A DNA stretch of 64,000 nt, from positions 6,464,501-6,528,500 of the forward strand of contig NC_019757.1 in NCBI RefSeq assembly GCF_000317535.1. Reading direction: 5' to 3'. Source of the stretch: Cylindrospermum stagnale PCC 7417. Lineage in GTDB: Bacteria > Cyanobacteriota > Cyanobacteriia > Cyanobacteriales > Nostocaceae. The position numbers and the translations under genes were made by a program. A model generated the notes under the pieces. That model did not search any database. It was not told the origin of the DNA and was given only the letters and a program-made list of their open reading frames with translations. Positions 1 to 64,000 of the stretch are shown one piece after another (within the stretch, counting starts at the first letter, position 1; each line of letters starts with the position of its first letter).

Positions 1-693
1 GGTTTGCACCTGTGGAATAATCTACCCTTGGGGACAGTAGGCGTCCGTGCTGGCGCGTTAATGGCAGCTGTGGAATGCTTTAACTGCACAATTTCGGGTA
101 AAGGTGGACATGGTGCCATGCCCCATCAAACCGTTGATTCGATTGTGGTTGCTGCCCAAATAGTCAATGCCCTACAAACCATTGTGGCTCGGAACGTCAA
201 CCCGTTAGATTCCGCAGTAGTGACAGTCGGCGAACTCCACGCCGGCACAAGGGAAAATGTGATTGCTGATACAGCCAAGATGAGCGGCACTGTCAGGTAT
301 TTTAATCCTGATTTAACCGACTTTTTTAAACAGCGCATCGAGCAGATTATTGCCGGAGTTTGCCAGAGTCATGGGGCAAAATATAACTTGGATTACTCGA
401 AACTATATCCACCAGTAATCAATGATGCTGATATAGCCGCGCTGGTGCAGTCCGTGGCAGAACAAGTGATAGAAACCCCTGTGGGTATCGTGCCAGAATG
501 CCAAACTATGGGCGGTGAGGATATGTCATTTTTCCTGCAAGAGATACCTGGTTGTTATTTCTTCCTCGGTGCTGCCAATCCCGCCAAGAAATTGGACTAT
601 CCCCATCATCACCCCCGATTTGACTTTGATGAAACCGCCTTGGCAATGGGTGTAGAACTCTTTGTGCGTTGTGTAGAAAAATTTTGCGCTTAG
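1..693 (+). CDS. M20-family amidohydrolase, C-terminal part (cut by window start)
   Basis: This is the distal part of a zinc amidohydrolase of the M20D type (hippurate/N-acyl-amino-acid hydrolases), which removes acyl groups from amino acids in the cytosol. The frame is open from base 1, so the TTG at position 4 is internal and the start lies outside the window. The first visible residues, GLHLWN, carry the family HxW motif. A lid/dimerisation domain follows with GKGGHGAMPH, then the C-terminal catalytic strand with MGGEDMSFF and the late zinc-site histidines in YPHHHPRF. The end is complete. The natural substrate cannot be told from sequence. Confidence 0.9.
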   Translation, partial: GLHLWNNLPLGTVGVRAGALMAAVECFNCTISGKGGHGAMPHQTVDSIVVAAQIVNALQTIVARNVNPLDSAVVTVGELHAGTRENVIADTAKMSGTVRYFNPDLTDFFKQRIEQIIAGVCQSHGAKYNLDYSKLYPPVINDADIAALVQSVAEQVIETPVGIVPECQTMGGEDMSFFLQEIPGCYFFLGAANPAKKLDYPHHHPRFDFDETALAMGVELFVRCVEKFCA

Positions 694-721
694 GGACTTC
701 CAATTAAAACAATATCCAATC

Positions 722-752
722 GGTAGGGACACAGCAATGCTGTGCCCCTACC
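722..752. repeat. Dispersed hairpin repeat
   Basis: The bases form a 15 bp stem with a single unpaired central base and one mismatch: GGTAGGGACACAGCA pairs with TGCTGTGCCCCTACC. It lies 29 bp after the amidohydrolase stop and looks like the dispersed palindromes common in Nostoc intergenic DNA. It could act as a 3-prime-end hairpin, but no T-run follows. Confidence 0.6.
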
Positions 753-885
753 ACGTAACGTTTTCAGGCGAATTAGTCTAGCTAAATATAAAACTACTAA
801 TACGATCCCAATAAAGTCTTAAAATACTGTTAATTTCTGCCGAACCTCTCGTCCTTCAATTTATAAGCACTACCCCAGAATTACT

Positions 886-2475
886 ATGGCTATAGGCTAC
901 GTTGCGCTCGTACTTCACGCACACCTGCCCTTCGTTCGTCACCCAGAAAGTGACTACGTGCTAGAGGAAGAATGGCTCTATGAAGCCATTACCGAAACTT
1001 ACATTCCCTTATTGAAAGTATTTGAAGGCTTAAAGCGAGACGGTATCGACTTTAAAATCACCATGAGTATGACACCCCCCCTAGTGTCAATGCTCCGTGA
1101 TCCTTTACTACAAGAACGCTATGACGCACACTTAGCCCAACTAGAAGAACTTATAGAGCTAGAAGCGGAGCGTAATGTCCACAATGGGCATCTGCGTTAT
1201 TTAGCCGAACATTACGCCACTGAGTTTAACGAAGCGCGTGAGCTATGGGAACGTTATGACGGTGACTTGGTAACAGCTTTTAAGCAGTTTCAAGACACAA
1301 ATAACCTAGAAATTATTACTTGCGGTGCTACTCACGGCTATTTGCCATTGATGAAAATGTATCCGCAAGCTGTGTGGGCGCAAATTCAGGTGGCTTGCGA
1401 ACACTACGAGCAAACCTTTGGACAAGCGCCTAGAGGCATTTGGTTGCCTGAATGTGCTTACTATGAAGGTGTGGAGCGAATGCTAGCAGATGCTGGTTTG
1501 CGCTACTTCCTCACTGATGGACATGGGATTCTTTACGCTCGTCCCCGTCCGCGCTTTGGCACCTATGCCCCGATTTATTCGGAAACTGGTGTGGCTGTTT
1601 TTGGTCGAGATCATGAATCTTCTCAACAGGTATGGTCTTCTGAAGTTGGCTATCCTGGGGCGGCAGAATATCGGGAATTTTACAAAGATTTGGGCTGGGA
1701 AGCAGAATATGAGTACATCAAGCCTTATATCATGCCCAATGGTCAGCGGAAAAATACGGGCATTAAGTACCACAAAATTACTGGACGCGGCTTAGGATTA
1801 TCAGATAAAGCTCTCTATGATCCCTATTGGGCTAGGGAAAAGGCAGCAGAACACGCTGCTAACTTTATGTATAACCGCGAGCAACAATCAGCCCATCTCT
1901 ATGGGATTATGCAGCGTCCGCCGGTGATTGTTTCGCCCTACGATGCAGAGTTGTTTGGACATTGGTGGTATGAAGGCCCTTGGTTTATTGATTATCTGTT
2001 CCGCAAGTCCTGGTATGACCAAAAAACCTATGCCATGACCCATTTAGCAGATTATTTACGGGATAACCCAACTCAGCAAGTGTGTCGTCCTTCGCAATCT
2101 AGTTGGGGTTATAAGGGTTTCCATGAGTATTGGTTGAATGAAACGAATGCGTGGATTTACCCGCATTTGCACAAAGCTGCTGAACGCATGATTGAAATTT
2201 CCACACTGGAACCAGAGGATGAATTGCAATGGAAGGCGCTGAACCAAGCAGCGCGGGAACTGCTATTGGCACAATCTTCTGACTGGGCGTTTATTATGCG
2301 GACAGGGACAATGGTGCCTTACGCTGTGAGAAGAACGCGATCGCACCTCATGCGCTTCAACAAGCTTTACGAAGATGTGAAAATCGGTAAAATCGATAGC
2401 GGTTGGCTGGAAAAAGTCGAATTAATAGACAATATCTTCCCAGAAATTAACTATCGCGTCTACCGTCCGTTGTAG
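886..2475 (+). CDS. Glycoside hydrolase family 57, probable 1,4-alpha-glucan branching enzyme
   Basis: The 529-residue protein matches GH57 branching enzymes (DUF1957 type), which cut alpha-1,4-glucan and re-attach the piece by an alpha-1,6 bond during glycogen synthesis. The conserved regions are in order: HAHLPFVRHPE near residues 11-21, WLPECAYYEG with the likely catalytic nucleophile Glu189, and SPYDAELFGHWWYEGP with the likely acid/base Asp353. Length is usual for bacterial GH57 branching enzymes. The ATG at 886 begins directly with the first conserved strand, and a 192 bp gap separates it from the gene upstream. No neighbour belongs to glycogen metabolism, so it seems to be monocistronic. 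Confidence 0.92.
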   Translation: MAIGYVALVLHAHLPFVRHPESDYVLEEEWLYEAITETYIPLLKVFEGLKRDGIDFKITMSMTPPLVSMLRDPLLQERYDAHLAQLEELIELEAERNVHNGHLRYLAEHYATEFNEARELWERYDGDLVTAFKQFQDTNNLEIITCGATHGYLPLMKMYPQAVWAQIQVACEHYEQTFGQAPRGIWLPECAYYEGVERMLADAGLRYFLTDGHGILYARPRPRFGTYAPIYSETGVAVFGRDHESSQQVWSSEVGYPGAAEYREFYKDLGWEAEYEYIKPYIMPNGQRKNTGIKYHKITGRGLGLSDKALYDPYWAREKAAEHAANFMYNREQQSAHLYGIMQRPPVIVSPYDAELFGHWWYEGPWFIDYLFRKSWYDQKTYAMTHLADYLRDNPTQQVCRPSQSSWGYKGFHEYWLNETNAWIYPHLHKAAERMIEISTLEPEDELQWKALNQAARELLLAQSSDWAFIMRTGTMVPYAVRRTRSHLMRFNKLYEDVKIGKIDSGWLEKVELIDNIFPEINYRVYRPL

Positions 2476-2893
2476 TACTCTCACACTTAGTCCCAAAAAT
2501 TAGTTGTCGGGTGGGTGTCAATCGCCTACCCAACATTGCCCTGAAATCCCTTGGAGCGCCTACAGGGCTATGTTGACCTTCGTTTCTCTGGTTTGTTTCT
2601 TCTTGAAAATCATCTATCCGCCTTTACCACTTCAAAGCACTTGGCTATTGGTTTTCAAAAAAGTATAAAAATTCACTAAATATAATGCTTAACAGTCTCT
2701 GACTATAACTTGCGGTACAGGATTTCTGATTTTAATTATCAGTAAACTTTCGATTAATAGTTTTTGTACCCTTGATAAAAACTGGAATAGCGATGGCGCA
2801 AAGCGCCCGCTCTCTTGCGATTGCAAAAGGCGAGTTAGCTGAACTCAATTTCTTGTCAAAATAAAACTCTATTTTCTCAAAAACTCTAAAAAC
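2476..2893. other. Intergenic region, 418 bp
   Basis: No gene is supported here. Short inverted motifs (GGGTGGGTGTCAATCGCC followed by TACCCAACATTG) resemble a dispersed hairpin after the GH57 gene. The AT-rich stretch from about 2650 to 2890 probably contains the promoter of the small gene at 2894. A 65-codon minus-strand frame inside it has no convincing protein character. Confidence 0.5.
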
Positions 2894-3316
2894 ATGACAA
2901 CCGCTAGTGCAGTAATTACTGATTTGCAACTTGATAGCAAGGACAATACCTATCAGCTAGATGAGCAACAGATAAACAGTATCCAGAACAACGTTGCTGT
3001 TAAAGAAACTCTGGAACCAGGAGTATATGTAATTAGAATTCGTGAAGGTTCTTTCGATTACATCAAAGGTGATAACCAAACAGGAGAACCTCTGGTTATA
3101 CTCTGGATCTACGGTGGTAAATTCAAAAACCTAAAAACTAATAAAGAAATTCCAGCAACCTGGTCAACACTAAACGGTTATGATGATACCCTAACCCTAG
3201 CAGTATCAGAAACATCACAACTCCGCGCCTTCTTCTTTGATACCTATAAGGAAGATAATGATGGCAAATTAACAGTTTCAGTGGTCAGAGTTGGTGAACT
3301 TAGCGACCTTGGCTAA
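2894..3316 (+). CDS. Hypothetical protein, 140 aa
   Basis: I do not recognise a family. The protein is soluble, acidic and without signal peptide or membrane segment. It alternates short beta strands (EPGVYVIRIREGSFDY, PLVILWIYGGKF, TLTLAVSETSQLRAFFFD, KLTVSVVRVGEL), suggesting a small beta-sandwich fold. The ATG at 2894 is the first start of the frame. A strong terminator-like hairpin follows 120 bp downstream, consistent with a single-gene unit. Coding character is good throughout (no rare runs, sensible hydrophobic pattern), so I regard it as a real gene of unknown function. Confidence 0.7.
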   Translation: MTTASAVITDLQLDSKDNTYQLDEQQINSIQNNVAVKETLEPGVYVIRIREGSFDYIKGDNQTGEPLVILWIYGGKFKNLKTNKEIPATWSTLNGYDDTLTLAVSETSQLRAFFFDTYKEDNDGKLTVSVVRVGELSDLG

Positions 3317-3435
3317 AAATTGACGGAAAAAAGTAGACAGGAAAACTTAGCTGTTGATGTTCTCAGAAATCATCCAGCAGACTCAAGAACAGCTTTTGCA
3401 TAGGCAGTGATAAACTTATTCCCCTCCAAAAGCGA

Positions 3436-3468
3436 AACCCCCAGTCACGATGCCGGGGGTTATTTTTA
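3436..3468. terminator. Intrinsic terminator between convergent genes
   Basis: A perfect 7 bp stem AACCCCC/GGGGGTT (3436-3442 and 3455-3461) is followed by ATTTTTATT. It lies between the plus-strand gene ending at 3316 and the minus-strand gene ending at 3498, so it best serves the former. Confidence 0.7.
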
Positions 3469-3497
3469 TTGACATTATTGCCAGATGCATTTACTGC

Positions 3498-3725
3498 TTA
3501 TTGGGGCAGAGAGCGACTAGCGTAAGCATCCATTGCATAGGCTGGAGTGCGATCGCTATAGTCTGTATCTAAGCCAGTAATAGATTTAGCCAACTTCTCA
3601 AAAGAATCAGAACGCCAGTTGCGCTCATGGATGGGCTTGCTTTGCTCTCCCAGAAAATAAGCTAGAGAGCCTAAAACTGAACCAGCGACCCAACCGACAA
3701 CCAATAATGCAATTAAAATAGTCAT
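3498..3725 (-). CDS. psb35: Psb35-like photosystem II assembly protein
   Basis: The 75-residue protein has one N-terminal membrane helix (ILIALLVVGWVAGSVLGSLAYF) and a conserved soluble tail with KPIHERNWRS and the FEKLAKSITG/YSDRTPAYAMDAY pattern that I associate with cyanobacterial Psb35 (Ssl2148 family). Psb35 is reported to stabilise the CP47 assembly module with high-light-inducible proteins in the thylakoid membrane. It stands alone, facing the gene at 2894. A 24-residue membrane anchor plus an approximately 50-residue polar tail fits the family. Identification is by recalled pattern; a database comparison would settle it. Confidence 0.7.
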   Translation of the reverse strand: MTILIALLVVGWVAGSVLGSLAYFLGEQSKPIHERNWRSDSFEKLAKSITGLDTDYSDRTPAYAMDAYASRSLPQ

Positions 3726-3876
3726 TTGAAACCTCTGTGTTTAACTTTTGTTGCTTTATGTAAATAAATATAACGCAGTTGAGGTAAAACTTGCAATCTA
3801 TCTACATGGTGTGCTAGCCGATAAGATAGGTAGGGTATTCCACACAGGAAATACATACCGTCCATTCAAACCAAAA

Positions 3877-3902
3877 TAGAGACGTTTGATCAAACGTCTC
3901 TA
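3877..3902. repeat. Perfect 26 bp palindrome
   Basis: Positions 3877-3902 are a perfect palindrome (half site TAGAGACGTTTGA). It resembles the AGAGACGTT-type dispersed palindromes of Nostocales. It lies in the 239 bp between two minus-strand genes and upstream of the psb35-like gene, where it could also fold as a hairpin in RNA. Confidence 0.7.
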
Positions 3903-3964
3903 CAGTGTCGTCTATTCAAATACAAATCGCCGTCAGCGTTTCCGCTCACAGACAGGAAAATTGA

Positions 3965-4198
3965 CTATTCATCTAAACTAATTTCTGTGTCGTCATCATC
4001 ATGATCGTAAGGGATATCATCAAGATCGATCATCTCTGAGATTTCTTCTACTTCATTGAGATATTCAGATTCTACAGGTTCACGCGGTATTAGGCGACCG
4101 GTGGACTTTAGCCATTCTAGAAGAATAAACTCATTACTTGTACGAATTACGGTGGCTCGTTGGTTACGAGGTTCTTCACGCAAAGGGCCTTTAGGCAT
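3965..4198 (-). CDS. DUF3134 family protein
   Basis: This 77-residue protein starts with MPKGPLREEPRNQRATVI and contains LLEWLKSTGRLIPRE, the pattern of the DUF3134 family, small cyanobacterial proteins of unknown function. The second half is strongly acidic, ending in a DDIPYDHDDDDTEI stretch. No membrane segment or signal peptide is present. The start ATG at 4198 is the only one matching the family N-terminus. No operon partner is obvious: 239 bp separate it from the psb35-like gene. Confidence 0.8.
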   Translation of the reverse strand: MPKGPLREEPRNQRATVIRTSNEFILLEWLKSTGRLIPREPVESEYLNEVEEISEMIDLDDIPYDHDDDDTEISLDE

Positions 4199-4405
4199 AA
4201 TAAAAATTCACTTTGTATTGGGAAAAAACTAGAGTGGCTGAAACCCTTGGGTACTCTTACGTATAAAAAGCTATGAGTAGCAACGTTTTCAGCTTTCACC
4301 CCCGTCACTTGCCTACTTGGCACTAACTCCTCAGTAGGTAATAATACAGCATTTCTCTCAAGGAAAGCTCGCCAGAACTGCTTACCTGAGTCTCGGTAAT
4401 AATTT

Positions 4406-4516
4406 CTAAACTGGCATTTCCTGCTTACATTGACTACAACGCCAGTAAAGTCCATCCAAACGGATATGACGGAGTAATGTATTTGAGCAGCAAGGGCATT
4501 TATGCCTACTGATCAT
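4406..4516 (-). CDS. Small zinc-ribbon protein, 36 aa
   Basis: Starting at the ATG at 4516 the peptide is a compact four-cysteine zinc ribbon: CPCCSNTLLRHIRLDGLYWRCSQC followed by KQEMPV. The paired CxxC knuckles about 18 residues apart are typical metal-binding ribbons, and short proteins of this kind recur in Nostocales, where their function is unknown. The frame also extends upstream to 4606, giving 66 residues, but the extra N-terminal part has no zinc-ribbon character. Its real length is uncertain. Confidence 0.5.
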   Translation of the reverse strand: MISRHKCPCCSNTLLRHIRLDGLYWRCSQCKQEMPV

Positions 4517-4696
4517 ATCTTGCCTGAAGCTGATGGTTGTATGCCGTGGATTATCTGTTGTCAGGTGTGTATGCACTTGGATGTGCTTCTTTAATAGGGC
4601 TGGCATTGCAAAAACCTGACAAGTGAATAATAGTTTCAGTCTAAATCATCTTGACAAAAAATTACTAATTTTCATATCATTACTAGCTTTGCTGAT

Positions 4697-4942
4697 CTAT
4701 TGCACAAGGGTGGGCAAGATGCTCATGTTGCTGATGTCGATTTTGACGGTGCGCGGTGTGTTGAGGGTAACTCTGTCGGCGGAGGTGTTAGCGCCTGCGA
4801 CTGTCACTTGATCACTGAAGTATGCGTTGCCGGATTGCTGGAGGTTGAGGAGAAAGTCGGTTTGGGTGAGTCCGGTGGCGGTGCCGACTAGGGCGGTTAT
4901 ATTAATTAAGACGGGAGTTGACACTCTCAGGTCTGAAGACAC
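4697..4942 (-). pseudogene. Possible gene fragment, unknown family
   Basis: This 81-codon frame begins with GTG and reads TPVLINITALVGTATGLT, QQSGNAYFSDQVTVAGANT and DRVTLNTPRTVKIDISN. It has sensible Ser/Thr/Val-rich beta-strand character and is more GC-rich than its surroundings. It has no full domain I can name and no ribosome site. It may be a leftover of a larger exported beta-rich protein, or a short real gene. The 4607-5404 gap around it contains no other convincing intact gene. Confidence 0.3.
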
Positions 4943-4956
4943 GCTCGATTCTTAGT

Positions 4957-5168
4957 TCATCGACGTACCTTAAAATCATCCATCCTTTCGGCAATACTTA
5001 AACCGGAAACCCGTTTATTGAACAAAGTTTCTAGCCTAATTTGGTTGACCCCAGTGGGCTTCATCTCCCTAAGCGTTAGAGAATCATTTCTCCAGTTCCC
5101 GTATGCCCTACGGTACTTTTTACAATCAATAAATAGTGTTGTTCACTGGTCTGAATGCGCGTTGGCAT
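4957..5168 (-). pseudogene. Possible decayed ORF with one frameshift
   Basis: From an ATG at 5168 the minus strand reads MPTRIQTSEQHYLLIVK. One base out of phase after an A5 run near 5121-5125 it continues as KYRRAYGNWRNDSLT...IRLETLFNKRVSGLSIAERMDDFKVRR to a TGA at 4957-4959. Both halves look protein-like, so a one-base loss is a reasonable explanation. I cannot name the family. It is offered as a remnant, not as a functional gene. Confidence 0.22.
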
Positions 5169-5404
5169 CCTAGCTTTGTTTATTGTGGTTTACTCGCTAC
5201 CCACTATCCATTATTTTTTCCTAGCCAGTCGTTTTGGGGTTGGTTATCCATTTGTGCTAGCGGTTATTCTACCTGTGGTATAACTATATTATACCACGCC
5301 CTGTACCAAAAATTAATTTTGAATGCGGTTAAAACCGCACGAGTCGCTTATATCTCAGCACTCTTCGTGACTGAGCTTTACGCCTATCGGCTAATTTGTA
5401 AATA

Positions 5405-5956
5405 ATGGTCTGGGAAATTACTGCTGAAGAATTGCTGGAGCGTTATGCTGATGGGGAGCGTAATTTTGCTGGAATCAAATTGGCTCATTATGGACTCTAT
5501 GGATTTCGCCGCTCCAAATATGGTAGGCAACTCGATCTCGATGGTGTGGTTTTGCGAGATATCAACCTGCGAGGGGCTTACCTCCATGAAGTCTATCTGA
5601 TTGGAGCCGATTTGACTGGAGCCGATTTGGGCGGGATTTGCTTGCAAAGTTGTGATTTGACAGGAGCAATTATCCGCGATGCTAATTTGTTTGCTGCTAA
5701 TGTGACGCACAGTTCCTTCGATAAAGCCGACTTGCGAGGTAGCCATTTAGATCAAATGAATGCCATATTTGGTCATTTCTGGGAAGTTCAAATGGGAACT
5801 CTCGACGATGCTATTCTCATCGAAGCTGACTTCAGAGGCGCTCATATCGATAATGGCATGATTTGTCGAGGCATGAATTTGATTTGGAACACCACTATGC
5901 CTAATGGCACCCTCTTTCGGGGTCCCCAGTGGGGTAATGGTCATGATAACAGATGA
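5405..5956 (+). CDS. Pentapeptide-repeat protein
   Basis: The 183-residue protein contains consecutive A(D/N)LXX pentapeptides, for example LIGADLTGADLGG, LTGAIIRDANLFAANV and FDKADLRGSHLDQ, spanning roughly residues 50-150, which form a right-handed quadrilateral beta helix. The N-terminal WEITAEELLERYADGERNFAGIKL is a common capping region in cyanobacterial pentapeptide proteins. The repeat series is partly degenerate in the last third (IFGHFWEVQMGTLDDAILIEADFRGAHI). No signal peptide is seen, so it is probably cytosolic. Partner and role are unknown. The ATG at 5405 is the first start codon of the domain. Confidence 0.88.
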   Translation: MVWEITAEELLERYADGERNFAGIKLAHYGLYGFRRSKYGRQLDLDGVVLRDINLRGAYLHEVYLIGADLTGADLGGICLQSCDLTGAIIRDANLFAANVTHSSFDKADLRGSHLDQMNAIFGHFWEVQMGTLDDAILIEADFRGAHIDNGMICRGMNLIWNTTMPNGTLFRGPQWGNGHDNR

Positions 5957-6165
5957 TAAAAATTCCTCATCTTTTGCCACCATTAAAGGGGCAGGATTGA
6001 TAGTATTAAGTTTTGTTTTAATATTGTGTAATAAAAGTACATAAATTTTATTGGTGCAAGATGTGAGTAAAGAGACGCATCAAACAAGCCTGAAAAGAGG
6101 GTAAATTTGTACGGTGTGTAATTCCTAAGGGTATACTGAGCTTTTTGCTGTATAAGGATTTTGGT

Positions 6166-6558
6166 ATGTCGCCCTGGACTAGTCTAATAACTGCTCTTGC
6201 ACTCTTGCTCTACTTTGTGGTAATAATCAATGTCGGCAGAGCTAGAGCTAAATACAAAGTGCCGGTTCCGCAAATGACGGGAGATCCCAACTTTGAGCGA
6301 GTTTTGCGCGTCCAGCAAAATACCCTTGAGCAGTTGGTTTTGTTTTTTCCGGCTCTGTGGTTGTTCTCTTTTTACGTTAACCCTTTGTGGGGTGCTGGTA
6401 TTGGTGGGGCTTGGCTTGTCGGTCGCGCTGCTTACGCTTGGGGATATTATCAAGCTGCTGAAAAGCGGGGAGTTGGCTTTGCTATCAGTTCTCTCAGCAG
6501 TGTAGTATTACTTCTGGGTTCGCTGATTGGGATTATACAGTCTTTGGTACGGATATAG
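6166..6558 (+). CDS. MAPEG-family membrane protein
   Basis: With the ATG at 6166 (MSPWTSLITAL), preceded by AAGGA at good spacing, the product is 130 residues. It has about four hydrophobic segments and the MAPEG signature (membrane-associated proteins in eicosanoid and glutathione metabolism): ERVLRVQQNTLEQLVLFFPA, and GRAAYAWGYYQAAEKRGVGF. Bacterial members include glutathione-S-transferase- or peroxidase-like enzymes in the cytoplasmic membrane, but many are uncharacterised. The frame also opens upstream at a TTG (6145), but the ATG has the better ribosome site and matches the family start. Confidence 0.88.
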   Translation: MSPWTSLITALALLLYFVVIINVGRARAKYKVPVPQMTGDPNFERVLRVQQNTLEQLVLFFPALWLFSFYVNPLWGAGIGGAWLVGRAAYAWGYYQAAEKRGVGFAISSLSSVVLLLGSLIGIIQSLVRI

Positions 6559-6573
6559 TTTTATCTTAATGCT

Positions 6574-6594
6574 GGACAGGCGAGACGCCTGTCC
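6574..6594. repeat. Dispersed palindrome, AGGCGAGACGCCT family
   Basis: GGACAGGCG-AGA-CGCCTGTCC forms a perfect 9 bp stem with a 3-base loop. The same core recurs in the tandem array at 8901-8999 and again near 9023-9036, so it belongs to one dispersed repeat family. It lies between convergent genes and may serve as a transcript end. Confidence 0.75.
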
Positions 6595-6633
6595 TACGCA
6601 ATATGAATTTGCGAGGAAGGGGAAGTAAAAAAA

Positions 6634-7242
6634 CTAACTCGCAGCTAACTTACCCCATCCAACATAAGGCAATTTTGTGGCGATCGCCTGAACTTTGTCA
6701 GCATTCGCTACCAACTGTCCGCAAGCATCCCAAGTCCCAGAGATGAAGGTGCTTCTGGTACCTTCACCAATAAAGATTGGTGCTGTGTAATCACCAATTT
6801 GCGCTTGCAATTTTTCTAAATCTATGGTGACTGGCGTTTGGGGATTGGCTGCTACTAAATCTTGTAGTTGTTTGACTGCGTCATTATCGGCGGTAACGCA
6901 AGGTATCCCCATGGCGACGCAGTTACCAAAGAAGATTTCGGCGAAGCTTTCACCAATGACGGCTTGAATGCCCCATTTAGCCAGGGCTTGAGGTGCATGT
7001 TCCCGTGAGGAACCACAGCCAAAGTTACGATTGACTATTAAAATTTTCGCCCCTTGATATTGGGGTTGGTCAAAGGTGTGTTCGCCGTTTAGGGCTTTTC
7101 GGTCGTCGATAAACACGCCTTCGCCTAAACCATCAAAGGTGACGGCTTTTAAATAGCGGGCGGGTATGATGCGGTCTGTATCAATGTCGTTACCGATTAA
7201 GGGTACAGCGCGACCGGATACTGTTTTAACTTCACTCACCAT
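6634..7242 (-). CDS. leuD: 3-isopropylmalate dehydratase small subunit
   Basis: LeuD pairs with LeuC to isomerise 2-isopropylmalate to 3-isopropylmalate in leucine synthesis. The sequence has the swivel-domain hallmarks [36 protein letters not shown] and [19 protein letters not shown] place the start at the ATG at 7242 ([15 protein letters not shown]), giving 202 residues as usual for the family. The longer frame upstream reads through a dispersed repeat and is not protein-like. leuC lies 174 bp upstream on the same strand with two repeat blocks between them, so co-transcription is likely but not tight. Confidence 0.95.
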
Positions 7243-7256
7243 AATTAATATTAATG

Positions 7257-7389
7257 AACCACGAAGGCGCGAAGGGCACGAAGGAAGAAAGGTTTGAGAG
7301 GATTTACGCAAAAGAGATCCCCCAACTCCCTTTCTAAGGGGGCTTTAGAGGGTTAGGGGGATTGAGGGTTGAGGCATTTTTTGCGTAGG
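7257..7389. repeat. Two dispersed repeats between leuC and leuD
   Basis: 7257-7284 is a purine-rich iterated motif (ACGAAGGCGCGAAGGGCACG), the same type as at 51387-51414 and in the menI tail. 7304-7389 is a hairpin-rich block: outer arms TACGCAAAA and TTTTTTGCGTA enclose GATCCCCCAA...CTAAGGGGGC...GGGTTAGGGGGATT. Both lie inside the probable leuC-leuD transcript. Confidence 0.65.
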
Positions 7390-7416
7390 TTCCAATTGAG
7401 AAAGTTTTAACGTAAG

Positions 7417-8820
7417 TTACAGTAAGTCGCGAACGTCGGAGACTTCGCCTTTAATCGCAGCGGTTGCAACCATCGCCGGACTCATGAGTAAGGTACGACC
7501 GGAGGATGAACCTTGTCTACCTTTGAAGTTACGGTTGGAGGAGGAGGCGCTGATTTGTCTTCCTTGAAGTTTGTCGGGATTCATTGCTAGACACATGGAA
7601 CATCCGGGTTCGCGCCACTCAAATCCTGCTGCTTGGAAAATTTTATCGAGTCCTTCGGCTTCGGCTTCTTTTTTGACTCGTTCGGAACCGGGGACGACGA
7701 AGGCTTTGACTCCTTCGGCTACATGACGACCTTTGGCAATTTTGGCGGCTTCCCGCAAATCGCTAATTCTTCCGTTGGTGCAACTACCAATAAAGCAGAC
7801 ATCAATTTTTGTGCCTTGGATCGGTTGACCGGGGAACAAGTCCATGTAGCTGTAAGCTTCTTCGGCGATAAATCGGTCTTCTTCTAGGAGTTCGTCGGGT
7901 GTGGGGATTTTCTGATTAACGCCGATACCTTGACCGGGTGTGATTCCCCAGGTAACGGTGGGGGGGATTTCGGCGGCGTCGAAGACTACGACATCATCAT
8001 ATTCAGCATCGCTAGCACTGCGGATGGATTCCCACCAAGCGATCGCTTTTTCCCAATCTCCGCCTTTGGGGGCAAAGTCTCTATTTTTGAGATAATCGTA
8101 AGTAATTTGGTCGGGATTGACGTAACCGCATCTCGCACCACCTTCGATGGCCATGTTGCAGACTGTCATCCTTTCTTCCATGTTCATTTGCTCAAAGGTG
8201 GTACCTGCAAATTCATAAGCGTAGCCGACGCCACCTTTGACGCCGAGGGTGCGGATGATATGCAAAATCACATCTTTGGCGTAAACCCCAGGTTTGAGGA
8301 TGCCGTTAACTTCGATTTTCCGGACTTTTAGTTTAGATAATGCTAGGGTTTGGGAGGCGAGTACGTCCCGCACTTGGCTGGTACCAATCCCAAATGCGAT
8401 CGCCCCAAATGCTCCATGACTAGAAGTATGACTGTCTCCACAAGCGATCGTCATGCCTGGTTGGGTAAGTCCCAGTTCGGGAGCAATGACGTGAACTATA
8501 CCCTGATTGCCTGAACCAATGTTATAAAATGTGATTTTATGATCTTGGCAGCTTTTTTCTAGTGCTTGAATCATTTCCTCTGCCAAGCTATCAACAAAGG
8601 GACGCGCCTGATTTTCGGTCGGTACTATGTGATCAACTGTAGCTACAGTCCGTTCTGGAAAAAGTACTTTTAAATCCCGCTCCCGCAGCATCGCAAAGGC
8701 TTGGGGACTGGTCACTTCATGGATGAGGTGTAGCCCGATAAATAGTTGCGTCAGCCCTGAAGGAAGTGTACCAACGGTGTGTAAGTCCCAAACTTTATCA
8801 AACAGGGTACCTTTGCTCAT
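7417..8820 (-). CDS. leuC: 3-isopropylmalate dehydratase large subunit
   Basis: This aconitase-family 4Fe-4S enzyme works with LeuD in leucine synthesis. The 467 residues cover the whole family. Visible motifs are [14 protein letters not shown] at the start, [41 protein letters not shown] with one cluster cysteine, and [15 protein letters not shown] with the other two. The ATG at 8820 fits the family N-terminus. A tandem palindromic array lies 81-179 bp upstream in the likely promoter/leader region. No frameshift or missing residue is seen. Confidence 0.97.
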
Positions 8821-8900
8821 ACGCCAAATGAATATTTAAGGAGTCGGAGATTTGATAGTATCAAAGAATGTATTACATTGAACAATTTATTACAATTTTT

Positions 8901-8999
8901 CTCGCCTGTCAGTTGCTGTAGGCGTCTCGCCTGTCAGTTGCTGTAGGACAGGCGTCTCGCCTGTCAGTTGCTGTAGGACAGGCGTCTCGCCTGTCAGTC
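8901..8999. repeat. Tandem array of a 30 bp palindrome-bearing unit
   Basis: The unit CTCGCCTGTCAGTTGCTGTA plus GGACAGGCGT is present about 3.4 times: a 25 bp copy lacking ACAGG, two 30 bp copies and a partial one. Each unit contains the arms of the GGACAGGCG/CGCCTGTCC palindrome seen at 6574. An inverted half copy (AGGCGAGACGCCT) follows near 9023-9036. There are no unique spacers, so it is not a CRISPR array. Confidence 0.85.
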
Positions 9000-9066
9000 A
9001 AAGTCTGCAAACAGATTTAGAGCAGGCGAGACGCCTACTCTACAAATCAAATTTAATTTTTTTAAA

Positions 9067-9139
<73 letters not shown>

Positions 9140-9260
9140 GTTTGTCACTTTATTCAATATAGCAAAAGATTGTGCGATCGCGCAAGTGTTTTGGGAAAAT
9201 ATTTTTTCTCTGATACTCTTAATGCTAACGCCAGCACTCAGAAAGGAAGGACTTGGTAGA

Positions 9261-9845
9261 ATGCCCTCTGGTAGGACACACGATAGCATTACTTTGTATG
9301 CTCTGCCGGTGGTGGCGGGTGTGAGTTTTTGGCAGACTCGTAGTGGCAATCTAACTTTGTTGGTTGCAGGCGGGTTTTTGTTTGGGGGGCTGATGTTTGG
9401 CCCTGATTTGGATATTTACTCTCTTCAATTCCAGCGTTGGGGGTTTTTGCGCTGGATTTGGCTACCTTATCAAAGAAGTTTGCGCCATCGTTCTTTTTTA
9501 TCTCACGGGCCGATTATTGGCACGATGCTGCGGGTGCTGTATTTGGGGACTTTGCTGGCAATTTTGGCGGTTGTTGGGGCTAAGTTGGGGAATGTTAGGT
9601 TTAATTTGGCGGATTTGGGGCGATCGCTTTTTCTTTACGGTGGAGAATTTTTCGCGCTGTTTTTGGGGTTGGAACTCGGTGCTATGAGCCATTCTCTCAG
9701 CGATTGGGGCAATTCGGCTTACAAGCGGGTGCGAAAGCAAGGTATTCAAGCTTTGCTGCCAAGTGGCAAAATTAAGAAACGGATTGTTACTAATCGCGGT
9801 AAACGTCGATCTGGGTCAAGAACCAGCAAAAGCCGCACCAAATAA
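9261..9845 (+). CDS. DUF2227 family putative metal-binding membrane protein
   Basis: Starting at the ATG at 9261 (MPSGRTHDSITL), with GGAAGG about 12 bases upstream, the product is 194 residues. Conserved histidine/aspartate motifs RTHD, GPDLDIYSLQFQRWG, RHRSFLSHGP and HSLSDWG suggest a metal site, which is why the family is called metal-binding. Several hydrophobic helices and a basic tail (KRRSGSRTSKSRTK) are present. It is related in pattern to YdjM/DUF457-type membrane hydrolases, but no reaction is known. mazG follows after 22 bp, so the two are likely co-transcribed. Confidence 0.85.
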   Translation: MPSGRTHDSITLYALPVVAGVSFWQTRSGNLTLLVAGGFLFGGLMFGPDLDIYSLQFQRWGFLRWIWLPYQRSLRHRSFLSHGPIIGTMLRVLYLGTLLAILAVVGAKLGNVRFNLADLGRSLFLYGGEFFALFLGLELGAMSHSLSDWGNSAYKRVRKQGIQALLPSGKIKKRIVTNRGKRRSGSRTSKSRTK

Positions 9846-9867
9846 TAATTTAGAGTTTTGAGAAAAT

Positions 9868-10686
9868 ATGGATTCTAATCAAGATCAGACATTGGCGGCA
9901 TTGCAAGAGTTAATTGAGGTAGTGGCGAAATTGCGATCGCCTGATGGTGGTTGTCCGTGGGATTTAGCACAAACACCCGAAACGCTGACGCCTTATGTGA
10001 TTGAGGAAGCGTATGAGGTGGTAGATGCGATTAAAAGTGGTGACAAAAATGCGATCGCTGAAGAGTTAGGCGATTTACTATTACAAGTAGTACTGCAAGC
10101 CCAAATCGCTAGTGAATCTGGGCAATTTTCCCTGAAAGAAGTTACCCAAGGCATTTCTCAAAAGTTGATTCGCCGTCATCCCCATGTTTTTGGTGACGTG
10201 ACAGTAGCAAGCATGGATGAAGTGCAGCAAAACTGGCAACAAATCAAAGCCGAAGAAAAGGGAGAAGCAGACAAAGAAGCCCAAAAACTCAGTGACAAAC
10301 TCAGTCGTTATGGGCGTACCCTTCCCCCATTAACAGCAGCAATGAAGATATCTCAAAAGGCTGCTGCGGCTGGTTTTGAGTGGGAAAATATTGATGAGGT
10401 ATGGGGTAAATTTCACGAAGAGTTGGGAGAATTACAACAAGCTATAGCTGAAGAAACACCAGCACGACAACAAGCAGAACTAGGTGATTTACTATTTGCG
10501 ATCATTCAAATAGCCCGTTGGCATGATCTTGAGCCTAGTGAGGCTTTACAGGGTACAAGTCAGCGTTTCATTCAACGGTTACAAAAAATGGAGGCAGTTG
10601 TCAACCGCCCTTTTTCAGATTACAGCTTGGAGGAATTAGATGCTCTTTGGCAACAAGCGAAGGCTCAACTTTCCCAAGGAGAATAA
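9868..10686 (+). CDS. mazG: Nucleoside triphosphate pyrophosphohydrolase MazG
   Basis: MazG hydrolyses NTPs to NMP and pyrophosphate, cleansing the pool of aberrant nucleotides and, in E. coli, affecting ppGpp. The 272-residue protein has the usual tandem MazG domains. The first carries CPWDLAQTPETLTPYVIEEAYEVVDAI and EELGDLLLQVVLQA, and a second copy carries GKFHEELGELQQAI and AELGDLLFAIIQIARW. The paired ExxE(12-28)ExxD metal-binding motifs are intact. It follows the DUF2227 gene by 22 bp and is followed by 238 bp without a gene, where I see only AT-rich sequence and probably the promoter of the P450 gene. Confidence 0.95.
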   Translation: MDSNQDQTLAALQELIEVVAKLRSPDGGCPWDLAQTPETLTPYVIEEAYEVVDAIKSGDKNAIAEELGDLLLQVVLQAQIASESGQFSLKEVTQGISQKLIRRHPHVFGDVTVASMDEVQQNWQQIKAEEKGEADKEAQKLSDKLSRYGRTLPPLTAAMKISQKAAAAGFEWENIDEVWGKFHEELGELQQAIAEETPARQQAELGDLLFAIIQIARWHDLEPSEALQGTSQRFIQRLQKMEAVVNRPFSDYSLEELDALWQQAKAQLSQGE

Positions 10687-10924
10687 AGGAAATTACTATA
10701 AAAAAGTTCTGCCCAAATCACTCCATAGGTAGAAATTGTCTAGCACGTATATCTTTTTCTCGACAGACGTAAATTATTTTTCAAACTTTTATTCTGGCGG
10801 TGTTGCCAACTCTAAATCAAGAGAAAACCATTCATAGTTTAGTTGCCAAGGCTTTTAGTCCTGAAAAAACTTCAAAATGCCTAAATAAATCCTACTTTGC
10901 CAACATCGCCATCTCCTACTAATT

Positions 10925-12223
10925 ATGCATACACCTATTACCCCATTAATGCCCCCAGAGCATTTAGGATTTGAAGAAGATAACCAAAGTGTTTTGGCAA
11001 AACCGCAATCAGTCCCAACTTATGACTTATTTGCGCCAGAAGTAATTGCTAATCCCTATCCACTGTATAAACGTATCCGCGAAGAAAATCCGGTTTACTA
11101 TGAAGCATCCTTGGGCTACTGGATTTTAACTCGGTATCAAGATGTAGAAGCTGCCTTGCGAGATGAACGGCTTAGTTCTGAGCGACGGACTTTGTTTATT
11201 CAGCAATTGGGCAATCTAGATGTCAGTTTGATTCAAAACTTTTTGCAACTGACAGATAACTCAATGATTGAAAAAGATCCACCTGAGCACTCGCGAATGC
11301 GAAAACTAGCGAATCAAGGCTTTACAACCCGTGCCTTAGAAAGCTGGCGGAGCATTATTCAAAAAACGACTGATACCTTATTAGATCAAGTGCAACATCA
11401 GGGTTATATGGATATTGTCTCTGACCTATCTGTACCTTTACCTAGCTTAATTATCGCCAAGATTTTTGGTGTACCAGAAAGCGATCGCGCTCACCTAATT
11501 CACTGGGCGAAGGATATCAGCTCTTTCTGGGGTGCTCCATCTGGTAAGAACATAGAAGAATTGGTGCGGAAAGCTGATACTAGTGCTGCTCAATTCACGG
11601 CTTTCATTAACCAACTCGTAGCTGAACGCCGTCAAAAACCAGGAACAGATATGATTAGCTTGCTGACAATGGCTTACACAGAGCAAAACCTGGATTTTGC
11701 CGAATTACCTTCCCTGTGCATTCTCATTCTCAATGCTGGCCGTTCAACTACTACTGATTTAATCCCCAATGGGGTATCAGCTTTGCTCAATCACCCCCAA
11801 CAGCTACAGAAACTCAAGGATAATCCCGCCCTCATCTCATCAGCGATTGAAGAAATCATCCGCTATGACAGTTCGGTGTCCTTTGTATTTCGCATTGCCA
11901 AAGAAGATATAGAAATTGGTGGTCAAAAAATTCCCGCAGGTAGTGTGATTGCGTTGGGATTAGCAGCAGCTAATCACGACCCAGCAAAATTTACTTTACC
12001 AGACAATTTTGACATTGAGCGGTCGCCTAATGAACATTTAGCGTTTGGTCCTGGTATCCATTTCTGTCTAGGTGCAGTTTTGGCTCGGATGGAATTAAAT
12101 ATTTGCTTCTCTACCTTGCTGAAGCGATTCCCAAATCTTCAGTTTGATTCGACAAAACCTCCCCTTCCCCGTCGTAATACCTTTGTTTTTAAAGGATTTG
12201 ATGCTTTACCTGTGCGGTTCTAA
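10925..12223 (+). CDS. Cytochrome P450
   Basis: This is a soluble bacterial-type (class I) cytochrome P450 of 432 residues, a haem monooxygenase fed by separate redox proteins. It contains the I-helix AGRSTTTD (where AGxxTT is typical), the K-helix ExxR motif in SAIEEIIRYDS, and the haem ligand loop FGPGIHFCLGAVLARME with the proximal cysteine near residue 381. There is no membrane anchor. The substrate is not deducible. Its TAA stop overlaps the ATG of the DUF202 gene (TAATG), indicating translational coupling, and an arylsulfatase follows, suggesting a small catabolic or modification operon. Confidence 0.94.
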   Translation: MHTPITPLMPPEHLGFEEDNQSVLAKPQSVPTYDLFAPEVIANPYPLYKRIREENPVYYEASLGYWILTRYQDVEAALRDERLSSERRTLFIQQLGNLDVSLIQNFLQLTDNSMIEKDPPEHSRMRKLANQGFTTRALESWRSIIQKTTDTLLDQVQHQGYMDIVSDLSVPLPSLIIAKIFGVPESDRAHLIHWAKDISSFWGAPSGKNIEELVRKADTSAAQFTAFINQLVAERRQKPGTDMISLLTMAYTEQNLDFAELPSLCILILNAGRSTTTDLIPNGVSALLNHPQQLQKLKDNPALISSAIEEIIRYDSSVSFVFRIAKEDIEIGGQKIPAGSVIALGLAAANHDPAKFTLPDNFDIERSPNEHLAFGPGIHFCLGAVLARMELNICFSTLLKRFPNLQFDSTKPPLPRRNTFVFKGFDALPVRF

Positions 12224-12651
12224 TGACCAGAAACCCAGAAACACCTGAACAGTTGTCTACCAATGACTTAGCAGCAGATAGAACAGAACTAGCTAAATAC
12301 CGCAGTCGGGCAGCAGCAGACCGCACATTAATGGCGTGGATACGCACCTGTCTTTCGTTAATTGGTTTTGGTTTTGGTATCCCCACCATTGTCAGAGCGA
12401 TTGAAAATACTCATCTGAGTCATCACCTGAACCCAGTCAGATTTTCGGTAATTGTGGGGTTGTCTTTCATTGTTACGGGAATGTTGGGAATGGTTTTAGG
12501 GTTGAGAGAACACAATCGGTTACTCAAACAAATCCAAAATAATCGCTATACCTACGAAACCTCTCACAGTGCGGAAATTATCGGAGTGGCTTTACTCATA
12601 ATTGGCTTAGTTAGTTTTATTGGTGTGCTAATTAGGGCAATGAATTTATAA
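12223..12651 (+). CDS. DUF202 domain membrane protein
   Basis: The 142-residue protein has the DUF202 signature in its first half (RTELAKYRSRAAADRTLMAWIRTCLSLIGFGFG) and three membrane helices (about residues 43-62, 72-97 and 117-139). The function of DUF202 proteins is unknown. The start codon overlaps the P450 stop by one base, so the two genes are translationally coupled. The sulfatase begins 75 bp after its stop. Confidence 0.88.
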   Translation: MTRNPETPEQLSTNDLAADRTELAKYRSRAAADRTLMAWIRTCLSLIGFGFGIPTIVRAIENTHLSHHLNPVRFSVIVGLSFIVTGMLGMVLGLREHNRLLKQIQNNRYTYETSHSAEIIGVALLIIGLVSFIGVLIRAMNL

Positions 12652-12726
12652 ATTAACCAGTCCTAAAGAGGATATAGAATTGCGGGGTTTTTGTTAAAAA
12701 TTACATATTCTCAAGAGGACAGATTT

Positions 12727-15081
12727 ATGTCTCTGCGTGAATACAAACCCGGAAATACTTTCCCTGGTGTCATAGGACGAACCGTTGATAAATCCAGTCC
12801 AACTTGGCCAGAACCGTTGCGAGCCAAAGAAGGTACACCAAACGTCCTATTTATCGTTTTCGATGATACAGGTTTTGGACAATTTGGATGTTACGGAAGT
12901 CCCATCAAAACACCCAACCTAGACGCACTAGCTGCCAATGGTTTGCGCTACAACAATCTACATACGACGGCGTTGTGTTCACCCACCCGTTCTTGCCTTC
13001 TAACTGGGCGCAATCACCATTCTAACGCCATGTCCTGCATTACAGAAGGGTCTACGGGTTATCCAGGTGGTAATGGGAATATTCCCTTTGAGAATGGGTT
13101 TCTCTCAGAGATATTACTACAGAAGGGTTATAACACTTATGCGATCGGCAAATGGCATTTAACGCCCGCAGACCAGATATCTGCGGCCGGCCCCTATGAT
13201 CGCTGGCCTCTCGGTCGCGGTTTTGAACGTTTTTATGGTTTTTTGGGCGGAGAAACCCACCAGTATTATCCAGATTTGGTTTATGATAACCACACCGTCA
13301 ACCCAGAAAAGACCCCCGCCGAAGGCTACCATTTAACCGAAGATTTAGCAGACAAGGCCATTAGCTTTATCGCTGATGCCAAGCAAATTGCCCCGAATAA
13401 ACCCTTTTTCATGTATTTCTGTCCTGGTGCGATGCACGCCCCTCATCATGTCCCCAAAGAATGGGCTGATGCCTACACAGGACAGTTTGATGATGGTTGG
13501 GAAGCTTACAGGGAGAAGGTTTTTGCCCGTCAGCAAGAAATGGGTATCGTCCCCGCTAATGCCGAACTCTCCCGCCATGATCCCGATGTCCCGCACTGGG
13601 ATTCCCTCTCAGCCGCAGAAAAACGGCTTTATGCCCGGATGATGGAAGTATATGCTGGTTTTTTAACCCATACTGATTACCACATCGGTCGTTTACTCGA
13701 TTTCCTTAAATCTATCGGTGAGTTCGAGAATACTGTAATTATGGTGATTTCGGACAATGGCGCAAGTTCGGAAGGGGGACCAACTGGTTCAGTGAATGAG
13801 AACCTCTTTTTTAACAATGTGCCAGAATCCCTAGAGGAAAATCTCAAGGCACTAGATAAGCTAGGCAGTCCAGAAACTTTTAACCATTATGCTTGGGGCT
13901 GGACTTGGGCAGGTAATACGCCTTTCCGTCGTTGGAAACGGGAAACCTATCGGGGTGGAATCAGCGACCCTTTAATTGTCCATTGGAATCAAGGCATTGA
14001 GGCAAAAGGTGAAATCCGTACTCAGTACGCCCATGCTATTGACCTAGTGCCGACGGTGCTGGAATTACTGGAAATTGAACCACCGACAACGATTAAGGGT
14101 GTGACTCAATCTCCCATTGAAGGTGTCAGTTTTGCCCACACTTTTAATCATAGTGCCGTACCCACTAAACACCTTACCCAGTATTTCGAGATGATGGGAC
14201 ATCGCTCTCTCTACTATGATGGTTGGCGGGCGGTTTGTCCTTGGCCCGGTCCGTCATTTACAGAAGCAGGACAGTTTTTTGGTGCGGCAATTTCGGCGGA
14301 AACTCTGACGGATTTGGATACTCATCATTGGGAACTGTATCATGTTGCCTCAGATTTTGCGGAAAATCACAATATTGCGGCTGACAACCGCCCCAAGTTG
14401 ATTGAGATGATTGCTACTTGGTATGTTGAGGCGGGTAAGTATAATGTATTGCCTGTGGATGGACGTGGTACGCAGCGATTTGCGGAAGAACGCCCGCAAA
14501 TTGCCGTCAATCGTAGCCGCTATACTTACTATCCTGACACTCAGGCAATCCCAGCTAATAGTGCGGTGAGAGTGTTAAATCGTCCCCACAGTATTACGGC
14601 TGACGTGGAGATTCCCTCAGGTGGGGCCGAAGGGGTATTACTGGCTCACGGGGGCAATGATAGTGGCTATTCTTTCTATGTCCAAAATGGCAAACTGCAC
14701 TGGGTTCATAACTATGTGGGGCGATCGCTATATCATGTTGAATCTGGGTCATCTGTGCCGGCAGGTCGTCACCAGTTGCGCTTTGAGTTTAAAGTCACGG
14801 GTCAACCAGATTTAGCCAAGGGGAAAGGAACGCCAGGACGCGCCCAACTGTATATTGATGAGAAATTGGTCGGGCAAGTTGATGTGCCTGTAACTACTCC
14901 CTTAGCACTAGGTTTGACCAGTGGTGTAACCTGTGGAATTGCCCCTGGTGCGCCTGTAACACCCGATTATGAGCCGCCTTTTAAGTTTACGGGCAAGATT
15001 CATAGTGTGATAGTGGATGTTAGTGGAGATTTGATTCAAGATCAGGAAGCTGAAATGCGTACCATTATGGCACGACAGTAG
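12727..15081 (+). CDS. Arylsulfatase (formylglycine-dependent type I sulfatase)
   Basis: With the ATG at 12727, preceded by AAGAGGA, the enzyme has 784 residues. The sulfatase motif CSPTRSCLLTGR carries Cys84, which formylglycine-generating enzyme would convert to the catalytic residue. Other features are the metal-binding VFDDTGFGQFGCYG, GKWHLTPAD, HAPHH and VISDNGASSEGG. A C-terminal extension of about 200 residues after the catalytic domain has beta-rich, jelly-roll-like segments (SYSFYVQNGKLHWVHNYVG). No signal peptide is visible, suggesting a cytosolic location. It likely hydrolyses organic sulfate esters. It is probably co-transcribed with the P450 and DUF202 genes. Confidence 0.93.
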   Translation: MSLREYKPGNTFPGVIGRTVDKSSPTWPEPLRAKEGTPNVLFIVFDDTGFGQFGCYGSPIKTPNLDALAANGLRYNNLHTTALCSPTRSCLLTGRNHHSNAMSCITEGSTGYPGGNGNIPFENGFLSEILLQKGYNTYAIGKWHLTPADQISAAGPYDRWPLGRGFERFYGFLGGETHQYYPDLVYDNHTVNPEKTPAEGYHLTEDLADKAISFIADAKQIAPNKPFFMYFCPGAMHAPHHVPKEWADAYTGQFDDGWEAYREKVFARQQEMGIVPANAELSRHDPDVPHWDSLSAAEKRLYARMMEVYAGFLTHTDYHIGRLLDFLKSIGEFENTVIMVISDNGASSEGGPTGSVNENLFFNNVPESLEENLKALDKLGSPETFNHYAWGWTWAGNTPFRRWKRETYRGGISDPLIVHWNQGIEAKGEIRTQYAHAIDLVPTVLELLEIEPPTTIKGVTQSPIEGVSFAHTFNHSAVPTKHLTQYFEMMGHRSLYYDGWRAVCPWPGPSFTEAGQFFGAAISAETLTDLDTHHWELYHVASDFAENHNIAADNRPKLIEMIATWYVEAGKYNVLPVDGRGTQRFAEERPQIAVNRSRYTYYPDTQAIPANSAVRVLNRPHSITADVEIPSGGAEGVLLAHGGNDSGYSFYVQNGKLHWVHNYVGRSLYHVESGSSVPAGRHQLRFEFKVTGQPDLAKGKGTPGRAQLYIDEKLVGQVDVPVTTPLALGLTSGVTCGIAPGAPVTPDYEPPFKFTGKIHSVIVDVSGDLIQDQEAEMRTIMARQ

Positions 15082-15236
15082 GCTGATCGAACCCACAAGC
15101 CAGTTTAAAACACTCAAATTTTTAACTTTCAGGAGAACCAATAAAATAATTTTGCAAGAGGTCTATTGAAACCACAGATAATTTATCGGTGTTTATTTGT
15201 GGTTCCAAATAATCAACCAGGATTTTGGCAATAATT

Positions 15237-16481
15237 CTATTCTTTAGCTTTAAACCACTTATCGTACAACGTTTGATAAGTGCCATCTTCTTTCAGACTC
15301 AGCAATGCACTATTGATTTGTTTGCGGTAAGGACTGTTATTAGGCAGGACAATGCCGTAGTTTTCTTCACGGAAGATACTGCCAACAACTTCTACCTTCC
15401 CTTTACCTTCATTGGCGGCATAAAAGAGGATTACGGGAGCGTCAAATACCACAGCATCAGCTTTTTTCTGCAATAGAGCTTTGTAAGCTTGGTCAATATT
15501 CGGGACTTCTAGGGCAGAAATCTTGCGTTCTCGCAGGAATGCCGCTGCTGTGCTGCCAGATGTTGTTGCCACGACTTTGCCGGGGAGATCGCTGACACTT
15601 TTGATATCTCCCTGAAGCTGCTGCACAGTTAGAGAAGTGGTTGCGATCGCTGTAAAGTAGGTGACAAACAGAACTCCGATAAACATCCAGATAATCGCTA
15701 TTAGCCTACCGAGTGGGCCTTTGGGCATTTCGTCTGCTTGGGTTGCCAATGTGGCAGCTGCCCACCAATAAGCTTTAAAAATGCCAGGAAAGTATGCTTT
15801 GGCAATCATTCCGTCTTCGTGTCGGCGCTCAAATAACCAAATGATGTGAGCAGAGATAACAATTAGCACCAACGCCACCACAATTAGCTGCAAGAAGGCA
15901 GCTGAGAAAAATATCTGTAAAATATTGGGGACACCACCGCTGTTTGCCTCTGGGTTTCGGACTAGAATCTGAAGCCCTGCTGCAAACATCGGTAAGGAGA
16001 AATCAAAATTCTGCTGTCGTTCGGCTGTAATTGAAATGGCAGAAATTCCCAAATTAGCTGTGCCGTTCTTCACAGCAGAGAGCAAATCCACCACGGTTGA
16101 ATATTCACTAAACTTAGACTGCACACCTAGCTGGCTGGCGATACTGCGCCAAAGGTCAATACTAAAACCTGCTAGCTGACCTTTGTCTGTAAACACAAAG
16201 GGGGGTATGGCTCGCGTTGCTACTATTAATGGTTGTGTTGGTTGGGGTGTTTGGGCGATTACTGGATGCCCTACGAGCAATAGTACTAGAAGCCCAGCGA
16301 CTAATGCCAGGCAAATATGCGGTGTCAGGGAATGCCTGCGTTGGTTTTTACTGTGATGCCTGTAAAAGTAGGTAATAAATCTGTTCCACCCTGCCATGAC
16401 TTGGCGAAATCTACTAGCGATCGCAATTAACATCTCGAATTTTCTATGGGTTGCAAGCAATACAATATCTGTAGTCGTCAC
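15237..16481 (-). CDS. Prokaryotic ionotropic glutamate-receptor-like channel
   Basis: The 414 residues have the GluR0 layout. A signal/TM segment (about 55-77) is followed by the first half of a solute-binding domain (84-180), TM1 (188-215), a re-entrant pore loop (232-252), TM2 (257-280) and the second half of the binding domain (290-412). The binding fold matches family 3 periplasmic binding proteins (GFSIDLWRSIASQLG; NGTANLGISAISITAERQQNFDF). The pore reads TLATQADEMPKGPLGRL where GluR0 has a K-channel-like TVGYGD. So this is a ligand-gated channel candidate without the potassium filter. It is monocistronic; the ligand is probably an amino acid. Confidence 0.85.
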   Translation of the reverse strand: MTTTDIVLLATHRKFEMLIAIASRFRQVMAGWNRFITYFYRHHSKNQRRHSLTPHICLALVAGLLVLLLVGHPVIAQTPQPTQPLIVATRAIPPFVFTDKGQLAGFSIDLWRSIASQLGVQSKFSEYSTVVDLLSAVKNGTANLGISAISITAERQQNFDFSLPMFAAGLQILVRNPEANSGGVPNILQIFFSAAFLQLIVVALVLIVISAHIIWLFERRHEDGMIAKAYFPGIFKAYWWAAATLATQADEMPKGPLGRLIAIIWMFIGVLFVTYFTAIATTSLTVQQLQGDIKSVSDLPGKVVATTSGSTAAAFLRERKISALEVPNIDQAYKALLQKKADAVVFDAPVILFYAANEGKGKVEVVGSIFREENYGIVLPNNSPYRKQINSALLSLKEDGTYQTLYDKWFKAKE

Positions 16482-16594
16482 CCGATAGCAAATATCAAAT
16501 TTTATCCCCCCTTAATTCCCTTCGACAAGTAGAATCAGGGGGGATATTGCCAAGTTAACTTTCAAAAAATCGCCAGAGCATTCAGCCAGCGGAA

Positions 16595-18064
16595 CTATAG
16601 TTTGATGGTGACATTTTTGACTTCGCTATATTGCTGTAAGCCATACTCGCCGAGTTCCCGACCAATCCCAGACTGCTTGAATCCGCCAAAGGGTGCAGCA
16701 ACGTCAAAGACGTTATAGCAATTAACCCAGACTGTACCAGCGCGAACGTTATTAGCGATCGCATGTGCCTTGGTAATATCCTGAGTCCACACACCCGCTG
16801 CGAGTCCGTACATCGTGGCATTTGCCCGTTCAATTACCTCGTCGATGTCTTTAAATTTGATGATGCTCATCACGGGGCCAAAAATTTCCTCTTGGGCAAT
16901 CTTCATCTCATCGCGGACATCTGCAAAAACTGTAGGTGCGATGAAAAAACCCTCTTCCCCAACTCTATTACCACCACAAAGCATCTGGGCACCTTCTCGC
17001 ATCCCCGACTCGATGTAACTCATCACCTTGTCGAATTGGTCTTTGTCTACCTGGGGCCCTTGTTCTGTTTGCGGATCGAAAGGATTACCAACAATGCGCT
17101 GCCTGGCTTTTTCTACAGTCCTGACCACAAAATCGTCATAGCATTTTTCTTCAACGAACAGACGCGAACCGGCACAACAGCATTGCCCTTGATTAAAGAA
17201 TAAGCCGTTATGGGCACCTGCAATTGCTGCATCTATGTCAGCATCGGCAAAGACGATGTTAGGACTTTTGCCACCGAGTTCAAGAGTAACCCGCTTGAGG
17301 TTACTTTTAGCAGATGCTTCCATGATTAGATGCCCTACCTCTGTTGATCCGGTAAAGGCAACTTTGTCAATATCCATGTGGCGTGCGATCGCATTTCCGG
17401 CTGTGGGCCCATACCCTGATAAAATATTCACCACACCAGGGGGAAACCCAGCCTCAATAATTAACTCACCTACTCGCAACGCTGATAAAGGTGTCTGTTC
17501 AGCGGTTTTGAGAACCACAGTATTGCCAGTTGCCAAAGCCGGTGCTAGCTTCATCGCCTGCATCATCAATGGGAAGTTCCAAGGTATAATCTGACCTACC
17601 ACACCCACAGGCTCATGGCGAGTGTAGCAGAAGTACGACCCGCTAATTGGAATGGTTTTACCTTGCACCTTGTCAGCCCAACCTGCATAGTAGCGGTAGC
17701 AGGCGATGACGAATGACAAGTCGTTCAAAGATTCTTGCAGTGGCTTGCCGTTATCTAAAGTTTCCAACCGTGCCAACTGATCAGTATTTTGCTCAATTAG
17801 GTCAGCTAGCTTGTAGAGTAATTCACCGCGACGGGTGGCTGATATCTTTCTCCATTCCCCACTCTTAAAGGCATTACGGGCTGCTTGTACTGCCTGATCT
17901 ACATCTGGGGCGTCTGCTTCTGCCACAGAGCAGATTACTTCACCGGTAGCAGGGTTGATAGTTTCAAATCGTCGCCTGCTTAAACTTTCTACCCACTCAT
18001 TGTTAATTAGTAGCTGAGTTGGGCCGATTTTGACCTGTTGTTCTGGTACTGTTGCTGTAACCAT
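16595..18064 (-). CDS. Aldehyde dehydrogenase (NAD(P)-dependent)
   Basis: This is a full-length 489-residue ALDH1/2-like enzyme oxidising aldehydes to acids. Motifs are [20 protein letters not shown], the cofactor motif [11 protein letters not shown], the catalytic glutamate in [14 protein letters not shown], and the nucleophile region [18 protein letters not shown] with a cysteine triplet. The C-terminus ends in [17 protein letters not shown]. Similarity is closest in pattern to broad-range, retinal- or betaine-aldehyde-type dehydrogenases; the substrate cannot be told. The ATG at 18064 is preceded by AAGGAGAA, a strong ribosome site. It stands alone. Confidence 0.95.
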
Positions 18065-18178
18065 CAGGTTCTCCTTAAGCTTTTTTAGAAAAAATTGCTT
18101 AAATCTATTAATTATGTTTGTTCAAATTCAACATCTCGGTGGGATTTGTTGATAAATTTTCACATCACGATTGAATTA

Positions 18179-18340
18179 CTCACATCTTGCACCTAGCCCT
18201 AACGACTGGAAGTCGCGAGTTTACGGGCACACAAACGAAGTCCACCGACCTGGTCTAAGAAAAATGAAAGGTTTTAGAGCCTGCGTAGGCAGGCTTTGTT
18301 CTGGTAGCCGCGATTTTAATCGTCTGGTGCAAGATGTGAG
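18179..18340. mobile_element. 162 bp MITE-like element with 15 bp terminal inverted repeats
   Basis: The element begins CTCACATCTTGCACC (18179-18193) and ends with its exact reverse complement (18326-18340). It is flanked by ATTA on both sides (18175-18178 and 18341-18344), a likely 4 bp target duplication. Internally the arms continue imperfectly (ACGACTGGAAGTCGCG against CGCGATTTTAATCGTC), and a hairpin with GCCTGCGTAGGCAGGC lies inside. It encodes nothing. The right target copy contains the TAA stop codon of the NACHT gene. Confidence 0.88.
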
Positions 18341-18341
18341 A

Positions 18342-21300
18342 TTACAGACTCCGCAGCCGGTTTAAAATATCGTCGATTCCTTGGTCGCTGATGACACAAA
18401 TAGCCTTATCAAATTTGCTGAGGTTGTTGAGAATGCGATCGCTTAATTGTGGTGATTGTGAACCCATACCTTGATAAAAGACTAAAAACACAGGTTTGTC
18501 ACTTTCTAGCAAATCCCAATAGGTTTGCAGTTCCGTCATTGTCGTTGGTGTGCCATCTTCGGACTTGGGACAGCCAGCTTTGACGATTTCCGTATAAATT
18601 TTAGATGCTGGGTTATTGGGGTCAATAAATTGGCTAGTATCGATGCAGATGAGGCGGATGGATTGACTGAGTATGCGATCGCTGTTAACGGCAGCTTGCA
18701 GGTTTTGGGGTGTAAAAGTCTCGCCAGGCGAATCTACATTTTCTGAGTTCTCCCCAGCGTGCAGTGCTTGATAAAAATCTGGGTAGGTTAGATTTTGGGC
18801 GCAGTGCCAAATGAGAGAGTAATATTTATTGAAGAGGTCAACATTACTTTTATAAATTTTAGCTGATAAACAATTCTTCAACACAGTGACAACACTCGCC
18901 ATCTGTTCTTTTGTCAAAATATTCCCTAAGCTAGATGCCGCTTCGCGTTTGGTAGAGTTATCCACATTGGAGTCGGCGATTAACTTCACCAAGGCATCAA
19001 TAGCTGTTTGGTTGCCAGAGCCAATTTCCCCTAAGCTAGATATCGCTCGGTATTTGGTAGAGTAATGCACATTGGAGTCGGCGATGAAGTTCACCAAGGC
19101 ATCAATGGCTGTTTTGTTGCCAGAGCCAATTTTCTCTAAGCTAGATACCGCTTGGTATTTGGTATCGTCATCCACATTGGAGTCGGCAATTAACTTCACC
19201 AAGGCATCAATGGCTGTTTTGTTGCCAAGGTCAATTTCCCCTAAGCTAGATGCTGCTTGGTATTTGGTAGAGTCATCCACATTGGAGTCGGCGATGAAGT
19301 TCACCAAGGCATCAATGGCTGTTTTGTTGCCAGAGCCAATTTTCCCTAAGCTAGATGCCGCATCGCGTTTGGTATCGTCATCCACATTGGAGTCGACGAT
19401 TAACTTCACCAAGGCATCAATGGCTGTTTGGTTGCCAGAGCCAATTTCCCCTAAGCTATATGCCGCTTGGTATTTGGTAGAGTCATCCACATTGGAGTCG
19501 GCAATTAACTTCACCAAGGCATCAATAGCCGTTTTGTTGCCAGGGTCAATTTCCCCTAAGCTATATGCCGCTTGGTATTTGGTAGAGTCATCCACATTGG
19601 AGTCGGCGATTAAGTTCACCAAGGCATCAATAGCCGTTTTGTTGCCAGGGTCAATTTCCCCTAAGCTATATGCCGCTTGGTATTTGGTAGAGTCATCCAC
19701 ATTGGAGTCGGCAATTAACTTCACCAAGGCATCAATGGCTGTTTGGTTGCCAGGGTCAATTTCCCCTAAGCTATATGCCGCTTGGTATTTGGTAGAGTCA
19801 TCCACATTGGAGTCGGCGATTAAGTTCACCAAGGCATCAATAGCCGTTTTGTTGCCAGGGTCAATTTCCCCTAAGCTATATGCCGCTTGGCATTTGGTAG
19901 AGTTATCCACATTGGAGTCGGCGATGAAGTTCACCAAGGCATCAATAGCCGTTTTGTTGCCAGAGCCAATTTTCTCTAAGCTAGATGCCGCATGGCGTTT
20001 GGTAAAGTTATCCACATTGGAGTCGGCGATTAACTTCACCAAGGCATCAATAGCCGTTTTGTTGCCAGAGCCAATTTCCCCTAAGCTATATGCCGCTTCG
20101 CTTTTGGTAGAGTAATCCACATTGGAGTCGGCGATTAAGTTCACCAAGGTATCAATGGCTGTTTTGTTGCCAGGGTCAATTTTCCCTAAGCTAGATACCG
20201 CAAGGCGTTTGGTAAAGTCATCTACATTGGAGTCGGCGATTAAGTTCACCAAGGCATCAATGGCAGTTTGGTTACCAGGGTCAATTTTCCCTAAGCTAGA
20301 TGCTGCTTTGTATTTGCTAGAGTTATCCACATTGGAGTCGGCGATTAAGTTCACCAAGGCATCAATGGCTGTTGCGCGTTCTGTTTGTAGGAGTGCTGCT
20401 TTTGCTCCGTCTGCAATTGGGTCAAGAAATTTCACTTTATATTTAGCAATATCGAACTCACCAAAGCACCATTTAAGGATTTGCTTAACTATCTCGTTTG
20501 CTTTGGAATATTTAAACTCTGTAATACCCGCAGCAGCAATAAAATAAGCTCTAAATTTATAATATCCATGAAGTAAGACATGGATATTGCTCCAATCTCC
20601 ACATTGATCATCAAATTCTACCAACGCTTTAATAAACGCCTCTTTCTCTCCCAGCTTTACATCTTCTCTTCCCAACCACAGCAAAATTACTTCTTTCCAC
20701 TGCGGTTCAAAAATGCGGTAAACACCTTGCGTAGGTTTGTTGGGAATATGTTTAAAAAACTCGCGCCAATCATTAACCTTTAACGCTGCAAAATATTCCT
20801 GAAAGTTGGGATGAAAGAAAGCATAAACTTCTTCATCATTTCCCGCTAACCTGTCTACTAAATTCAACCAACCAACATCACAAGCTAATTTAAACAGCTT
20901 TTCACCCATTTGTTGCCGCGCTAAACTCCGCCTCAAGCGAAATCTAGCCGCACTGTTAATACCTGCAAAAGCCAATTTACTTAAAGCCTTGTGTAATTCA
21001 TCCTTCAAATCATCAGAGTTAATCAGTTCAGTAAGTTGTTCAGGTTTCCATTCATAGAAATAGCGAGTAAATCTCTGATAAAGTGCGGCTTTAGTTTCTG
21101 GTAATTCTCCTTGGTCATCCAGATAGAAAGTTTGACACAACAGCGCCAACCGCAAAGGATTTGTTACCAATTTACAGATTTTTTCATATTTAGTTTCTTT
21201 TAATTTCGCATTGAGTTCTTCACCGCGCTGTTGCCGTTCAGCACAGGTAAACCATTGCTGAATGAAGTCGTCAATTTGTTCTGGTTTAAACTCTTGAGTT

Positions 21301-22421
21301 TTATAGGTGTCAAAACCTGTAAGTGTATTATTAACATTAGTATCCCAAACATTTAACCGACAAGTCAGCACCACCCGCGCTTGTCTCAGCCATTCTGTGA
21401 GTTCATTATTAATTTTGCTTAATGCTTGGATAGGAGAATTTTCACCCATTTCATCCACGCCATCTAACAGCAGCCAAATCCCTCCTTTGTTAAAGCGTTC
21501 GATTAACTGATTTTCAATTTCTGGAGTAACGACAACTTTAACTAATTTCATGGCTTGAGGCAGCCATATTTTGAGTAAATAGTTTTCAATAGTCTTCCCT
21601 TGCAAGTTAGCCAGGGATATAAAGATGGGTAAATCTTCAGTTTTATCTTTAATAAAAGAGGCGATTTTAGTTAATAAAGTTGTCTTACCTGCACCTGGTT
21701 CTCCGATGATGGCAATATGCTTGTGATTTCCGGCTGGTTTTTGTCCAATCACTTGTTGAAGAAAGTCGTCATGTTCATAAGTTTTGACAATGACTTCTTT
21801 CTCTAATGCATAGGGATTTGCTTGTTCTTGTTCACCTCGGCGTTGCTGCTGTTTGCGTTCCACCAGTCCTAAAGGAACATAAACATTGACTTCAGATCCT
21901 TTCTCTGTGGCTTTGTGTCTGAGTTTTGCATCTTCTTGCTGCTTTTCCAGCCTTTTGTGGCAAATATCACGCCAGTCAAACTTTGCTTTTGCAACTTCAG
22001 CAGTCTTTGGATTATTTTGATCAATAGCTTCTAAGCCTTTCGACTTGGAACTTTTATTAAGTTCCCATAGTTTCTTAAATTCTTCGTGGTTCTTTTGTTT
22101 GTCAAAACTCCAAAGCTTCAGCGCAAACTTCCCTATCTCCGAACCTTGATTTTGGTTTAAACGCCTGTCATCCCAAATATTTAATTCATGTTTACCTAGC
22201 AGATGAATTACTGTGGTAATTTCGTGCGGTTTTAACTTGGTGTATGTTTTGAGATATCTCCGCTCTGTATCTACCACCAACTCAGGCCTGTCAGTATTTT
22301 TTTTCTCCCAGTGGATTTTAATATCTGGGAAATTCTCAGGCTGCGGCTCAAGAGTTAGTAATGCTTCTATAAAGCACCAGACACGGTTTCTAATATCAGT
22401 CCCTCTTGTTACCTTCGCCAT
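18342..22421 (-). CDS. NACHT-domain STAND NTPase with HEAT-like repeats
   Basis: This 1359-residue protein is a bacterial NLR-like STAND receptor. Residues 1-125 look like the winged-helix N-terminal domain of Nostoc NACHT proteins (QGSEIGKFALKLW). YVPLGLVERK at 181-190 precedes the NACHT module. Walker A is GEPGAGKTT (240-248) and Walker B LLLDGVDE (317-324). The NACHT helical region runs to about 680. Fourteen 35-residue repeats of the TAIDALVNLIADSNV type follow, then a C-terminal alpha/beta domain (IRLICIDTSQF; KPVFLVFYQGM; AICVISDQGIDDIL). Such proteins are regarded as immune or cell-death sensors. The ATG at 22421 is the first start; no nuclease or protease effector is visible. Confidence 0.93.
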   Translation of the reverse strand: MAKVTRGTDIRNRVWCFIEALLTLEPQPENFPDIKIHWEKKNTDRPELVVDTERRYLKTYTKLKPHEITTVIHLLGKHELNIWDDRRLNQNQGSEIGKFALKLWSFDKQKNHEEFKKLWELNKSSKSKGLEAIDQNNPKTAEVAKAKFDWRDICHKRLEKQQEDAKLRHKATEKGSEVNVYVPLGLVERKQQQRRGEQEQANPYALEKEVIVKTYEHDDFLQQVIGQKPAGNHKHIAIIGEPGAGKTTLLTKIASFIKDKTEDLPIFISLANLQGKTIENYLLKIWLPQAMKLVKVVVTPEIENQLIERFNKGGIWLLLDGVDEMGENSPIQALSKINNELTEWLRQARVVLTCRLNVWDTNVNNTLTGFDTYKTQEFKPEQIDDFIQQWFTCAERQQRGEELNAKLKETKYEKICKLVTNPLRLALLCQTFYLDDQGELPETKAALYQRFTRYFYEWKPEQLTELINSDDLKDELHKALSKLAFAGINSAARFRLRRSLARQQMGEKLFKLACDVGWLNLVDRLAGNDEEVYAFFHPNFQEYFAALKVNDWREFFKHIPNKPTQGVYRIFEPQWKEVILLWLGREDVKLGEKEAFIKALVEFDDQCGDWSNIHVLLHGYYKFRAYFIAAAGITEFKYSKANEIVKQILKWCFGEFDIAKYKVKFLDPIADGAKAALLQTERATAIDALVNLIADSNVDNSSKYKAASSLGKIDPGNQTAIDALVNLIADSNVDDFTKRLAVSSLGKIDPGNKTAIDTLVNLIADSNVDYSTKSEAAYSLGEIGSGNKTAIDALVKLIADSNVDNFTKRHAASSLEKIGSGNKTAIDALVNFIADSNVDNSTKCQAAYSLGEIDPGNKTAIDALVNLIADSNVDDSTKYQAAYSLGEIDPGNQTAIDALVKLIADSNVDDSTKYQAAYSLGEIDPGNKTAIDALVNLIADSNVDDSTKYQAAYSLGEIDPGNKTAIDALVKLIADSNVDDSTKYQAAYSLGEIGSGNQTAIDALVKLIVDSNVDDDTKRDAASSLGKIGSGNKTAIDALVNFIADSNVDDSTKYQAASSLGEIDLGNKTAIDALVKLIADSNVDDDTKYQAVSSLEKIGSGNKTAIDALVNFIADSNVHYSTKYRAISSLGEIGSGNQTAIDALVKLIADSNVDNSTKREAASSLGNILTKEQMASVVTVLKNCLSAKIYKSNVDLFNKYYSLIWHCAQNLTYPDFYQALHAGENSENVDSPGETFTPQNLQAAVNSDRILSQSIRLICIDTSQFIDPNNPASKIYTEIVKAGCPKSEDGTPTTMTELQTYWDLLESDKPVFLVFYQGMGSQSPQLSDRILNNLSKFDKAICVISDQGIDDILNRLRSL
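18906..20375 (-). repeat. Fourteen tandem 105 bp repeats within the NACHT gene
   Basis: The repeat unit encodes TAIDALVNLIADSNVDDSTK followed by YQAAYSLGEIDPGN. Units 6, 7, 8 and 9 are almost identical at both protein and DNA level, and the boundary positions repeat exactly every 105 bp. Variable positions are mainly the residues after SNVD, the pair after TK, and the DPGN/GSGN end. The high identity implies recent amplification or gene conversion. Confidence 0.95.
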
Positions 22422-22446
22422 TAGACCAGCATCGAGAATTTATAAA

Positions 22447-22490
22447 TAAGTTTGGGGCTACCCCGACTTTGAGATACCACCCCAAACTTA
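22447..22490. promoter_or_regulatory. Perfect 11 bp inverted repeat between divergent genes
   Basis: TAAGTTTGGGG (22447-22457) and CCCCAAACTTA (22480-22490) are separated by 22 bp. The pair lies 26 bp upstream of the NACHT start codon and 103 bp upstream of the divergent small ORF. It could be an operator for one or both, or a hairpin in the NACHT leader. No T-run follows on either strand. Confidence 0.5.
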
Positions 22491-22592
22491 TATATTCATG
22501 ATTATAAGAGTTTTGCCCCTGTAGCTGGAATTTGCTTTGTCTCACCACCCCAAAGAGAAGCTATATCCAACAATTCCTTGAGGTGGAAAGAA

Positions 22593-22859
22593 ATGAAACT
22601 CAACCAAAAACTTCGCCAAAGAATCATTACAGGCTTGTTAGTTGTAAAGGTAACACTTACGGGTATCGAAGCTACAGACCGCATTCAACAAGGTGACTCG
22701 GTGACAGAAACGCTGATTTGGCTAATTAATCAGTGCATCCCGGTACTGCAACACATTAGCCACCGAGAGGAGGAAGGGAAAGAAGGCGATGGGTTACGTC
22801 CCGGTGGAAGCGATGGGCTACGCCCCGCCAAAGGCGATCGCAATTCTACCAAAGAATAA
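22593..22859 (+). CDS. Small hypothetical protein with repeat-derived tail
   Basis: From the ATG at 22593, preceded by TGAGGTGGAAAG, the frame encodes 88 residues. Residues 1-60 (MKLNQKLRQRIITGLLVVKV, TLTGIEATDRIQQGDSVTET, LIWLINQCIPVLQHI) have good helical character but no family I know. The last 25 or so codons, GDGLRPGGSDGLRPAKGDRN, are translated from an iterated GGCGATGGGCTACGCCCCG repeat ending in a HIP1 site, so the original C-terminus was probably replaced. It is divergent from the NACHT gene and shares its upstream region. Confidence 0.45.
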   Translation: MKLNQKLRQRIITGLLVVKVTLTGIEATDRIQQGDSVTETLIWLINQCIPVLQHISHREEEGKEGDGLRPGGSDGLRPAKGDRNSTKE

Positions 22860-22965
22860 ACTCATAGGATTTACTTCCTTTGGAAATTCATCCTAATTTT
22901 GGGCTTTTTTAATGGTGTTTTGATGCGTCAGGGGACGCATCCTACCTGTAGTTTTGATGCCCAGC

Positions 22966-23016
22966 TTGTAGTAAGGGCTTCAGCCCTTATTTTGAGGACT
23001 AAAGTCCTCACTACAA
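22966..23016. repeat. Compound dispersed hairpin repeat
   Basis: Outer arms TTGTAGT/ACTACAA enclose two nested palindromes, AAGGGCT-TC-AGCCCTT (22973-22988) and AGGACT-AA-AGTCCT (22995-23008). A related GGACGCATCC motif lies just upstream near 22935. The 271 bp between the small ORF and the M48 gene hold only these repeats and AT-rich sequence. Confidence 0.7.
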
Positions 23017-23130
23017 ACTAAGTCCTAATATTGTCTAGTTGAGTATTCCCCAAAAAAATGGAGGTAGTTGCAAACTACCCCCTAACAAATCACATTTGGA
23101 AAAATTAGAAATTGCTTTGACAGCAGACTA

Positions 23131-25125
23131 TCAGCCGCTCAAATATATCGTCAAAACCACTCCTAAAATAATCGAACCACCACCAAGGATGAATGACCAG
23201 AAGCGATGATAACTGTTGACAGTGGTGCCGTTTTCACTTTCAAGTTGAATTAAATCCATCCAAGGTGCAACCCCACGACGGAACCAACCCATAGCCCCGA
23301 CTTGTTGACCAATTAAACTCTGCACTCGCTTCATGCCAAACAGAAAGTTGCCGAGGGGGCCAAACCGTGAGGCGTAATGTAAATAAAGCATTCCGCTGGG
23401 GTCTTGAATTTTTAAGTCGGAACCAAACTTATAACCGGAGTCACCACGACCAATAAGTTGTCCTTCCAGTTTTGCAGGTTGTCCGCGCAAGGGACTGGCA
23501 TAAGGGTCTGACATCAAGGTGAGAATGTCAGTTGCTGGTGCTTGCATATAGTTGGGAAACATCACAAAGGCTTTGATAAGAATTCCTATTCCTAAGCCGA
23601 TGAATGGCGCACCAAAGATTAAGCCGGAAGCGGGGGAAGCTGACCAGAGTATCGCACCCAAAACCAAGCCAGCGAAGAAACCGATGGTTTCAGCACCATA
23701 CAGCACTACATCTAACAAGAAGTTGCCGTAAAGCTTACTCTTATTCAGGGTTTTGCCTTCGCCGATAACTCGTCCCATATCGAATTCAGTCGCTAAACCG
23801 AGTTGTTCGGAGTATGTGCTGAGGGCACGGACTCGTTTACCAGTCAGGGGATGGGTGGAATTTAACTCCATCCACCAACCCCAAGGGTTAAACATATCCC
23901 ACAAAAAGACGCGACCAATTTTTTGTGGGTCGGAGGCAATGCGGTAAGCTGTACCGGTGGAAGCTGCTGCTTTTGCATCATAGATGCCCAAGGCGCGAGT
24001 GCCTTCTATCAACCGGCTGGGTTCTTGTGCCCGGGAACCTTCTTCTAAAATTCCGTAGGCAATTTTTACTAAAGCGCGGGATAGTGCATTGGGGTTGCCG
24101 GTGCTTTCGGCGGCGAAGTGGTCGGCAAAGTATTCTCTGGTGCGGGAGAGGTACAGCAACAGGTAAGTACCAATGGTATAAAACACATAAGCAACTAAAC
24201 TAGCAGCTTGCAAAGCATCTTTAATTTTGTTATCGCCACCGCCACGACCAAGTCTGCTGGCTGTGCTGTAAATCAGGTAGCATATTTGCACTAAGGTAGA
24301 AGCTGCTGTCATTACTGCAAAGTCCCAATGGACGATGTGCCCTAGTTCGTGGGCGTAGACGGTAGCAATTTCATCATCGTCTAAATAAGTGAAAAGTCCT
24401 TGGCTGACGACTAATCGAGCGCTGTTAGGCAAGGAACCATAAGTAAAAGCCGTGGGGTTTTGGTCGTTGATGATGCCCAGGCGGGGAATTTTCAGGTTTT
24501 TCTGTTGACAGATGTTGCGAAGAGTTTTTGCTGTCTCTGGACTGAGGGCTTCAACTTCTGCCAAGTCTACCCAACGGGTTTGGTAAAGCCAACCTTGGCT
24601 TAAGTCCATGATGAAGGGAGAGAGGAAAAAGGAAGCTAAACTGAAAATTAGGGTAATGGCGATCGCGATCGCTAATCCGGTGAGTGGATCGTTGCTACCG
24701 ATAATAAATACTAAACTCAAACCTAAAGCCAACACCATCCCCAATAGCAAGGCAATGGTGACACCAGAGGCTAAGGCTAAACTTCCACCTACACCCCCCA
24801 TTGCTAACGCCACACCAGTTGTAGCTGCACGTCCAGCTTTTTGGAAGCTGCTAGACTGGGTGGGGGTTTGTTGCGGTAAGGATTCGCGGGACTGTTCTGC
24901 CCAACTGCGAATCTGTGGGTTTTCGCTGTTGATTAACTTTTGCCACAGGCTTGTCGCTTTTTCGATGTCACCTGTGCCCTGATAAGCTTTCATCAGCCAC
25001 ATCTGCGCTGTCAGATAATCTGGAGAATTATGATCAACACAATTCCTGAGGAATTGCTCCAGTAATTGCACTGCTTCTTGATAGCGCCCTTGTTGAAATG
25101 CATCTAACCCAGATTGCAATGACAT
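23131..25125 (-). CDS. M48-family membrane zinc metalloprotease with TPR-like N-terminus
   Basis: The 664-residue protein has an N-terminal helical repeat region (about 1-80, QSGLDAFQQGRYQEAVQLLEQF and TGDIEKATSLWQKLI). Glycine-rich membrane segments lie around 103-170. The M48 (HtpX/Ste24-like) peptidase domain carries HELGH at 259-263 and the third zinc ligand in REYFADHFAAES. More membrane helices (VVLYGAETIGFFAGLVLGAI) and a C-terminal beta-rich domain follow. It probably degrades or processes membrane proteins. The active site faces the cytosol in HtpX. The divergent proA gene starts 405 bp away. Confidence 0.9.
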   Translation of the reverse strand: MSLQSGLDAFQQGRYQEAVQLLEQFLRNCVDHNSPDYLTAQMWLMKAYQGTGDIEKATSLWQKLINSENPQIRSWAEQSRESLPQQTPTQSSSFQKAGRAATTGVALAMGGVGGSLALASGVTIALLLGMVLALGLSLVFIIGSNDPLTGLAIAIAITLIFSLASFFLSPFIMDLSQGWLYQTRWVDLAEVEALSPETAKTLRNICQQKNLKIPRLGIINDQNPTAFTYGSLPNSARLVVSQGLFTYLDDDEIATVYAHELGHIVHWDFAVMTAASTLVQICYLIYSTASRLGRGGGDNKIKDALQAASLVAYVFYTIGTYLLLYLSRTREYFADHFAAESTGNPNALSRALVKIAYGILEEGSRAQEPSRLIEGTRALGIYDAKAAASTGTAYRIASDPQKIGRVFLWDMFNPWGWWMELNSTHPLTGKRVRALSTYSEQLGLATEFDMGRVIGEGKTLNKSKLYGNFLLDVVLYGAETIGFFAGLVLGAILWSASPASGLIFGAPFIGLGIGILIKAFVMFPNYMQAPATDILTLMSDPYASPLRGQPAKLEGQLIGRGDSGYKFGSDLKIQDPSGMLYLHYASRFGPLGNFLFGMKRVQSLIGQQVGAMGWFRRGVAPWMDLIQLESENGTTVNSYHRFWSFILGGGSIILGVVLTIYLSG

Positions 25126-25530
25126 ATAATCTCCCTAGCGTAAGGAGTGATATTTGATCTATCAATACTCAATAGATCCAATATTCGTCATCACTTTTTC
25201 GTAAAAGTTTAATAAATTAGTGTATCAATTATATTTTTTCAAAAAAAACTAGAGAAACATGGTTAACTTTGTCTCTCTAGTCTATCGGACGCTTAAATAG
25301 CTTTGATATTTTGACCGTAGGGTTACCGAGTCACTAAATTAAGGTTCACCTTGGATGCATAACTACACAATAAGTATTTTGTTCCTTGCCAGACTTCACC
25401 CGATGAGAGGAGTTTTTTATTACCCAGTTGGTTCACCCAATAGCAGGATGTCAAGTGACGTGACTAAGGACTAAGTGTTGATAGGATAGACAGTAAAGAT
25501 ATTTGCCATACTTTAAAAGTATTTTGTACT
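25126..25530. other. Divergent intergenic region, 405 bp
   Basis: The region between the M48 protease (minus) and proA (plus) has no ORF with protein character. It is AT-rich with a T-rich stretch at about 25220-25250, and must contain the promoters of both genes. I see no clear operator. Confidence 0.5.
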
Positions 25531-26838
25531 ATGACTATTGTGCAAGTTGCTTCTCCCCTAACTGCGATCGCGATCAGAACCCGCCAAGCTGCCAGTAAGC
25601 TGGCATTGCTGGGGACTGAAGCCAAAAATCAAGCAATTGAAGCGATCGCTCAAGCTTTAGAATCAGCAAGAGCGGAAATATTGGCAGCAAACGCGGCTGA
25701 TTGTCAAGCGGCTGCGGCTGAAGGCATTGCCAAACCGCTTTATAAACGCTTGCAGTTAGATGAAAATAAGTTAAGAGATGCGATCGCCGGTGTGCGAGAT
25801 GTCGGCAAGTTAGCTGATCCTGTGGGTAAGGTGCAGATTCACCGCGAACTCGATACTAACTTAACTCTCAAGCGGATTACTTGTCCTTTAGGCGTTTTGG
25901 GGATTATTTTTGAAGCACGTCCAGAAGCCGCAATCCAAATTGTCTCGCTGGCGATCAAGTCGGGTAATGGCGTTATCCTCAAAGGTGGCAAAGAAGCTGT
26001 CCGTTCTTGTGAAGCGATCGTCACAGCGATTAAACAAGGATTATCTCACACCGCTGTTAACCCTGATGCCGTGCAGTTGCTGACAACGAGAGAAGAAATT
26101 CAAGAACTTTTGCAATTAGATAAATATGTAGATTTAATTATTCCTAGAGGTTCTAATTCCTTTGTGCGGTTTGTGCAAGAAAATACCCGAATTCCGGTAT
26201 TAGGTCACGCTGATGGGATTTGTCATCTATATATAGATCAAGCTGCTGATATTGCCAAGGCCATTACTATCACCGTCGATGCGAAAACTCACTATCCTGC
26301 TGCTTGTAATGCTATTGAAACCTTGCTAGTTCACAGCAATATCGCCGCCGAGTTTCTCCCCCAAGTTGCCGAAGCCTTGCAAAACAACCATGTAGAATTA
26401 AGAGGTGATCAACGCACCCTAGAGATTTTACCTCATCTCGCCCCAGCTATAGAAGCAGACTGGGAAACAGAATACAGCGATTTGATTTTAGCGATTAAAA
26501 TTGTGGATTCCTTAGAAGATGCGATCGCGCATATTGATGAATATGGTTCTCGTCACACAGAAGCGATCGTCACTGAAGATTTAACAACCGCTGAATCATT
26601 CCTCGGACTGGTGAATGCAGCAGGCGTTTACCACAACTGTTCTACCCGCTTTGCTGATGGTTTCCGCTACGGTTTTGGTGCAGAAGTCGGAATTAGTACC
26701 CAACAAATGCCACCTCGTGGCCCTGTTGGTTTAGAAGGATTAATCACATATAAATATCAAATGACAGGTAATGGACATATTGCCGCTACTTACACAGGGG
26801 CAAATGCTAAAGCCTTCACTCATCAAGATTTGGGCTGA
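25531..26838 (+). CDS. proA: Gamma-glutamyl phosphate reductase
   Basis: ProA reduces gamma-glutamyl phosphate to glutamate semialdehyde, the second step of proline synthesis. The 435-residue protein is full length. It shows [48 protein letters not shown] and the catalytic cysteine in [15 protein letters not shown], ending with [20 protein letters not shown]. Several HIP1 octamers lie inside the gene. The ATG at 25531 gives the expected N-terminus. It appears to be monocistronic; proB is not nearby. Confidence 0.96.
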
Positions 26839-26923
26839 AAAATTCGTACAGAATACGTGCTTGAAAGGCTGTAATTCCACCTGAAAATATGGTGTATTTT
26901 GCCTATTGAGATGAGGATGTACC

Positions 26924-27832
26924 ATGACTACTGATACAACAAGTTGGTTTCAAGCGGTTTGGCAGCTAAGAGGTTCTATACTTCCTGCTATTTTTCCACG
27001 CGTTTTGTTATGTAGTGCATTGGGATTTATCATATCTCTTATCAACTACTATGGTTATTCTCTACCAGAGCAAATTTTCGGCAGTGTAATTACTAATGTA
27101 GCCTACAATCTTGTCTTAGGTTTATTAGTAGTATTTCGGACAAATACCGCTTATGATAGATATTGGGAAGGTCGAAAAATTTGGGGTGGGATAATTATTA
27201 ACAGCCTGAATTTAGGGCGAAAGATTTGGCTAGCAGTCGCCGAAACTGAACCTCAAGATAAAGATAATAAAATAGCAGCATTAAAGCTATTAGGTGCTTT
27301 TGCCATTGCCACAAAATTACAATTACGTCGGTTGCCGATAAATACCGAATTAGAAACGTTGCTTACCCAATCCCAATATTCACAACTTAAAGAAGTAAAA
27401 AATCCCCCCTTAAAGATTGCTTTATGGATTGGCGATTATCTCCAAAAACAGCAGATTGATCAGCGCTTAAGTATGGATGAATTGCTAGCAATGAATACTT
27501 CACTAGACGGCATGGTAGAAGCTTTCATCGGTTGTGAACGAATTTTAACAACACCAATACCCCTAGCTTATGCCATTTATCTCAAACGACTTTTATTGAT
27601 ATACTGCTTTGCATTGCCGTTAAAACTTGTCCATGATTTGCATTTATGGACAGGAGTAATTGTAGCTTTAATTAGTTTTATTTTACTAGGTATTGAAGAA
27701 ATCGGAAATCAGATAGAAGACCCCTTTGGTAACGATCCAAATGATTTACCTTTAGATGAAATTTGTACTAATTTAGTCAATAATTTAGCTGATTTTGCTA
27801 GTGAACATGAATCATCAATGAATGTGAATTAA
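26924..27832 (+). CDS. Bestrophin-family (UPF0187) membrane protein
   Basis: The 302-residue protein matches bacterial bestrophins, pentameric ion channels. It has RGSILPAIFPRVLL near the N-terminus, the signature FRTNTAYDRYWEGRKIWGGI around residues 73-92, and IEDPFGNDPNDLPLDEICTN near the C-terminus. About four membrane helices are visible. Some cyanobacterial members are reported to conduct bicarbonate or chloride at the thylakoid membrane, but which applies here is unknown. It starts 85 bp after proA, so read-through is possible. Confidence 0.92.
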   Translation: MTTDTTSWFQAVWQLRGSILPAIFPRVLLCSALGFIISLINYYGYSLPEQIFGSVITNVAYNLVLGLLVVFRTNTAYDRYWEGRKIWGGIIINSLNLGRKIWLAVAETEPQDKDNKIAALKLLGAFAIATKLQLRRLPINTELETLLTQSQYSQLKEVKNPPLKIALWIGDYLQKQQIDQRLSMDELLAMNTSLDGMVEAFIGCERILTTPIPLAYAIYLKRLLLIYCFALPLKLVHDLHLWTGVIVALISFILLGIEEIGNQIEDPFGNDPNDLPLDEICTNLVNNLADFASEHESSMNVN

Positions 27833-27867
27833 ATTAAATAAATACAAACAAAAATTTAATCTCGTAG

Positions 27868-27886
27868 GGTGCGTTCCTAACGCACC
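27868..27886. repeat. Hairpin repeat GGTGCGTT/AACGCACC
   Basis: An 8 bp perfect stem with a 3-base loop, of the GTAGGGTGCGTT type dispersed in cyanobacterial genomes, lies between the convergent bestrophin and menF genes. It could terminate either transcript, but no T-run is present. Confidence 0.65.
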
Positions 27887-27988
27887 AACAACCGGATTGG
27901 AAGATGTCTAATGTCGGGTCGCTTCGCTCCAATTCAAAATTAAAAACTTGTACTGAGCTTGTCGAAGTATTCAAAAAAGGTCAATTAA

Positions 27989-29404
27989 TTAAACTAAAGC
28001 TTTTAGCAAAGCCTGAAGTTTAAGTTGCACCTCAGCAAACTCCTTTTCAGGGTCTGAACCGGCGACAATACCAGCACCTGCATAAAGTCTAGCGCGATCG
28101 CCATTGATTAATGCAGAACGAATACCCACAATAAACTCACAGTTACCTTCAGCATCTACCCAACCCAGTGGTGCCGCATATAAACCCCTCTCAAAGCTTT
28201 CGTAACGGCGAATTTCTGCACAAGCAACGTCTCTAGCTGCACCTGCTACCGCTGGTGTAGGATGCAATTGGGCAACAATTTTTAATGGGTGGACATTAGC
28301 AGGAACTACGGCGCTAATGGGTGTCCATAGATGCTGGATATTAGATAATTGTCTCAGACGCGGTGCTAATACCTGGGGTAACAAACCTAGCTGAGATAAA
28401 CGTTGAGTAATGAAATCAATCACCAATTTATGTTCATGCCTTTCTTTGGTACTATTCACTAAACTATTAGCAATATCTGCATCTTCGGCAGGTGTTTTAC
28501 CTCGTGGTGCCGAACCTGCCAAAGCATCTGTAATTAATTGTTGCTTGTGAATACTAATTAAGCGTTCTGGACTGGCACCAATAAAATTTTGCCCCCGACC
28601 ATTGCTTGTAGAAAAAACATAACAATTAGGATATAGTTGTCGCAGGTTATTTAAAGATTTGCCTAAGTTAAAGTGTTTGTTTGACTTAACATCTAGTGCA
28701 TCTGCCAGAACAATTTTGCTTAAATGACTAGAGCGGATTTGTTCTAAAGCTGATACAACTGAACGCTTAAATCGAGCGGCATTCGTGACGGATTTTTTGT
28801 GAAATTGTCCTGGTAAATAATCAATATTGGAAAAAGAATTTTCTAAAGAATTAATAAGTTCAATTTTGGTCTCCAAGTTTTGCAGTATTTTGGTAATATT
28901 AGCGCTAGCATTGATAATTGTATTCGCTACTAATATACAACGCTGATTTTTCACAGCAATTTGCCAACGAGGCAGAAAAATGGTTGCAGATGGAAATGGA
29001 TAATCTGCTTGTTGATTCTGATGAAAAAAGCTGAAGTAACAGAAGAAGTGAGGACCAGCAAAAGGTAGATTAGCGTTACCAAAATTAATAATATTTTTTA
29101 GACAAGTTTTGATAAAATCCTCAGTTTGAGTAAAACGCTCTGAACCATCACCGTGTAATTTGGCTACAGCATCAATGGCGGCGATCGCTTCCCCTTTGCC
29201 CTTATTCTCAAAGTAAAAATTTATTTCATTTGCTTGCGCTAGTTTCTCTAATACAACTAAGGGGTCAACTAAGTTAATCTCCAGGGAAATACTCACAATT
29301 TGCTGGCAATTATGTTGGAGGCAATTTTCCTGAACTGCTGACAGAAATTGATATAGGTCTTTGTGATCTACAAAGAAGTTACTGCGACATTGTGAAACTG
29401 TCAT
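27989..29404 (-). CDS. menF: Isochorismate synthase
   Basis: MenF converts chorismate to isochorismate, the entry step of phylloquinone (vitamin K1) synthesis. The 471-residue chorismate-binding enzyme shows the family core: IVLADALDVKS, FIGASPERLISIHKQQLITDALAGSAPRG, the KERHEHKLVIDFI helix, LHPTPAVAGA, and the C-terminal YAGAGIVAGSDPEKEF. The N-terminal 180 residues are more variable, as in other cyanobacterial members. It is divergent from menA with a 309 bp shared region, which also carries a possible 49-codon ORF directly upstream. Confidence 0.94.
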   Translation of the reverse strand: MTVSQCRSNFFVDHKDLYQFLSAVQENCLQHNCQQIVSISLEINLVDPLVVLEKLAQANEINFYFENKGKGEAIAAIDAVAKLHGDGSERFTQTEDFIKTCLKNIINFGNANLPFAGPHFFCYFSFFHQNQQADYPFPSATIFLPRWQIAVKNQRCILVANTIINASANITKILQNLETKIELINSLENSFSNIDYLPGQFHKKSVTNAARFKRSVVSALEQIRSSHLSKIVLADALDVKSNKHFNLGKSLNNLRQLYPNCYVFSTSNGRGQNFIGASPERLISIHKQQLITDALAGSAPRGKTPAEDADIANSLVNSTKERHEHKLVIDFITQRLSQLGLLPQVLAPRLRQLSNIQHLWTPISAVVPANVHPLKIVAQLHPTPAVAGAARDVACAEIRRYESFERGLYAAPLGWVDAEGNCEFIVGIRSALINGDRARLYAGAGIVAGSDPEKEFAEVQLKLQALLKALV

Positions 29405-29441
29405 ATATCTAGTTATAGTAAATTTTGTTTAAGTTTTCTTC

Positions 29442-29591
29442 CTAAAGAGTAATTAAACGTGGTCGTATTTCTACAGGTAACATATTCAGTCGCCATTTCA
29501 CCAGAGTATGATTTGCCTTGGTCTTGGTGTTCTCAGAACCTGACAAGCCATACCCAGTTTTAGGCGGCAATATCAGGGTAAGTGTTGCCAT
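29442..29591 (-). CDS. Possible small ORF, 49 aa, upstream of menF
   Basis: An ATG at 29591 opens a 49-codon frame (MATLTLILPPKTGYGLSGSE, NTKTKANHTLVKWRLNMLPV, EIRPRLITL) ending 37 bp before the menF start on the same strand. Codon use looks natural and the hydrophobic pattern is protein-like, but there is no clear ribosome site and no family that I recognise. It may be a small gene, a leader peptide or a remnant. The rest of the 309 bp gap holds only the presumed menF and menA promoters. Confidence 0.3.
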   Translation of the reverse strand: MATLTLILPPKTGYGLSGSENTKTKANHTLVKWRLNMLPVEIRPRLITL

Positions 29592-29713
29592 CACCACTTT
29601 TAGCAGCCACAGTAAGAACAGGAGTTTTTGCCCCTGACTAACATTTGGTGTCTCTCAAAATAATAAAATTTAACGTATATCTAAAATTCCAGCAATTTAA
29701 TTAATCACCGCCG

Positions 29714-30613
29714 ATGACTACCAAGCAGATTTTATATCCCAACACTAAATTATGGATGGCAGCGATTAAACCACCAATGTACAGCGTGGCTATTATGCCC
29801 ATTTGGGTAGGAACAGCGGTAGCCTTTGCAGAAACCAAAATTTTTAATGCTGTAGTATTTTCTATTTTTTTAGCCGCCGCGATTTTGATTTTGGCGTGGG
29901 AAAATATCAGTAATGATGTTTTTGATTCGGAAACGGGAATTGATCTAAATAAACACCATTCCCTGGTAAACCTAACTGGCAAAAAATCATTAGTATTTTG
30001 GTTAGGAAATTTGTGTTTAGGGTTGGGTTTGCTGGGGATACTCGCGATCGCCTTTTGGCAACAAGATCCAACCGTGATCGGCATAATTTCGGTTTGCTGT
30101 GGTTTGGGCTATATGTACCAAGGGCCGCCCTTCCGCTTAGGATACCAGGGTTTAGGAGAAATTCTTTGCTTTTTTGCCTTTGGCCCCTTGGGAATGGGGG
30201 CAGCATATTACAGTCAAACTCAAACTTGGTCAATCACGAATTTAGCAGCTTCAGCGGTTGTCGGCATTGCCACAAGTTTAATTTTATTTTGCTCACACTT
30301 TCACCAAGTTAAGGATGACATAGCCGCAGGTAAGCGATCGCCAATTGTCCGGCTTGGTACTGCAAAAGGCGCTTTAGTCTTGATTGGGTTTACAGCTAGC
30401 ATTTATCCCCTGACGCTGCTGTTTGTCTTGTCGGGGCTGTTCCCAGTATGGACATTGTTGAGTTGGGTGAGTTTACCCTTTGCAATTAAATTATGTCGCC
30501 ACGTTCAAGAAAATCACAACCAACCGGAAAAAGTCAATAACTGTAAATTTATCGCCGTCGCGGTGCATTTCTGGAGTTGCTTACTGTTGGGTGTGGGATT
30601 TATCCTTGGCTAA
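29714..30613 (+). CDS. menA: 2-carboxy-1,4-naphthoquinone phytyltransferase
   Basis: MenA attaches a phytyl chain to 1,4-dihydroxy-2-naphthoate in the membrane during phylloquinone synthesis. The 299-residue UbiA-family prenyltransferase has many membrane helices and the two Asp-rich sites: WENISNDVFDSETGID near residues 66-81, and the second loop around CSHFHQVKDDIAAGKRSPIV near 194-213. The stop TAA overlaps the menC start (TAATG), so translation is coupled. The first Asp motif is NDVFD with DxxxD spacing, typical of the family. Confidence 0.94.
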   Translation: MTTKQILYPNTKLWMAAIKPPMYSVAIMPIWVGTAVAFAETKIFNAVVFSIFLAAAILILAWENISNDVFDSETGIDLNKHHSLVNLTGKKSLVFWLGNLCLGLGLLGILAIAFWQQDPTVIGIISVCCGLGYMYQGPPFRLGYQGLGEILCFFAFGPLGMGAAYYSQTQTWSITNLAASAVVGIATSLILFCSHFHQVKDDIAAGKRSPIVRLGTAKGALVLIGFTASIYPLTLLFVLSGLFPVWTLLSWVSLPFAIKLCRHVQENHNQPEKVNNCKFIAVAVHFWSCLLLGVGFILG

Positions 30614-31566
30614 TGCTTTATCAGTTTGAATTTCGTCGTTATCAGCGGAAATTTGCGCCGCCCCTAACTACCAATCATGGCATCTGGGAACACCGCAACA
30701 GCATTATCCTGCGCCTCACAGATGCCAGAGGTAGAGTTGGTTGGGGAGAAATCGCCCCCATCAGTTGGTTTGGTTCGGAAACCCTAAAACAAGCTTTAGA
30801 TTTTTGTCGCCAACTTTCAGGAAAAATCACCTCTGAGGCAATTTTCGCCATTCCCGATGATTTACCAGCCTGTCAATTTGGCTTTGAATCAGCTTTAGAG
30901 AGGGTAGGGGAAAAAATGACGAATCTCCCCACCCTTACCTACAGTGGCTTATTACCAGCGGGGGAAGCGGCAATACATGTATGGCAAAGCTTGTGGGAAC
31001 AGGGATATCGCACATTTAAATGGAAAATTGGCGTTGAGGCGGTTGCAAAAGAACTAGAAGTTTTTAACTTGCTGATTCGCAGCTTACCAAACTCAGCAAA
31101 ACTGCGATTAGATGCTAACGGGGGACTCAGTTATGAAGAAGCCGAATTATGGCTGGAGACTTGCGACAAGTTCAAAGCACAGATTGAATTTATCGAACAA
31201 CCCTTACCGGTTGGGGATTTAGCGGGGATGTTGAGGTTGAGTGAGTGTTATCAGAGTGCGATCGCGTTAGATGAATCCGTCGCCACACTAAAACAACTCG
31301 AAAGCTGCTTCCAGCAAGGTTGGCGAGGAATATTTGTGATTAAAGTAGCGATCGCCGGTTCACCATCTCGTCTACGCCAATTTTGCCAGCAGCATCAACT
31401 CGATTTGGTCTTTTCCTCCGTCTTTGAAACCGCAATTGGTAGACAAGCCGCCCTCCAGCTAGCAGCAGAGTTATCTCCCCAAAATCGCGCAGTAGGTTTT
31501 GGTACCAACCACTTTTTTGCACCAGAAAAATCAAACTGGCTACAAAGTCTATGGAACGAGTTTTAG
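30613..31566 (+). CDS. menC: o-Succinylbenzoate synthase
   Basis: MenC, an enolase-superfamily dehydratase, forms o-succinylbenzoate. From the ATG at 30613, which overlaps the menA stop, the protein has 317 residues. Catalytic motifs are TFKWKIGVEAVAKE (first active-site lysine), LRLDANGGLSYEEAE (metal Asp), IEFIEQPLP (metal Glu), IALDESVATL (metal Asp), and FVIKVAIAGSP (second lysine). An upstream TTG in the same frame falls within menA and is unlikely to be used. Its end overlaps menE by 16 bp, so menA-menC-menE form one tightly packed operon. Confidence 0.95.
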   Translation: MLYQFEFRRYQRKFAPPLTTNHGIWEHRNSIILRLTDARGRVGWGEIAPISWFGSETLKQALDFCRQLSGKITSEAIFAIPDDLPACQFGFESALERVGEKMTNLPTLTYSGLLPAGEAAIHVWQSLWEQGYRTFKWKIGVEAVAKELEVFNLLIRSLPNSAKLRLDANGGLSYEEAELWLETCDKFKAQIEFIEQPLPVGDLAGMLRLSECYQSAIALDESVATLKQLESCFQQGWRGIFVIKVAIAGSPSRLRQFCQQHQLDLVFSSVFETAIGRQAALQLAAELSPQNRAVGFGTNHFFAPEKSNWLQSLWNEF

Positions 31567-32921
31567 ATTATCTGAAAAATTTAGAAAATCATACTTGGCT
31601 GATTGCTGATAACAGTGATAAATTTCAGCAAATAGCAGCAGAATTATATTTAGAACTAATCCAAAAAAGCCCACAAAAAATCATCTTAGCCGAACGAGAA
31701 CCAGTGCGGTTTTTAGCAAGTTTTATCGCCGCTTGTGCCGCTAACTGCCCAGTTTTTCTTTGTAACCCCGATTGGGGAAAACAAGAATGGCAACAAGTCT
31801 TTGATTTAGTACAGCCAGATATAATTTTAGGAATGGAAAACGAGCATTATTACCAATTACCAATTACCAATTACCAATTACCAATTCCTCACAGTATCAT
31901 GATTCCCACAGGTGGATCATCAGGACAAATTAAATTTGCCATCCACACGTGGGAAACTCTCATAGCATCCGTCCAAGGATTTACAGCATATTTTCAGCTA
32001 AAACAAGTTAATTCTGTGTGTGTATTGCCGCTATATCACGTTAGCGGATTAATGCAATTTATGCGCTCTTTTACAACTGGTGGTAAACTAGCTATTCTTC
32101 CATTTAAACTATTAGAATCTAGTCAAATAGATAATATTCAACCCGCAGACTTTTTTATATCTTTAGTCCCAACTCAATTACAACATTTATTAGAATCCCC
32201 AGAATTAACTCAATGGATCAGCCAATTTCAAACAGTACTTTTAGGAGGTGCGCCAGCTTGGGAAGAACTACTAGAAAAATCGAGATTCCACAACATTAAA
32301 TTAGCACCAACCTATGGGATGACAGAAACCGCCTCCCAAATCGCCACCCTCAAACCTGATGATTTTCTCAAAGGCAAAATTAGCAGTGGTCAAATTCTCC
32401 CCCATGCCCAAGTAACAATTCACAATCAAAAGGGAGAAATCTTAAAACCAAATCAAACAGGAAATATCAAGATTCAGTCCACATCCCTAGCCCTTGGTTA
32501 CTATCCACAACCTTGGGAAAATCAAGATAAATTTTCAATAGATGACTTAGGCTATTTAGATGAAAAAGGTTATTTAAATATCGTCGGACGTAGTAGCAAT
32601 AAAATTATTTCTGGTGGAGAAAATATCTATCCCGCAGAAATTGAATTAGCCATAAGACAAACAAACATAGTTGCTGATATTTGTGTAATTGGCATCCCAG
32701 ATAAACACTGGGGACAAGCCGTAACAGCCATTTACATTCCCAAAAACTCAAACACATCAACCTTACAAATCCAAACACTACTCAAAGACAAACTCAGCAA
32801 ATTCAAAATCCCTAAATACTGGATTCCCCTACAAACCTTACCCCGCAACGCCCAAGGCAAAATCAACCATCAACAACTACAACAAATCGCCCAAAAATTC
32901 CTCTCAAATCCCATCACATAA
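31551..32921 (+). CDS. menE: 2-succinylbenzoate-CoA ligase
   Basis: MenE, an adenylate-forming ligase, activates o-succinylbenzoate with CoA. The 456 residues include the P-loop [36 protein letters not shown], the hinge-region [26 protein letters not shown], and the C-terminal catalytic lysine region [11 protein letters not shown]. The start overlaps menC by 16 bp. The end overlaps the convergent menI by 8 bp. A 7-base tandem repeat tract (31850-31884) lies inside the gene and encodes [13 protein letters not shown] around residue 105, just before the P-loop. Confidence 0.94.
31850..31884 (+). repeat. Heptanucleotide short tandem repeat (STRR) inside menE
   Basis: Five perfect copies of TTACCAA occupy 31850-31884, 35 bp. 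Heptameric STRR sequences are typical of heterocystous cyanobacteria and are usually intergenic. Here the tract is translated as a QLPITNY-type repeat between the N-terminal domain and the phosphate-binding loop of MenE. Confidence 0.92.
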
Positions 32922-33363
32922 TCTCCTCCCTTAACCTTCTTCTCTCTGCGCCCTCTGCGTCTCTGCGGTTCGTTTCCAACCACTGACTGATATCATCAGA
33001 CAATTCCTGCTTACTTCTAGTACCCGCATCAATACAAACATGCCGAGTAATTGCCTTAGCCACTACAAAATTATCCACTGTAATTTCATAAGCAATTTCA
33101 AACTTACCGACACCTAGTTTTTGGGGTACTAAACTAATCACCAAATTATCCCCACAAAACATCGGGCGAAAGAAATCTACACTAGCCTGAACAACAGGAA
33201 AAGCCACAGATGGATTAGTAAAAAAATCTTTAATATTAATACCAGATACCCCTAGAGATGCTTCATAAGCCTCATGACAAATGCTCAAAACATTAGCAAA
33301 ATAAACTACCCCAGCAGCATCAGTATCTTGAAAGTGAACGGTGCGGTTATATGTAAAAACCAT
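32914..33363 (-). CDS. menI: 1,4-dihydroxy-2-naphthoyl-CoA hydrolase
   Basis: This hotdog-fold thioesterase releases 1,4-dihydroxy-2-naphthoate from CoA in phylloquinone synthesis. The 149-residue protein has the 4-hydroxybenzoyl-CoA-thioesterase-type motif [26 protein letters not shown] with the catalytic Asp, and [22 protein letters not shown]. The last 18 residues or so, [17 protein letters not shown], are encoded by a dispersed ACGCAGAGGGCGCAGAGAG repeat, so the original C-terminus has been extended. It is convergent with menE and overlaps it by 8 bp. Confidence 0.93.
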
Positions 33364-33462
33364 TTTGCAAAATTTCCTCTTAAAAACAAAAAGCAGACAT
33401 CTTGCCTGCTCTACAAACTAATTTTACTGTGCCACTGCGAGATTAGTGATCGCACTGCACTG

Positions 33463-34128
33463 TTAATTGCTCTTATTTTCATTTATCATCGTAATCGTGT
33501 CAACATTCACCTGAGAGCCACTTAGTGCTATAAATGCAACTTTCTGGGCATCAATATCTGGTTGTAATGAACCTGACACTAAATTAACAACAGACTCTAT
33601 AAAGCTTCCAAGGCGCGGAAGAATAATCAAAACAGAAATCACTAAGCCAGCTATGGAAATAAATAGCTCACTAAATGGAAGAATGTTTCCTAAAATGTTT
33701 CCTAATAGTGGTAACACAATAAGAACTGTGAGACATATACTCAGAAAATACTTGACTTGATCAATATCATCTTCTGCTTTCTTAGCTTCTCGTGCAATAA
33801 AGCTTACATCATCATCATTTTTTGTATAGTATTTTAGAGTGGTAACTTTGTTTTCCGAACTCTGAACTATGAATCTAAACCCTACTCTTTCTTGGGGTCT
33901 TATGGTGCCTATTTTATATTTCTTCTCATTTTTACCCAGGTTTGGAATGTTCATCTCCTCAAACCCTATCTCTGGTGCAATCCTCTGAGGCTCGAAAAAT
34001 ACATCAAGGATTTCACTATCATCTGTAAACTCAAATCTTATCTCTTGGTTCTTAACTTGCTGATTGCCTGTATTCTCTACGTCAAAAAGAGCATAAAACA
34101 TATTTTTGGCTGGTTTACCGTCGTACAA
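33463..34128 (-). CDS. Membrane protein, probable 3-prime half of a frameshifted gene
   Basis: The frame encodes 221 residues from a TTG at 34128 and remains open further upstream as KQLSYTEVIKGGIIGTIEKD...GSILYDGK. It has a soluble beta-rich domain (NMFYALFDVENTGNQQV, EIRFEFTDDSEILDVF) and two C-terminal membrane helices (YFLSICLTVLIVLPLLGNIL; LFISIAGLVISVLIILP). Domains with an L-SY-V(I) strand, a DGK motif and an NTGN motif are known after a single membrane helix in other bacterial proteins. That is exactly what the -1 frame upstream (34182-34454) supplies, so the two are probably one gene. Function unknown. Confidence 0.6.
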   Translation of the reverse strand: MYDGKPAKNMFYALFDVENTGNQQVKNQEIRFEFTDDSEILDVFFEPQRIAPEIGFEEMNIPNLGKNEKKYKIGTIRPQERVGFRFIVQSSENKVTTLKYYTKNDDDVSFIAREAKKAEDDIDQVKYFLSICLTVLIVLPLLGNILGNILPFSELFISIAGLVISVLIILPRLGSFIESVVNLVSGSLQPDIDAQKVAFIALSGSQVNVDTITMINENKSN

Positions 34129-34181
34129 AATGCTACCTTTCTTCTCAACATCTTTCTCAATAGTGCCGATAATTCCACCTT

Positions 34182-34454
34182 TTATAACTTCAGTATAGGA
34201 AAGCTGTTTTTGGGTTCATTTCTCTTCTTAATATTTTCCACAACTATATTTGCTAAAAATCCTAAGATGGCAGAAACAACCGCAATAATAATTCCGTTAC
34301 CCAGTTCGTTGGAACTAGGTAAAGATTGACTTGTTTTACTGGTTGCTTGACTAACAACCTGCGCGTAAGAGGACAGGGATAAAACTTGGGAAATAAAACA
34401 AAATGTGAAAATGCTTGCTGTAAAAAAAAATGCAAACCTAATGTTTTTGCTCAT
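34182..34454 (-). CDS. Signal/membrane segment, probable 5-prime half of the same gene
   Basis: The 90-residue frame begins with a signal-like segment (FAFFFTASIFTFCFISQVLS) followed by a membrane helix (GIIIAVVSAILGFLANIVVENIKKRN), then ends abruptly. Around the sequence CCCAAAAACAGC near 34205-34216 a -1 shift would continue as KQLSYTEV into the frame of 33463-34128. The joined product would be about 310 residues with a natural topology: N-terminal membrane anchor, beta domain, two C-terminal helices. This may be a mutation, a sequencing error or ribosomal slippage on the A5 run. Confidence 0.6.
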   Translation of the reverse strand: MSKNIRFAFFFTASIFTFCFISQVLSLSSYAQVVSQATSKTSQSLPSSNELGNGIIIAVVSAILGFLANIVVENIKKRNEPKNSFPILKL

Positions 34455-34790
34455 AATTCAGTAGTGTAGTCGTTTTGTAAATGAAGCAATAAATCGTTCG
34501 GATTGTCCATAAATTATAGAAAGCCAGGAAGAAGTCAAATACAGCCACCCATAACTTTGAAACATTGTATTAACATATAAACCAAAGCGGTCTAACATTA
34601 AATTATACTGTAAGTGCGGTATAATACCTACTGTTGTTGAACAGTACCGTAAATCACTGATATATATCAAGCCCTTTCTACTCCTCCTCAAAATCTCCTT
34701 TTCTCAATTCTGCGATCGCATCATCCGAGTCAAACACCTGAGTCACCACCGGAAAAAGAGTTATATTTACTACAGCCAATGGGATAAGTT

Positions 34791-35429
34791 ATGACTCAAG
34801 CCTTAACCAAACCGATAACCTTTGATGAATTTATTACTTGGTATCCAGAGAATACGGGACAACGCTATGAATTACATGATGGGGAAATTGTAGAAAAGCC
34901 TAAGCCAACTGGCAAACATTCAAAAATAGCTGGGTTTATCTCTGGCAAGCTATTTATAGAAATTGAACGCTTGCAACTGCCTTACTTTATTCCAAAAGAA
35001 TGCGTCATCAAGCCAGCACAAGAGTCAGGATATGAGCCAGATGTAATTATTTTAGATGGGCAAAAAGTTGATAGGGTAGAACCTCGATGGGAGAGGGAAT
35101 CTATCATTACATTAGGAACATCTATTCCATTAGTTGTAGAGATTGTTTCCACCAATTGGGAAGATGACTACGCCAGAAAATTGGAAGATTACGAGTTGCT
35201 GGGTATACAAGAATATTGGATTGCGGATTATTTGGCATTGGGTGGTAGAAAATTTATCGGCAATCCCAAACAACCAACTTTCTCTGTTTATTCATTACTT
35301 AATGGGGAGTATCAGGTTAGCCAATTTAGAGGTGATGACAGAATAATATCACCAACTTTCCCAGAATTGAGTTTAACGGCCAGACAAATTTTTCAAGCGG
35401 GTGAACTCAAGCCTCAGAATGAATTTTGA
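34791..35429 (+). CDS. Uma2 family (DUF820) putative endonuclease
   Basis: Uma2 proteins have a PD-(D/E)XK nuclease fold and are hugely expanded in cyanobacteria; their role is unknown. The 212 residues contain FDEFITWYPENTGQRYELHDGEIVE, YEPDVIILDG, the catalytic-type strand PLVVEIVSTNWEDDYARKLEDYELLGIQEYWIAD, and a C-terminal GELKPQ tail. A paralog lies head-to-tail convergent at 35539-36159 with about 60% visible identity, pointing to a local inverted duplication. The ATG at 34791 matches the paralog start. Confidence 0.93.
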   Translation: MTQALTKPITFDEFITWYPENTGQRYELHDGEIVEKPKPTGKHSKIAGFISGKLFIEIERLQLPYFIPKECVIKPAQESGYEPDVIILDGQKVDRVEPRWERESIITLGTSIPLVVEIVSTNWEDDYARKLEDYELLGIQEYWIADYLALGGRKFIGNPKQPTFSVYSLLNGEYQVSQFRGDDRIISPTFPELSLTARQIFQAGELKPQNEF

Positions 35430-35473
35430 GTCTAATAGCACTCATTCGCCTAAAGACGACTAAAAAAATTCCT

Positions 35474-35491
35474 AGTCCGTTTTAACGGACT
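35474..35491. terminator. Bidirectional hairpin between convergent Uma2 genes
   Basis: AGTCCGTT-TT-AACGGACT is a perfect 8 bp stem with a 2-base loop, preceded by TAAAAAAATTCCT and followed by TTAGTTATTAG. It lies 44 bp after the plus-strand Uma2 stop and 47 bp from the minus-strand Uma2 stop, in the right place to end both transcripts. Confidence 0.6.
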
Positions 35492-35538
35492 TTAGTTATT
35501 AGCCTTGAACTTGAGTTCAGGGCGGGTTAAATCTACAA

Positions 35539-36159
35539 CTAAATCGTCATACCAGCCTGAAAAATCTCTTCAGCAGTCAAACTCAACCCTGGCAAAGTTG
35601 GTGATATTATCTGGTCATTACCCTTAAACTGACTAACTTGGTATTCACCCTCAATAAAAGAATAAATTGATATAGTTGGCTGTTTGGGATTACCGATGAA
35701 GCGCCTACCACCCAATGCCAAATAATCAACAATCCAATATTCAGGAATACCTATTTCCTCATAGTCATTCACCTTGGTTAAGTAATCAGTTCTCCAGTTG
35801 GTGCTGACAACCTCAACTACCAAAGGAACTGAAGCCGCTTGGCTAACTGTAGATCCTTTCTTCCAAAACGGTTCGTTAACCAAGTTGGAGCGATTTAATA
35901 GCAGAATATCCGGTGAATAGGCGGAGTCTGCTTCAGGGGGTTTAACAAATGCAGTCTTAGGAATCAAATAAGGAAGCTTTAGCCGTTTATATTCTGTGAC
36001 TAGTTCTTCAACTAAAAATCCAACAATCTCCTCATGATCTCCTACTGGCGGCGTCATTTCAACTATTACCCCATTGTGAAGTTCGTAGCGTACCCCTGTC
36101 TCAGGATACCAATCTATAAATTCTTCAAAGGTTACTGGTTTTGTTAAGGCTTGAACCAT
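35539..36159 (-). CDS. Uma2 family (DUF820) putative endonuclease
   Basis: The 206-residue paralog of the gene at 34791 has VTFEEFIDWYPETGVRYELHNGVIVEM, YSPDILLLNRSN, PLVVEVVSTNWRTDYLTKVNDYEEIGIPEYWIVDYLALGGRRF and the same LSLTAEEIFQAG ending. The putative PD-(D/E)XK residues (Asp of SPDILLL, Glu and Trp-Arg region of VVEVVSTNW) are intact. It is convergent with its paralog. The function of the family is not established. Confidence 0.93.
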   Translation of the reverse strand: MVQALTKPVTFEEFIDWYPETGVRYELHNGVIVEMTPPVGDHEEIVGFLVEELVTEYKRLKLPYLIPKTAFVKPPEADSAYSPDILLLNRSNLVNEPFWKKGSTVSQAASVPLVVEVVSTNWRTDYLTKVNDYEEIGIPEYWIVDYLALGGRRFIGNPKQPTISIYSFIEGEYQVSQFKGNDQIISPTLPGLSLTAEEIFQAGMTI

Positions 36160-36348
36160 AATTCACCTCTCTCGGTGGCTGCTATTATTGTAAGTCCTTT
36201 CCATTAGGTGCTGTTTGAGTTCTGGCAGTATACAGCAAATTGCAGGTAAATGAGGTACAGATATAAATAATAAAACTCTTGTAGGGTAGGCAGCGTTCGA
36301 CTGAGCGCTCACGCCGAAGTCTTGCCTGCCCTTCTGTATCTCACTCAG

Positions 36349-36483
36349 ATGAAATCTGCTGTATCATCTCTTCTGCCAATGACTGAACAATCAGCCACTC
36401 AGAATGTTGTTAACGCTAACTGTCCAGAATTTTCGATTGCTACTCAATTAAGGGGTTATAGATATCCTCAGAACTGGGATTGA
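36349..36483 (+). CDS. Possible 44 aa ORF opposite the HopA1 gene end
   Basis: An ATG at 36349 opens MKSAVSSLLPMTEQSATQNV, VNANCPEFSIATQLRGYRYP, QNWD. It is rich in Ser/Thr with one Cys, and overlaps the last 44 bp of the HopA1-family gene on the other strand. It is reported only because the adjacent enzyme pair may act on a ribosomal peptide. There is no ribosome site and no family match that I know. The remaining 280 bp between the Uma2 and HopA1 genes hold dispersed repeats. Confidence 0.15.
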   Translation: MKSAVSSLLPMTEQSATQNVVNANCPEFSIATQLRGYRYPQNWD

Positions 36484-37531
36484 GGTAGGGACGCTGCACA
36501 TCAATTAAGTGCTGTGCAAAATGTTGATCAATAGTCCGCATCCGTTCTTCAAGAGCATTCTTACCTTTTTGCCAAGCTTCCAACAAAGCATTAGCAACAA
36601 TTTGGCAACGGTTCATGCCAAAAGTTTCCTCAGTGGCAAATTTTTGGCTTGGTTCCTCAGCTAAACTCAGTCCTGGGGCTAAAAACTTGGTAAATAAGGG
36701 GATTTCTGGCTGAAAATGAGATTGATGCTCTAGATAAACAACCTGAAGGATTTTGCGGATAGCTGGATAGTCGTGACGTTCAAAGTGGAGAATCCCTGCG
36801 TCGTAGCGTCCATAAGCAGCGGGATTGTAGAGAACCTGAAAGCTGAAAGGAATAGCAGCAGCGTTTAGGAGCAGTGTTAAGCTATCCATGAGTGCGATCG
36901 CACCAGATGAAGTGACATTAAAGTAAATTCGCCCTACTCCCAAATCACCATCTGGATTTCCCAAACGTTCCTGTCCAATATTGCTAACAGCCACGTAACA
37001 GCCATTGTGCAGTCGATTTTTAGGCATCCAAATTGCAATCAACTCACCCACCTTGGCCGATTTTTTTCTAGATTTGAGATAGCACTCTGGCTCAACATAC
37101 AATGTCAAATCGCCTTTAGTTACAGCCATACTACCATCAGGTTCTAGCCGCAATACCTGCCAATTAGGATCATAATAACCTACGCCGTGATTGCCATTGT
37201 GAAGTTGTTCGTAAAAACCACCATCAATCCCCAAGCTGGAGTTATTATCTAAGCTTTGGTGTGGCGAATAATTAGACTGGTCACCATTTACAGCCAAAGT
37301 CGTTTGTAAGGAACCATTGTAATAGATTCCATAAAGAAAATTTCGCAGTAATAGCGTCAGATATTTTTGTTGTAAAGCTGCCGAATTTTGCTGAAATCTG
37401 TCTGCCACTTTAGTTGGCAGGGCAAAAGGTTGATAATTGGGATGATAGATACAAAAGTTTGATTCAATCTGGATATTACTGGCAATATCGGACAAAGAAT
37501 TCAGTAGTTGATTGGTAGGATAATCTAGCAT
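36440..37531 (-). CDS. HopA1-family protein
   Basis: The 363-residue protein resembles the T3SS effector HopA1 family as found in cyanobacteria: HPNYQPFALPTKVADRFQQ, LLRNFLYGIYYNGSLQTTLA, GGFYEQLHNGNHGVGYYDPNW, NGCYVAVSNIGQERL, IYFNVTSSGAIALMDSLTLLL, YNPAAYGRYDAGILHFER and ATEETFGMNRCQIVANALLEAW. In class V lanthipeptide clusters a HopA1-family protein is the lyase partner of an APH-like kinase in dehydrating Ser/Thr. Here the APH-like gene lies 140 bp upstream on the same strand, so the pair is conserved. No precursor or cyclase is certain nearby. Confidence 0.8.
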   Translation of the reverse strand: MLDYPTNQLLNSLSDIASNIQIESNFCIYHPNYQPFALPTKVADRFQQNSAALQQKYLTLLLRNFLYGIYYNGSLQTTLAVNGDQSNYSPHQSLDNNSSLGIDGGFYEQLHNGNHGVGYYDPNWQVLRLEPDGSMAVTKGDLTLYVEPECYLKSRKKSAKVGELIAIWMPKNRLHNGCYVAVSNIGQERLGNPDGDLGVGRIYFNVTSSGAIALMDSLTLLLNAAAIPFSFQVLYNPAAYGRYDAGILHFERHDYPAIRKILQVVYLEHQSHFQPEIPLFTKFLAPGLSLAEEPSQKFATEETFGMNRCQIVANALLEAWQKGKNALEERMRTIDQHFAQHLIDVQRPYLNPSSEDIYNPLIE

Positions 37532-37671
37532 TAATCAATTCACAAATCAATATTCAGAATTAGAAAAGCACTGGCCGATAAAGATCATGGCTGTTTTATA
37601 GACTGTTTGCTAAAATCAATATTTCTAATTTAAACTCACAATTATTTATCAAAAGTTTAAATTTCTGCATA

Positions 37672-38910
37672 TTAACAACCGCGCAGGCGAGTTTTATCGT
37701 AATAAATGCGAAGCAATTTTTGCTCTTTTTCAGGCTGAGACAGTTGGTGCAATTTGACTACAGTTTGGATAATTTCTGACTCGGATATTCCAAAAATAGT
37801 CAATAAGGCTTGCTCAGGCATAGTCAGTAGACTTTTGGCAACTTTGAGCATACAAATCTCGCAATTATCAAAATATTTACGGCTCTTAATTCTGTCTTGA
37901 ATTTGATGAATTAGTGCCAACCCTGCAAACTGGACAACGCGCAAAATAAAATCTTGGCGATACTCTAAAATCATGGGGAAAGCATCAAGATAAGCCTGAA
38001 TCAAAGCCACTATTGAAGGTTGAATAACCTCTAGCGGAGTCACCGCCAGACACAGAGATTCTTCTAACTCGATGGTGGGGTCTACAATCAAACTCGAAAG
38101 CCAAATTCTTAAATAGCTTGCCAGTAGAGTTCCCAAATCAAAAGCTGGATCTCCCCAACCACAAGCTTCCCAATTAATCAGTCGCACCAAGCAATTATCT
38201 AGCTGCTCCCACCGGGAATGAACCAAAATATTATTCAACTTCAAGTCGTTGTGAGTTAAGCAGCAAGGTTTCCATTCATAGGACAAGTCTGCAATTGCTG
38301 ATTCCAAATCCTCACAGCGTTGATAGAAAGCATAGAATTCCAGTGCATCGGTGGGAACCATGCCATAAATTTCTGGACTAATTGAGCCTATCCCCTGGGC
38401 CGGGTTGTAAAAGCTATAGCGAAACTGTCCTTGGGGAGCAGTTGCCATGAAATCACGATACTCTCGGACTTGGAAAGTGGCACGATGCAATCCCGCCAAT
38501 GTAGTGCCAATGGCAGCAGCAATCGAATCTGGGAAAGTATCGTTGTTTTGATGAAACCGCCCCAGTTCTAGATATTCAGTCAGGTAACTGCTGACAAGGA
38601 TGGAATTTTCCTCATCAAAATGTAGCACTAATGATGCGATCGCAGAAATATTGCCGAGAACTGGAAACTGCTGCAACAATTGGTGAAACAGCCACTCATT
38701 CAAAAACTCATGAGGAGTTCCATCATTGTTAACATTACGTTCTTGTTTAACCAGCAGTTTACGATTGCCTGCCAAAGTCACCAGTAAATTGATATTTTTA
38801 TTACCGCTTTCTGGCAACTCAGATTCGTATGATGCGCCATCTTCTGAGCTACACAGACCCACATCTTGCAGATACTGGATAACATTGTGAGAAGACAGTG
38901 ATAATAACAT
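37672..38910 (-). CDS. Aminoglycoside-phosphotransferase-like kinase (HopA1 partner)
   Basis: The 412-residue protein has the APH/choline-kinase fold. There is an ATP-binding N-lobe (RKLLVKQERN near 50-59), the Brenner motif LTHNDLKLNNILV (His220, Asp222, Asn227), and the downstream motif LINWEACGWGDPAFDLG. In that motif the metal-binding Asp of the usual IDWE is Asn246, an unusual substitution that may weaken or change activity. It precedes the HopA1-family gene by 140 bp on the same strand. The pair resembles the split Ser/Thr dehydratase of class V lanthipeptides. A general small-molecule kinase role is the alternative. Confidence 0.82.
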   Translation of the reverse strand: MLLSLSSHNVIQYLQDVGLCSSEDGASYESELPESGNKNINLLVTLAGNRKLLVKQERNVNNDGTPHEFLNEWLFHQLLQQFPVLGNISAIASLVLHFDEENSILVSSYLTEYLELGRFHQNNDTFPDSIAAAIGTTLAGLHRATFQVREYRDFMATAPQGQFRYSFYNPAQGIGSISPEIYGMVPTDALEFYAFYQRCEDLESAIADLSYEWKPCCLTHNDLKLNNILVHSRWEQLDNCLVRLINWEACGWGDPAFDLGTLLASYLRIWLSSLIVDPTIELEESLCLAVTPLEVIQPSIVALIQAYLDAFPMILEYRQDFILRVVQFAGLALIHQIQDRIKSRKYFDNCEICMLKVAKSLLTMPEQALLTIFGISESEIIQTVVKLHQLSQPEKEQKLLRIYYDKTRLRGC

Positions 38911-39049
38911 GTATTATTTCCTAGTTCCTTAAATTGCTGAGAGAATCACCTATCTCAGGATTAACTTAGCCTTAGCAGTTTTCGGTAGATACCAACAAAA
39001 GTGCGAATATCAATAATGATTGGTACTATCTACTAATATCTCATTTCCA

Positions 39050-39193
39050 CTAGAAAAACCTGCCAAAATGGCAAGATAGCTTTGAATATTCTTTTAATAT
39101 TTGTTGAAGACAAAATAAAGTCTTTACACCCTTGAGAATAGTAACTCTGGTATAAGTCCCGTCCTGTAATTCATCTTGTTGATGCATTTCCAT
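39050..39193 (-). CDS. Possible 47 aa ORF upstream of the kinase gene
   Basis: From an ATG at 39193 the frame reads MEMHQQDELQDGTYTRVTIL, KGVKTLFCLQQILKEYSKLS, CHFGRFF. It lies 139 bp upstream of the kinase on the same strand, with two cysteines and several Ser/Thr in its second half, where a RiPP precursor would be expected. The ribosome site is weak and no leader motif is recognisable. It is a candidate only. Confidence 0.2.
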   Translation of the reverse strand: MEMHQQDELQDGTYTRVTILKGVKTLFCLQQILKEYSKLSCHFGRFF

Positions 39194-39612
39194 CTTCAGT
39201 TTTATCGAGAATCAACATTACTAGCAACGTTGTTTACTCTCTCCGCGGTCATTGATTAATTTAGGACGTTTGCTTCTCCTGATATAATTGGAGAAAATAT
39301 AGTACCCAGAAAAATTATGTCATCCTGATACCAGATCCGAACCAAAGAGATACTTTGCTCAACTAAGCATGACATTCAACATTTATATCTTTATTTATCA
39401 TCACAAAGCCAATAAAACCGGATATTTTAGGCGGGTAGTGCCGAATTTTTCGGCTAGTCGTCGGATTCTGATTATTGATGCCTAAAACCCTCAGTATCAA
39501 CACACTGTTGTCATCACCACCTTTAAACCTTCTTCCCCAAGGTAATATAAATGTACTATTTTAATTACCTAAAGCAGAGAGAGTTATGCTTTTTCAAAAA
39601 AATAGGAGGAGA
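39194..39612. other. Intergenic region upstream of the kinase/HopA1 pair
   Basis: No gene is convincingly supported. Plus-strand frames of 25 and 38 codons (from 39182 and 39369) show no protein character. A hairpin-like CCGAATTTTTCGG lies near 39441-39453. The region should contain the promoter of the minus-strand pair. Confidence 0.45.
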
Positions 39613-39932
39613 CTACCTTGAGACTACAATTTGATTTACCATCGCTGCCAGTGCCAGCATAACCAAAACAATCATCAATCCCCCAGGCATAAATTTGCGT
39701 GTTTTAGCCAGCCTAAGCGTAAAGAAAACTACTAAAACAGCAGTAACAAAACCTGCTAAGATCAAAGCCCAGGTTTGTCCTTGGAATTGCAAGTAAGCAG
39801 CAAAAATTAGTAATAAACCGCTAATACTACCACTCAGTAACGAAACTTTGCTAGTAGCCTTTATGTAGCCAATGATGCCGCTAATCAGAACAATATGCCG
39901 TAGCCAAGGGTGGCAATTATACCTAAATTCAT
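39613..39932 (-). pseudogene. TMEM14-family membrane protein with an N-terminal frameshift
   Basis: The natural start is the ATG at 39932: MNLGIIATLGYGILF, then TGA at 39885-39887. If one C is restored in TTCTGATT (TTC CTG ATT), the protein continues GILFLISGIIGYIKATSKVS, LLSGSISGLLLIFAAYLQ and LAKTRKFMPGGLMIVLVMLA, a complete TMEM14 (UPF0136) protein of four membrane helices. The longer open frame from 39981 supplies an unrelated N-terminus (FNNEFRYNCHPWLRHIV) translated from the wrong frame. So this is either a one-base-deletion pseudogene or a base-call error. TMEM14 proteins are small membrane proteins, some proposed as transporters. Confidence 0.75.
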
Positions 39933-40017
39933 TGTTAAAACCTATGTAGATTTTGTTTTTACTGCCAGTGTCGGCAGACAATTTACCATAGCTGAGTAGC
40001 TCTCATCACCCAGTTGA

Positions 40018-41376
40018 TTGATGGATAATCAAGCGATGCATACAGGAAGTACTTCGTCTTACACAAAGGTTCAATTCCTCCAGCGCCAAGCAGCGTCACT
40101 CTTACTGTACCAATCTGTCCTCGAAAGCGAAGTAGGAAGTACATTCCTTGACCTATTACAAGCTATACGTTACACTAACGCCGATGCAAGGGGTTGCCTC
40201 CAAGCCTACGGCAGTTATTTTCAAGCTTTGGCTGCGAGAAATCAAAACTGGGAGGAATATTTAATTACTCAAATACTGATTTCTGACAATCCCTTTAGCC
40301 GGCTTGCTCAACAGCGAGAATTTACCAATTTGCCCCCAGCTTTAGTAGCAGCAGCACAGCATGATTTACAAGTATTGCAGAGTCTCTATGAATGTAGCAG
40401 TGCTTCTTTGAGCGAGTGGGTACAAGACGTAGCCTATCTACCCATTTCACCCGTAGTCTGGTATCAGGAACCAGAAGCGGTAGGAGTAGAGAAGGGATTA
40501 GTTGCATCTCTACAACAGTTGGAAAACTGGGCTGATGCTGTAGAAGATTTAGCAGCTTATTACCGCCAGTTTGGCACAGGTATATTTGCAGAATATTGCG
40601 CTTTACGCTGGCAATCTGGACATTTTATTGGTATTAAGTATCCCGATCCAGTCAAGCTAAATGTACTCGTAGGTTATGAATCTCAACAAGATGCTTTGTT
40701 AAAGAATACAGCATTTTTATTATCAGGGGAAGCAGCACTACATGTATTACTTTACGGTAGTCGCGGTTCTGGTAAGTCTTCTTTAGTCAAAGCTTTGTTA
40801 AATGAGTATAGCGATCAAAACCTACGCTTGATAGAAGTGGCAAAATCAGAATTGCAAGACTTACCAAAAATTGTCGAGCAGTTGCGGGGAGTACCCCAGA
40901 AATTTATCATTTTTGTCGATGACCTTTCCTTTGAAGCAGATGATGATGCTTTTAAATCACTCAAAGTAGTTTTAGAAGGTAATTTAACCGCACGACCGCA
41001 AAATGTAGTCATCTATGCCACTTCTAATCGCCGACATTTGATTCGGGAGTTTTTTGCCGATCGCCCTGCTCCCCAGAATAACGATGAAATCCATGCTTGG
41101 GATACAATGCAACAAAAGCTTTCTTTTAGCGATCGATTTGGTCTGACCTTAACATTTGAACCAGCAGATCAGAAAACTTATTTAAAAATTGTCCAGCATC
41201 TAGCAGCACAAGCAGACATTAATCTTACCCAAGAAGATTTAGAATATCAAGCTTTACAGTGGGCAACTCGCCATAATGGTCGTTCTGGTAGAACAGCACG
41301 GCAGTTTATTGATTACTTGAAAGCCGACTTAGTCCTGTTTGGTGCCAATAACAATATATCTGAAACCTCATCATGA
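40018..41376 (+). CDS. DUF815-family AAA+ ATPase
   Basis: The 452-residue protein has an all-helical N-terminal region of about 220 residues and a C-terminal AAA+ domain. Walker A is YGSRGSGKSSLVKALL near residues 242-257, Walker B is FIIFVDDLSFE, and sensor 1 is NVVIYATSNRRHLIREFF. This is the DUF815 pattern, predicted ATPases with no proven function. ATG at 40018. The TerB-C gene follows 98 bp later on the same strand. DUF815 genes are often stand-alone, so whether it belongs to the cassette after it is open. Confidence 0.9.
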   Translation: MMDNQAMHTGSTSSYTKVQFLQRQAASLLLYQSVLESEVGSTFLDLLQAIRYTNADARGCLQAYGSYFQALAARNQNWEEYLITQILISDNPFSRLAQQREFTNLPPALVAAAQHDLQVLQSLYECSSASLSEWVQDVAYLPISPVVWYQEPEAVGVEKGLVASLQQLENWADAVEDLAAYYRQFGTGIFAEYCALRWQSGHFIGIKYPDPVKLNVLVGYESQQDALLKNTAFLLSGEAALHVLLYGSRGSGKSSLVKALLNEYSDQNLRLIEVAKSELQDLPKIVEQLRGVPQKFIIFVDDLSFEADDDAFKSLKVVLEGNLTARPQNVVIYATSNRRHLIREFFADRPAPQNNDEIHAWDTMQQKLSFSDRFGLTLTFEPADQKTYLKIVQHLAAQADINLTQEDLEYQALQWATRHNGRSGRTARQFIDYLKADLVLFGANNNISETSS

Positions 41377-41474
41377 AATAAATTTGCTGGTGAATTCAAT
41401 TTTTTATTAAAAATAGACTATGTTATACACACTAACTTAGAATCGTACTTTCAAAAGCAAAAATGTGAGGATTA

Positions 41475-42815
41475 ATGGCCTTAAAGACTACTTATTCTGA
41501 CAACTTTACTACGCTAAAAACCAGTAATATGCAATCAGCAATAGTAAGTAATCGATTGATTCTCGGCATAGCTGCCTTTAGTGTGAGTTTTGGTTTGAGT
41601 CTCGTCCCCAACTGGGATTTTACTAAAGCCTTTCTCACAGGTATAATTACCGTATTAGCTACCTACGCAGCTGCATTATTTGTTGATAAGCGACGCAGAA
41701 ATTATGAAATGCTAGTTTTAGGCTCACTCAGCAAGCGAATTAAAGAGCTTGAGGGATTGAAATCTCGGATTTTTAGAGAAATTAACCAAATAGAACAGCA
41801 TAATAATTTATTATATGCTGAGTCAAAGCAACTGCAAAATCAAATAGCAGAATGTCGTAACCAAAGAGATAGCCTCCATCGCGAGTTAAGCAATTTTTCT
41901 GGACAAAAAAAGCAGTTTGACTCAGAAATTAACAGCCTAAAAACTGAAGTCAATAGCCTGGGAAAAAATAAAGCAGAACTGAGTAATTCTGTTTCTATCC
42001 TCACATCTGAAAAACGCCGATTAGAATTAAATTGTCATACATCTCGCTCGGAAATTACTCAGTTGCAAATGCAAATTGATGAACTCCAGCAGGAGAAACA
42101 AGAAGTCGAAAGCAATTTAACTCTGCTAGGCAGACTCAAACCCCAACTAGAGGAAAAACTTTATGAACTGCGAATTGAAATTCAAGATCTAGAAACCGAG
42201 ACAATTAAGCAAAACCAATTACTCACAGCTACAAAAGCTGAAAAAGAAAGTATAGAAACCACCCTAAATTTAATACATACTCAAATAGCGGGACAACAAG
42301 CTGAACTCAAGCAAATACAAGGGCAAGTTGGATTATTACAAGATGAACGCGACCTCTTACAAAGCCAGGTTTGGGAGTTACTCCAACAAATGGAAACACT
42401 CAATCCAGAAGAGTTACTTGACGCTGCACAGGAAGATAATATTGAGTTGTTTCCTTTCGCTGAATTACTTGAAACCTTAGAACCAATAAATACTCAAGTC
42501 GATACATCTAAAAATTTACCTGAAGAATGGACTAATTTTTTAGAAAACCTACCAGGCTATGAATTACAGATATTAAAAGCTATAGTCGAGCAAGAAAATC
42601 CTAAAGCTACCATTAAACAGATTGCCGAAGCAAATATCACAATGCCGAATCTATTAATTGATGGTATTAATGAACGAGCAAATAATACTATTGGCGAATT
42701 AATAATTGAGACAGGGGCGGAAATTCCAGAAGTTTATCAAGAGCATATAAACAACGTCAAAAAAATGATTGCAATGTATGATGACCTGATGGATAGATAT
42801 GCCACACCAAATTAA
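41475..42815 (+). CDS. Membrane-anchored coiled-coil protein with TerB-C-like domain
   Basis: The 446 residues begin with two membrane helices (about 27-44 and 49-70) and a basic stop (DKRRRN). A very long coiled coil follows (about 85-310, with repeated heptads such as SEITQLQMQIDELQQEKQEVE). The C-terminal 100 residues are globular: LPEEWTNFLENLPGYELQIL, QIAEANITMPNLLIDGINER, and ANNTIGELIIETGAEIPEVY. They match the TerB-C pattern found in tellurite-resistance-related multi-gene systems. The topology suggests a sensor or scaffold at the membrane. A DUF2791 ATPase and a helicase follow on the same strand. Confidence 0.8.
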   Translation: MALKTTYSDNFTTLKTSNMQSAIVSNRLILGIAAFSVSFGLSLVPNWDFTKAFLTGIITVLATYAAALFVDKRRRNYEMLVLGSLSKRIKELEGLKSRIFREINQIEQHNNLLYAESKQLQNQIAECRNQRDSLHRELSNFSGQKKQFDSEINSLKTEVNSLGKNKAELSNSVSILTSEKRRLELNCHTSRSEITQLQMQIDELQQEKQEVESNLTLLGRLKPQLEEKLYELRIEIQDLETETIKQNQLLTATKAEKESIETTLNLIHTQIAGQQAELKQIQGQVGLLQDERDLLQSQVWELLQQMETLNPEELLDAAQEDNIELFPFAELLETLEPINTQVDTSKNLPEEWTNFLENLPGYELQILKAIVEQENPKATIKQIAEANITMPNLLIDGINERANNTIGELIIETGAEIPEVYQEHINNVKKMIAMYDDLMDRYATPN

Positions 42816-42909
42816 ATTATACTGAGCCGCTGTCGGATAATTAGTCAGGGTAGATTCCTTACTTACTGGCTGCCTGGTTCGGCGTTAAAAATTAAGTGAA
42901 GTGAACTAC

Positions 42910-44238
42910 ATGGCAAAACTTAAAATCTCGAAAAAAGTCTCTACTGCTTTAATTAATTCCCTTGGTGCGGGAGTAGTCCCCAGAGTCGGAGTTGAACATA
43001 TAGCCGTAGGTCGTGAAAAAGAACTCCAAAGCTTATTACAAAATCTCAACGATATCGCCGAAGGTGTTGCGGCATTTCGTTTTATAATTGGCAACTACGG
43101 TTCCGGCAAAAGCTTCATGCTGCAAATGATTCGTAACCGTGCTATAGAGCAAGGTTTTGTAGTCACCGATACTGATTTATCCTCTGAGCGCCGTTTAGCA
43201 GGAACCAACAATGAAGGTTTAGCGACCTATAGAGAATTGATGAGTCGCCTCGCCACAAAAACTCGTCCTGATGGCGGTGCTTTAGTTTCAATTTTGGAAG
43301 GATGGATTAATAAAATCCAGCAAGAAGTGGCTAAAGATAGTGGAATGCGCCCCAATGATGAAGGTTTTGATAACCAAGTGGAAACAAAAATTAGGGAAGT
43401 AGTTCAGTATATTGAAGACTTAGTTCATGGATTTGATTTTGGCAGCATTGTTATCGCTTATTGGCGTGGCTACCGCTTGGATGATGATGAATTAAAAAAT
43501 GCGGCTCTGCGTTGGTTACGGGGAGAATTTAATACTAAAACTGAAGCAAAATCAGCTTTGGGTGTACGTGTGATTATTGATGATGATAGTTGGTATGATT
43601 ACATCAAATTATGGGCTAAGTTTGTGGCGGAAATTGGCTATAAAGGACTTTTAGTTTTAGTTGATGAAGCAGTAAATTTATATCAAATATCCACTACAGT
43701 AACTCGTGAGAAAAACTATAACAGACTTCTAACAATGTTCAACGACACCATGCAATGTAAAGCAGAAAATCTTGGCATTTTAATTGGTGGCACAACCAAG
43801 TTTTTAGAAGACCCAAATCGGGGACTTTTTGCCGACCAAGCTTGGCGCAGACGGACAAAAGAAAGCCGTTTTGTTGCCCAGGCTGGTGTCCAAGAATATT
43901 TAGGGCCAGTAATTCGTCTCAACCCATTAACCGAAACGGAAATCCTCACACTTTTGCAGCGCTTAACAGAAATTCATGCGCTCAATTTTGGGTATGAAAA
44001 GACTTTAACAAATCGTGAGTTAAAAGAATTTGTGCAAGAAATTATTAATCGCTTAGGTGCAGAAGCTTTACTGACGCCAGGAGAAATTATCCGAGATTTT
44101 ATTAGTGTGTTAAATGTTCTCTATCAAAACCCAGAAGTTAAGTTTACAGAATTAATTCACGGGTCTAATTTTAAAGCTACTGCTGCGGGTCAAGATGCTA
44201 ATTCAGGTGAAGATGACACAGCAGATTTTTGTCTGTGA
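42910..44238 (+). CDS. BREX-type ATP-binding protein (BrxD-like, DUF2791)
   Basis: The 442-residue P-loop ATPase (from ATG 42910; a GTG at 42901 is an alternative) matches the DUF2791/BrxD pattern. It starts KKVSTALINSLGAGVVPRVGVEHIAVGREKEL, then Walker A FIIGNYGSGKSFML. TDLSSERRL, a long helical insert and Walker-B-like LLVLVDEAVNLYQ follow, then IGGTTKFLEDPNRGLF and PLTETEILTLLQRL. BrxD occurs in type 2 and 6 BREX with BrxHI helicase. Here it sits between a TerB-C coiled-coil gene and a helicase, without PglX, PglZ or BrxC in the window, so it belongs to a related but distinct locus. Confidence 0.87.
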   Translation: MAKLKISKKVSTALINSLGAGVVPRVGVEHIAVGREKELQSLLQNLNDIAEGVAAFRFIIGNYGSGKSFMLQMIRNRAIEQGFVVTDTDLSSERRLAGTNNEGLATYRELMSRLATKTRPDGGALVSILEGWINKIQQEVAKDSGMRPNDEGFDNQVETKIREVVQYIEDLVHGFDFGSIVIAYWRGYRLDDDELKNAALRWLRGEFNTKTEAKSALGVRVIIDDDSWYDYIKLWAKFVAEIGYKGLLVLVDEAVNLYQISTTVTREKNYNRLLTMFNDTMQCKAENLGILIGGTTKFLEDPNRGLFADQAWRRRTKESRFVAQAGVQEYLGPVIRLNPLTETEILTLLQRLTEIHALNFGYEKTLTNRELKEFVQEIINRLGAEALLTPGEIIRDFISVLNVLYQNPEVKFTELIHGSNFKATAAGQDANSGEDDTADFCL

Positions 44239-44425
44239 TTAACAATTTTTTAGTCTAATATTTATTCTTTACTATAACCAGTCTAGTTCAATTTATTTTA
44301 TAACTTTGCTATTTGCTCTTATACCAACCTTGCTTAAGGTAACCATAAGCATGAGTCTCAGTGTTTTTTCTGGGATACTTCTTCGATACTCTGGGCAAAA
44401 CTGTAAGCTAAAATCAAAAATTTGT

Positions 44426-46591
44426 ATGAGCAATAGTACTTTTTCAAGACTCGCACCTTTCATTCAAGAATATATTTATCATCATGAGTGGACTGAATTA
44501 CGACCTGTACAAATCGCCGCTTGTGAAGTTATATTTGACACTAATGCTCATTTATTAGTTACCGCTGCCACCGCTGCGGGGAAAACGGAAGCGGCGTTTT
44601 TGCCAGTTTTAACTTTATTACACAAAAAACCTGCCACCACCATAGGCGTATTATATATTAGTCCAATTAAAGCTTTAATTAATGACCAATTTGAGCGCCT
44701 GAATAACTTGTTAAAAGCAGCAGATATCCCCGTTTATCACTGGCACGGCGATGTGGCTCAAAATCGAAAAAACAAGCTTTTGAAAAATCCCCAGGGTATT
44801 CTACAAATTACGCCAGAATCTCTGGAAAGTTTGTTAATTAACAAAAATAATGACCTAATTCGCTTATTTGGTGATTTACAGTTTATCATCATTGATGAAA
44901 TTCATGCCTTTATGGGTTCGGAACGCGGATGCCAAATAATTTGCCAATTACAGCGGTTAGCAAATTTGACGCAAAAACAACCTCGTCGTATTGGTTTATC
45001 TGCGACTCTCGGTGATTACTCAATGGCTGAAGATTGGTTGCGTTCTGGAACAGTTGAGCCAGTGATTACTCCAAAAATTGATGGGATAAAACGTCAAATT
45101 AAACTGGCTGTAGAACATTTTTATAATGAAGTTGATGAATCAGAGATAACAGTTTACGAACAATATATTTTTAATCTCACTAAATCTCGTAAATGCCTCA
45201 TTTTTGCAAATAATCGCACGCAAACTGAGTCTATAATTGCTTCTTTGCGCCAAATCGCGGACAAACAAGCACTCCCAGATATATATCACGTGCATCATGG
45301 CAGTATATCTGCTAGTTTGCGGCAAGCTGCGGAAGATGCGATGCGTGAACCTAACAATCTGGCTGTTACTGCTGCTACTCTGACTCTAGAATTAGGTATA
45401 GATATCGGTCATTTAGAGCGAGTTATTCAGTTAGAATCACCTCTGTCTGTAGCCAGTTTTCTACAACGTTTGGGACGTAGTGGGAGAAGAGGTGAAGCTG
45501 CGGATATGCGCTTTGTATGTGCTGAAGATAAACCATTATCAGAAGCGTCTTTACCGGAACAAATTCCCTGGCAACTTTTGCAGTGTATTGCTATTATCCA
45601 ACTTTATTTAGAGGAGCGTTGGCTGGAACCGATAAGGCCGATCAAATATCCTTTGAGTTTGCTTTATCACCAAACAATGAGCATTTTAGCTGCAACGGGG
45701 GAACTTTCGCCGACTGCTCTCGCTAAACAAGTTCTAAATCTACCACCATTTGCTGCTATTTCTCAAGCAGATTTCCTGCTATTGCTACGCTATTTAATTG
45801 ATATTAATCATATTGAAAAAACTGAAGAAGGTAAATTGATTATCGGGTTGTCAGGGGAAAAGGTGGTGAGCAAGTTTCAGTTTTATGCTGTGTTTGCTGA
45901 TAGCCAGGAATATGTTGTGAAGCAAGGTACAGTGGAAATTGGTAGTATTATTACGCCGCCTGTTGTTGGTAACCAATTTGCTTTGGCTGGCAGAAGTTGG
46001 GAAGTTTTAGAAGTTGACTTCAAAAAAAAGTCTGTTTCTGTGAAGCAAGTTGAGGGGAAGGCTAGTATTTATTGGCGTGGTGGTAGCGGCACTATCCACA
46101 CAAGGATTTTGCAACGGATGCGGCAGGTTTTACTTGAAGATACAGAGTATAGCTATTTGCAAAAAAATGCTCTACAACGTTTGCAGACGGTTCGTCAACT
46201 GGTGCGAAAGGCTGGATTAGATAAACAAAATATCCTGCTATTATCTAAGGGTAAATGTTGCATCTTTCCCTGGATGGGTACTGTTGCTTACCGCACTTTA
46301 GAAAGATTGCTCAATTGCTGCTGTCGGGAATCTTTAGAAATCATCAGCATTGGTGGTGCAAATCCATATTATTTGACCATAAAATTAGGTAAAGATAAGT
46401 TTCAATATCTTTACCCAGAAATTATTGCTTTATGTGAGCAAAGAATTACTCCTGAAGATTTAGTTAGTGATGCAGAAGCTCCAGAAATGCAAAAATATGA
46501 TAAATTTATTCCCCACGCACTTTTACGGAAAGCCTATGCTAGCGATTATTTAGATTTGGCAGAAATGAAACAACAAGTTGCTTTTTGGTAG
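44426..46591 (+). CDS. Lhr-like DEAD/DEAH-box helicase (BrxHI-type)
   Basis: From the ATG at 44426 (MSNSTFSRLAPFIQEYIY) the protein has 721 residues. It is a superfamily 2 helicase with Q-motif-like LRPVQIAACEVI, motif I TAATAAGKTEAAF, motif II DEIHAF, motif III SATLG, and in the second core AATLTLELGIDIG and QRLGRSGRRGE (motifs V and VI). A winged-helix and Lhr-core extension follow (RPIKYPLSLLYHQTMSIL; GSIITPPVVGNQFALAGRSWEV). Such Lhr-like helicases pair with BrxD ATPases. An in-frame start at 44306 adds 40 residues of non-conserved character. It probably forms one operon with the two genes before it. Confidence 0.9.
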   Translation: MSNSTFSRLAPFIQEYIYHHEWTELRPVQIAACEVIFDTNAHLLVTAATAAGKTEAAFLPVLTLLHKKPATTIGVLYISPIKALINDQFERLNNLLKAADIPVYHWHGDVAQNRKNKLLKNPQGILQITPESLESLLINKNNDLIRLFGDLQFIIIDEIHAFMGSERGCQIICQLQRLANLTQKQPRRIGLSATLGDYSMAEDWLRSGTVEPVITPKIDGIKRQIKLAVEHFYNEVDESEITVYEQYIFNLTKSRKCLIFANNRTQTESIIASLRQIADKQALPDIYHVHHGSISASLRQAAEDAMREPNNLAVTAATLTLELGIDIGHLERVIQLESPLSVASFLQRLGRSGRRGEAADMRFVCAEDKPLSEASLPEQIPWQLLQCIAIIQLYLEERWLEPIRPIKYPLSLLYHQTMSILAATGELSPTALAKQVLNLPPFAAISQADFLLLLRYLIDINHIEKTEEGKLIIGLSGEKVVSKFQFYAVFADSQEYVVKQGTVEIGSIITPPVVGNQFALAGRSWEVLEVDFKKKSVSVKQVEGKASIYWRGGSGTIHTRILQRMRQVLLEDTEYSYLQKNALQRLQTVRQLVRKAGLDKQNILLLSKGKCCIFPWMGTVAYRTLERLLNCCCRESLEIISIGGANPYYLTIKLGKDKFQYLYPEIIALCEQRITPEDLVSDAEAPEMQKYDKFIPHALLRKAYASDYLDLAEMKQQVAFW

Positions 46592-47226
46592 AGTGATTAA
46601 GTAGCCTGGCGCAATTAAATATAAAACCTCGCTTCCATTCCTTTCGCCACCTCTGCCTAACCCTCCCCTGCTCTCTTGAGGGAACATATGGACTCCCCCC
46701 AGGAAGGGGGAACTTGGGGCGTGGGGAGAGGCTTTGACTCCCCCGAACCTGCAACAAAAGTTTATCTGCTTCCCTCTCCTCTTAGGAGAGGGTTAGGGAG
46801 AGGTTGTTGGGGGCTGGGGGTTAGGTCTATCTTAGATTTTTTAACGCCCACCTACTTAAGCCAAACTTAAATAAATGGCATCTCAATCTCTCAATTTTAC
46901 CCAATAGCGGAAATTAGCCCATTTTTATGCGCCTGCTGCTTCATAAAATTCAGTTTTACCTGGAGCAAGAGCGATTAAGAGAAAGTTAAAAGTTATTTAA
47001 CGGAAACTTAAAGAATTGCGGATGTATTTTTATTTTGTAATGGTAGGAAAATAAGAAATTATCTTAAGTCTAAAATAATTAGAAAAGCCTCTAGAAAAAA
47101 TCCACAGAAATGTAATAAATTTATGGGTAGCTGCATAAATACTGAACCGAGGGTTGATAAATAAGCATGAAACCCAGGTTTAGTAGATATCATTCGGCCA
47201 TACCTCAATAAAATCTGAAGTATAAA
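46592..47226. other. Intergenic region, 635 bp, with dispersed repeats
   Basis: 46660-46810 contains pyrimidine-rich CCCTCCCC/AGGAAGGGGG and CTCTCCTCTTAGGAGAGGG motifs that can pair with one another, typical dispersed repeats. The plus-strand frame of 64 codons there is an artefact. 46870-47226 is AT-rich and probably contains the promoter of the FAD monooxygenase gene. No RNA gene is evident. Confidence 0.5.
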
Positions 47227-48657
47227 ATGTTAAATTTCAATCAGGGAATATATACAGAGAAAAAGGCTCTTGTGATTGGGGGAAGTATTGCTGGACTGCT
47301 AGCGGCTCAGGTACTGACCAAGCACTTTGACCATGTAACAATTGTAGAACGCGATCGCCTTTTTCAAGAACCAGAACAGCGCCAGGGTTTACCCCAAGCA
47401 CATCATTTGCACGTGCTACTTCTGCGGGGTAAGCAAATTCTGGAGCAGCTATTTCCTGGGATAGAGGCTGAATTAGCAGAGTCAGGTGCACCAGCTATGG
47501 ATTGGACAGCAGACGGTGCCTGGTTGGGTCTTAGCGGTTGGGCACCCCGTTTTCGTTCTGATTTGATTACCCACACCTGTAGCCGAAATCTGTTGGAGAG
47601 GACAATCCGCCGTCGCTTGGCTGCTAATAAGCGTGTTGCATTTGTCGAAGGAGGACAGGTTACTAGCTTACTGTCTAACGAAGATAAAACTAAGATGACG
47701 GGTGTGTGCGTGCGTGTGGACAAAGAAGTAGTAACAGAAATTTTTGCTGATTTAGTCGTAGATGCTAGTGGGCGAAATTCGCGATCGCCTCAATGGTTGC
47801 AAGCAATGGGCTATGAGCCGCCCCAGGAGACAATTATCAACTCTTTTTTGGGCTACGCTAGCCGCTGCTATGAACTGGCTGCTGAGAAGCAAGTTGACTG
47901 GAATAGTGTCTATGTAACAGTACAAGCACCAGGCACTCGTGGCAGTGCCATGTCTAAAATTGAAGGTAATCGCTGGATGGTGATCTTAATGGGTGTAGCT
48001 CGTGATTATCCACCAACTAACGAGGCTGAATTTCTCAACTTTGCCCGGAGTTTGCGATCGCCTATTATCTACGAAACCATCAAAGACGCCAAACCCCTTT
48101 CCCCTGTCTACGCCTATAAGCGCACAGAAAATTGTCTCCGTCATTATGAAAAGCTTTCTCGATTACCAGAAGGCTTGGCGGTATTAGGTGATGCCGTCTG
48201 TGCCTTTAATCCTGTCTATGGTCAAGGCATGACTACTGCTGCTTTAGGTGCTTTGACTCTGGATGAGTGTTTAAGCAAGCAACGATTTCAGCACCCAGAC
48301 GGTAATTTAATTGGTCTATCCCGACACTTTCAAAAACAACTCCACAAGGTAATTACTGTACCTTGGTTGATCACAACATGTGAAGATTTCCGTTGGTCTA
48401 CTACCGAAGGCGGAAAACCCAGTTTGATGACCAAAATTATGCAGCGATATCTGAAGCAAGTGCTGGTTCTGCAAGCCACGAGTCCTCAAATCCATCAGGT
48501 TTTCTTAGAAGTAATGCACATGATTAAGCCACCCAGCGCCTTATTCCACCCTAGTATTCTGATGCAGGTAGTCAAGCAGGTATTCAAATTCCAGCGCCCA
48601 GAGCGAGATTTTAGCAATAGACAAGGTTTTCCAAATCCGCTGTCTGTTGCTGAGTAA
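47227..48657 (+). CDS. FAD-dependent monooxygenase/oxidoreductase
   Basis: The 476-residue flavoprotein has an N-terminal Rossmann motif (KALVIGGSIAGLLAAQVL), the acidic strand end VTIVERDRL, and the second FAD motif GLAVLGDAVCAFNPVYGQGM near residues 318-337, characteristic of p-hydroxybenzoate-hydroxylase and geranylgeranyl-reductase-type enzymes. QGLPQAHHLHVLLLRG is a motif of a bacterial subgroup often met in natural-product clusters. There is no membrane segment. The substrate is unknown. It begins 635 bp after the helicase, so it is a separate unit. An IS982 copy has inserted about 200 bp downstream. Confidence 0.87.
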   Translation: MLNFNQGIYTEKKALVIGGSIAGLLAAQVLTKHFDHVTIVERDRLFQEPEQRQGLPQAHHLHVLLLRGKQILEQLFPGIEAELAESGAPAMDWTADGAWLGLSGWAPRFRSDLITHTCSRNLLERTIRRRLAANKRVAFVEGGQVTSLLSNEDKTKMTGVCVRVDKEVVTEIFADLVVDASGRNSRSPQWLQAMGYEPPQETIINSFLGYASRCYELAAEKQVDWNSVYVTVQAPGTRGSAMSKIEGNRWMVILMGVARDYPPTNEAEFLNFARSLRSPIIYETIKDAKPLSPVYAYKRTENCLRHYEKLSRLPEGLAVLGDAVCAFNPVYGQGMTTAALGALTLDECLSKQRFQHPDGNLIGLSRHFQKQLHKVITVPWLITTCEDFRWSTTEGGKPSLMTKIMQRYLKQVLVLQATSPQIHQVFLEVMHMIKPPSALFHPSILMQVVKQVFKFQRPERDFSNRQGFPNPLSVAE

Positions 48658-49003
48658 ATTTTCAGCCGTTCTCAGTGTGCGTAATGGTGCAGCCAAGCGA
48701 TCGCTATTCAACCTTTCTCCTTCAGCTTTAGCTTGGGCTGCTTCCTCTGGTAAAAACAGCAAATTTCCCTTTTCCACTGTTTTACTTTTTGGCAGATTGT
48801 CTCTTTTGTGGTGTCAGACGATATGGTGCAACTTTCCCCAAGTTTAAGATTAGTACATATATAACCCAAGTTGCGGGTAATAGAATGCAGATGAGGATAA
48901 GGGAAGCATAGGCATAGTAAATGAGGGGTTGTACTAACCACAACCGCCATGAAATGCAATAAGAAATATTCAACCAAGTTCAAGAGAAAGTTACAAATGC
49001 AAC

Positions 49004-49876
49004 TTATTCAATAAAAGCTTGTTGCAGAGTGTAGGCAAAAATAAAAGCTTGGATTTTAAGTAAAAATCCTTGATATGTTACCGCATGAATCGATTTTGGA
49101 AAAAACCTTGTGATGCCGCTAAATACAGTTTCAATGTAATGACGAATAGACTGTTTAATGTATTGATTCCACGGTGCATCTTGGCGTTTAGAGTTCTTCT
49201 TTCGCATGACTTGTATCTCTATATGACTAGTTTTAACTAAGTCATCTTCAACAGTGTAATCAAGATAGGCAGAATCGGCGCGGCAGTCGCTTCAAGCCGG
49301 GGAACCCGTCCAACGCGCTGCCTTGTAAACTTGACTCCCAGGTAGTAAATTCAGCGGTAAAGCAGTTAATCCCCGTATATCTGTTGCACTAGCCGGCATG
49401 AACACAAATTCAACAGGAATACCAGTTTTGGTAGTTAATAACTGTACTCTTACTCCATAAAAATAGCGTTTCTTGGATGCGATATAACCTCGATATTCTT
49501 CTGATTGAATTAACTTCGCATTAAAGATGCGAATGTTATCACATATGGGTACAGGAAAGGAGTCTAAAAGATACTCTGTATTTTCACTAATTTGTTTTAG
49601 TGCTGTTCCCACTTGATGAAATAAATCGTTAATTAACATTGAGACATGATGTAATCGCCGATTAAATCGTGATTTTTCTAACATCTGCGGTATCAAGTTA
49701 TGGTCTTTCATATAGCTGCAAGCCCCACTATGATTACCACTGAAGAACATAGCCGCGATGATTGCCGTTGTGATAATTTCTGCATCACTCATTTCACGGC
49801 GCATATCTTCACGATGTCCAATCGTCTTTAATAGGTCATCCACGATAGCATAGATAGTAACTATTTCATTTAACAT
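49004..49876 (-). pseudogene. IS982-family transposase, disrupted
   Basis: The N-terminal 183 residues are intact: MLNEIVTIYAIVDDLLKTIG, IITTAIIAAMFFSGNHS, FNRRLHHVSMLINDLFHQ, LLDSFPVPICDNIRI, KRYFYGVRVQLLTTKTGIPVEFVF and LLPGSQVY. Fifteen foreign codons with a TGA follow, then the proper continuation ADSAYLDYTVEDDLVKTSHI and IETVFSGITRFFPKSIHAVT to the normal C-terminus. Removal of the 45 bp restores a 275-residue transposase of normal length in a single frame. The DDE residues lie in DSFP, ADSAYLDY and the IETVF region. Confidence 0.9.
49280..49324. repeat. 45 bp palindromic small dispersed repeat inside the transposase gene
   Basis: The plus strand starts GCGGCAGTCGCTTCAAGCCG and ends CCGTCCAACGCGCTGCCTT. 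The ends GGCAGTCGCTT and AACGCGCTGCC are near-inverted repeats (9 of 11). It is more GC-rich than the host gene and keeps the reading frame (45 = 15 codons), but includes an in-frame TGA. This fits the very small mobile repeats known from Nostoc genomes. Confidence 0.8.
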
Positions 49877-49999
49877 ATCTCCCTCCTAATTTTCTAGCTG
49901 GATGGATTTTCTTGTTTCTGTAGCCCTATGTCATCTCCCTTGGAGAGTAACTAGCAACTTGGGTTATATATTAACTTAGGGATGAGAACGGGGTGCAAA

Positions 50000-51139
50000 C
50001 TAATTGACTTCAGCATCTTCTTTTTCCCTGAGAATTCCTATACCAGCTTCTGTTTCAATGTAATCAGCTAAGTTAATAAAGTCCTCTCGCGGATGGCATC
50101 TTCCACCTATGAGATTAAATGCTAATTCACTGCGCGGATTGTCAGGGCTTTCGAGGATATGCATACCCCAATAATAAAGTTGATCACTGCTACGAATACA
50201 TACTTTCTGTGGATCTATACAATGAAATTTATTATCTGTTTTGCTAATTTGCTTATAAGCATCAAAAAAAGTCTTTTTAAGAAGCTCCATGCGTTTGGTA
50301 GCTTTAGGATCTTTAAAGTTGTTGACTAAGACAAACAGATGTGCACTGTTATTGATCCGACGTATCTTTTCAACAGTATCTTGGATTACTTTTCCATGCT
50401 TATTAATACCGAGTGGATTTAAAGTAGTTGGTATAATGCAGTAGTCGAATTGCTTAATTAGCTCTTTGGGATTTCTTTCTAGTGCAGGTGAGCAATCACA
50501 AATTACTATCTTACAATCACGGGCAGCATCCTCATGCCAGTCACTACCATCAAATACTTGGATAGTTGTGCCAACTCCTTTAGGATTGGGAACAAAAACA
50601 CCATCGCCTACTAGCTTTTGCAGATTTTGTTCCGGATCTAGATCCACAAGCGCTACATTAAACCCTTGGAGGGCAAATGCTCCCGCCAGATGGGCAGAAA
50701 CAGTTGTTTTCCCAACTCCACCTTTACAAGTAAAAACTCCAAAATAAATCTTTCCTTTCTTTGGTGGTTTAGGCGGGGGTAAATCTTCATTCTTACCTAA
50801 CCAAATAATCTTATTTTCAGATGCAACTCCACAATGTATTTGAGCATCTTGTCCCCAGGATTTTATTAGGGCGCGTGCTGGTCCACCATAACCTTGTGTT
50901 GTTACAAAAAAACCACAATTAAATTGTCTACCTTCATTCGTTTCTAAAAAATCAACAAATTTTGAAATTTGGGGTTTCTGAACATTAGCTTTTAGCCATT
51001 TCACCTGGACTACTCCAAGTATCTCGCCTTTTTTAACAACTAAATCATAACCAACTTGGTTTTGTTTAGGAGTTTCAACGCCCCAACCACCCCTATGAAA
51101 AATTCTGGCTACGTGCTGCTCGAATTCCCTAAAATCCAT
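50000..51139 (-). CDS. Mrr-like nuclease domain fused to a ParA-type ATPase
   Basis: From the ATG at 51139 (MDFREFEQHVARIF, GGAG 10-13 bases upstream) the protein has 379 residues; the frame also opens at 51229. Residues 1-115 form a restriction-endonuclease (Mrr_cat-like) domain: NQVGYDLVVKKGEILGVVQVKW, with Asp32 and Gln45-x-Lys47 as PD-(D/E)XK residues, then CGFFVTTQGYGGPARALI. A proline linker (PPPKPPKKGK) leads to a ParA/MinD ATPase (130-379) with deviant Walker A CKGGVGKTT (138-146), LVDLDPEQN and CDCSPAL. Both active sites look intact. No ParB or methylase is adjacent. A defence or mobile-element role is inference. Confidence 0.85.
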   Translation of the reverse strand: MDFREFEQHVARIFHRGGWGVETPKQNQVGYDLVVKKGEILGVVQVKWLKANVQKPQISKFVDFLETNEGRQFNCGFFVTTQGYGGPARALIKSWGQDAQIHCGVASENKIIWLGKNEDLPPPKPPKKGKIYFGVFTCKGGVGKTTVSAHLAGAFALQGFNVALVDLDPEQNLQKLVGDGVFVPNPKGVGTTIQVFDGSDWHEDAARDCKIVICDCSPALERNPKELIKQFDYCIIPTTLNPLGINKHGKVIQDTVEKIRRINNSAHLFVLVNNFKDPKATKRMELLKKTFFDAYKQISKTDNKFHCIDPQKVCIRSSDQLYYWGMHILESPDNPRSELAFNLIGGRCHPREDFINLADYIETEAGIGILREKEDAEVN

Positions 51140-51587
51140 GTACTGTGACTCCAAATACGACTGCATAAACAGCTTTAAGTTTTTTGGCTCAGAGTTATAT
51201 ATGAAATTTAGTATATTATATAACAGCAAATTTGTCTAAGATAGGTTAATCTTTATATGTAATTTCGACCACTGCTTAGAAAATATCAAAAGCTTGATGC
51301 CACCTAAAATCTCGGAGTCAATTCTCAGAAATTTGGCAGAATTGCATAGTAAACTTCTCGTAAATGTACTTCTTTTTGTGTTCTTATTTGCGTCTTGGCG
51401 CCTTGGCGCGAAACAAAAATTATTTATGGACAAAATATAGTAAATTTACGGTTAATGAAACCCAGTATAAATACGCTAAAATCTATAGTTCTCATGAAAC
51501 TTTCAAAAAGTTATGCGGTTCCTACAGGCAAACCGAGAAATTTTCGTTAAGCTATAAATCCGATCATTAAGAATTATTGAATGCCTT
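51140..51587. other. Divergent intergenic region with a dispersed repeat
   Basis: Apart from the possible N-terminal extension of the ParA fusion, no gene is supported. 51387-51414 is a TTGCGTCTTGGCGCCTTGGC motif, the reverse-complement class of the repeat at 7257 and related to the menI tail. The promoters for the divergent genes must lie here. Confidence 0.5.
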
Positions 51588-52418
51588 ATGCACAGTTTGT
51601 TATCTGGGCCGTTGAGTACACAGAGAGTAACGGTCAAGATTGCAGGATTGCCTGCATCATTACAAGGTAAAAAGCTGGTGCAGATGTCAGATTTTCACTA
51701 TGATGGTTTGCGGCTAACAGAAAAAATGTTAGAAAAGGCGATCGCAATTTGCAATCAAGCCAAACCAGATTTAGTTCTATTGACAGGCGACTACGTAACC
51801 ACAAGCCCAGCACCAATTCATCAACTAGTACTACGACTTAAAAAACTGCAAAGTCGCTGTGGTATCTATGCCATACTTGGCAACCACGATATATATTACA
51901 GACAATCAAAACCAGAAGTCACAGCAGCCCTGACTGGCATTGGAATTAACGTCTTGTGGAACGAAATCGCCTATCCATTAGGGCAAGAATTGCCACTGGT
52001 AGGACTTGCAGATAGTTACTCCAAGGAATTCAATCCCGCACTAGCCATGAACCAGCTAGACCCCGCCACACCCCGCATTGTTTTATCCCATAACCCAGAC
52101 ACTGCGGAGATATTGCAAGCATGGCGAGTAGATTTGCAATTATCTGGTCATACTCACGGTGGTCAAATCGTCATTCCTGGAATTGGCCCTGTAGGGCGTT
52201 ATTACAAAAAGATATTGCGAAACATCCCTCTGCAAATCCGGCGTCGAGTGTCATTCTTGCGAAAAGATTACTCTGTAATCGACCATTGGGAATGGGCACA
52301 GGGTTTACATCAGCTAGGAAAAAATCAGCTATATGTCAATCGGGGACTGGGAACTTATCTCCCAGGACGTTTATTTTGCCCGCCAGAAGTTACATTACAG
52401 CGTTTCCGGCTATTATGA
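51588..52418 (+). CDS. Calcineurin-like metallophosphoesterase, C-terminus cut by an insertion
   Basis: The 276-residue YkuE-like enzyme has the five metallophosphoesterase motifs: SDFHYDG, LLTGDYVT, LGNHDIYY, SHNPD and SGHTHGGQIVIPG. It binds two metals and hydrolyses phosphoesters; the substrate is unknown (some relatives act on lipid A precursors or lipids). There is no clear signal peptide. The last codons are CTA TTA TGA, and the TGA belongs to the inverted repeat of the IS630-type element. Without it, the gene would read on across the target for 12 more residues (TDASAVITLESD) and stop at 53432-53434. A paralog follows at 53561. Confidence 0.93.
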   Translation: MHSLLSGPLSTQRVTVKIAGLPASLQGKKLVQMSDFHYDGLRLTEKMLEKAIAICNQAKPDLVLLTGDYVTTSPAPIHQLVLRLKKLQSRCGIYAILGNHDIYYRQSKPEVTAALTGIGINVLWNEIAYPLGQELPLVGLADSYSKEFNPALAMNQLDPATPRIVLSHNPDTAEILQAWRVDLQLSGHTHGGQIVIPGIGPVGRYYKKILRNIPLQIRRRVSFLRKDYSVIDHWEWAQGLHQLGKNQLYVNRGLGTYLPGRLFCPPEVTLQRFRLL

Positions 52419-52913
52419 GGTACAGTAGCAGCAACTAGCAAACCAGTTTCTTAATTGTTGAGGATTTATTAAGTCGAGTGCAACTGAGATTAGTTTATCA
52501 ACCATTTCCGTTGTAGTTGGAGCGAAACGGCGTAGAAAAGATTTAAGTTGTGACCACCATAATTCAATTGGATTAAAATCGGGAGAGTATGAGGATAAAC
52601 AAATAACTTTCGCGCCTACAGCTTCAATCATTAGCACAATTGAATCTAGTTTATGTGCGGATAAATTATCCATGACTACTACTGCTCCTGACCATAAATT
52701 TGGCACTAAAAACTTCTCAACAAATAATTCAAATGCCCTGCCATCCATTGAATTATTCATTGTCATTAATGCAACTACTTTGTTAATACTAATTGCTCCA
52801 ATTACTGTAACTTTTGAACCTCTATAGAAGGGGTTAAGAGAGTAAGCTCTTGTTCCCATTTGTGAACGGGCATGAGTCCTCGTTAACCCAAGTAGAACGC
52901 CAGTTTCGTCCAA
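52413..52913 (-). CDS. IS630-family transposase, DDE part (orfB)
   Basis: The frame encodes the catalytic half. It is open upstream as TLRVLNLRLDYWEKVKHIEPENLVFLDETG, with the first catalytic Asp. VVVMDNLSAHK carries the second Asp and SPDFNPIELWWSQLK the Glu. An internal ATG gives 166 residues. The stop TAA is completed by the TA target bases at the element edge. It lies in the +1 frame relative to orfA, joined at an A8 run. Confidence 0.9.
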   Translation of the reverse strand: MDETGVLLGLTRTHARSQMGTRAYSLNPFYRGSKVTVIGAISINKVVALMTMNNSMDGRAFELFVEKFLVPNLWSGAVVVMDNLSAHKLDSIVLMIEAVGAKVICLSSYSPDFNPIELWWSQLKSFLRRFAPTTTEMVDKLISVALDLINPQQLRNWFASCCYCTS

Positions 52914-53393
52914 AAATACTAAATTTTCTGGCTCTATATGTTTGACCTTTTCCCAATAATCTAATCTTAAATTTAAGACTCTAAGAGTCCCGGCTTGGGT
53001 ACTCCGCTTTGTTTTTTTTACGATTTAATCCTAATTTCTGTAAGGCCCGACACATTGCACTTCGACCCACCCAATTACCAGTCTTGTCTGCCAAGAATTC
53101 ACATAACTCTATCAATGTTGCATCTGGATGTGCTTCAACTAATTCCCTTAACTCTACTTCCGCATTTGTTAAATGACTAAATTGTGGTTTCCCTCGCGGC
53201 TTTGGTTGTAAATTTCCTTCAAGTTTTTGTTGCTTTACAAGCTTTTGCACTAAACTCTTTGAGACGGAAAATATGTTAGCTACTTTCCTGATTGAGATGT
53301 TTTTTTGAAGATGTGCTGCAACTATTTTTTCTCGAAACTCGACAGAGTATGACTTCATTTAAAGGTATTTATATTTTAATTTAGTGTACCTCA
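52416..53393 (-). mobile_element. IS630-type element, 978 bp
   Basis: The ends are TGAGGTACA and TGTACCTCA inverted repeats flanked by TA (52414-52415 and 53394-53395), the typical IS630/Tc1 target. It carries two overlapping-phase transposase frames on the minus strand. It is inserted in the last codons of a metallophosphoesterase gene. Removing the element with one TA restores an uninterrupted reading frame across the junction. Confidence 0.9.
52981..53358 (-). CDS. IS630-family transposase, helix-turn-helix part (orfA)
   Basis: The 125-residue frame contains the DNA-binding N-terminus: MKSYSVEFREKIVAAHLQKN, ISIRKVANIFSVSKSLVQKL, and a second HTH (TLIELCEFLADKTGNWVGRSAMCRALQKLGLNRKK). At the A8 run (53012-53019 on the plus strand as T8) the frame diverges; a +1 shift continues as KTKRSTQAGTLRVLN into orfB. 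Similar two-frame transposases make a fused product by slippage, so the element may still be active. Confidence 0.9.
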   Translation of the reverse strand: MKSYSVEFREKIVAAHLQKNISIRKVANIFSVSKSLVQKLVKQQKLEGNLQPKPRGKPQFSHLTNAEVELRELVEAHPDATLIELCEFLADKTGNWVGRSAMCRALQKLGLNRKKNKAEYPSRDS

Positions 53394-53560
53394 TAACAGA
53401 CGCAAGTGCTGTAATTACCCTAGAAAGTGACTAGAATGTCGTCATAAATTAAACTAATTTATTAAATTAGATTCCATGACATAAAATATTGTATTCACTC
53501 AAGATACATTTTAATTTTTGATAAGCTGTAAACGCTAGTATGAGGAGCATTTTTTAAACT

Positions 53561-54394
53561 ATGCACTGGTTGTTTACAGGACACTTAAGAGTAGATAAAT
53601 TAACGGTTAAGATTGCAGATTTACCGGCATCTTTACAAGGAATAAAGTTGGTACAGTTGTCAGATTTTCACTACGATGGCTTGCGGCTATCGGAAAAAAT
53701 GTTAGAAAAGGCGATCGCACTTACTAACGAAGCTGAACCCGATTTAATTCTCTTAACTGGTGACTACGTAACCGACGATCCCACACCAATTCACCAACTG
53801 GTAATGCGACTCAAACATCTGCAAAGCTTCAGTGGAATCTATGCCGTACTTGGCAACCACGATATCCATTACAGCCACTCAAAAGCCGAAGTTACAGATG
53901 CGCTGACTAGCATTGGAGTCCATGTCCTGTGGAATGAAATCGCCTATCCACTAGGAGAAGAATTACCACTGGTAGGACTAGCTGATTATTGGTCACGGGA
54001 ATTCAACCCCGCACCAATTATGAACCAACTAGATCCCAGCACACCGCGCATTGTTCTATCCCACAACCCAGATACAGCCAAAATATTGCAAAAATGGCGA
54101 GTAGACTTGCAACTATCTGGTCATACCCACGGAGGTCACATTGTTATTCCAGGGTTTGGTCCCGCAGTGCTTTATTATAAAAAGCTGTTGAAACAAATTC
54201 CCAAAAAATTACGGCGTTGGGTGTCTTTGTTGTTAGGAGACTGCTCTAAAGTGGTGCGTTATTGGGAATGGGCGCAAGGGTTTCACAAAATTGAACAAAA
54301 TCAATTATATGTCAATCGCGGCTTAGGAACCTATCGCCCAGGACGCCTATTTTGCCCACCAGAAGTTACTGTAATTACCTTAATTAGTACTTAA
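53561..54394 (+). CDS. Calcineurin-like metallophosphoesterase (paralog)
   Basis: The 277-residue paralog of the gene at 51588 has the same motifs: SDFHYDG, LLTGDYVT, LGNHDIHY, SHNPDTAKILQKW and SGHTHGGHIVIPGFG, ending PPEVTVITLIST. The two proteins are close enough to indicate tandem duplication before the IS630-type insertion that now separates them. All metal ligands are present. The ATG at 53561 follows TGAGGAGCATT, a good ribosome site. Confidence 0.94.
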   Translation: MHWLFTGHLRVDKLTVKIADLPASLQGIKLVQLSDFHYDGLRLSEKMLEKAIALTNEAEPDLILLTGDYVTDDPTPIHQLVMRLKHLQSFSGIYAVLGNHDIHYSHSKAEVTDALTSIGVHVLWNEIAYPLGEELPLVGLADYWSREFNPAPIMNQLDPSTPRIVLSHNPDTAKILQKWRVDLQLSGHTHGGHIVIPGFGPAVLYYKKLLKQIPKKLRRWVSLLLGDCSKVVRYWEWAQGFHKIEQNQLYVNRGLGTYRPGRLFCPPEVTVITLIST

Positions 54395-54984
54395 TCAAGC
54401 AGTCAATACAACTCTAGACTCTAGATTTTTGACTAACTCATAGGAGAAACCGCCCCAAGCTACGATGGATAGATATCAGTAGCTTAAAGCGGTTCCGTTA
54501 TCATGCAATTTTTTAAGAAAATCAGAGAATTCGACTTAACTTAACTAAGGTGGACAACTTTCGCAATCAATTAAGGAAGAATTATGCATCATCGATTCTA
54601 AATAGGCAGGCATTTATCTGGCTGTGCGTTCAAAAACCTCCAATACAACTCGGTGGACTTTAAGCGAAAACACATTTACAGGATGCCACAACCTAACAGA
54701 GATTGCGAAAATATTAGAGCAGGAGGCACAGGCTCTAACTAGAAGGTTTTGGTTTAACTTTTAACCTTTTTGTACCTTGCTCTTAATCTAACACCAAGAT
54801 TGTTAACCTGTGCCGTGTATTTACTAAAGTTTACTACCGTTAATCTCCTGTAACATTTAAACAAGTTTGCTTATAAATACTGTGTTAGGCGCTTTGTTTA
54901 TGATTTATACACAATGTAGTAGTCCCCTCGAATTATGGAGAAGACTACCAAGCCATTACCCCTGATGAACGCATTCAGAGACGG
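54395..54984. other. Intergenic region, 590 bp
   Basis: The stretch between the metallophosphoesterase and the minus-strand proline-rich protein contains one possible small plus-strand ORF (54624-54764, listed separately). Otherwise I see AT-rich sequence and no tRNA, repeat array or recognisable element. Confidence 0.4.
54624..54764 (+). CDS. Possible small ORF or gene remnant, 46 aa
   Basis: From a GTG at 54624 the frame reads MRSKTSNTTRWTLSENTFTG, CHNLTEIAKILEQEAQALTR, RFWFNF. The sequence has convincing amphipathic-helix and polar character (TEIAKILEQEAQALTRRF) and is open 18 bases further upstream to a TAG. No ribosome site is evident, and it may be the 3-prime end of a lost gene. I recognise no family. 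Confidence 0.3.
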   Translation: MRSKTSNTTRWTLSENTFTGCHNLTEIAKILEQEAQALTRRFWFNF

Positions 54985-55752
54985 CTAGGGAGTGGAACCG
55001 CTGCTACTAGGAGTACTAGGAGTACTAATGGTAGATGAATCACTATCAGATGTGCTGTTGGAGGTTTCTGCCTGTTTAGGCGCAGTAGTTTTAGAGGTGT
55101 CGTTCTTCTGCTCTAGAACAGGAGTATTACTGATTGGAGTTTTTGGGCTTGGGATCTCTTTAGGAATCGTCTGCGTAGCAGAAGGTGCTTTTTGAGCAGC
55201 CGCAGGCCGTTGGGGTGGAACAGTCACGTTAACCGCTGGTGGTGAAGGTGCAGCTGCGGGTGGGACAGTCACGTTAATCGTTGGTGGTGAAGGTGCAGCT
55301 GCGGGACGAACTTGCTGTTGTGGAACCAGAACAGGTACTTCTCTAGTTCTTTCAATAATGGTGGTTTGTGTTGGAGGAGATTGAACAGCTGCGGGAGATG
55401 GAGCAACTTTATTAGGTACAGGAATCACGATAGGTGCAGCATTTTCCACAGCTTCGTTGTTGCGCTGGTTAGAGTACCAGACTGCACCCGCAATCAAACC
55501 AATTAGAGACGTGAAGATAATACCTAACAGCAAACCACGAGAAGCATTGCTGTCATCACGTTCAGCTAAATTAGCTTGGGCATTATTTCGTCCCTGTACA
55601 TAACCCTGCTGGTAAGACTGAGGATTCGTTTTGCTATTACTAACTGTTTCAGTGTTGCGCGTTAAGTTAGTGTGAGTATTACCATTAATATCTGTGGAAG
55701 ATTCTTTACTAACTACGGTTTTATCGACTTCATGCTCATTTAGATTAGCCAT
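54985..55752 (-). CDS. Single-pass membrane protein with Pro/Ser/Thr-rich tail
   Basis: From the ATG at 55752 (MANLNEHEVDKTVV) the protein has 255 residues. A polar, Asn/Gln-rich N-terminus of about 75 residues precedes one membrane helix (GLLLGIIFTSLIGLIAGAVW). A long low-complexity tail follows, with tandem motifs AAAPSPPTINVTVPP and AAAPSPPAVNVTVPP, ending in Ser/Thr runs. The tail is probably periplasmic. The frame extends upstream to 55830, but the ATG chosen starts the polar domain. No enzyme domain is visible; a cell-wall or scaffold role is possible. Confidence 0.75.
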   Translation of the reverse strand: MANLNEHEVDKTVVSKESSTDINGNTHTNLTRNTETVSNSKTNPQSYQQGYVQGRNNAQANLAERDDSNASRGLLLGIIFTSLIGLIAGAVWYSNQRNNEAVENAAPIVIPVPNKVAPSPAAVQSPPTQTTIIERTREVPVLVPQQQVRPAAAPSPPTINVTVPPAAAPSPPAVNVTVPPQRPAAAQKAPSATQTIPKEIPSPKTPISNTPVLEQKNDTSKTTAPKQAETSNSTSDSDSSTISTPSTPSSSGSTP

Positions 55753-56151
55753 AAATTTTGATTTCACTCCCCAATATATTGACAAACTAAATCTTTGCAA
55801 GAACAAAGAGATATGAGCAGATTTAAACAATTTTTTAGGTAGAAATTGTTTGATTAGCTACCTTTGTCTTAAACAAGTCTCAGAATAACCTCTGGATTAG
55901 CAACTATGGCTCTACCTCAGGGAAGGAGTTCATAGTCCATCAAAAGACGGAGCGTTCGATAAATTTTGCTAGCTATTAGCCGATGGATAGAAATAAAATT
56001 TAGTGTTTTGCTCAAATTATTTGATTTTTACTCACAAAATAGGCTGTTTAACCAATTATTTTGAACGAGTAAACTGTAAACATTCTCTTTACCAATATGT
56101 GATAGATAAGCCCTGGTTGAGATATTAGCGATCGCCTTTTACCCGCGCCTT
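55753..56151. other. Intergenic region, about 400 bp
   Basis: The region lies between two minus-strand genes. It contains the presumed promoter and leader of the single-pass membrane protein, one HIP1 octamer near 56129, and no ORF of protein character. No repeat of note was seen. Confidence 0.4.
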
Positions 56152-57645
56152 TTACCCGACATCGCACCGCCAAATCTTAACTGTCATATCTCGACTACCG
56201 CTAACAACAGTTTTACCATCTGGACTAAAAGCAACAGAATTAACCCAATCGTCATGACTGCCTAGAGTGTAAAGTTGTTCTCCAGTGCTAACTTGCCACA
56301 ACTTCACGGTATTGTCTGCACTACCACTGGCAAGGTGCTGACCATCAGAACTGAAAGCAACAGACCAAACATAGCTGTGATGTCCCGCAAGGGTGTTAAT
56401 TAACTTCCCTGTCTCCATATCCCACAGCTTGATAGTCTGGCAAGAACTACCACTAGCTAAAATCTTGCCATCAGGGCTAATAGCGACACTGTTCACCGCA
56501 CCTGAATGCCCGACGAGAGTATACAACGATTGCCTATTCTGCAAATTCCACAGTTTAATTCTATTATCTGCGCTGCCACTAACTAAAATCTGCCGCTTTG
56601 GACAAATAGCAAGGGAGTAAACCAAATCAGCATGACCCTTGAGGACATGCAGCAACTGTCCCATCTCTATATGGGAAATCTTGATAGTATTGTCTTGACC
56701 GCCACTCAAGATACTTTGACCATCTGGACTCACAATTACAGACAAAACCGGGGTTGAATGTACTTTAAGAGTGCTGAGTAATTTACCTGTAGACACCTGC
56801 CAAATTATAATTTTACTGTCATCACCACCACTCACTAGAGTTTGGCTATCTGAGCTAAATGCAAGACATCTAACCAAGTTTTGATGACCAGTGAGAGTAT
56901 GTAGTAATTGCCCTGTTTCAAGTTGCCAAATCTTGATAGTCTGATCACTACTGCCACTAGCCAAAGTCTTCCCATCTGGACTAATTACAGTGCTAAAAAC
57001 CAAGTTCCTATGACTCAGGGTGTGTATACATTTCCACGGCGACGGTTGAGACTGTGATTTAGGTGGTGGTGGCGATGTTGGTTTGGGCGGTGTTGATGCT
57101 TTGGGTGGTGGTGATGTTGGTTTGGGCTGTGCCTTTTTTAGTTTCAATTCCAGTTCCAGTTCTCTGGCCTTTTTCAAATCTGACTTAGCTCGATTTTCAT
57201 ATCCCAGTTTTGAGCAAGTCAGCCCCCGGAATTTATAGGCTTCTACATAGTTGGGGTTAAGGCGAATCGCTTGGGTAAAGTCTGCAATTGCCTCAGTATA
57301 TTTCCCTTGTTTCTCGTTCTCCATTCCCTGGTTATAGAAACGTTCCGCATTGGATGGAATTGAATCAATTTTGATAGAAGTAGAAGTAGATTGATGTGCA
57401 GATTTATTGGTTGCACTTGGCTGATAAAACTTTAACTTTTCATAAGCCTGATTGATTTCTTTGATTTTTTCTTCTGCTTCTAGCTTTTTTTGAGGTTCCA
57501 GAATCCGGTCTGGATGCCAAATTTTAGCCATTTGGCGGTAAGCTTGCTTGACTTCCTCCATCGATGCACCAGGTTTCAAGCCAAGAATTATGTAAGCATT
57601 ATTGATATCGAAGGGTAGCCACTCTTGCAGCTTGTCGTTAGACAT
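56152..57645 (-). CDS. J-domain / TPR / WD40-propeller protein
   Basis: The 497 residues combine three modules. Residues 15-75 are a DnaJ J-domain with the HPD motif (WHPDRI, 44-46), which would stimulate an Hsp70 ATPase. About residues 95-165 are TPR-like ([35 protein letters not shown]). After a Pro-rich linker ([16 protein letters not shown]), seven WD40 repeats (about 205-497), each ending in an IKIWQ/VKLWD-type strand, make a complete propeller. The protein likely brings Hsp70 to propeller-bound clients. It is cytosolic. A decayed WD40 fragment lies just upstream. Confidence 0.9.
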
Positions 57646-57731
57646 CGCTCATCCTAAGAAATAGGCAATAAATCAGAATCTTTGATTATTATTCCCATAA
57701 TTTGCCTATAATCAACGCAACTGTCCCATAT

Positions 57732-58038
57732 TTAACGCATCACAGCCTCCTGACAAGGAAACAATATAATAGTTTTATCGCCACAGCCAGCAGCTAAAGT
57801 CTTACCATCTGGGCTAAAAGCAACAGAATATACCTCATCTTGGGCACTTGTAAAAGTACAGATTTCTTGACGGCTTTGCACATCCCATAACTTAACAGTC
57901 TGATCTTTACTCCCACTAGCTAAAATCTTGCCATCTTACGTAAACTACCTGCTGAGTTACCCCTGCTGTAATGGTTCCCAATATCGAGAAACCAAGCAAT
58001 CCATACTCGGTAATTTCTAGCCAGTGACGTTTATTCAT
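57732..58038 (-). pseudogene. WD40-repeat gene remnant with internal deletion
   Basis: From an ATG at 58038 the minus strand reads [35 protein letters not shown], a membrane-anchor-like N-terminus. Directly after it, in another frame, come WD40 sequences: [19 protein letters not shown] and [20 protein letters not shown], ending at TAA 57732-57734. The middle of the gene is missing, with the junction near 57935. The remainder of 57646-58177 holds no other gene. Confidence 0.75.
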
Positions 58039-58725
58039 ACTTTTTTGTCTGGTGCTGAAAGGAGAAACTGCTACTTGAGCGATAGATGTGGGTTATCGTT
58101 AGCGATCGCTATACCTCTAATCGTTAATTAACTGGACAAAGATGGACAATGAGTACATATTAGTTTATAGTTTCCCTATGGCTAAATATGTGAAACCTTG
58201 AGGATGCAGCTAACACTCTGAGAGTTTGTTTGCGAACCCTCAGACGATGGGAAGCAAAAGGTAAAATCAGCACCGTCAAAACGCCGTCAGGTCAAAGGCG
58301 ATACGACGTCGAAAGGTTTATTAAACAAGAGTCAGAACCAGATGGAAGACGCGCCACTGTTGTCTATGCTCGCGTCTCTACCAGACCACTTCATGCTGAC
58401 CTTGATAGACAAGTTGAACGATTATCAGCGCTCTAGAGCGGCGCTGAAGTCGTTAAGGAAGTGGGAGGAGGACTTAATCTGCGGAGGAAAGGACTCATCG
58501 CTCTTTTGGGACGAGTTCTGCGAGGTGATATCGGAGTTATTGTGGTTGCCCACAAAGACCGACTTGCAAGATTCGGATTTGACATTATCGAGTGGTTATG
58601 TGAACAGTTTGACTGCAAAATCGTGGTTCTCAACCAAATCAGCCTCTCTCCACACGCCGAACTCGTTCAAGATATCGTTGCAATTCTCCACAGCTTTTCA
58701 AGCCGACTTTACTCCATTAGAAGAC

Positions 58726-61075
<2,350 letters not shown>

Positions 61076-61084
61076 AACTGCTGC

Positions 61085-61090
61085 TATAAT
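61085..61090 (+). promoter_or_regulatory. -10 element for tRNA-Arg
   Basis: TATAAT at 61085-61090 lies 20 bp before the tRNA 5-prime end, leaving a short leader for RNase P. No clear -35 box is seen. Confidence 0.5.
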
Positions 61091-61109
61091 TATGTATGCT
61101 TCTTCTGTT

Positions 61110-61183
61110 GGGGCTGTAGCTCAGTTGGATAGAGCGAGCGCCTCCTAAGCGCTAGGCCGCCGGTTCGAACCTGGCCAGTCCCG
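61110..61183 (+). tRNA. trnR: tRNA-Arg (anticodon CCU)
   Basis: The 74-nt cloverleaf has acceptor stem GGGGCTG/CAGTCCC, D-arm TAGCTCAGTTGGATAGAG, anticodon arm AGCGC-CTCCTAA-GCGCT and T-arm GCCGG-TTCGAAC-CTGGC. The anticodon CCT (CCU) reads AGG arginine. The discriminator is G and CCA is not encoded. It follows the tocopherol cyclase stop by 34 bp. Confidence 0.95.
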
Positions 61184-61346
61184 TCGTCTAAAAACAATTG
61201 CATAAATTAAGTGGTCGGGCATTCTTTAAGAATTTTCCGATCCAGGTTAGTATGGTGCATCAATTACAATGAGACCGTTTTAACGCGCTTAATCGCGTTG
61301 AGACACAAGATTACCCAAATTTTTATTCGGGCAACTTTGCAGAACT

Positions 61347-61997
61347 TTGCTACTCCAGATAATTGTGTTTGTTGTTTTTATTCTTGTTAAAGAAAGTTTT
61401 TGTTTTAACAGACGAACCTATCGAGCCTTGAATAAGCTACTGTTTACAGGTAAATGTTTTCGGTTTATAGCTTTTGTTCTACCACTGTTAATGTGGTGGG
61501 GATATAAAGAAGTGCAAAACCAATTTTCGCACCCCCAAGCGATGTTAGTTTTGGGCGGTTCAACTAGACGTTTAGAGCGGGAGAAGTTTACAGCAGATTT
61601 TGCCCGTGAGCATCCAAATATACCCATTTGGATTACTGGGGGTAGCCCACCGAGGTTCACCCAACAGGTATTTTCTAAGGCTGGAGTTGATCCCAGACGT
61701 TTACACTTGGATTATGAAGCGGTTGATACAGTCACTAATTTTACTACGTTAGTAGATGATTTGCAAGCTCGTGGCATCAAAAGCGTTTATTTAATTACTT
61801 CCGACTTTCATATGCGCCGCGCTTGCGTTATTGGTGAGATTATTTTGGGCAGTCGGGGAATTGAGTTTAAGCCAGTACCAGTTCCTTCGGAAAAAAGTCC
61901 AGAACCAATTCAAAAATCTATCCGCGATGGAGCTAGAGCAATCATTTGGGTAGCAACTGGTTATACTGGTGCCGATGCAGCTAAAAATAAACGCTAA
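61347..61997 (+). CDS. YdcF/ElyC-family (DUF218) membrane protein
   Basis: The 216-residue frame holds a membrane segment (about residues 35-50, FRFIAFVLPLLMWWGY) and a DUF218 domain: AMLVLGGSTRRLEREKFTAD, IPIWITGGSPP, HLDYEAVDTVTNFTTLVDDL and SVYLITSDFHMRRACVIGEI. Such proteins (SanA, ElyC, YdcF) are linked to envelope or peptidoglycan precursor metabolism; the exact reaction is unknown. The start is uncertain: TTG 61347, GTG 61365 or TTG 61428 are all possible, none with a strong ribosome site. Confidence 0.85.
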   Translation: MLLQIIVFVVFILVKESFCFNRRTYRALNKLLFTGKCFRFIAFVLPLLMWWGYKEVQNQFSHPQAMLVLGGSTRRLEREKFTADFAREHPNIPIWITGGSPPRFTQQVFSKAGVDPRRLHLDYEAVDTVTNFTTLVDDLQARGIKSVYLITSDFHMRRACVIGEIILGSRGIEFKPVPVPSEKSPEPIQKSIRDGARAIIWVATGYTGADAAKNKR

Positions 61998-62141
61998 ATT
62001 CAGTTATTTTAATTGGCACTATATTGTCCTGACACACTTTCTTTGATTCCTTAGCTTCTTAGAAATTACTTGCAAAAAACTACCCCCAATACGCCCACAA
62101 TTTGATACCCTAGCTTAAACAGATTTGAGAAAAGTTAAAGC

Positions 62142-63305
62142 GTGGAAATTCAACTTGGGCGGGGAAAAAAAGCTCGCAGAGCATATGGAATTGATGAAAT
62201 TGCTCTAGCTCCCGGTAACAGAACACTCGATCCGAGTTTGGCAGATACTAAGTGGCGTATTGGTAATGTTGAGCGAGAAATCCCGATAATTGCTAGTGCG
62301 ATGGATGGCGTAGTCGATGTTCGTATGGCTGTACGTTTGTCACAGTTAGGAGCATTAGGCGTCCTCAACTTAGAAGGTATCCAAACTCGCTATGCTGACC
62401 CAGAGCCGATTTTAGATCGGATCGCCTCTGTGGGCAAAGATGAATTTGTTTCCCTAATGCAAGAACTCTATGCCGAACCAATAAAGCCGGAATTAATTGA
62501 ACAACGTATTCAGGAAATTAAACAACAAGGCGGCATTGCGGCGGTGAGTTCTACACCAGCAGGTGCAAGTAAATATGGTGCGGTGGTGGCAAAAGCTGGG
62601 GCAGATTTATTTTTTGTACAAGCAACGGTGGTTTCTACGGCGCATTTGTCGCCGGAGTCCTTAGTACCACTTGATTTAGCAGAATTTTGCGCGAAGATGC
62701 CCATCCCTGTGGCGTTGGGGAATTGCGTGACTTATGAAGTCACTTTGAATTTGTTAAAAGCTGGTGCAGCAGCGGTGTTGGTAGGAATTGGACCTGGTGC
62801 CGCATGTACCTCCCGTGGGGTGTTGGGTGTGGGAGTACCCCAAGCAACTGCGATCGCCGATTGTGCCGCAGCACGAGATGATTATTACCAGGAAACTGGG
62901 ATTTATATCCCCATAATCGCTGATGGCGGTTTAATCACCGGCGGCGATATTTGCAAGTGTATCGCCTGTGGTGCTGATGGCGTGATGATTGGCTCCCCCT
63001 TCGCCAGAGCCGCAGAAGCCCCAGGACGGGGTTACCATTGGGGCATGGCGACTCCCAGCCCAATATTGCCCCGTGGCACCCGCATTCGCGTTGGTACTAC
63101 CGGTAGCTTAGAACAAATACTCATTGGTCCTGCTGGACTAGATGATGGCACTCATAACCTTGTGGGAGCCTTAAAAACTAGCATGGGCACATTGGGAGCC
63201 AAAAACATTAAAGAAATGCAGCAAGTTGAAGTAGTGATTGCGCCTTCCCTGTTAACAGAAGGTAAAGTCTACCAAAAAGCTCAACAATTAGGCATGGGTA
63301 AGTAA
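62142..63305 (+). CDS. guaB3: GuaB3-family IMP dehydrogenase-related protein
   Basis: The 387-residue protein (GTG start, VEIQLGRGKKARRAYGIDEI) belongs to the GuaB3 group, shorter than classical GuaB because it lacks CBS domains. It shows the IMPDH barrel motifs PIIASAMDGVVDVRMAVRLS, VGIGPGAACTSRGVLGVGVP with the catalytic cysteine, IPIIADGGLITGGDICKCIA and GADGVMIGSPFARAAEAPGRG. GuaB3 of cyanobacteria has been described as an IMP-dehydrogenase-like enzyme; its physiological importance beside GuaB is less clear. Its order with Yfr1 and trxA is conserved among cyanobacteria. Confidence 0.92.
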   Translation: MEIQLGRGKKARRAYGIDEIALAPGNRTLDPSLADTKWRIGNVEREIPIIASAMDGVVDVRMAVRLSQLGALGVLNLEGIQTRYADPEPILDRIASVGKDEFVSLMQELYAEPIKPELIEQRIQEIKQQGGIAAVSSTPAGASKYGAVVAKAGADLFFVQATVVSTAHLSPESLVPLDLAEFCAKMPIPVALGNCVTYEVTLNLLKAGAAAVLVGIGPGAACTSRGVLGVGVPQATAIADCAAARDDYYQETGIYIPIIADGGLITGGDICKCIACGADGVMIGSPFARAAEAPGRGYHWGMATPSPILPRGTRIRVGTTGSLEQILIGPAGLDDGTHNLVGALKTSMGTLGAKNIKEMQQVEVVIAPSLLTEGKVYQKAQQLGMGK

Positions 63306-63436
63306 GGGGACTAGTCCCTGGGGACTGTCCAGGGGAAAAACTCTTACCTTTTTCCCCCTTATCTTTTTCGCCCTTACCCATTAAAGAAATTTTTCTAGAG
63401 CTTTAAACAATCTCTGGAAAAATCACATCTGTCGCC

Positions 63437-63442
63437 TACAAT
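63437..63442 (+). promoter_or_regulatory. -10 element of yfr1
   Basis: TACAAT lies 7 bp before the predicted start of Yfr1 (63449), as expected for a housekeeping sigma factor promoter in cyanobacteria. Confidence 0.6.
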
Positions 63443-63448
63443 AGAGAT

Positions 63449-63516
63449 AGCGGAGACGCATGTTTCCGTTCACTCCTCACACCACACTCCGCCCGGACTA
63501 CTGTTCGGGCGGTTCC
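63449..63516 (+). ncRNA. yfr1: Yfr1 small regulatory RNA
   Basis: The RNA has the diagnostic Yfr1 layout. The 5-prime hairpin is CGGAGAC-GCAT-GTTTCCG (63451-63468). The unpaired core ACTCCTCACACC starts at 63472. The terminator hairpin CCGCCCG/CGGGCGG (63489-63512) is followed by TTCCTTATTT. Yfr1 is a short (about 55-70 nt) cyanobacterial sRNA that base-pairs through the CUCCUCACAC core with target leaders, for example outer-membrane porin mRNAs. Its position between a guaB-family gene and trxA is the classical one. Confidence 0.93.
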
Positions 63517-63614
63517 TTATTTGTGAATAAATTCTAGAGCTTCTTTGCAAATGTACATCCTTCACTCCCAAGCAGATGTTTTTGCTATGGTAGAATTTTC
63601 ACGAAACTGAGAAA

Positions 63615-63620
63615 TATAAT
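63615..63620 (+). promoter_or_regulatory. Possible -10 element of trxA
   Basis: TATAAT lies 18 bp before the trxA ATG, which would give a very short leader. A second candidate TAGAAT lies near 63590. Read-through from yfr1 is unlikely because of its terminator. Confidence 0.4.
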
Positions 63621-63638
63621 AGGCAAAGGTTTTTAGGC

Positions 63639-63962
63639 ATGTCAGCAGCCACAAGTGTAACGGATTCGAGTTTTAAGCAAGAAGTACTCGACAGCGATTG
63701 TCCTGTGTTAGTTGACTTTTGGGCCCCCTGGTGCGGCCCCTGCCGGATGGTAGCTCCTGTTGTCGAGGAAATTGCAGTGCAGTATGAAGGTCAGCTAAAG
63801 GTCGTGAAAGTAAACACTGATGAAAATCCGCAGATCGCCAGCCAGTATGGTATCCGCAGTATTCCCACATTAATGATTTTTAAGAAAGGAGAGAAAGTAG
63901 ATATGGTTGTCGGTGCCGTGCCTAAAACTACACTATCTAACACTTTGGAAAAGTATCTTTGA
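63639..63962 (+). CDS. trxA: Thioredoxin
   Basis: The 107-residue m-type thioredoxin has the active site [10 protein letters not shown] (Cys32 and Cys35) and the cis-proline loop [16 protein letters not shown]. It reduces disulfides in the cytosol with electrons from thioredoxin reductase. In cyanobacteria it links photosynthetic electron flow to enzyme activation. The ATG at 63639 gives the family N-terminus. It lies downstream of Yfr1 in the conserved order. Confidence 0.97.
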
Positions 63963-64000
63963 AACCCAATCGGCAACAAAATCCTTTTGAGTTGCCCATT

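Follow-up and report, generated by a model that had tools for sequence, protein, structure and literature searches.

The window, by which we mean the whole 64,000-nucleotide stretch of Cylindrospermum stagnale PCC 7417 DNA that was analysed, carries a single-gene, apparently self-contained chromosomal locus whose product joins an N-terminal REase-fold head of the Mrr_cat type to a ParA/MinD-type ATPase. The gene and its parts are listed in Table 1 together with the genes that flank the site, a decayed IS982 transposase and a Shango-like operon; residue numbers throughout refer to the 379-aa form starting at Met 51139.

Table 1. Features of the fusion locus and its surroundings (positions in the window)
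Feature	Position	Strand	Details
Shango-like operon	41475-46591		SngA 41475-42812; SngB 42910-44235; SngC 44351-46588
FAD-binding protein	47227..48657	+	flank of the site
Decayed IS982 transposase	49004..49876	-	two frames (49292-49876, 49004-49207)
Mrr_cat-ParA fusion gene	50000..51166	-	388 aa from ATG 51166
ParA/MinD-type ATPase half	50024..50749	-	aa 131-372
ParA-half motifs		-	deviant Walker A 50702-50725; D168 50636-50638; D215 50495-50497
Flexible linker, proline-rich	50750..50791	-	about aa 117-130
N-terminal REase-fold head (Mrr_cat)	50858..51139	-	aa 1-94
Head triad codons		-	D32 51044-51046; Q45 51005-51007; K47 50999-51001
Metallophosphoesterase	51588..52418	+	divergent; conserved upstream flank of the site

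In a profile search the head of the window copy matches Mrr_cat (PF04471) with 53.8 bits against a curated cut-off of 21, and a structure model followed by fold comparison finds the REase fold in it, with RPB5, MspJI, AspBHI, NucS and LlaBIII among its fold matches. MspJI, AspBHI and NucS cut DNA; RPB5 is not known to. The ParA half is close in fold to ParF and Soj, and against NCBIfam NF041546 (ParA family partition ATPase) the fusion scores 61 bits, below the cut-off of 180 bits. Between the halves the linker has a pLDDT below 50 at aa 117-128 and is poorly conserved among relatives, and the ParA half is better conserved than the head (82% versus 59% in L049, for example). The preliminary description had claimed a fusion of an Mrr-like nuclease domain with a ParA-type ATPase, with both active sites apparently intact. 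The Mrr_cat match, the ParA motifs and the structure models that back both halves bear out the fusion, the fold comparison bears out a nuclease fold for the N-terminal half, and the window copy does hold the D32-Q45-K47 triad and a complete deviant-Walker ParA ATPase in one chain. The architecture is certain; its mechanism is not.

The same full-length fusion recurs in other genomes, as a survey of the architecture established. Matches were found in 33 of the 192 sampled genomes of the host's family, in 23 of 243 genomes of an order sample that overlaps the family sample, and in 11 of 386 genomes of a phylum sample (profile search), the host genome being counted in each. A second family (f38), chosen for sampling since its genome G461 carries the fusion, has matches in 17 of 42 genomes, four of which match twice, one of them in broken form, and one of which (G711) has ParA and head matches only as fragments on separate contigs. 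When the ParA half alone was searched against 148 genomes at E 1e-15, all 14 matches lay inside fusion ORFs, and a search of 80 genomes with the head profile gave eight matches, six of them fusion ORFs and two weak others; in the sampled genomes head and ParA half thus stay joined. A scan of genome contigs, which reaches close relatives only, returned 10 full-length relatives among 11 loci, all cyanobacterial, and the named relatives belong to Nostoc, Dendronalium, Anabaena and Scytonema. On trees, members of one genus mostly group together as judged by eye, which suggests that inheritance is mainly vertical. No plasmid record (0 of 51 matched) and no phage record (0 of 88 matched) had one place covering 80% of the protein, and the matches listed from both were partial and on the ParA side only; the head was not encoded in any of 80 viral-contig loci, the best 80 of at least 233 confirmed among 600 stretches. 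The sole non-cyanobacterial centre is L044.

The preliminary description placed the gene in a mobile-element zone, a context that the history of the site does not support. IS982 lies beyond the 3' end of the fusion gene; its split into two frames and the recurrence of its end sequence (49900-49967) in two further copies elsewhere in the genome mark it as a later neighbour, and two other genomes (G053 and G041) have the same gene order at the site with no IS982 match. The metallophosphoesterase is kept where the fusion is gone and was therefore taken as a landmark. Of six regions fetched from genomes that lack the fusion, four (L208, L210, L211, L213) show the site and two (L209, L212) fall short of it; both flanks are kept in G028, G087 and G106, and one in G120. 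Compared with the fusion-bearing L082, the site in G087 (L210) has lost about 1.1 kb and preserves about 35 nt from the 5' end of the gene and 43 nt from its 3' end, that in G120 (L213) retains 95 nt of the 5' end and has lost the FAD gene as well, and in G106 (L211) the whole gene is absent with different end points. These three genomes belong to one genus (g53), in which the fusion gene was deleted at least two times, probably three; G028, of the host's own genus, shows a clean absence with no gene remnants. Scars and absences together fit a resident, non-essential and often lost gene. Cargo of a mobile element was rejected as the main context, given relatives that have the site without IS982, remnants at two empty sites and the lack of any matched plasmid or phage record with 80% of the protein covered in one place.

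Across 48 loci only one gene recurs directly beside the fusion: the divergent metallophosphoesterase, immediately upstream in 20, all in the Nostoc-like set; the two genes might share a divergent promoter. Five related loci of family f18 have two co-directional flanks in common, an acyl-CoA dehydrogenase before the fusion and another gene after it, and in 9 of 18 f38 loci a convergent gene, itself beside a gene read from its sequence as an ABC-type ATPase, adjoins the fusion or stands one gene off. Pfam analysis of the 89 nearest neighbours of 100-700 aa at 47 loci outside f38 gave mainly metabolic enzymes among the 25 of 57 families listed, including 19 Metallophos and 6 Uma2 ('putative restriction endonuclease') neighbours. 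Uma2 is widespread in cyanobacteria. No ParB is among those 25 listed families; no recurrent ParB-like partner was seen, and the fusion appears to stand alone. A search for operator-like words upstream gave nothing convincing, with palindromes in 11 of 48 loci and the best shared 12-mer in 7 of 48.

The catalytic triad varies among members. Among the 61 distinct members scored first, K47 is present in 61 of 61 and D32 in 59 of 60, Q45 is replaced by H, C or A in 10, and few positions of the head vary less than D32 and K47, which speaks for cutting being important to most of these lineages. The impression of invariance was overturned by the addition of 18 f38 members, which brought the total to 79 distinct members, 77 of them scorable for the triad once L076, in which a stop cuts the head, and L056, in which the D is shifted in the alignment, are left out. 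The triad is intact in 58 of the 77 and lacks at least one residue in 19: Q45 is gone in 10, K47 is replaced by R in 7 and D32 by N or T in 5, and three members have lost two of the residues. Half of the f38 members (9 of 18) have a broken triad, and those nine lack D32 or K47. PD-(D/E)XK enzymes usually lose activity when the D or K of their motif is replaced. The preliminary description had held homologs lacking Asp32 or Lys47 to speak against its nuclease reading; such homologs do occur, as a minority, so that this objection applies in part, and the data do not support catalytic cutting as what the fusion is generally for. The window copy itself, with its three residues in place, may possibly cut. 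Three f38 genomes hold two diverged fusion copies each (L230 and L245 in G709, L231 and L246 in G713, L232 and L244 in G710), one copy with K47R and the other keeping K47, the latter with D32N in G713.

The members that lost triad residues retain the rest of the protein. K139, K144, D168 and D215 of the ParA half are present in 79 of 79 distinct members, and Mrr_cat is matched at E 0.01 or better by 41 of 41 heads of one set and by 18 of 18 f38 heads, the triad-broken ones included; 13 of the 41 also match NA-iREase1 at that threshold. Parsimony on a tree of the ParA half, a quick tree with many weak forks, gives seven changes between intact and broken triad states, which need not equal seven losses, and for single residues three changes at D32, two at Q45 and three at K47. 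From repeated triad loss alongside retained ParA motifs and Mrr_cat match, it appears that in several lineages the head is kept for something besides cutting. Median dN/dS of the head is 0.129 for 29 triad-broken pairs and 0.145 for 305 triad-intact pairs; of the 29 broken pairs, 28 consist of members without Q45 and the remaining one concerns D32/K47, so the comparison hardly tests selection on D32 or K47 losers. In the pairs that allow a test, purifying selection on the head persists. A coupled loss of E7 and Q45 has a Fisher p of 0.0003 on raw rows and is not claimed, because there are only two Q45 changes on the tree and independent pairs lend no support.

One relative carries a further domain. 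The gene at L077:8801-10465 (minus strand, genome G244) encodes a 554-aa Mrr_cat-ParA-HEPN_Swt1 chain in which the HEPN domain is matched at E 1.1e-36. The HEPN motif is Rx4-6H, and an RNKWAH stretch in this chain fits it and looks intact. The triple chain occurs in G244 only among the 11 genomes of its family, and in G262 a related HEPN segment sits in a 1142-aa frame that lacks the Mrr_cat-ParA remainder. Excerpts of PMC3710099 tie Swt1-like HEPN domains to restriction operons and describe a dyad of separate HEPN and ParA genes interpreted as toxin and antitoxin. Taken with the HEPN_Swt1 chain, what these excerpts report gives some weight to a role in conflict or defence.

In the window the Shango-like operon, whose SngA match is the weaker one at 53.6 bits, lies 3.4 kb from the fusion gene, and 10 of 48 loci have Shango-like genes, in either of two orientations, within 10 kb of the fusion. 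SngB, however, is present in 165 of the 192 genomes of the host's family and lies hundreds of kb or more from the fusion in several of them (G059, G179, G033, G115, G018, G066, G050), so the linkage is only suggestive, and its use as proof of defence is weakened by this ubiquity. A frequency of 165 in 192 is also unusual for a defence system. A DUF815 AAA ATPase gene (40021-41376) directly precedes the Shango-like genes, and homologs of it stand near SngA in 9 of 48 loci. PADLOC-DB 2.0.0 gave no match across the whole fusion protein: the best, PDC-M28B at E 1.1e-5, covers aa 132-170 only (Walker A), and the head has weak matches to PDC-S02 (E 0.023) and HEase (E 0.029). A role in defence against phages or plasmids is a possibility; if it were confirmed, a single gene would make up a system that no entry of that database matches in full.

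ParA ATPases move or space cargo, and REase domains cut or read DNA. The best and most economical explanation of the fusion, to which we give somewhat less than even confidence, is a DNA-binding switch gated by ATP, whose REase-fold head reads DNA and for which cutting is optional. The ParA half would bind ATP, form a sandwich dimer and grip DNA as ParA proteins do; dimerisation would bring together two flexibly linked heads, and the paired heads would read some feature of the DNA, which may be ends, modification, structure or foreign origin. In copies with the full D-Q-K triad, such as that of the window, the paired heads might also cut, in other lineages they would bind DNA without cutting, and ATP hydrolysis would reset the switch. 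Dimerisation and DNA binding are assumed here from the ParA family, and the feature that is read and the outcome are likewise inferred. A broader proposal, somewhat unlikely as a whole, is that the family constitutes an undescribed ATP-gated DNA surveillance switch in which paired REase-fold readers cut in some lineages and only signal in others, with at least one lineage adding HEPN as an RNA-targeting effector.

Two rivals to the optional-cutting switch are live. The first, which we consider rather unlikely, is an active anti-invader restriction nuclease, in which ParA dimerisation on DNA would trigger cleavage of both strands of a phage or plasmid and the triad-less lineages would be decaying or turned into regulators. 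The intact triad of the window copy and of most scorable members, the near-constancy of D32 and K47 in the first set, the HEPN_Swt1 domain of L077 with its restriction-operon kin (excerpts of PMC3710099) and the nearby Shango-like genes all speak for it, as do the deletion scars within one genus, which fit a costly accessory gene. It has to contend with catalytic residues repeatedly lost while the ORFs stay intact, with nearest neighbours that are mainly metabolic or otherwise non-defence where Pfam names them, with PADLOC matches confined to a short Walker-A segment and two weak ones in the head, and with the prevalence of SngB, which makes its nearness weak evidence. The second rival, an orphan positioning ATPase whose ParA half spreads chromosome copies or other cargo and whose head is an adaptor to DNA or cargo, is unlikely. 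It would account for a ParA half that is near ParF and Soj by fold and better conserved than the head, and orphan ParAs without ParB are known from excerpts of PMC9178275 and PMC10241942; it leaves the retention of the triad in most members unexplained, and the fusion is patchy and repeatedly lost, which is not what one expects of a core segregation factor. A role in controlling DNA rearrangement or excision, in the manner of the XisH proteins whose fold the head resembles, is very improbable, the likeness being one of shared fold only at 11% identity and no recombinase appearing among the 25 of 57 Pfam families listed for the 89 nearest neighbours. An assembly artefact or chance read-through joining two genes, which the preliminary description had named as a danger to its reading, is effectively ruled out by the recurrence of the full-length fusion in many genomes and by purifying selection.

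RPB5 and NA-iREase1 domains are not known to be active in any case. They are the closest non-cutting REase folds, RPB5 chains being among the fold matches of the head, and the fusion differs from them in that its triad state varies within one family. With Mrr-like PD-(D/E)XK nucleases (LlaBIII, MspJI and AspBHI by fold) the window copy has the Mrr_cat match and D-Q-K in common; it differs in the N-terminal place of the head and in the link to a ParA, and relatives have lost one or more residues of the triad. The partition and orphan ATPases ParF, Soj and PpfA have no REase-fold head, which the fusion carries N-terminally, and type Ia ParAs have an HTH at the N-terminus according to excerpts of PMC9178275. 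The MAE_18760 dyads of HEPN and ParA/Soj in excerpts of PMC3710099 likewise pair a ParA-like ATPase and a nuclease domain; there the two are encoded separately, the nuclease is a HEPN RNase and an Mrr head is missing. Among relatives of the fusion L077 alone has a HEPN, which belongs to a different HEPN family and forms part of the one polypeptide. No published description of the fusion was found in the open-access literature, outside which lie most subscription journals and all preprints, and it is not described in the excerpts of PMC3710099, PMC7159879, PMC10241942, PMC9178275, PMC10853773, PMC5512222 and PMC3482391. The family, stable in its one-chain architecture and ATPase motifs but variable in its cutting site, offers a natural series in which to ask what a non-cutting nuclease fold does and whether another domain can be gated on DNA through ParA dimerisation.

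Two further features of the window deserve mention. The region 51588-54394 holds two tandem metallophosphoesterase copies with an IS630-type insertion between them, its transposase in two frames. A TnpB-type RNA-guided nuclease gene lies at 58342-59934, with 164 bits to NCBIfam guided_TnpB and additional matches to Cas12f profiles in PADLOC.
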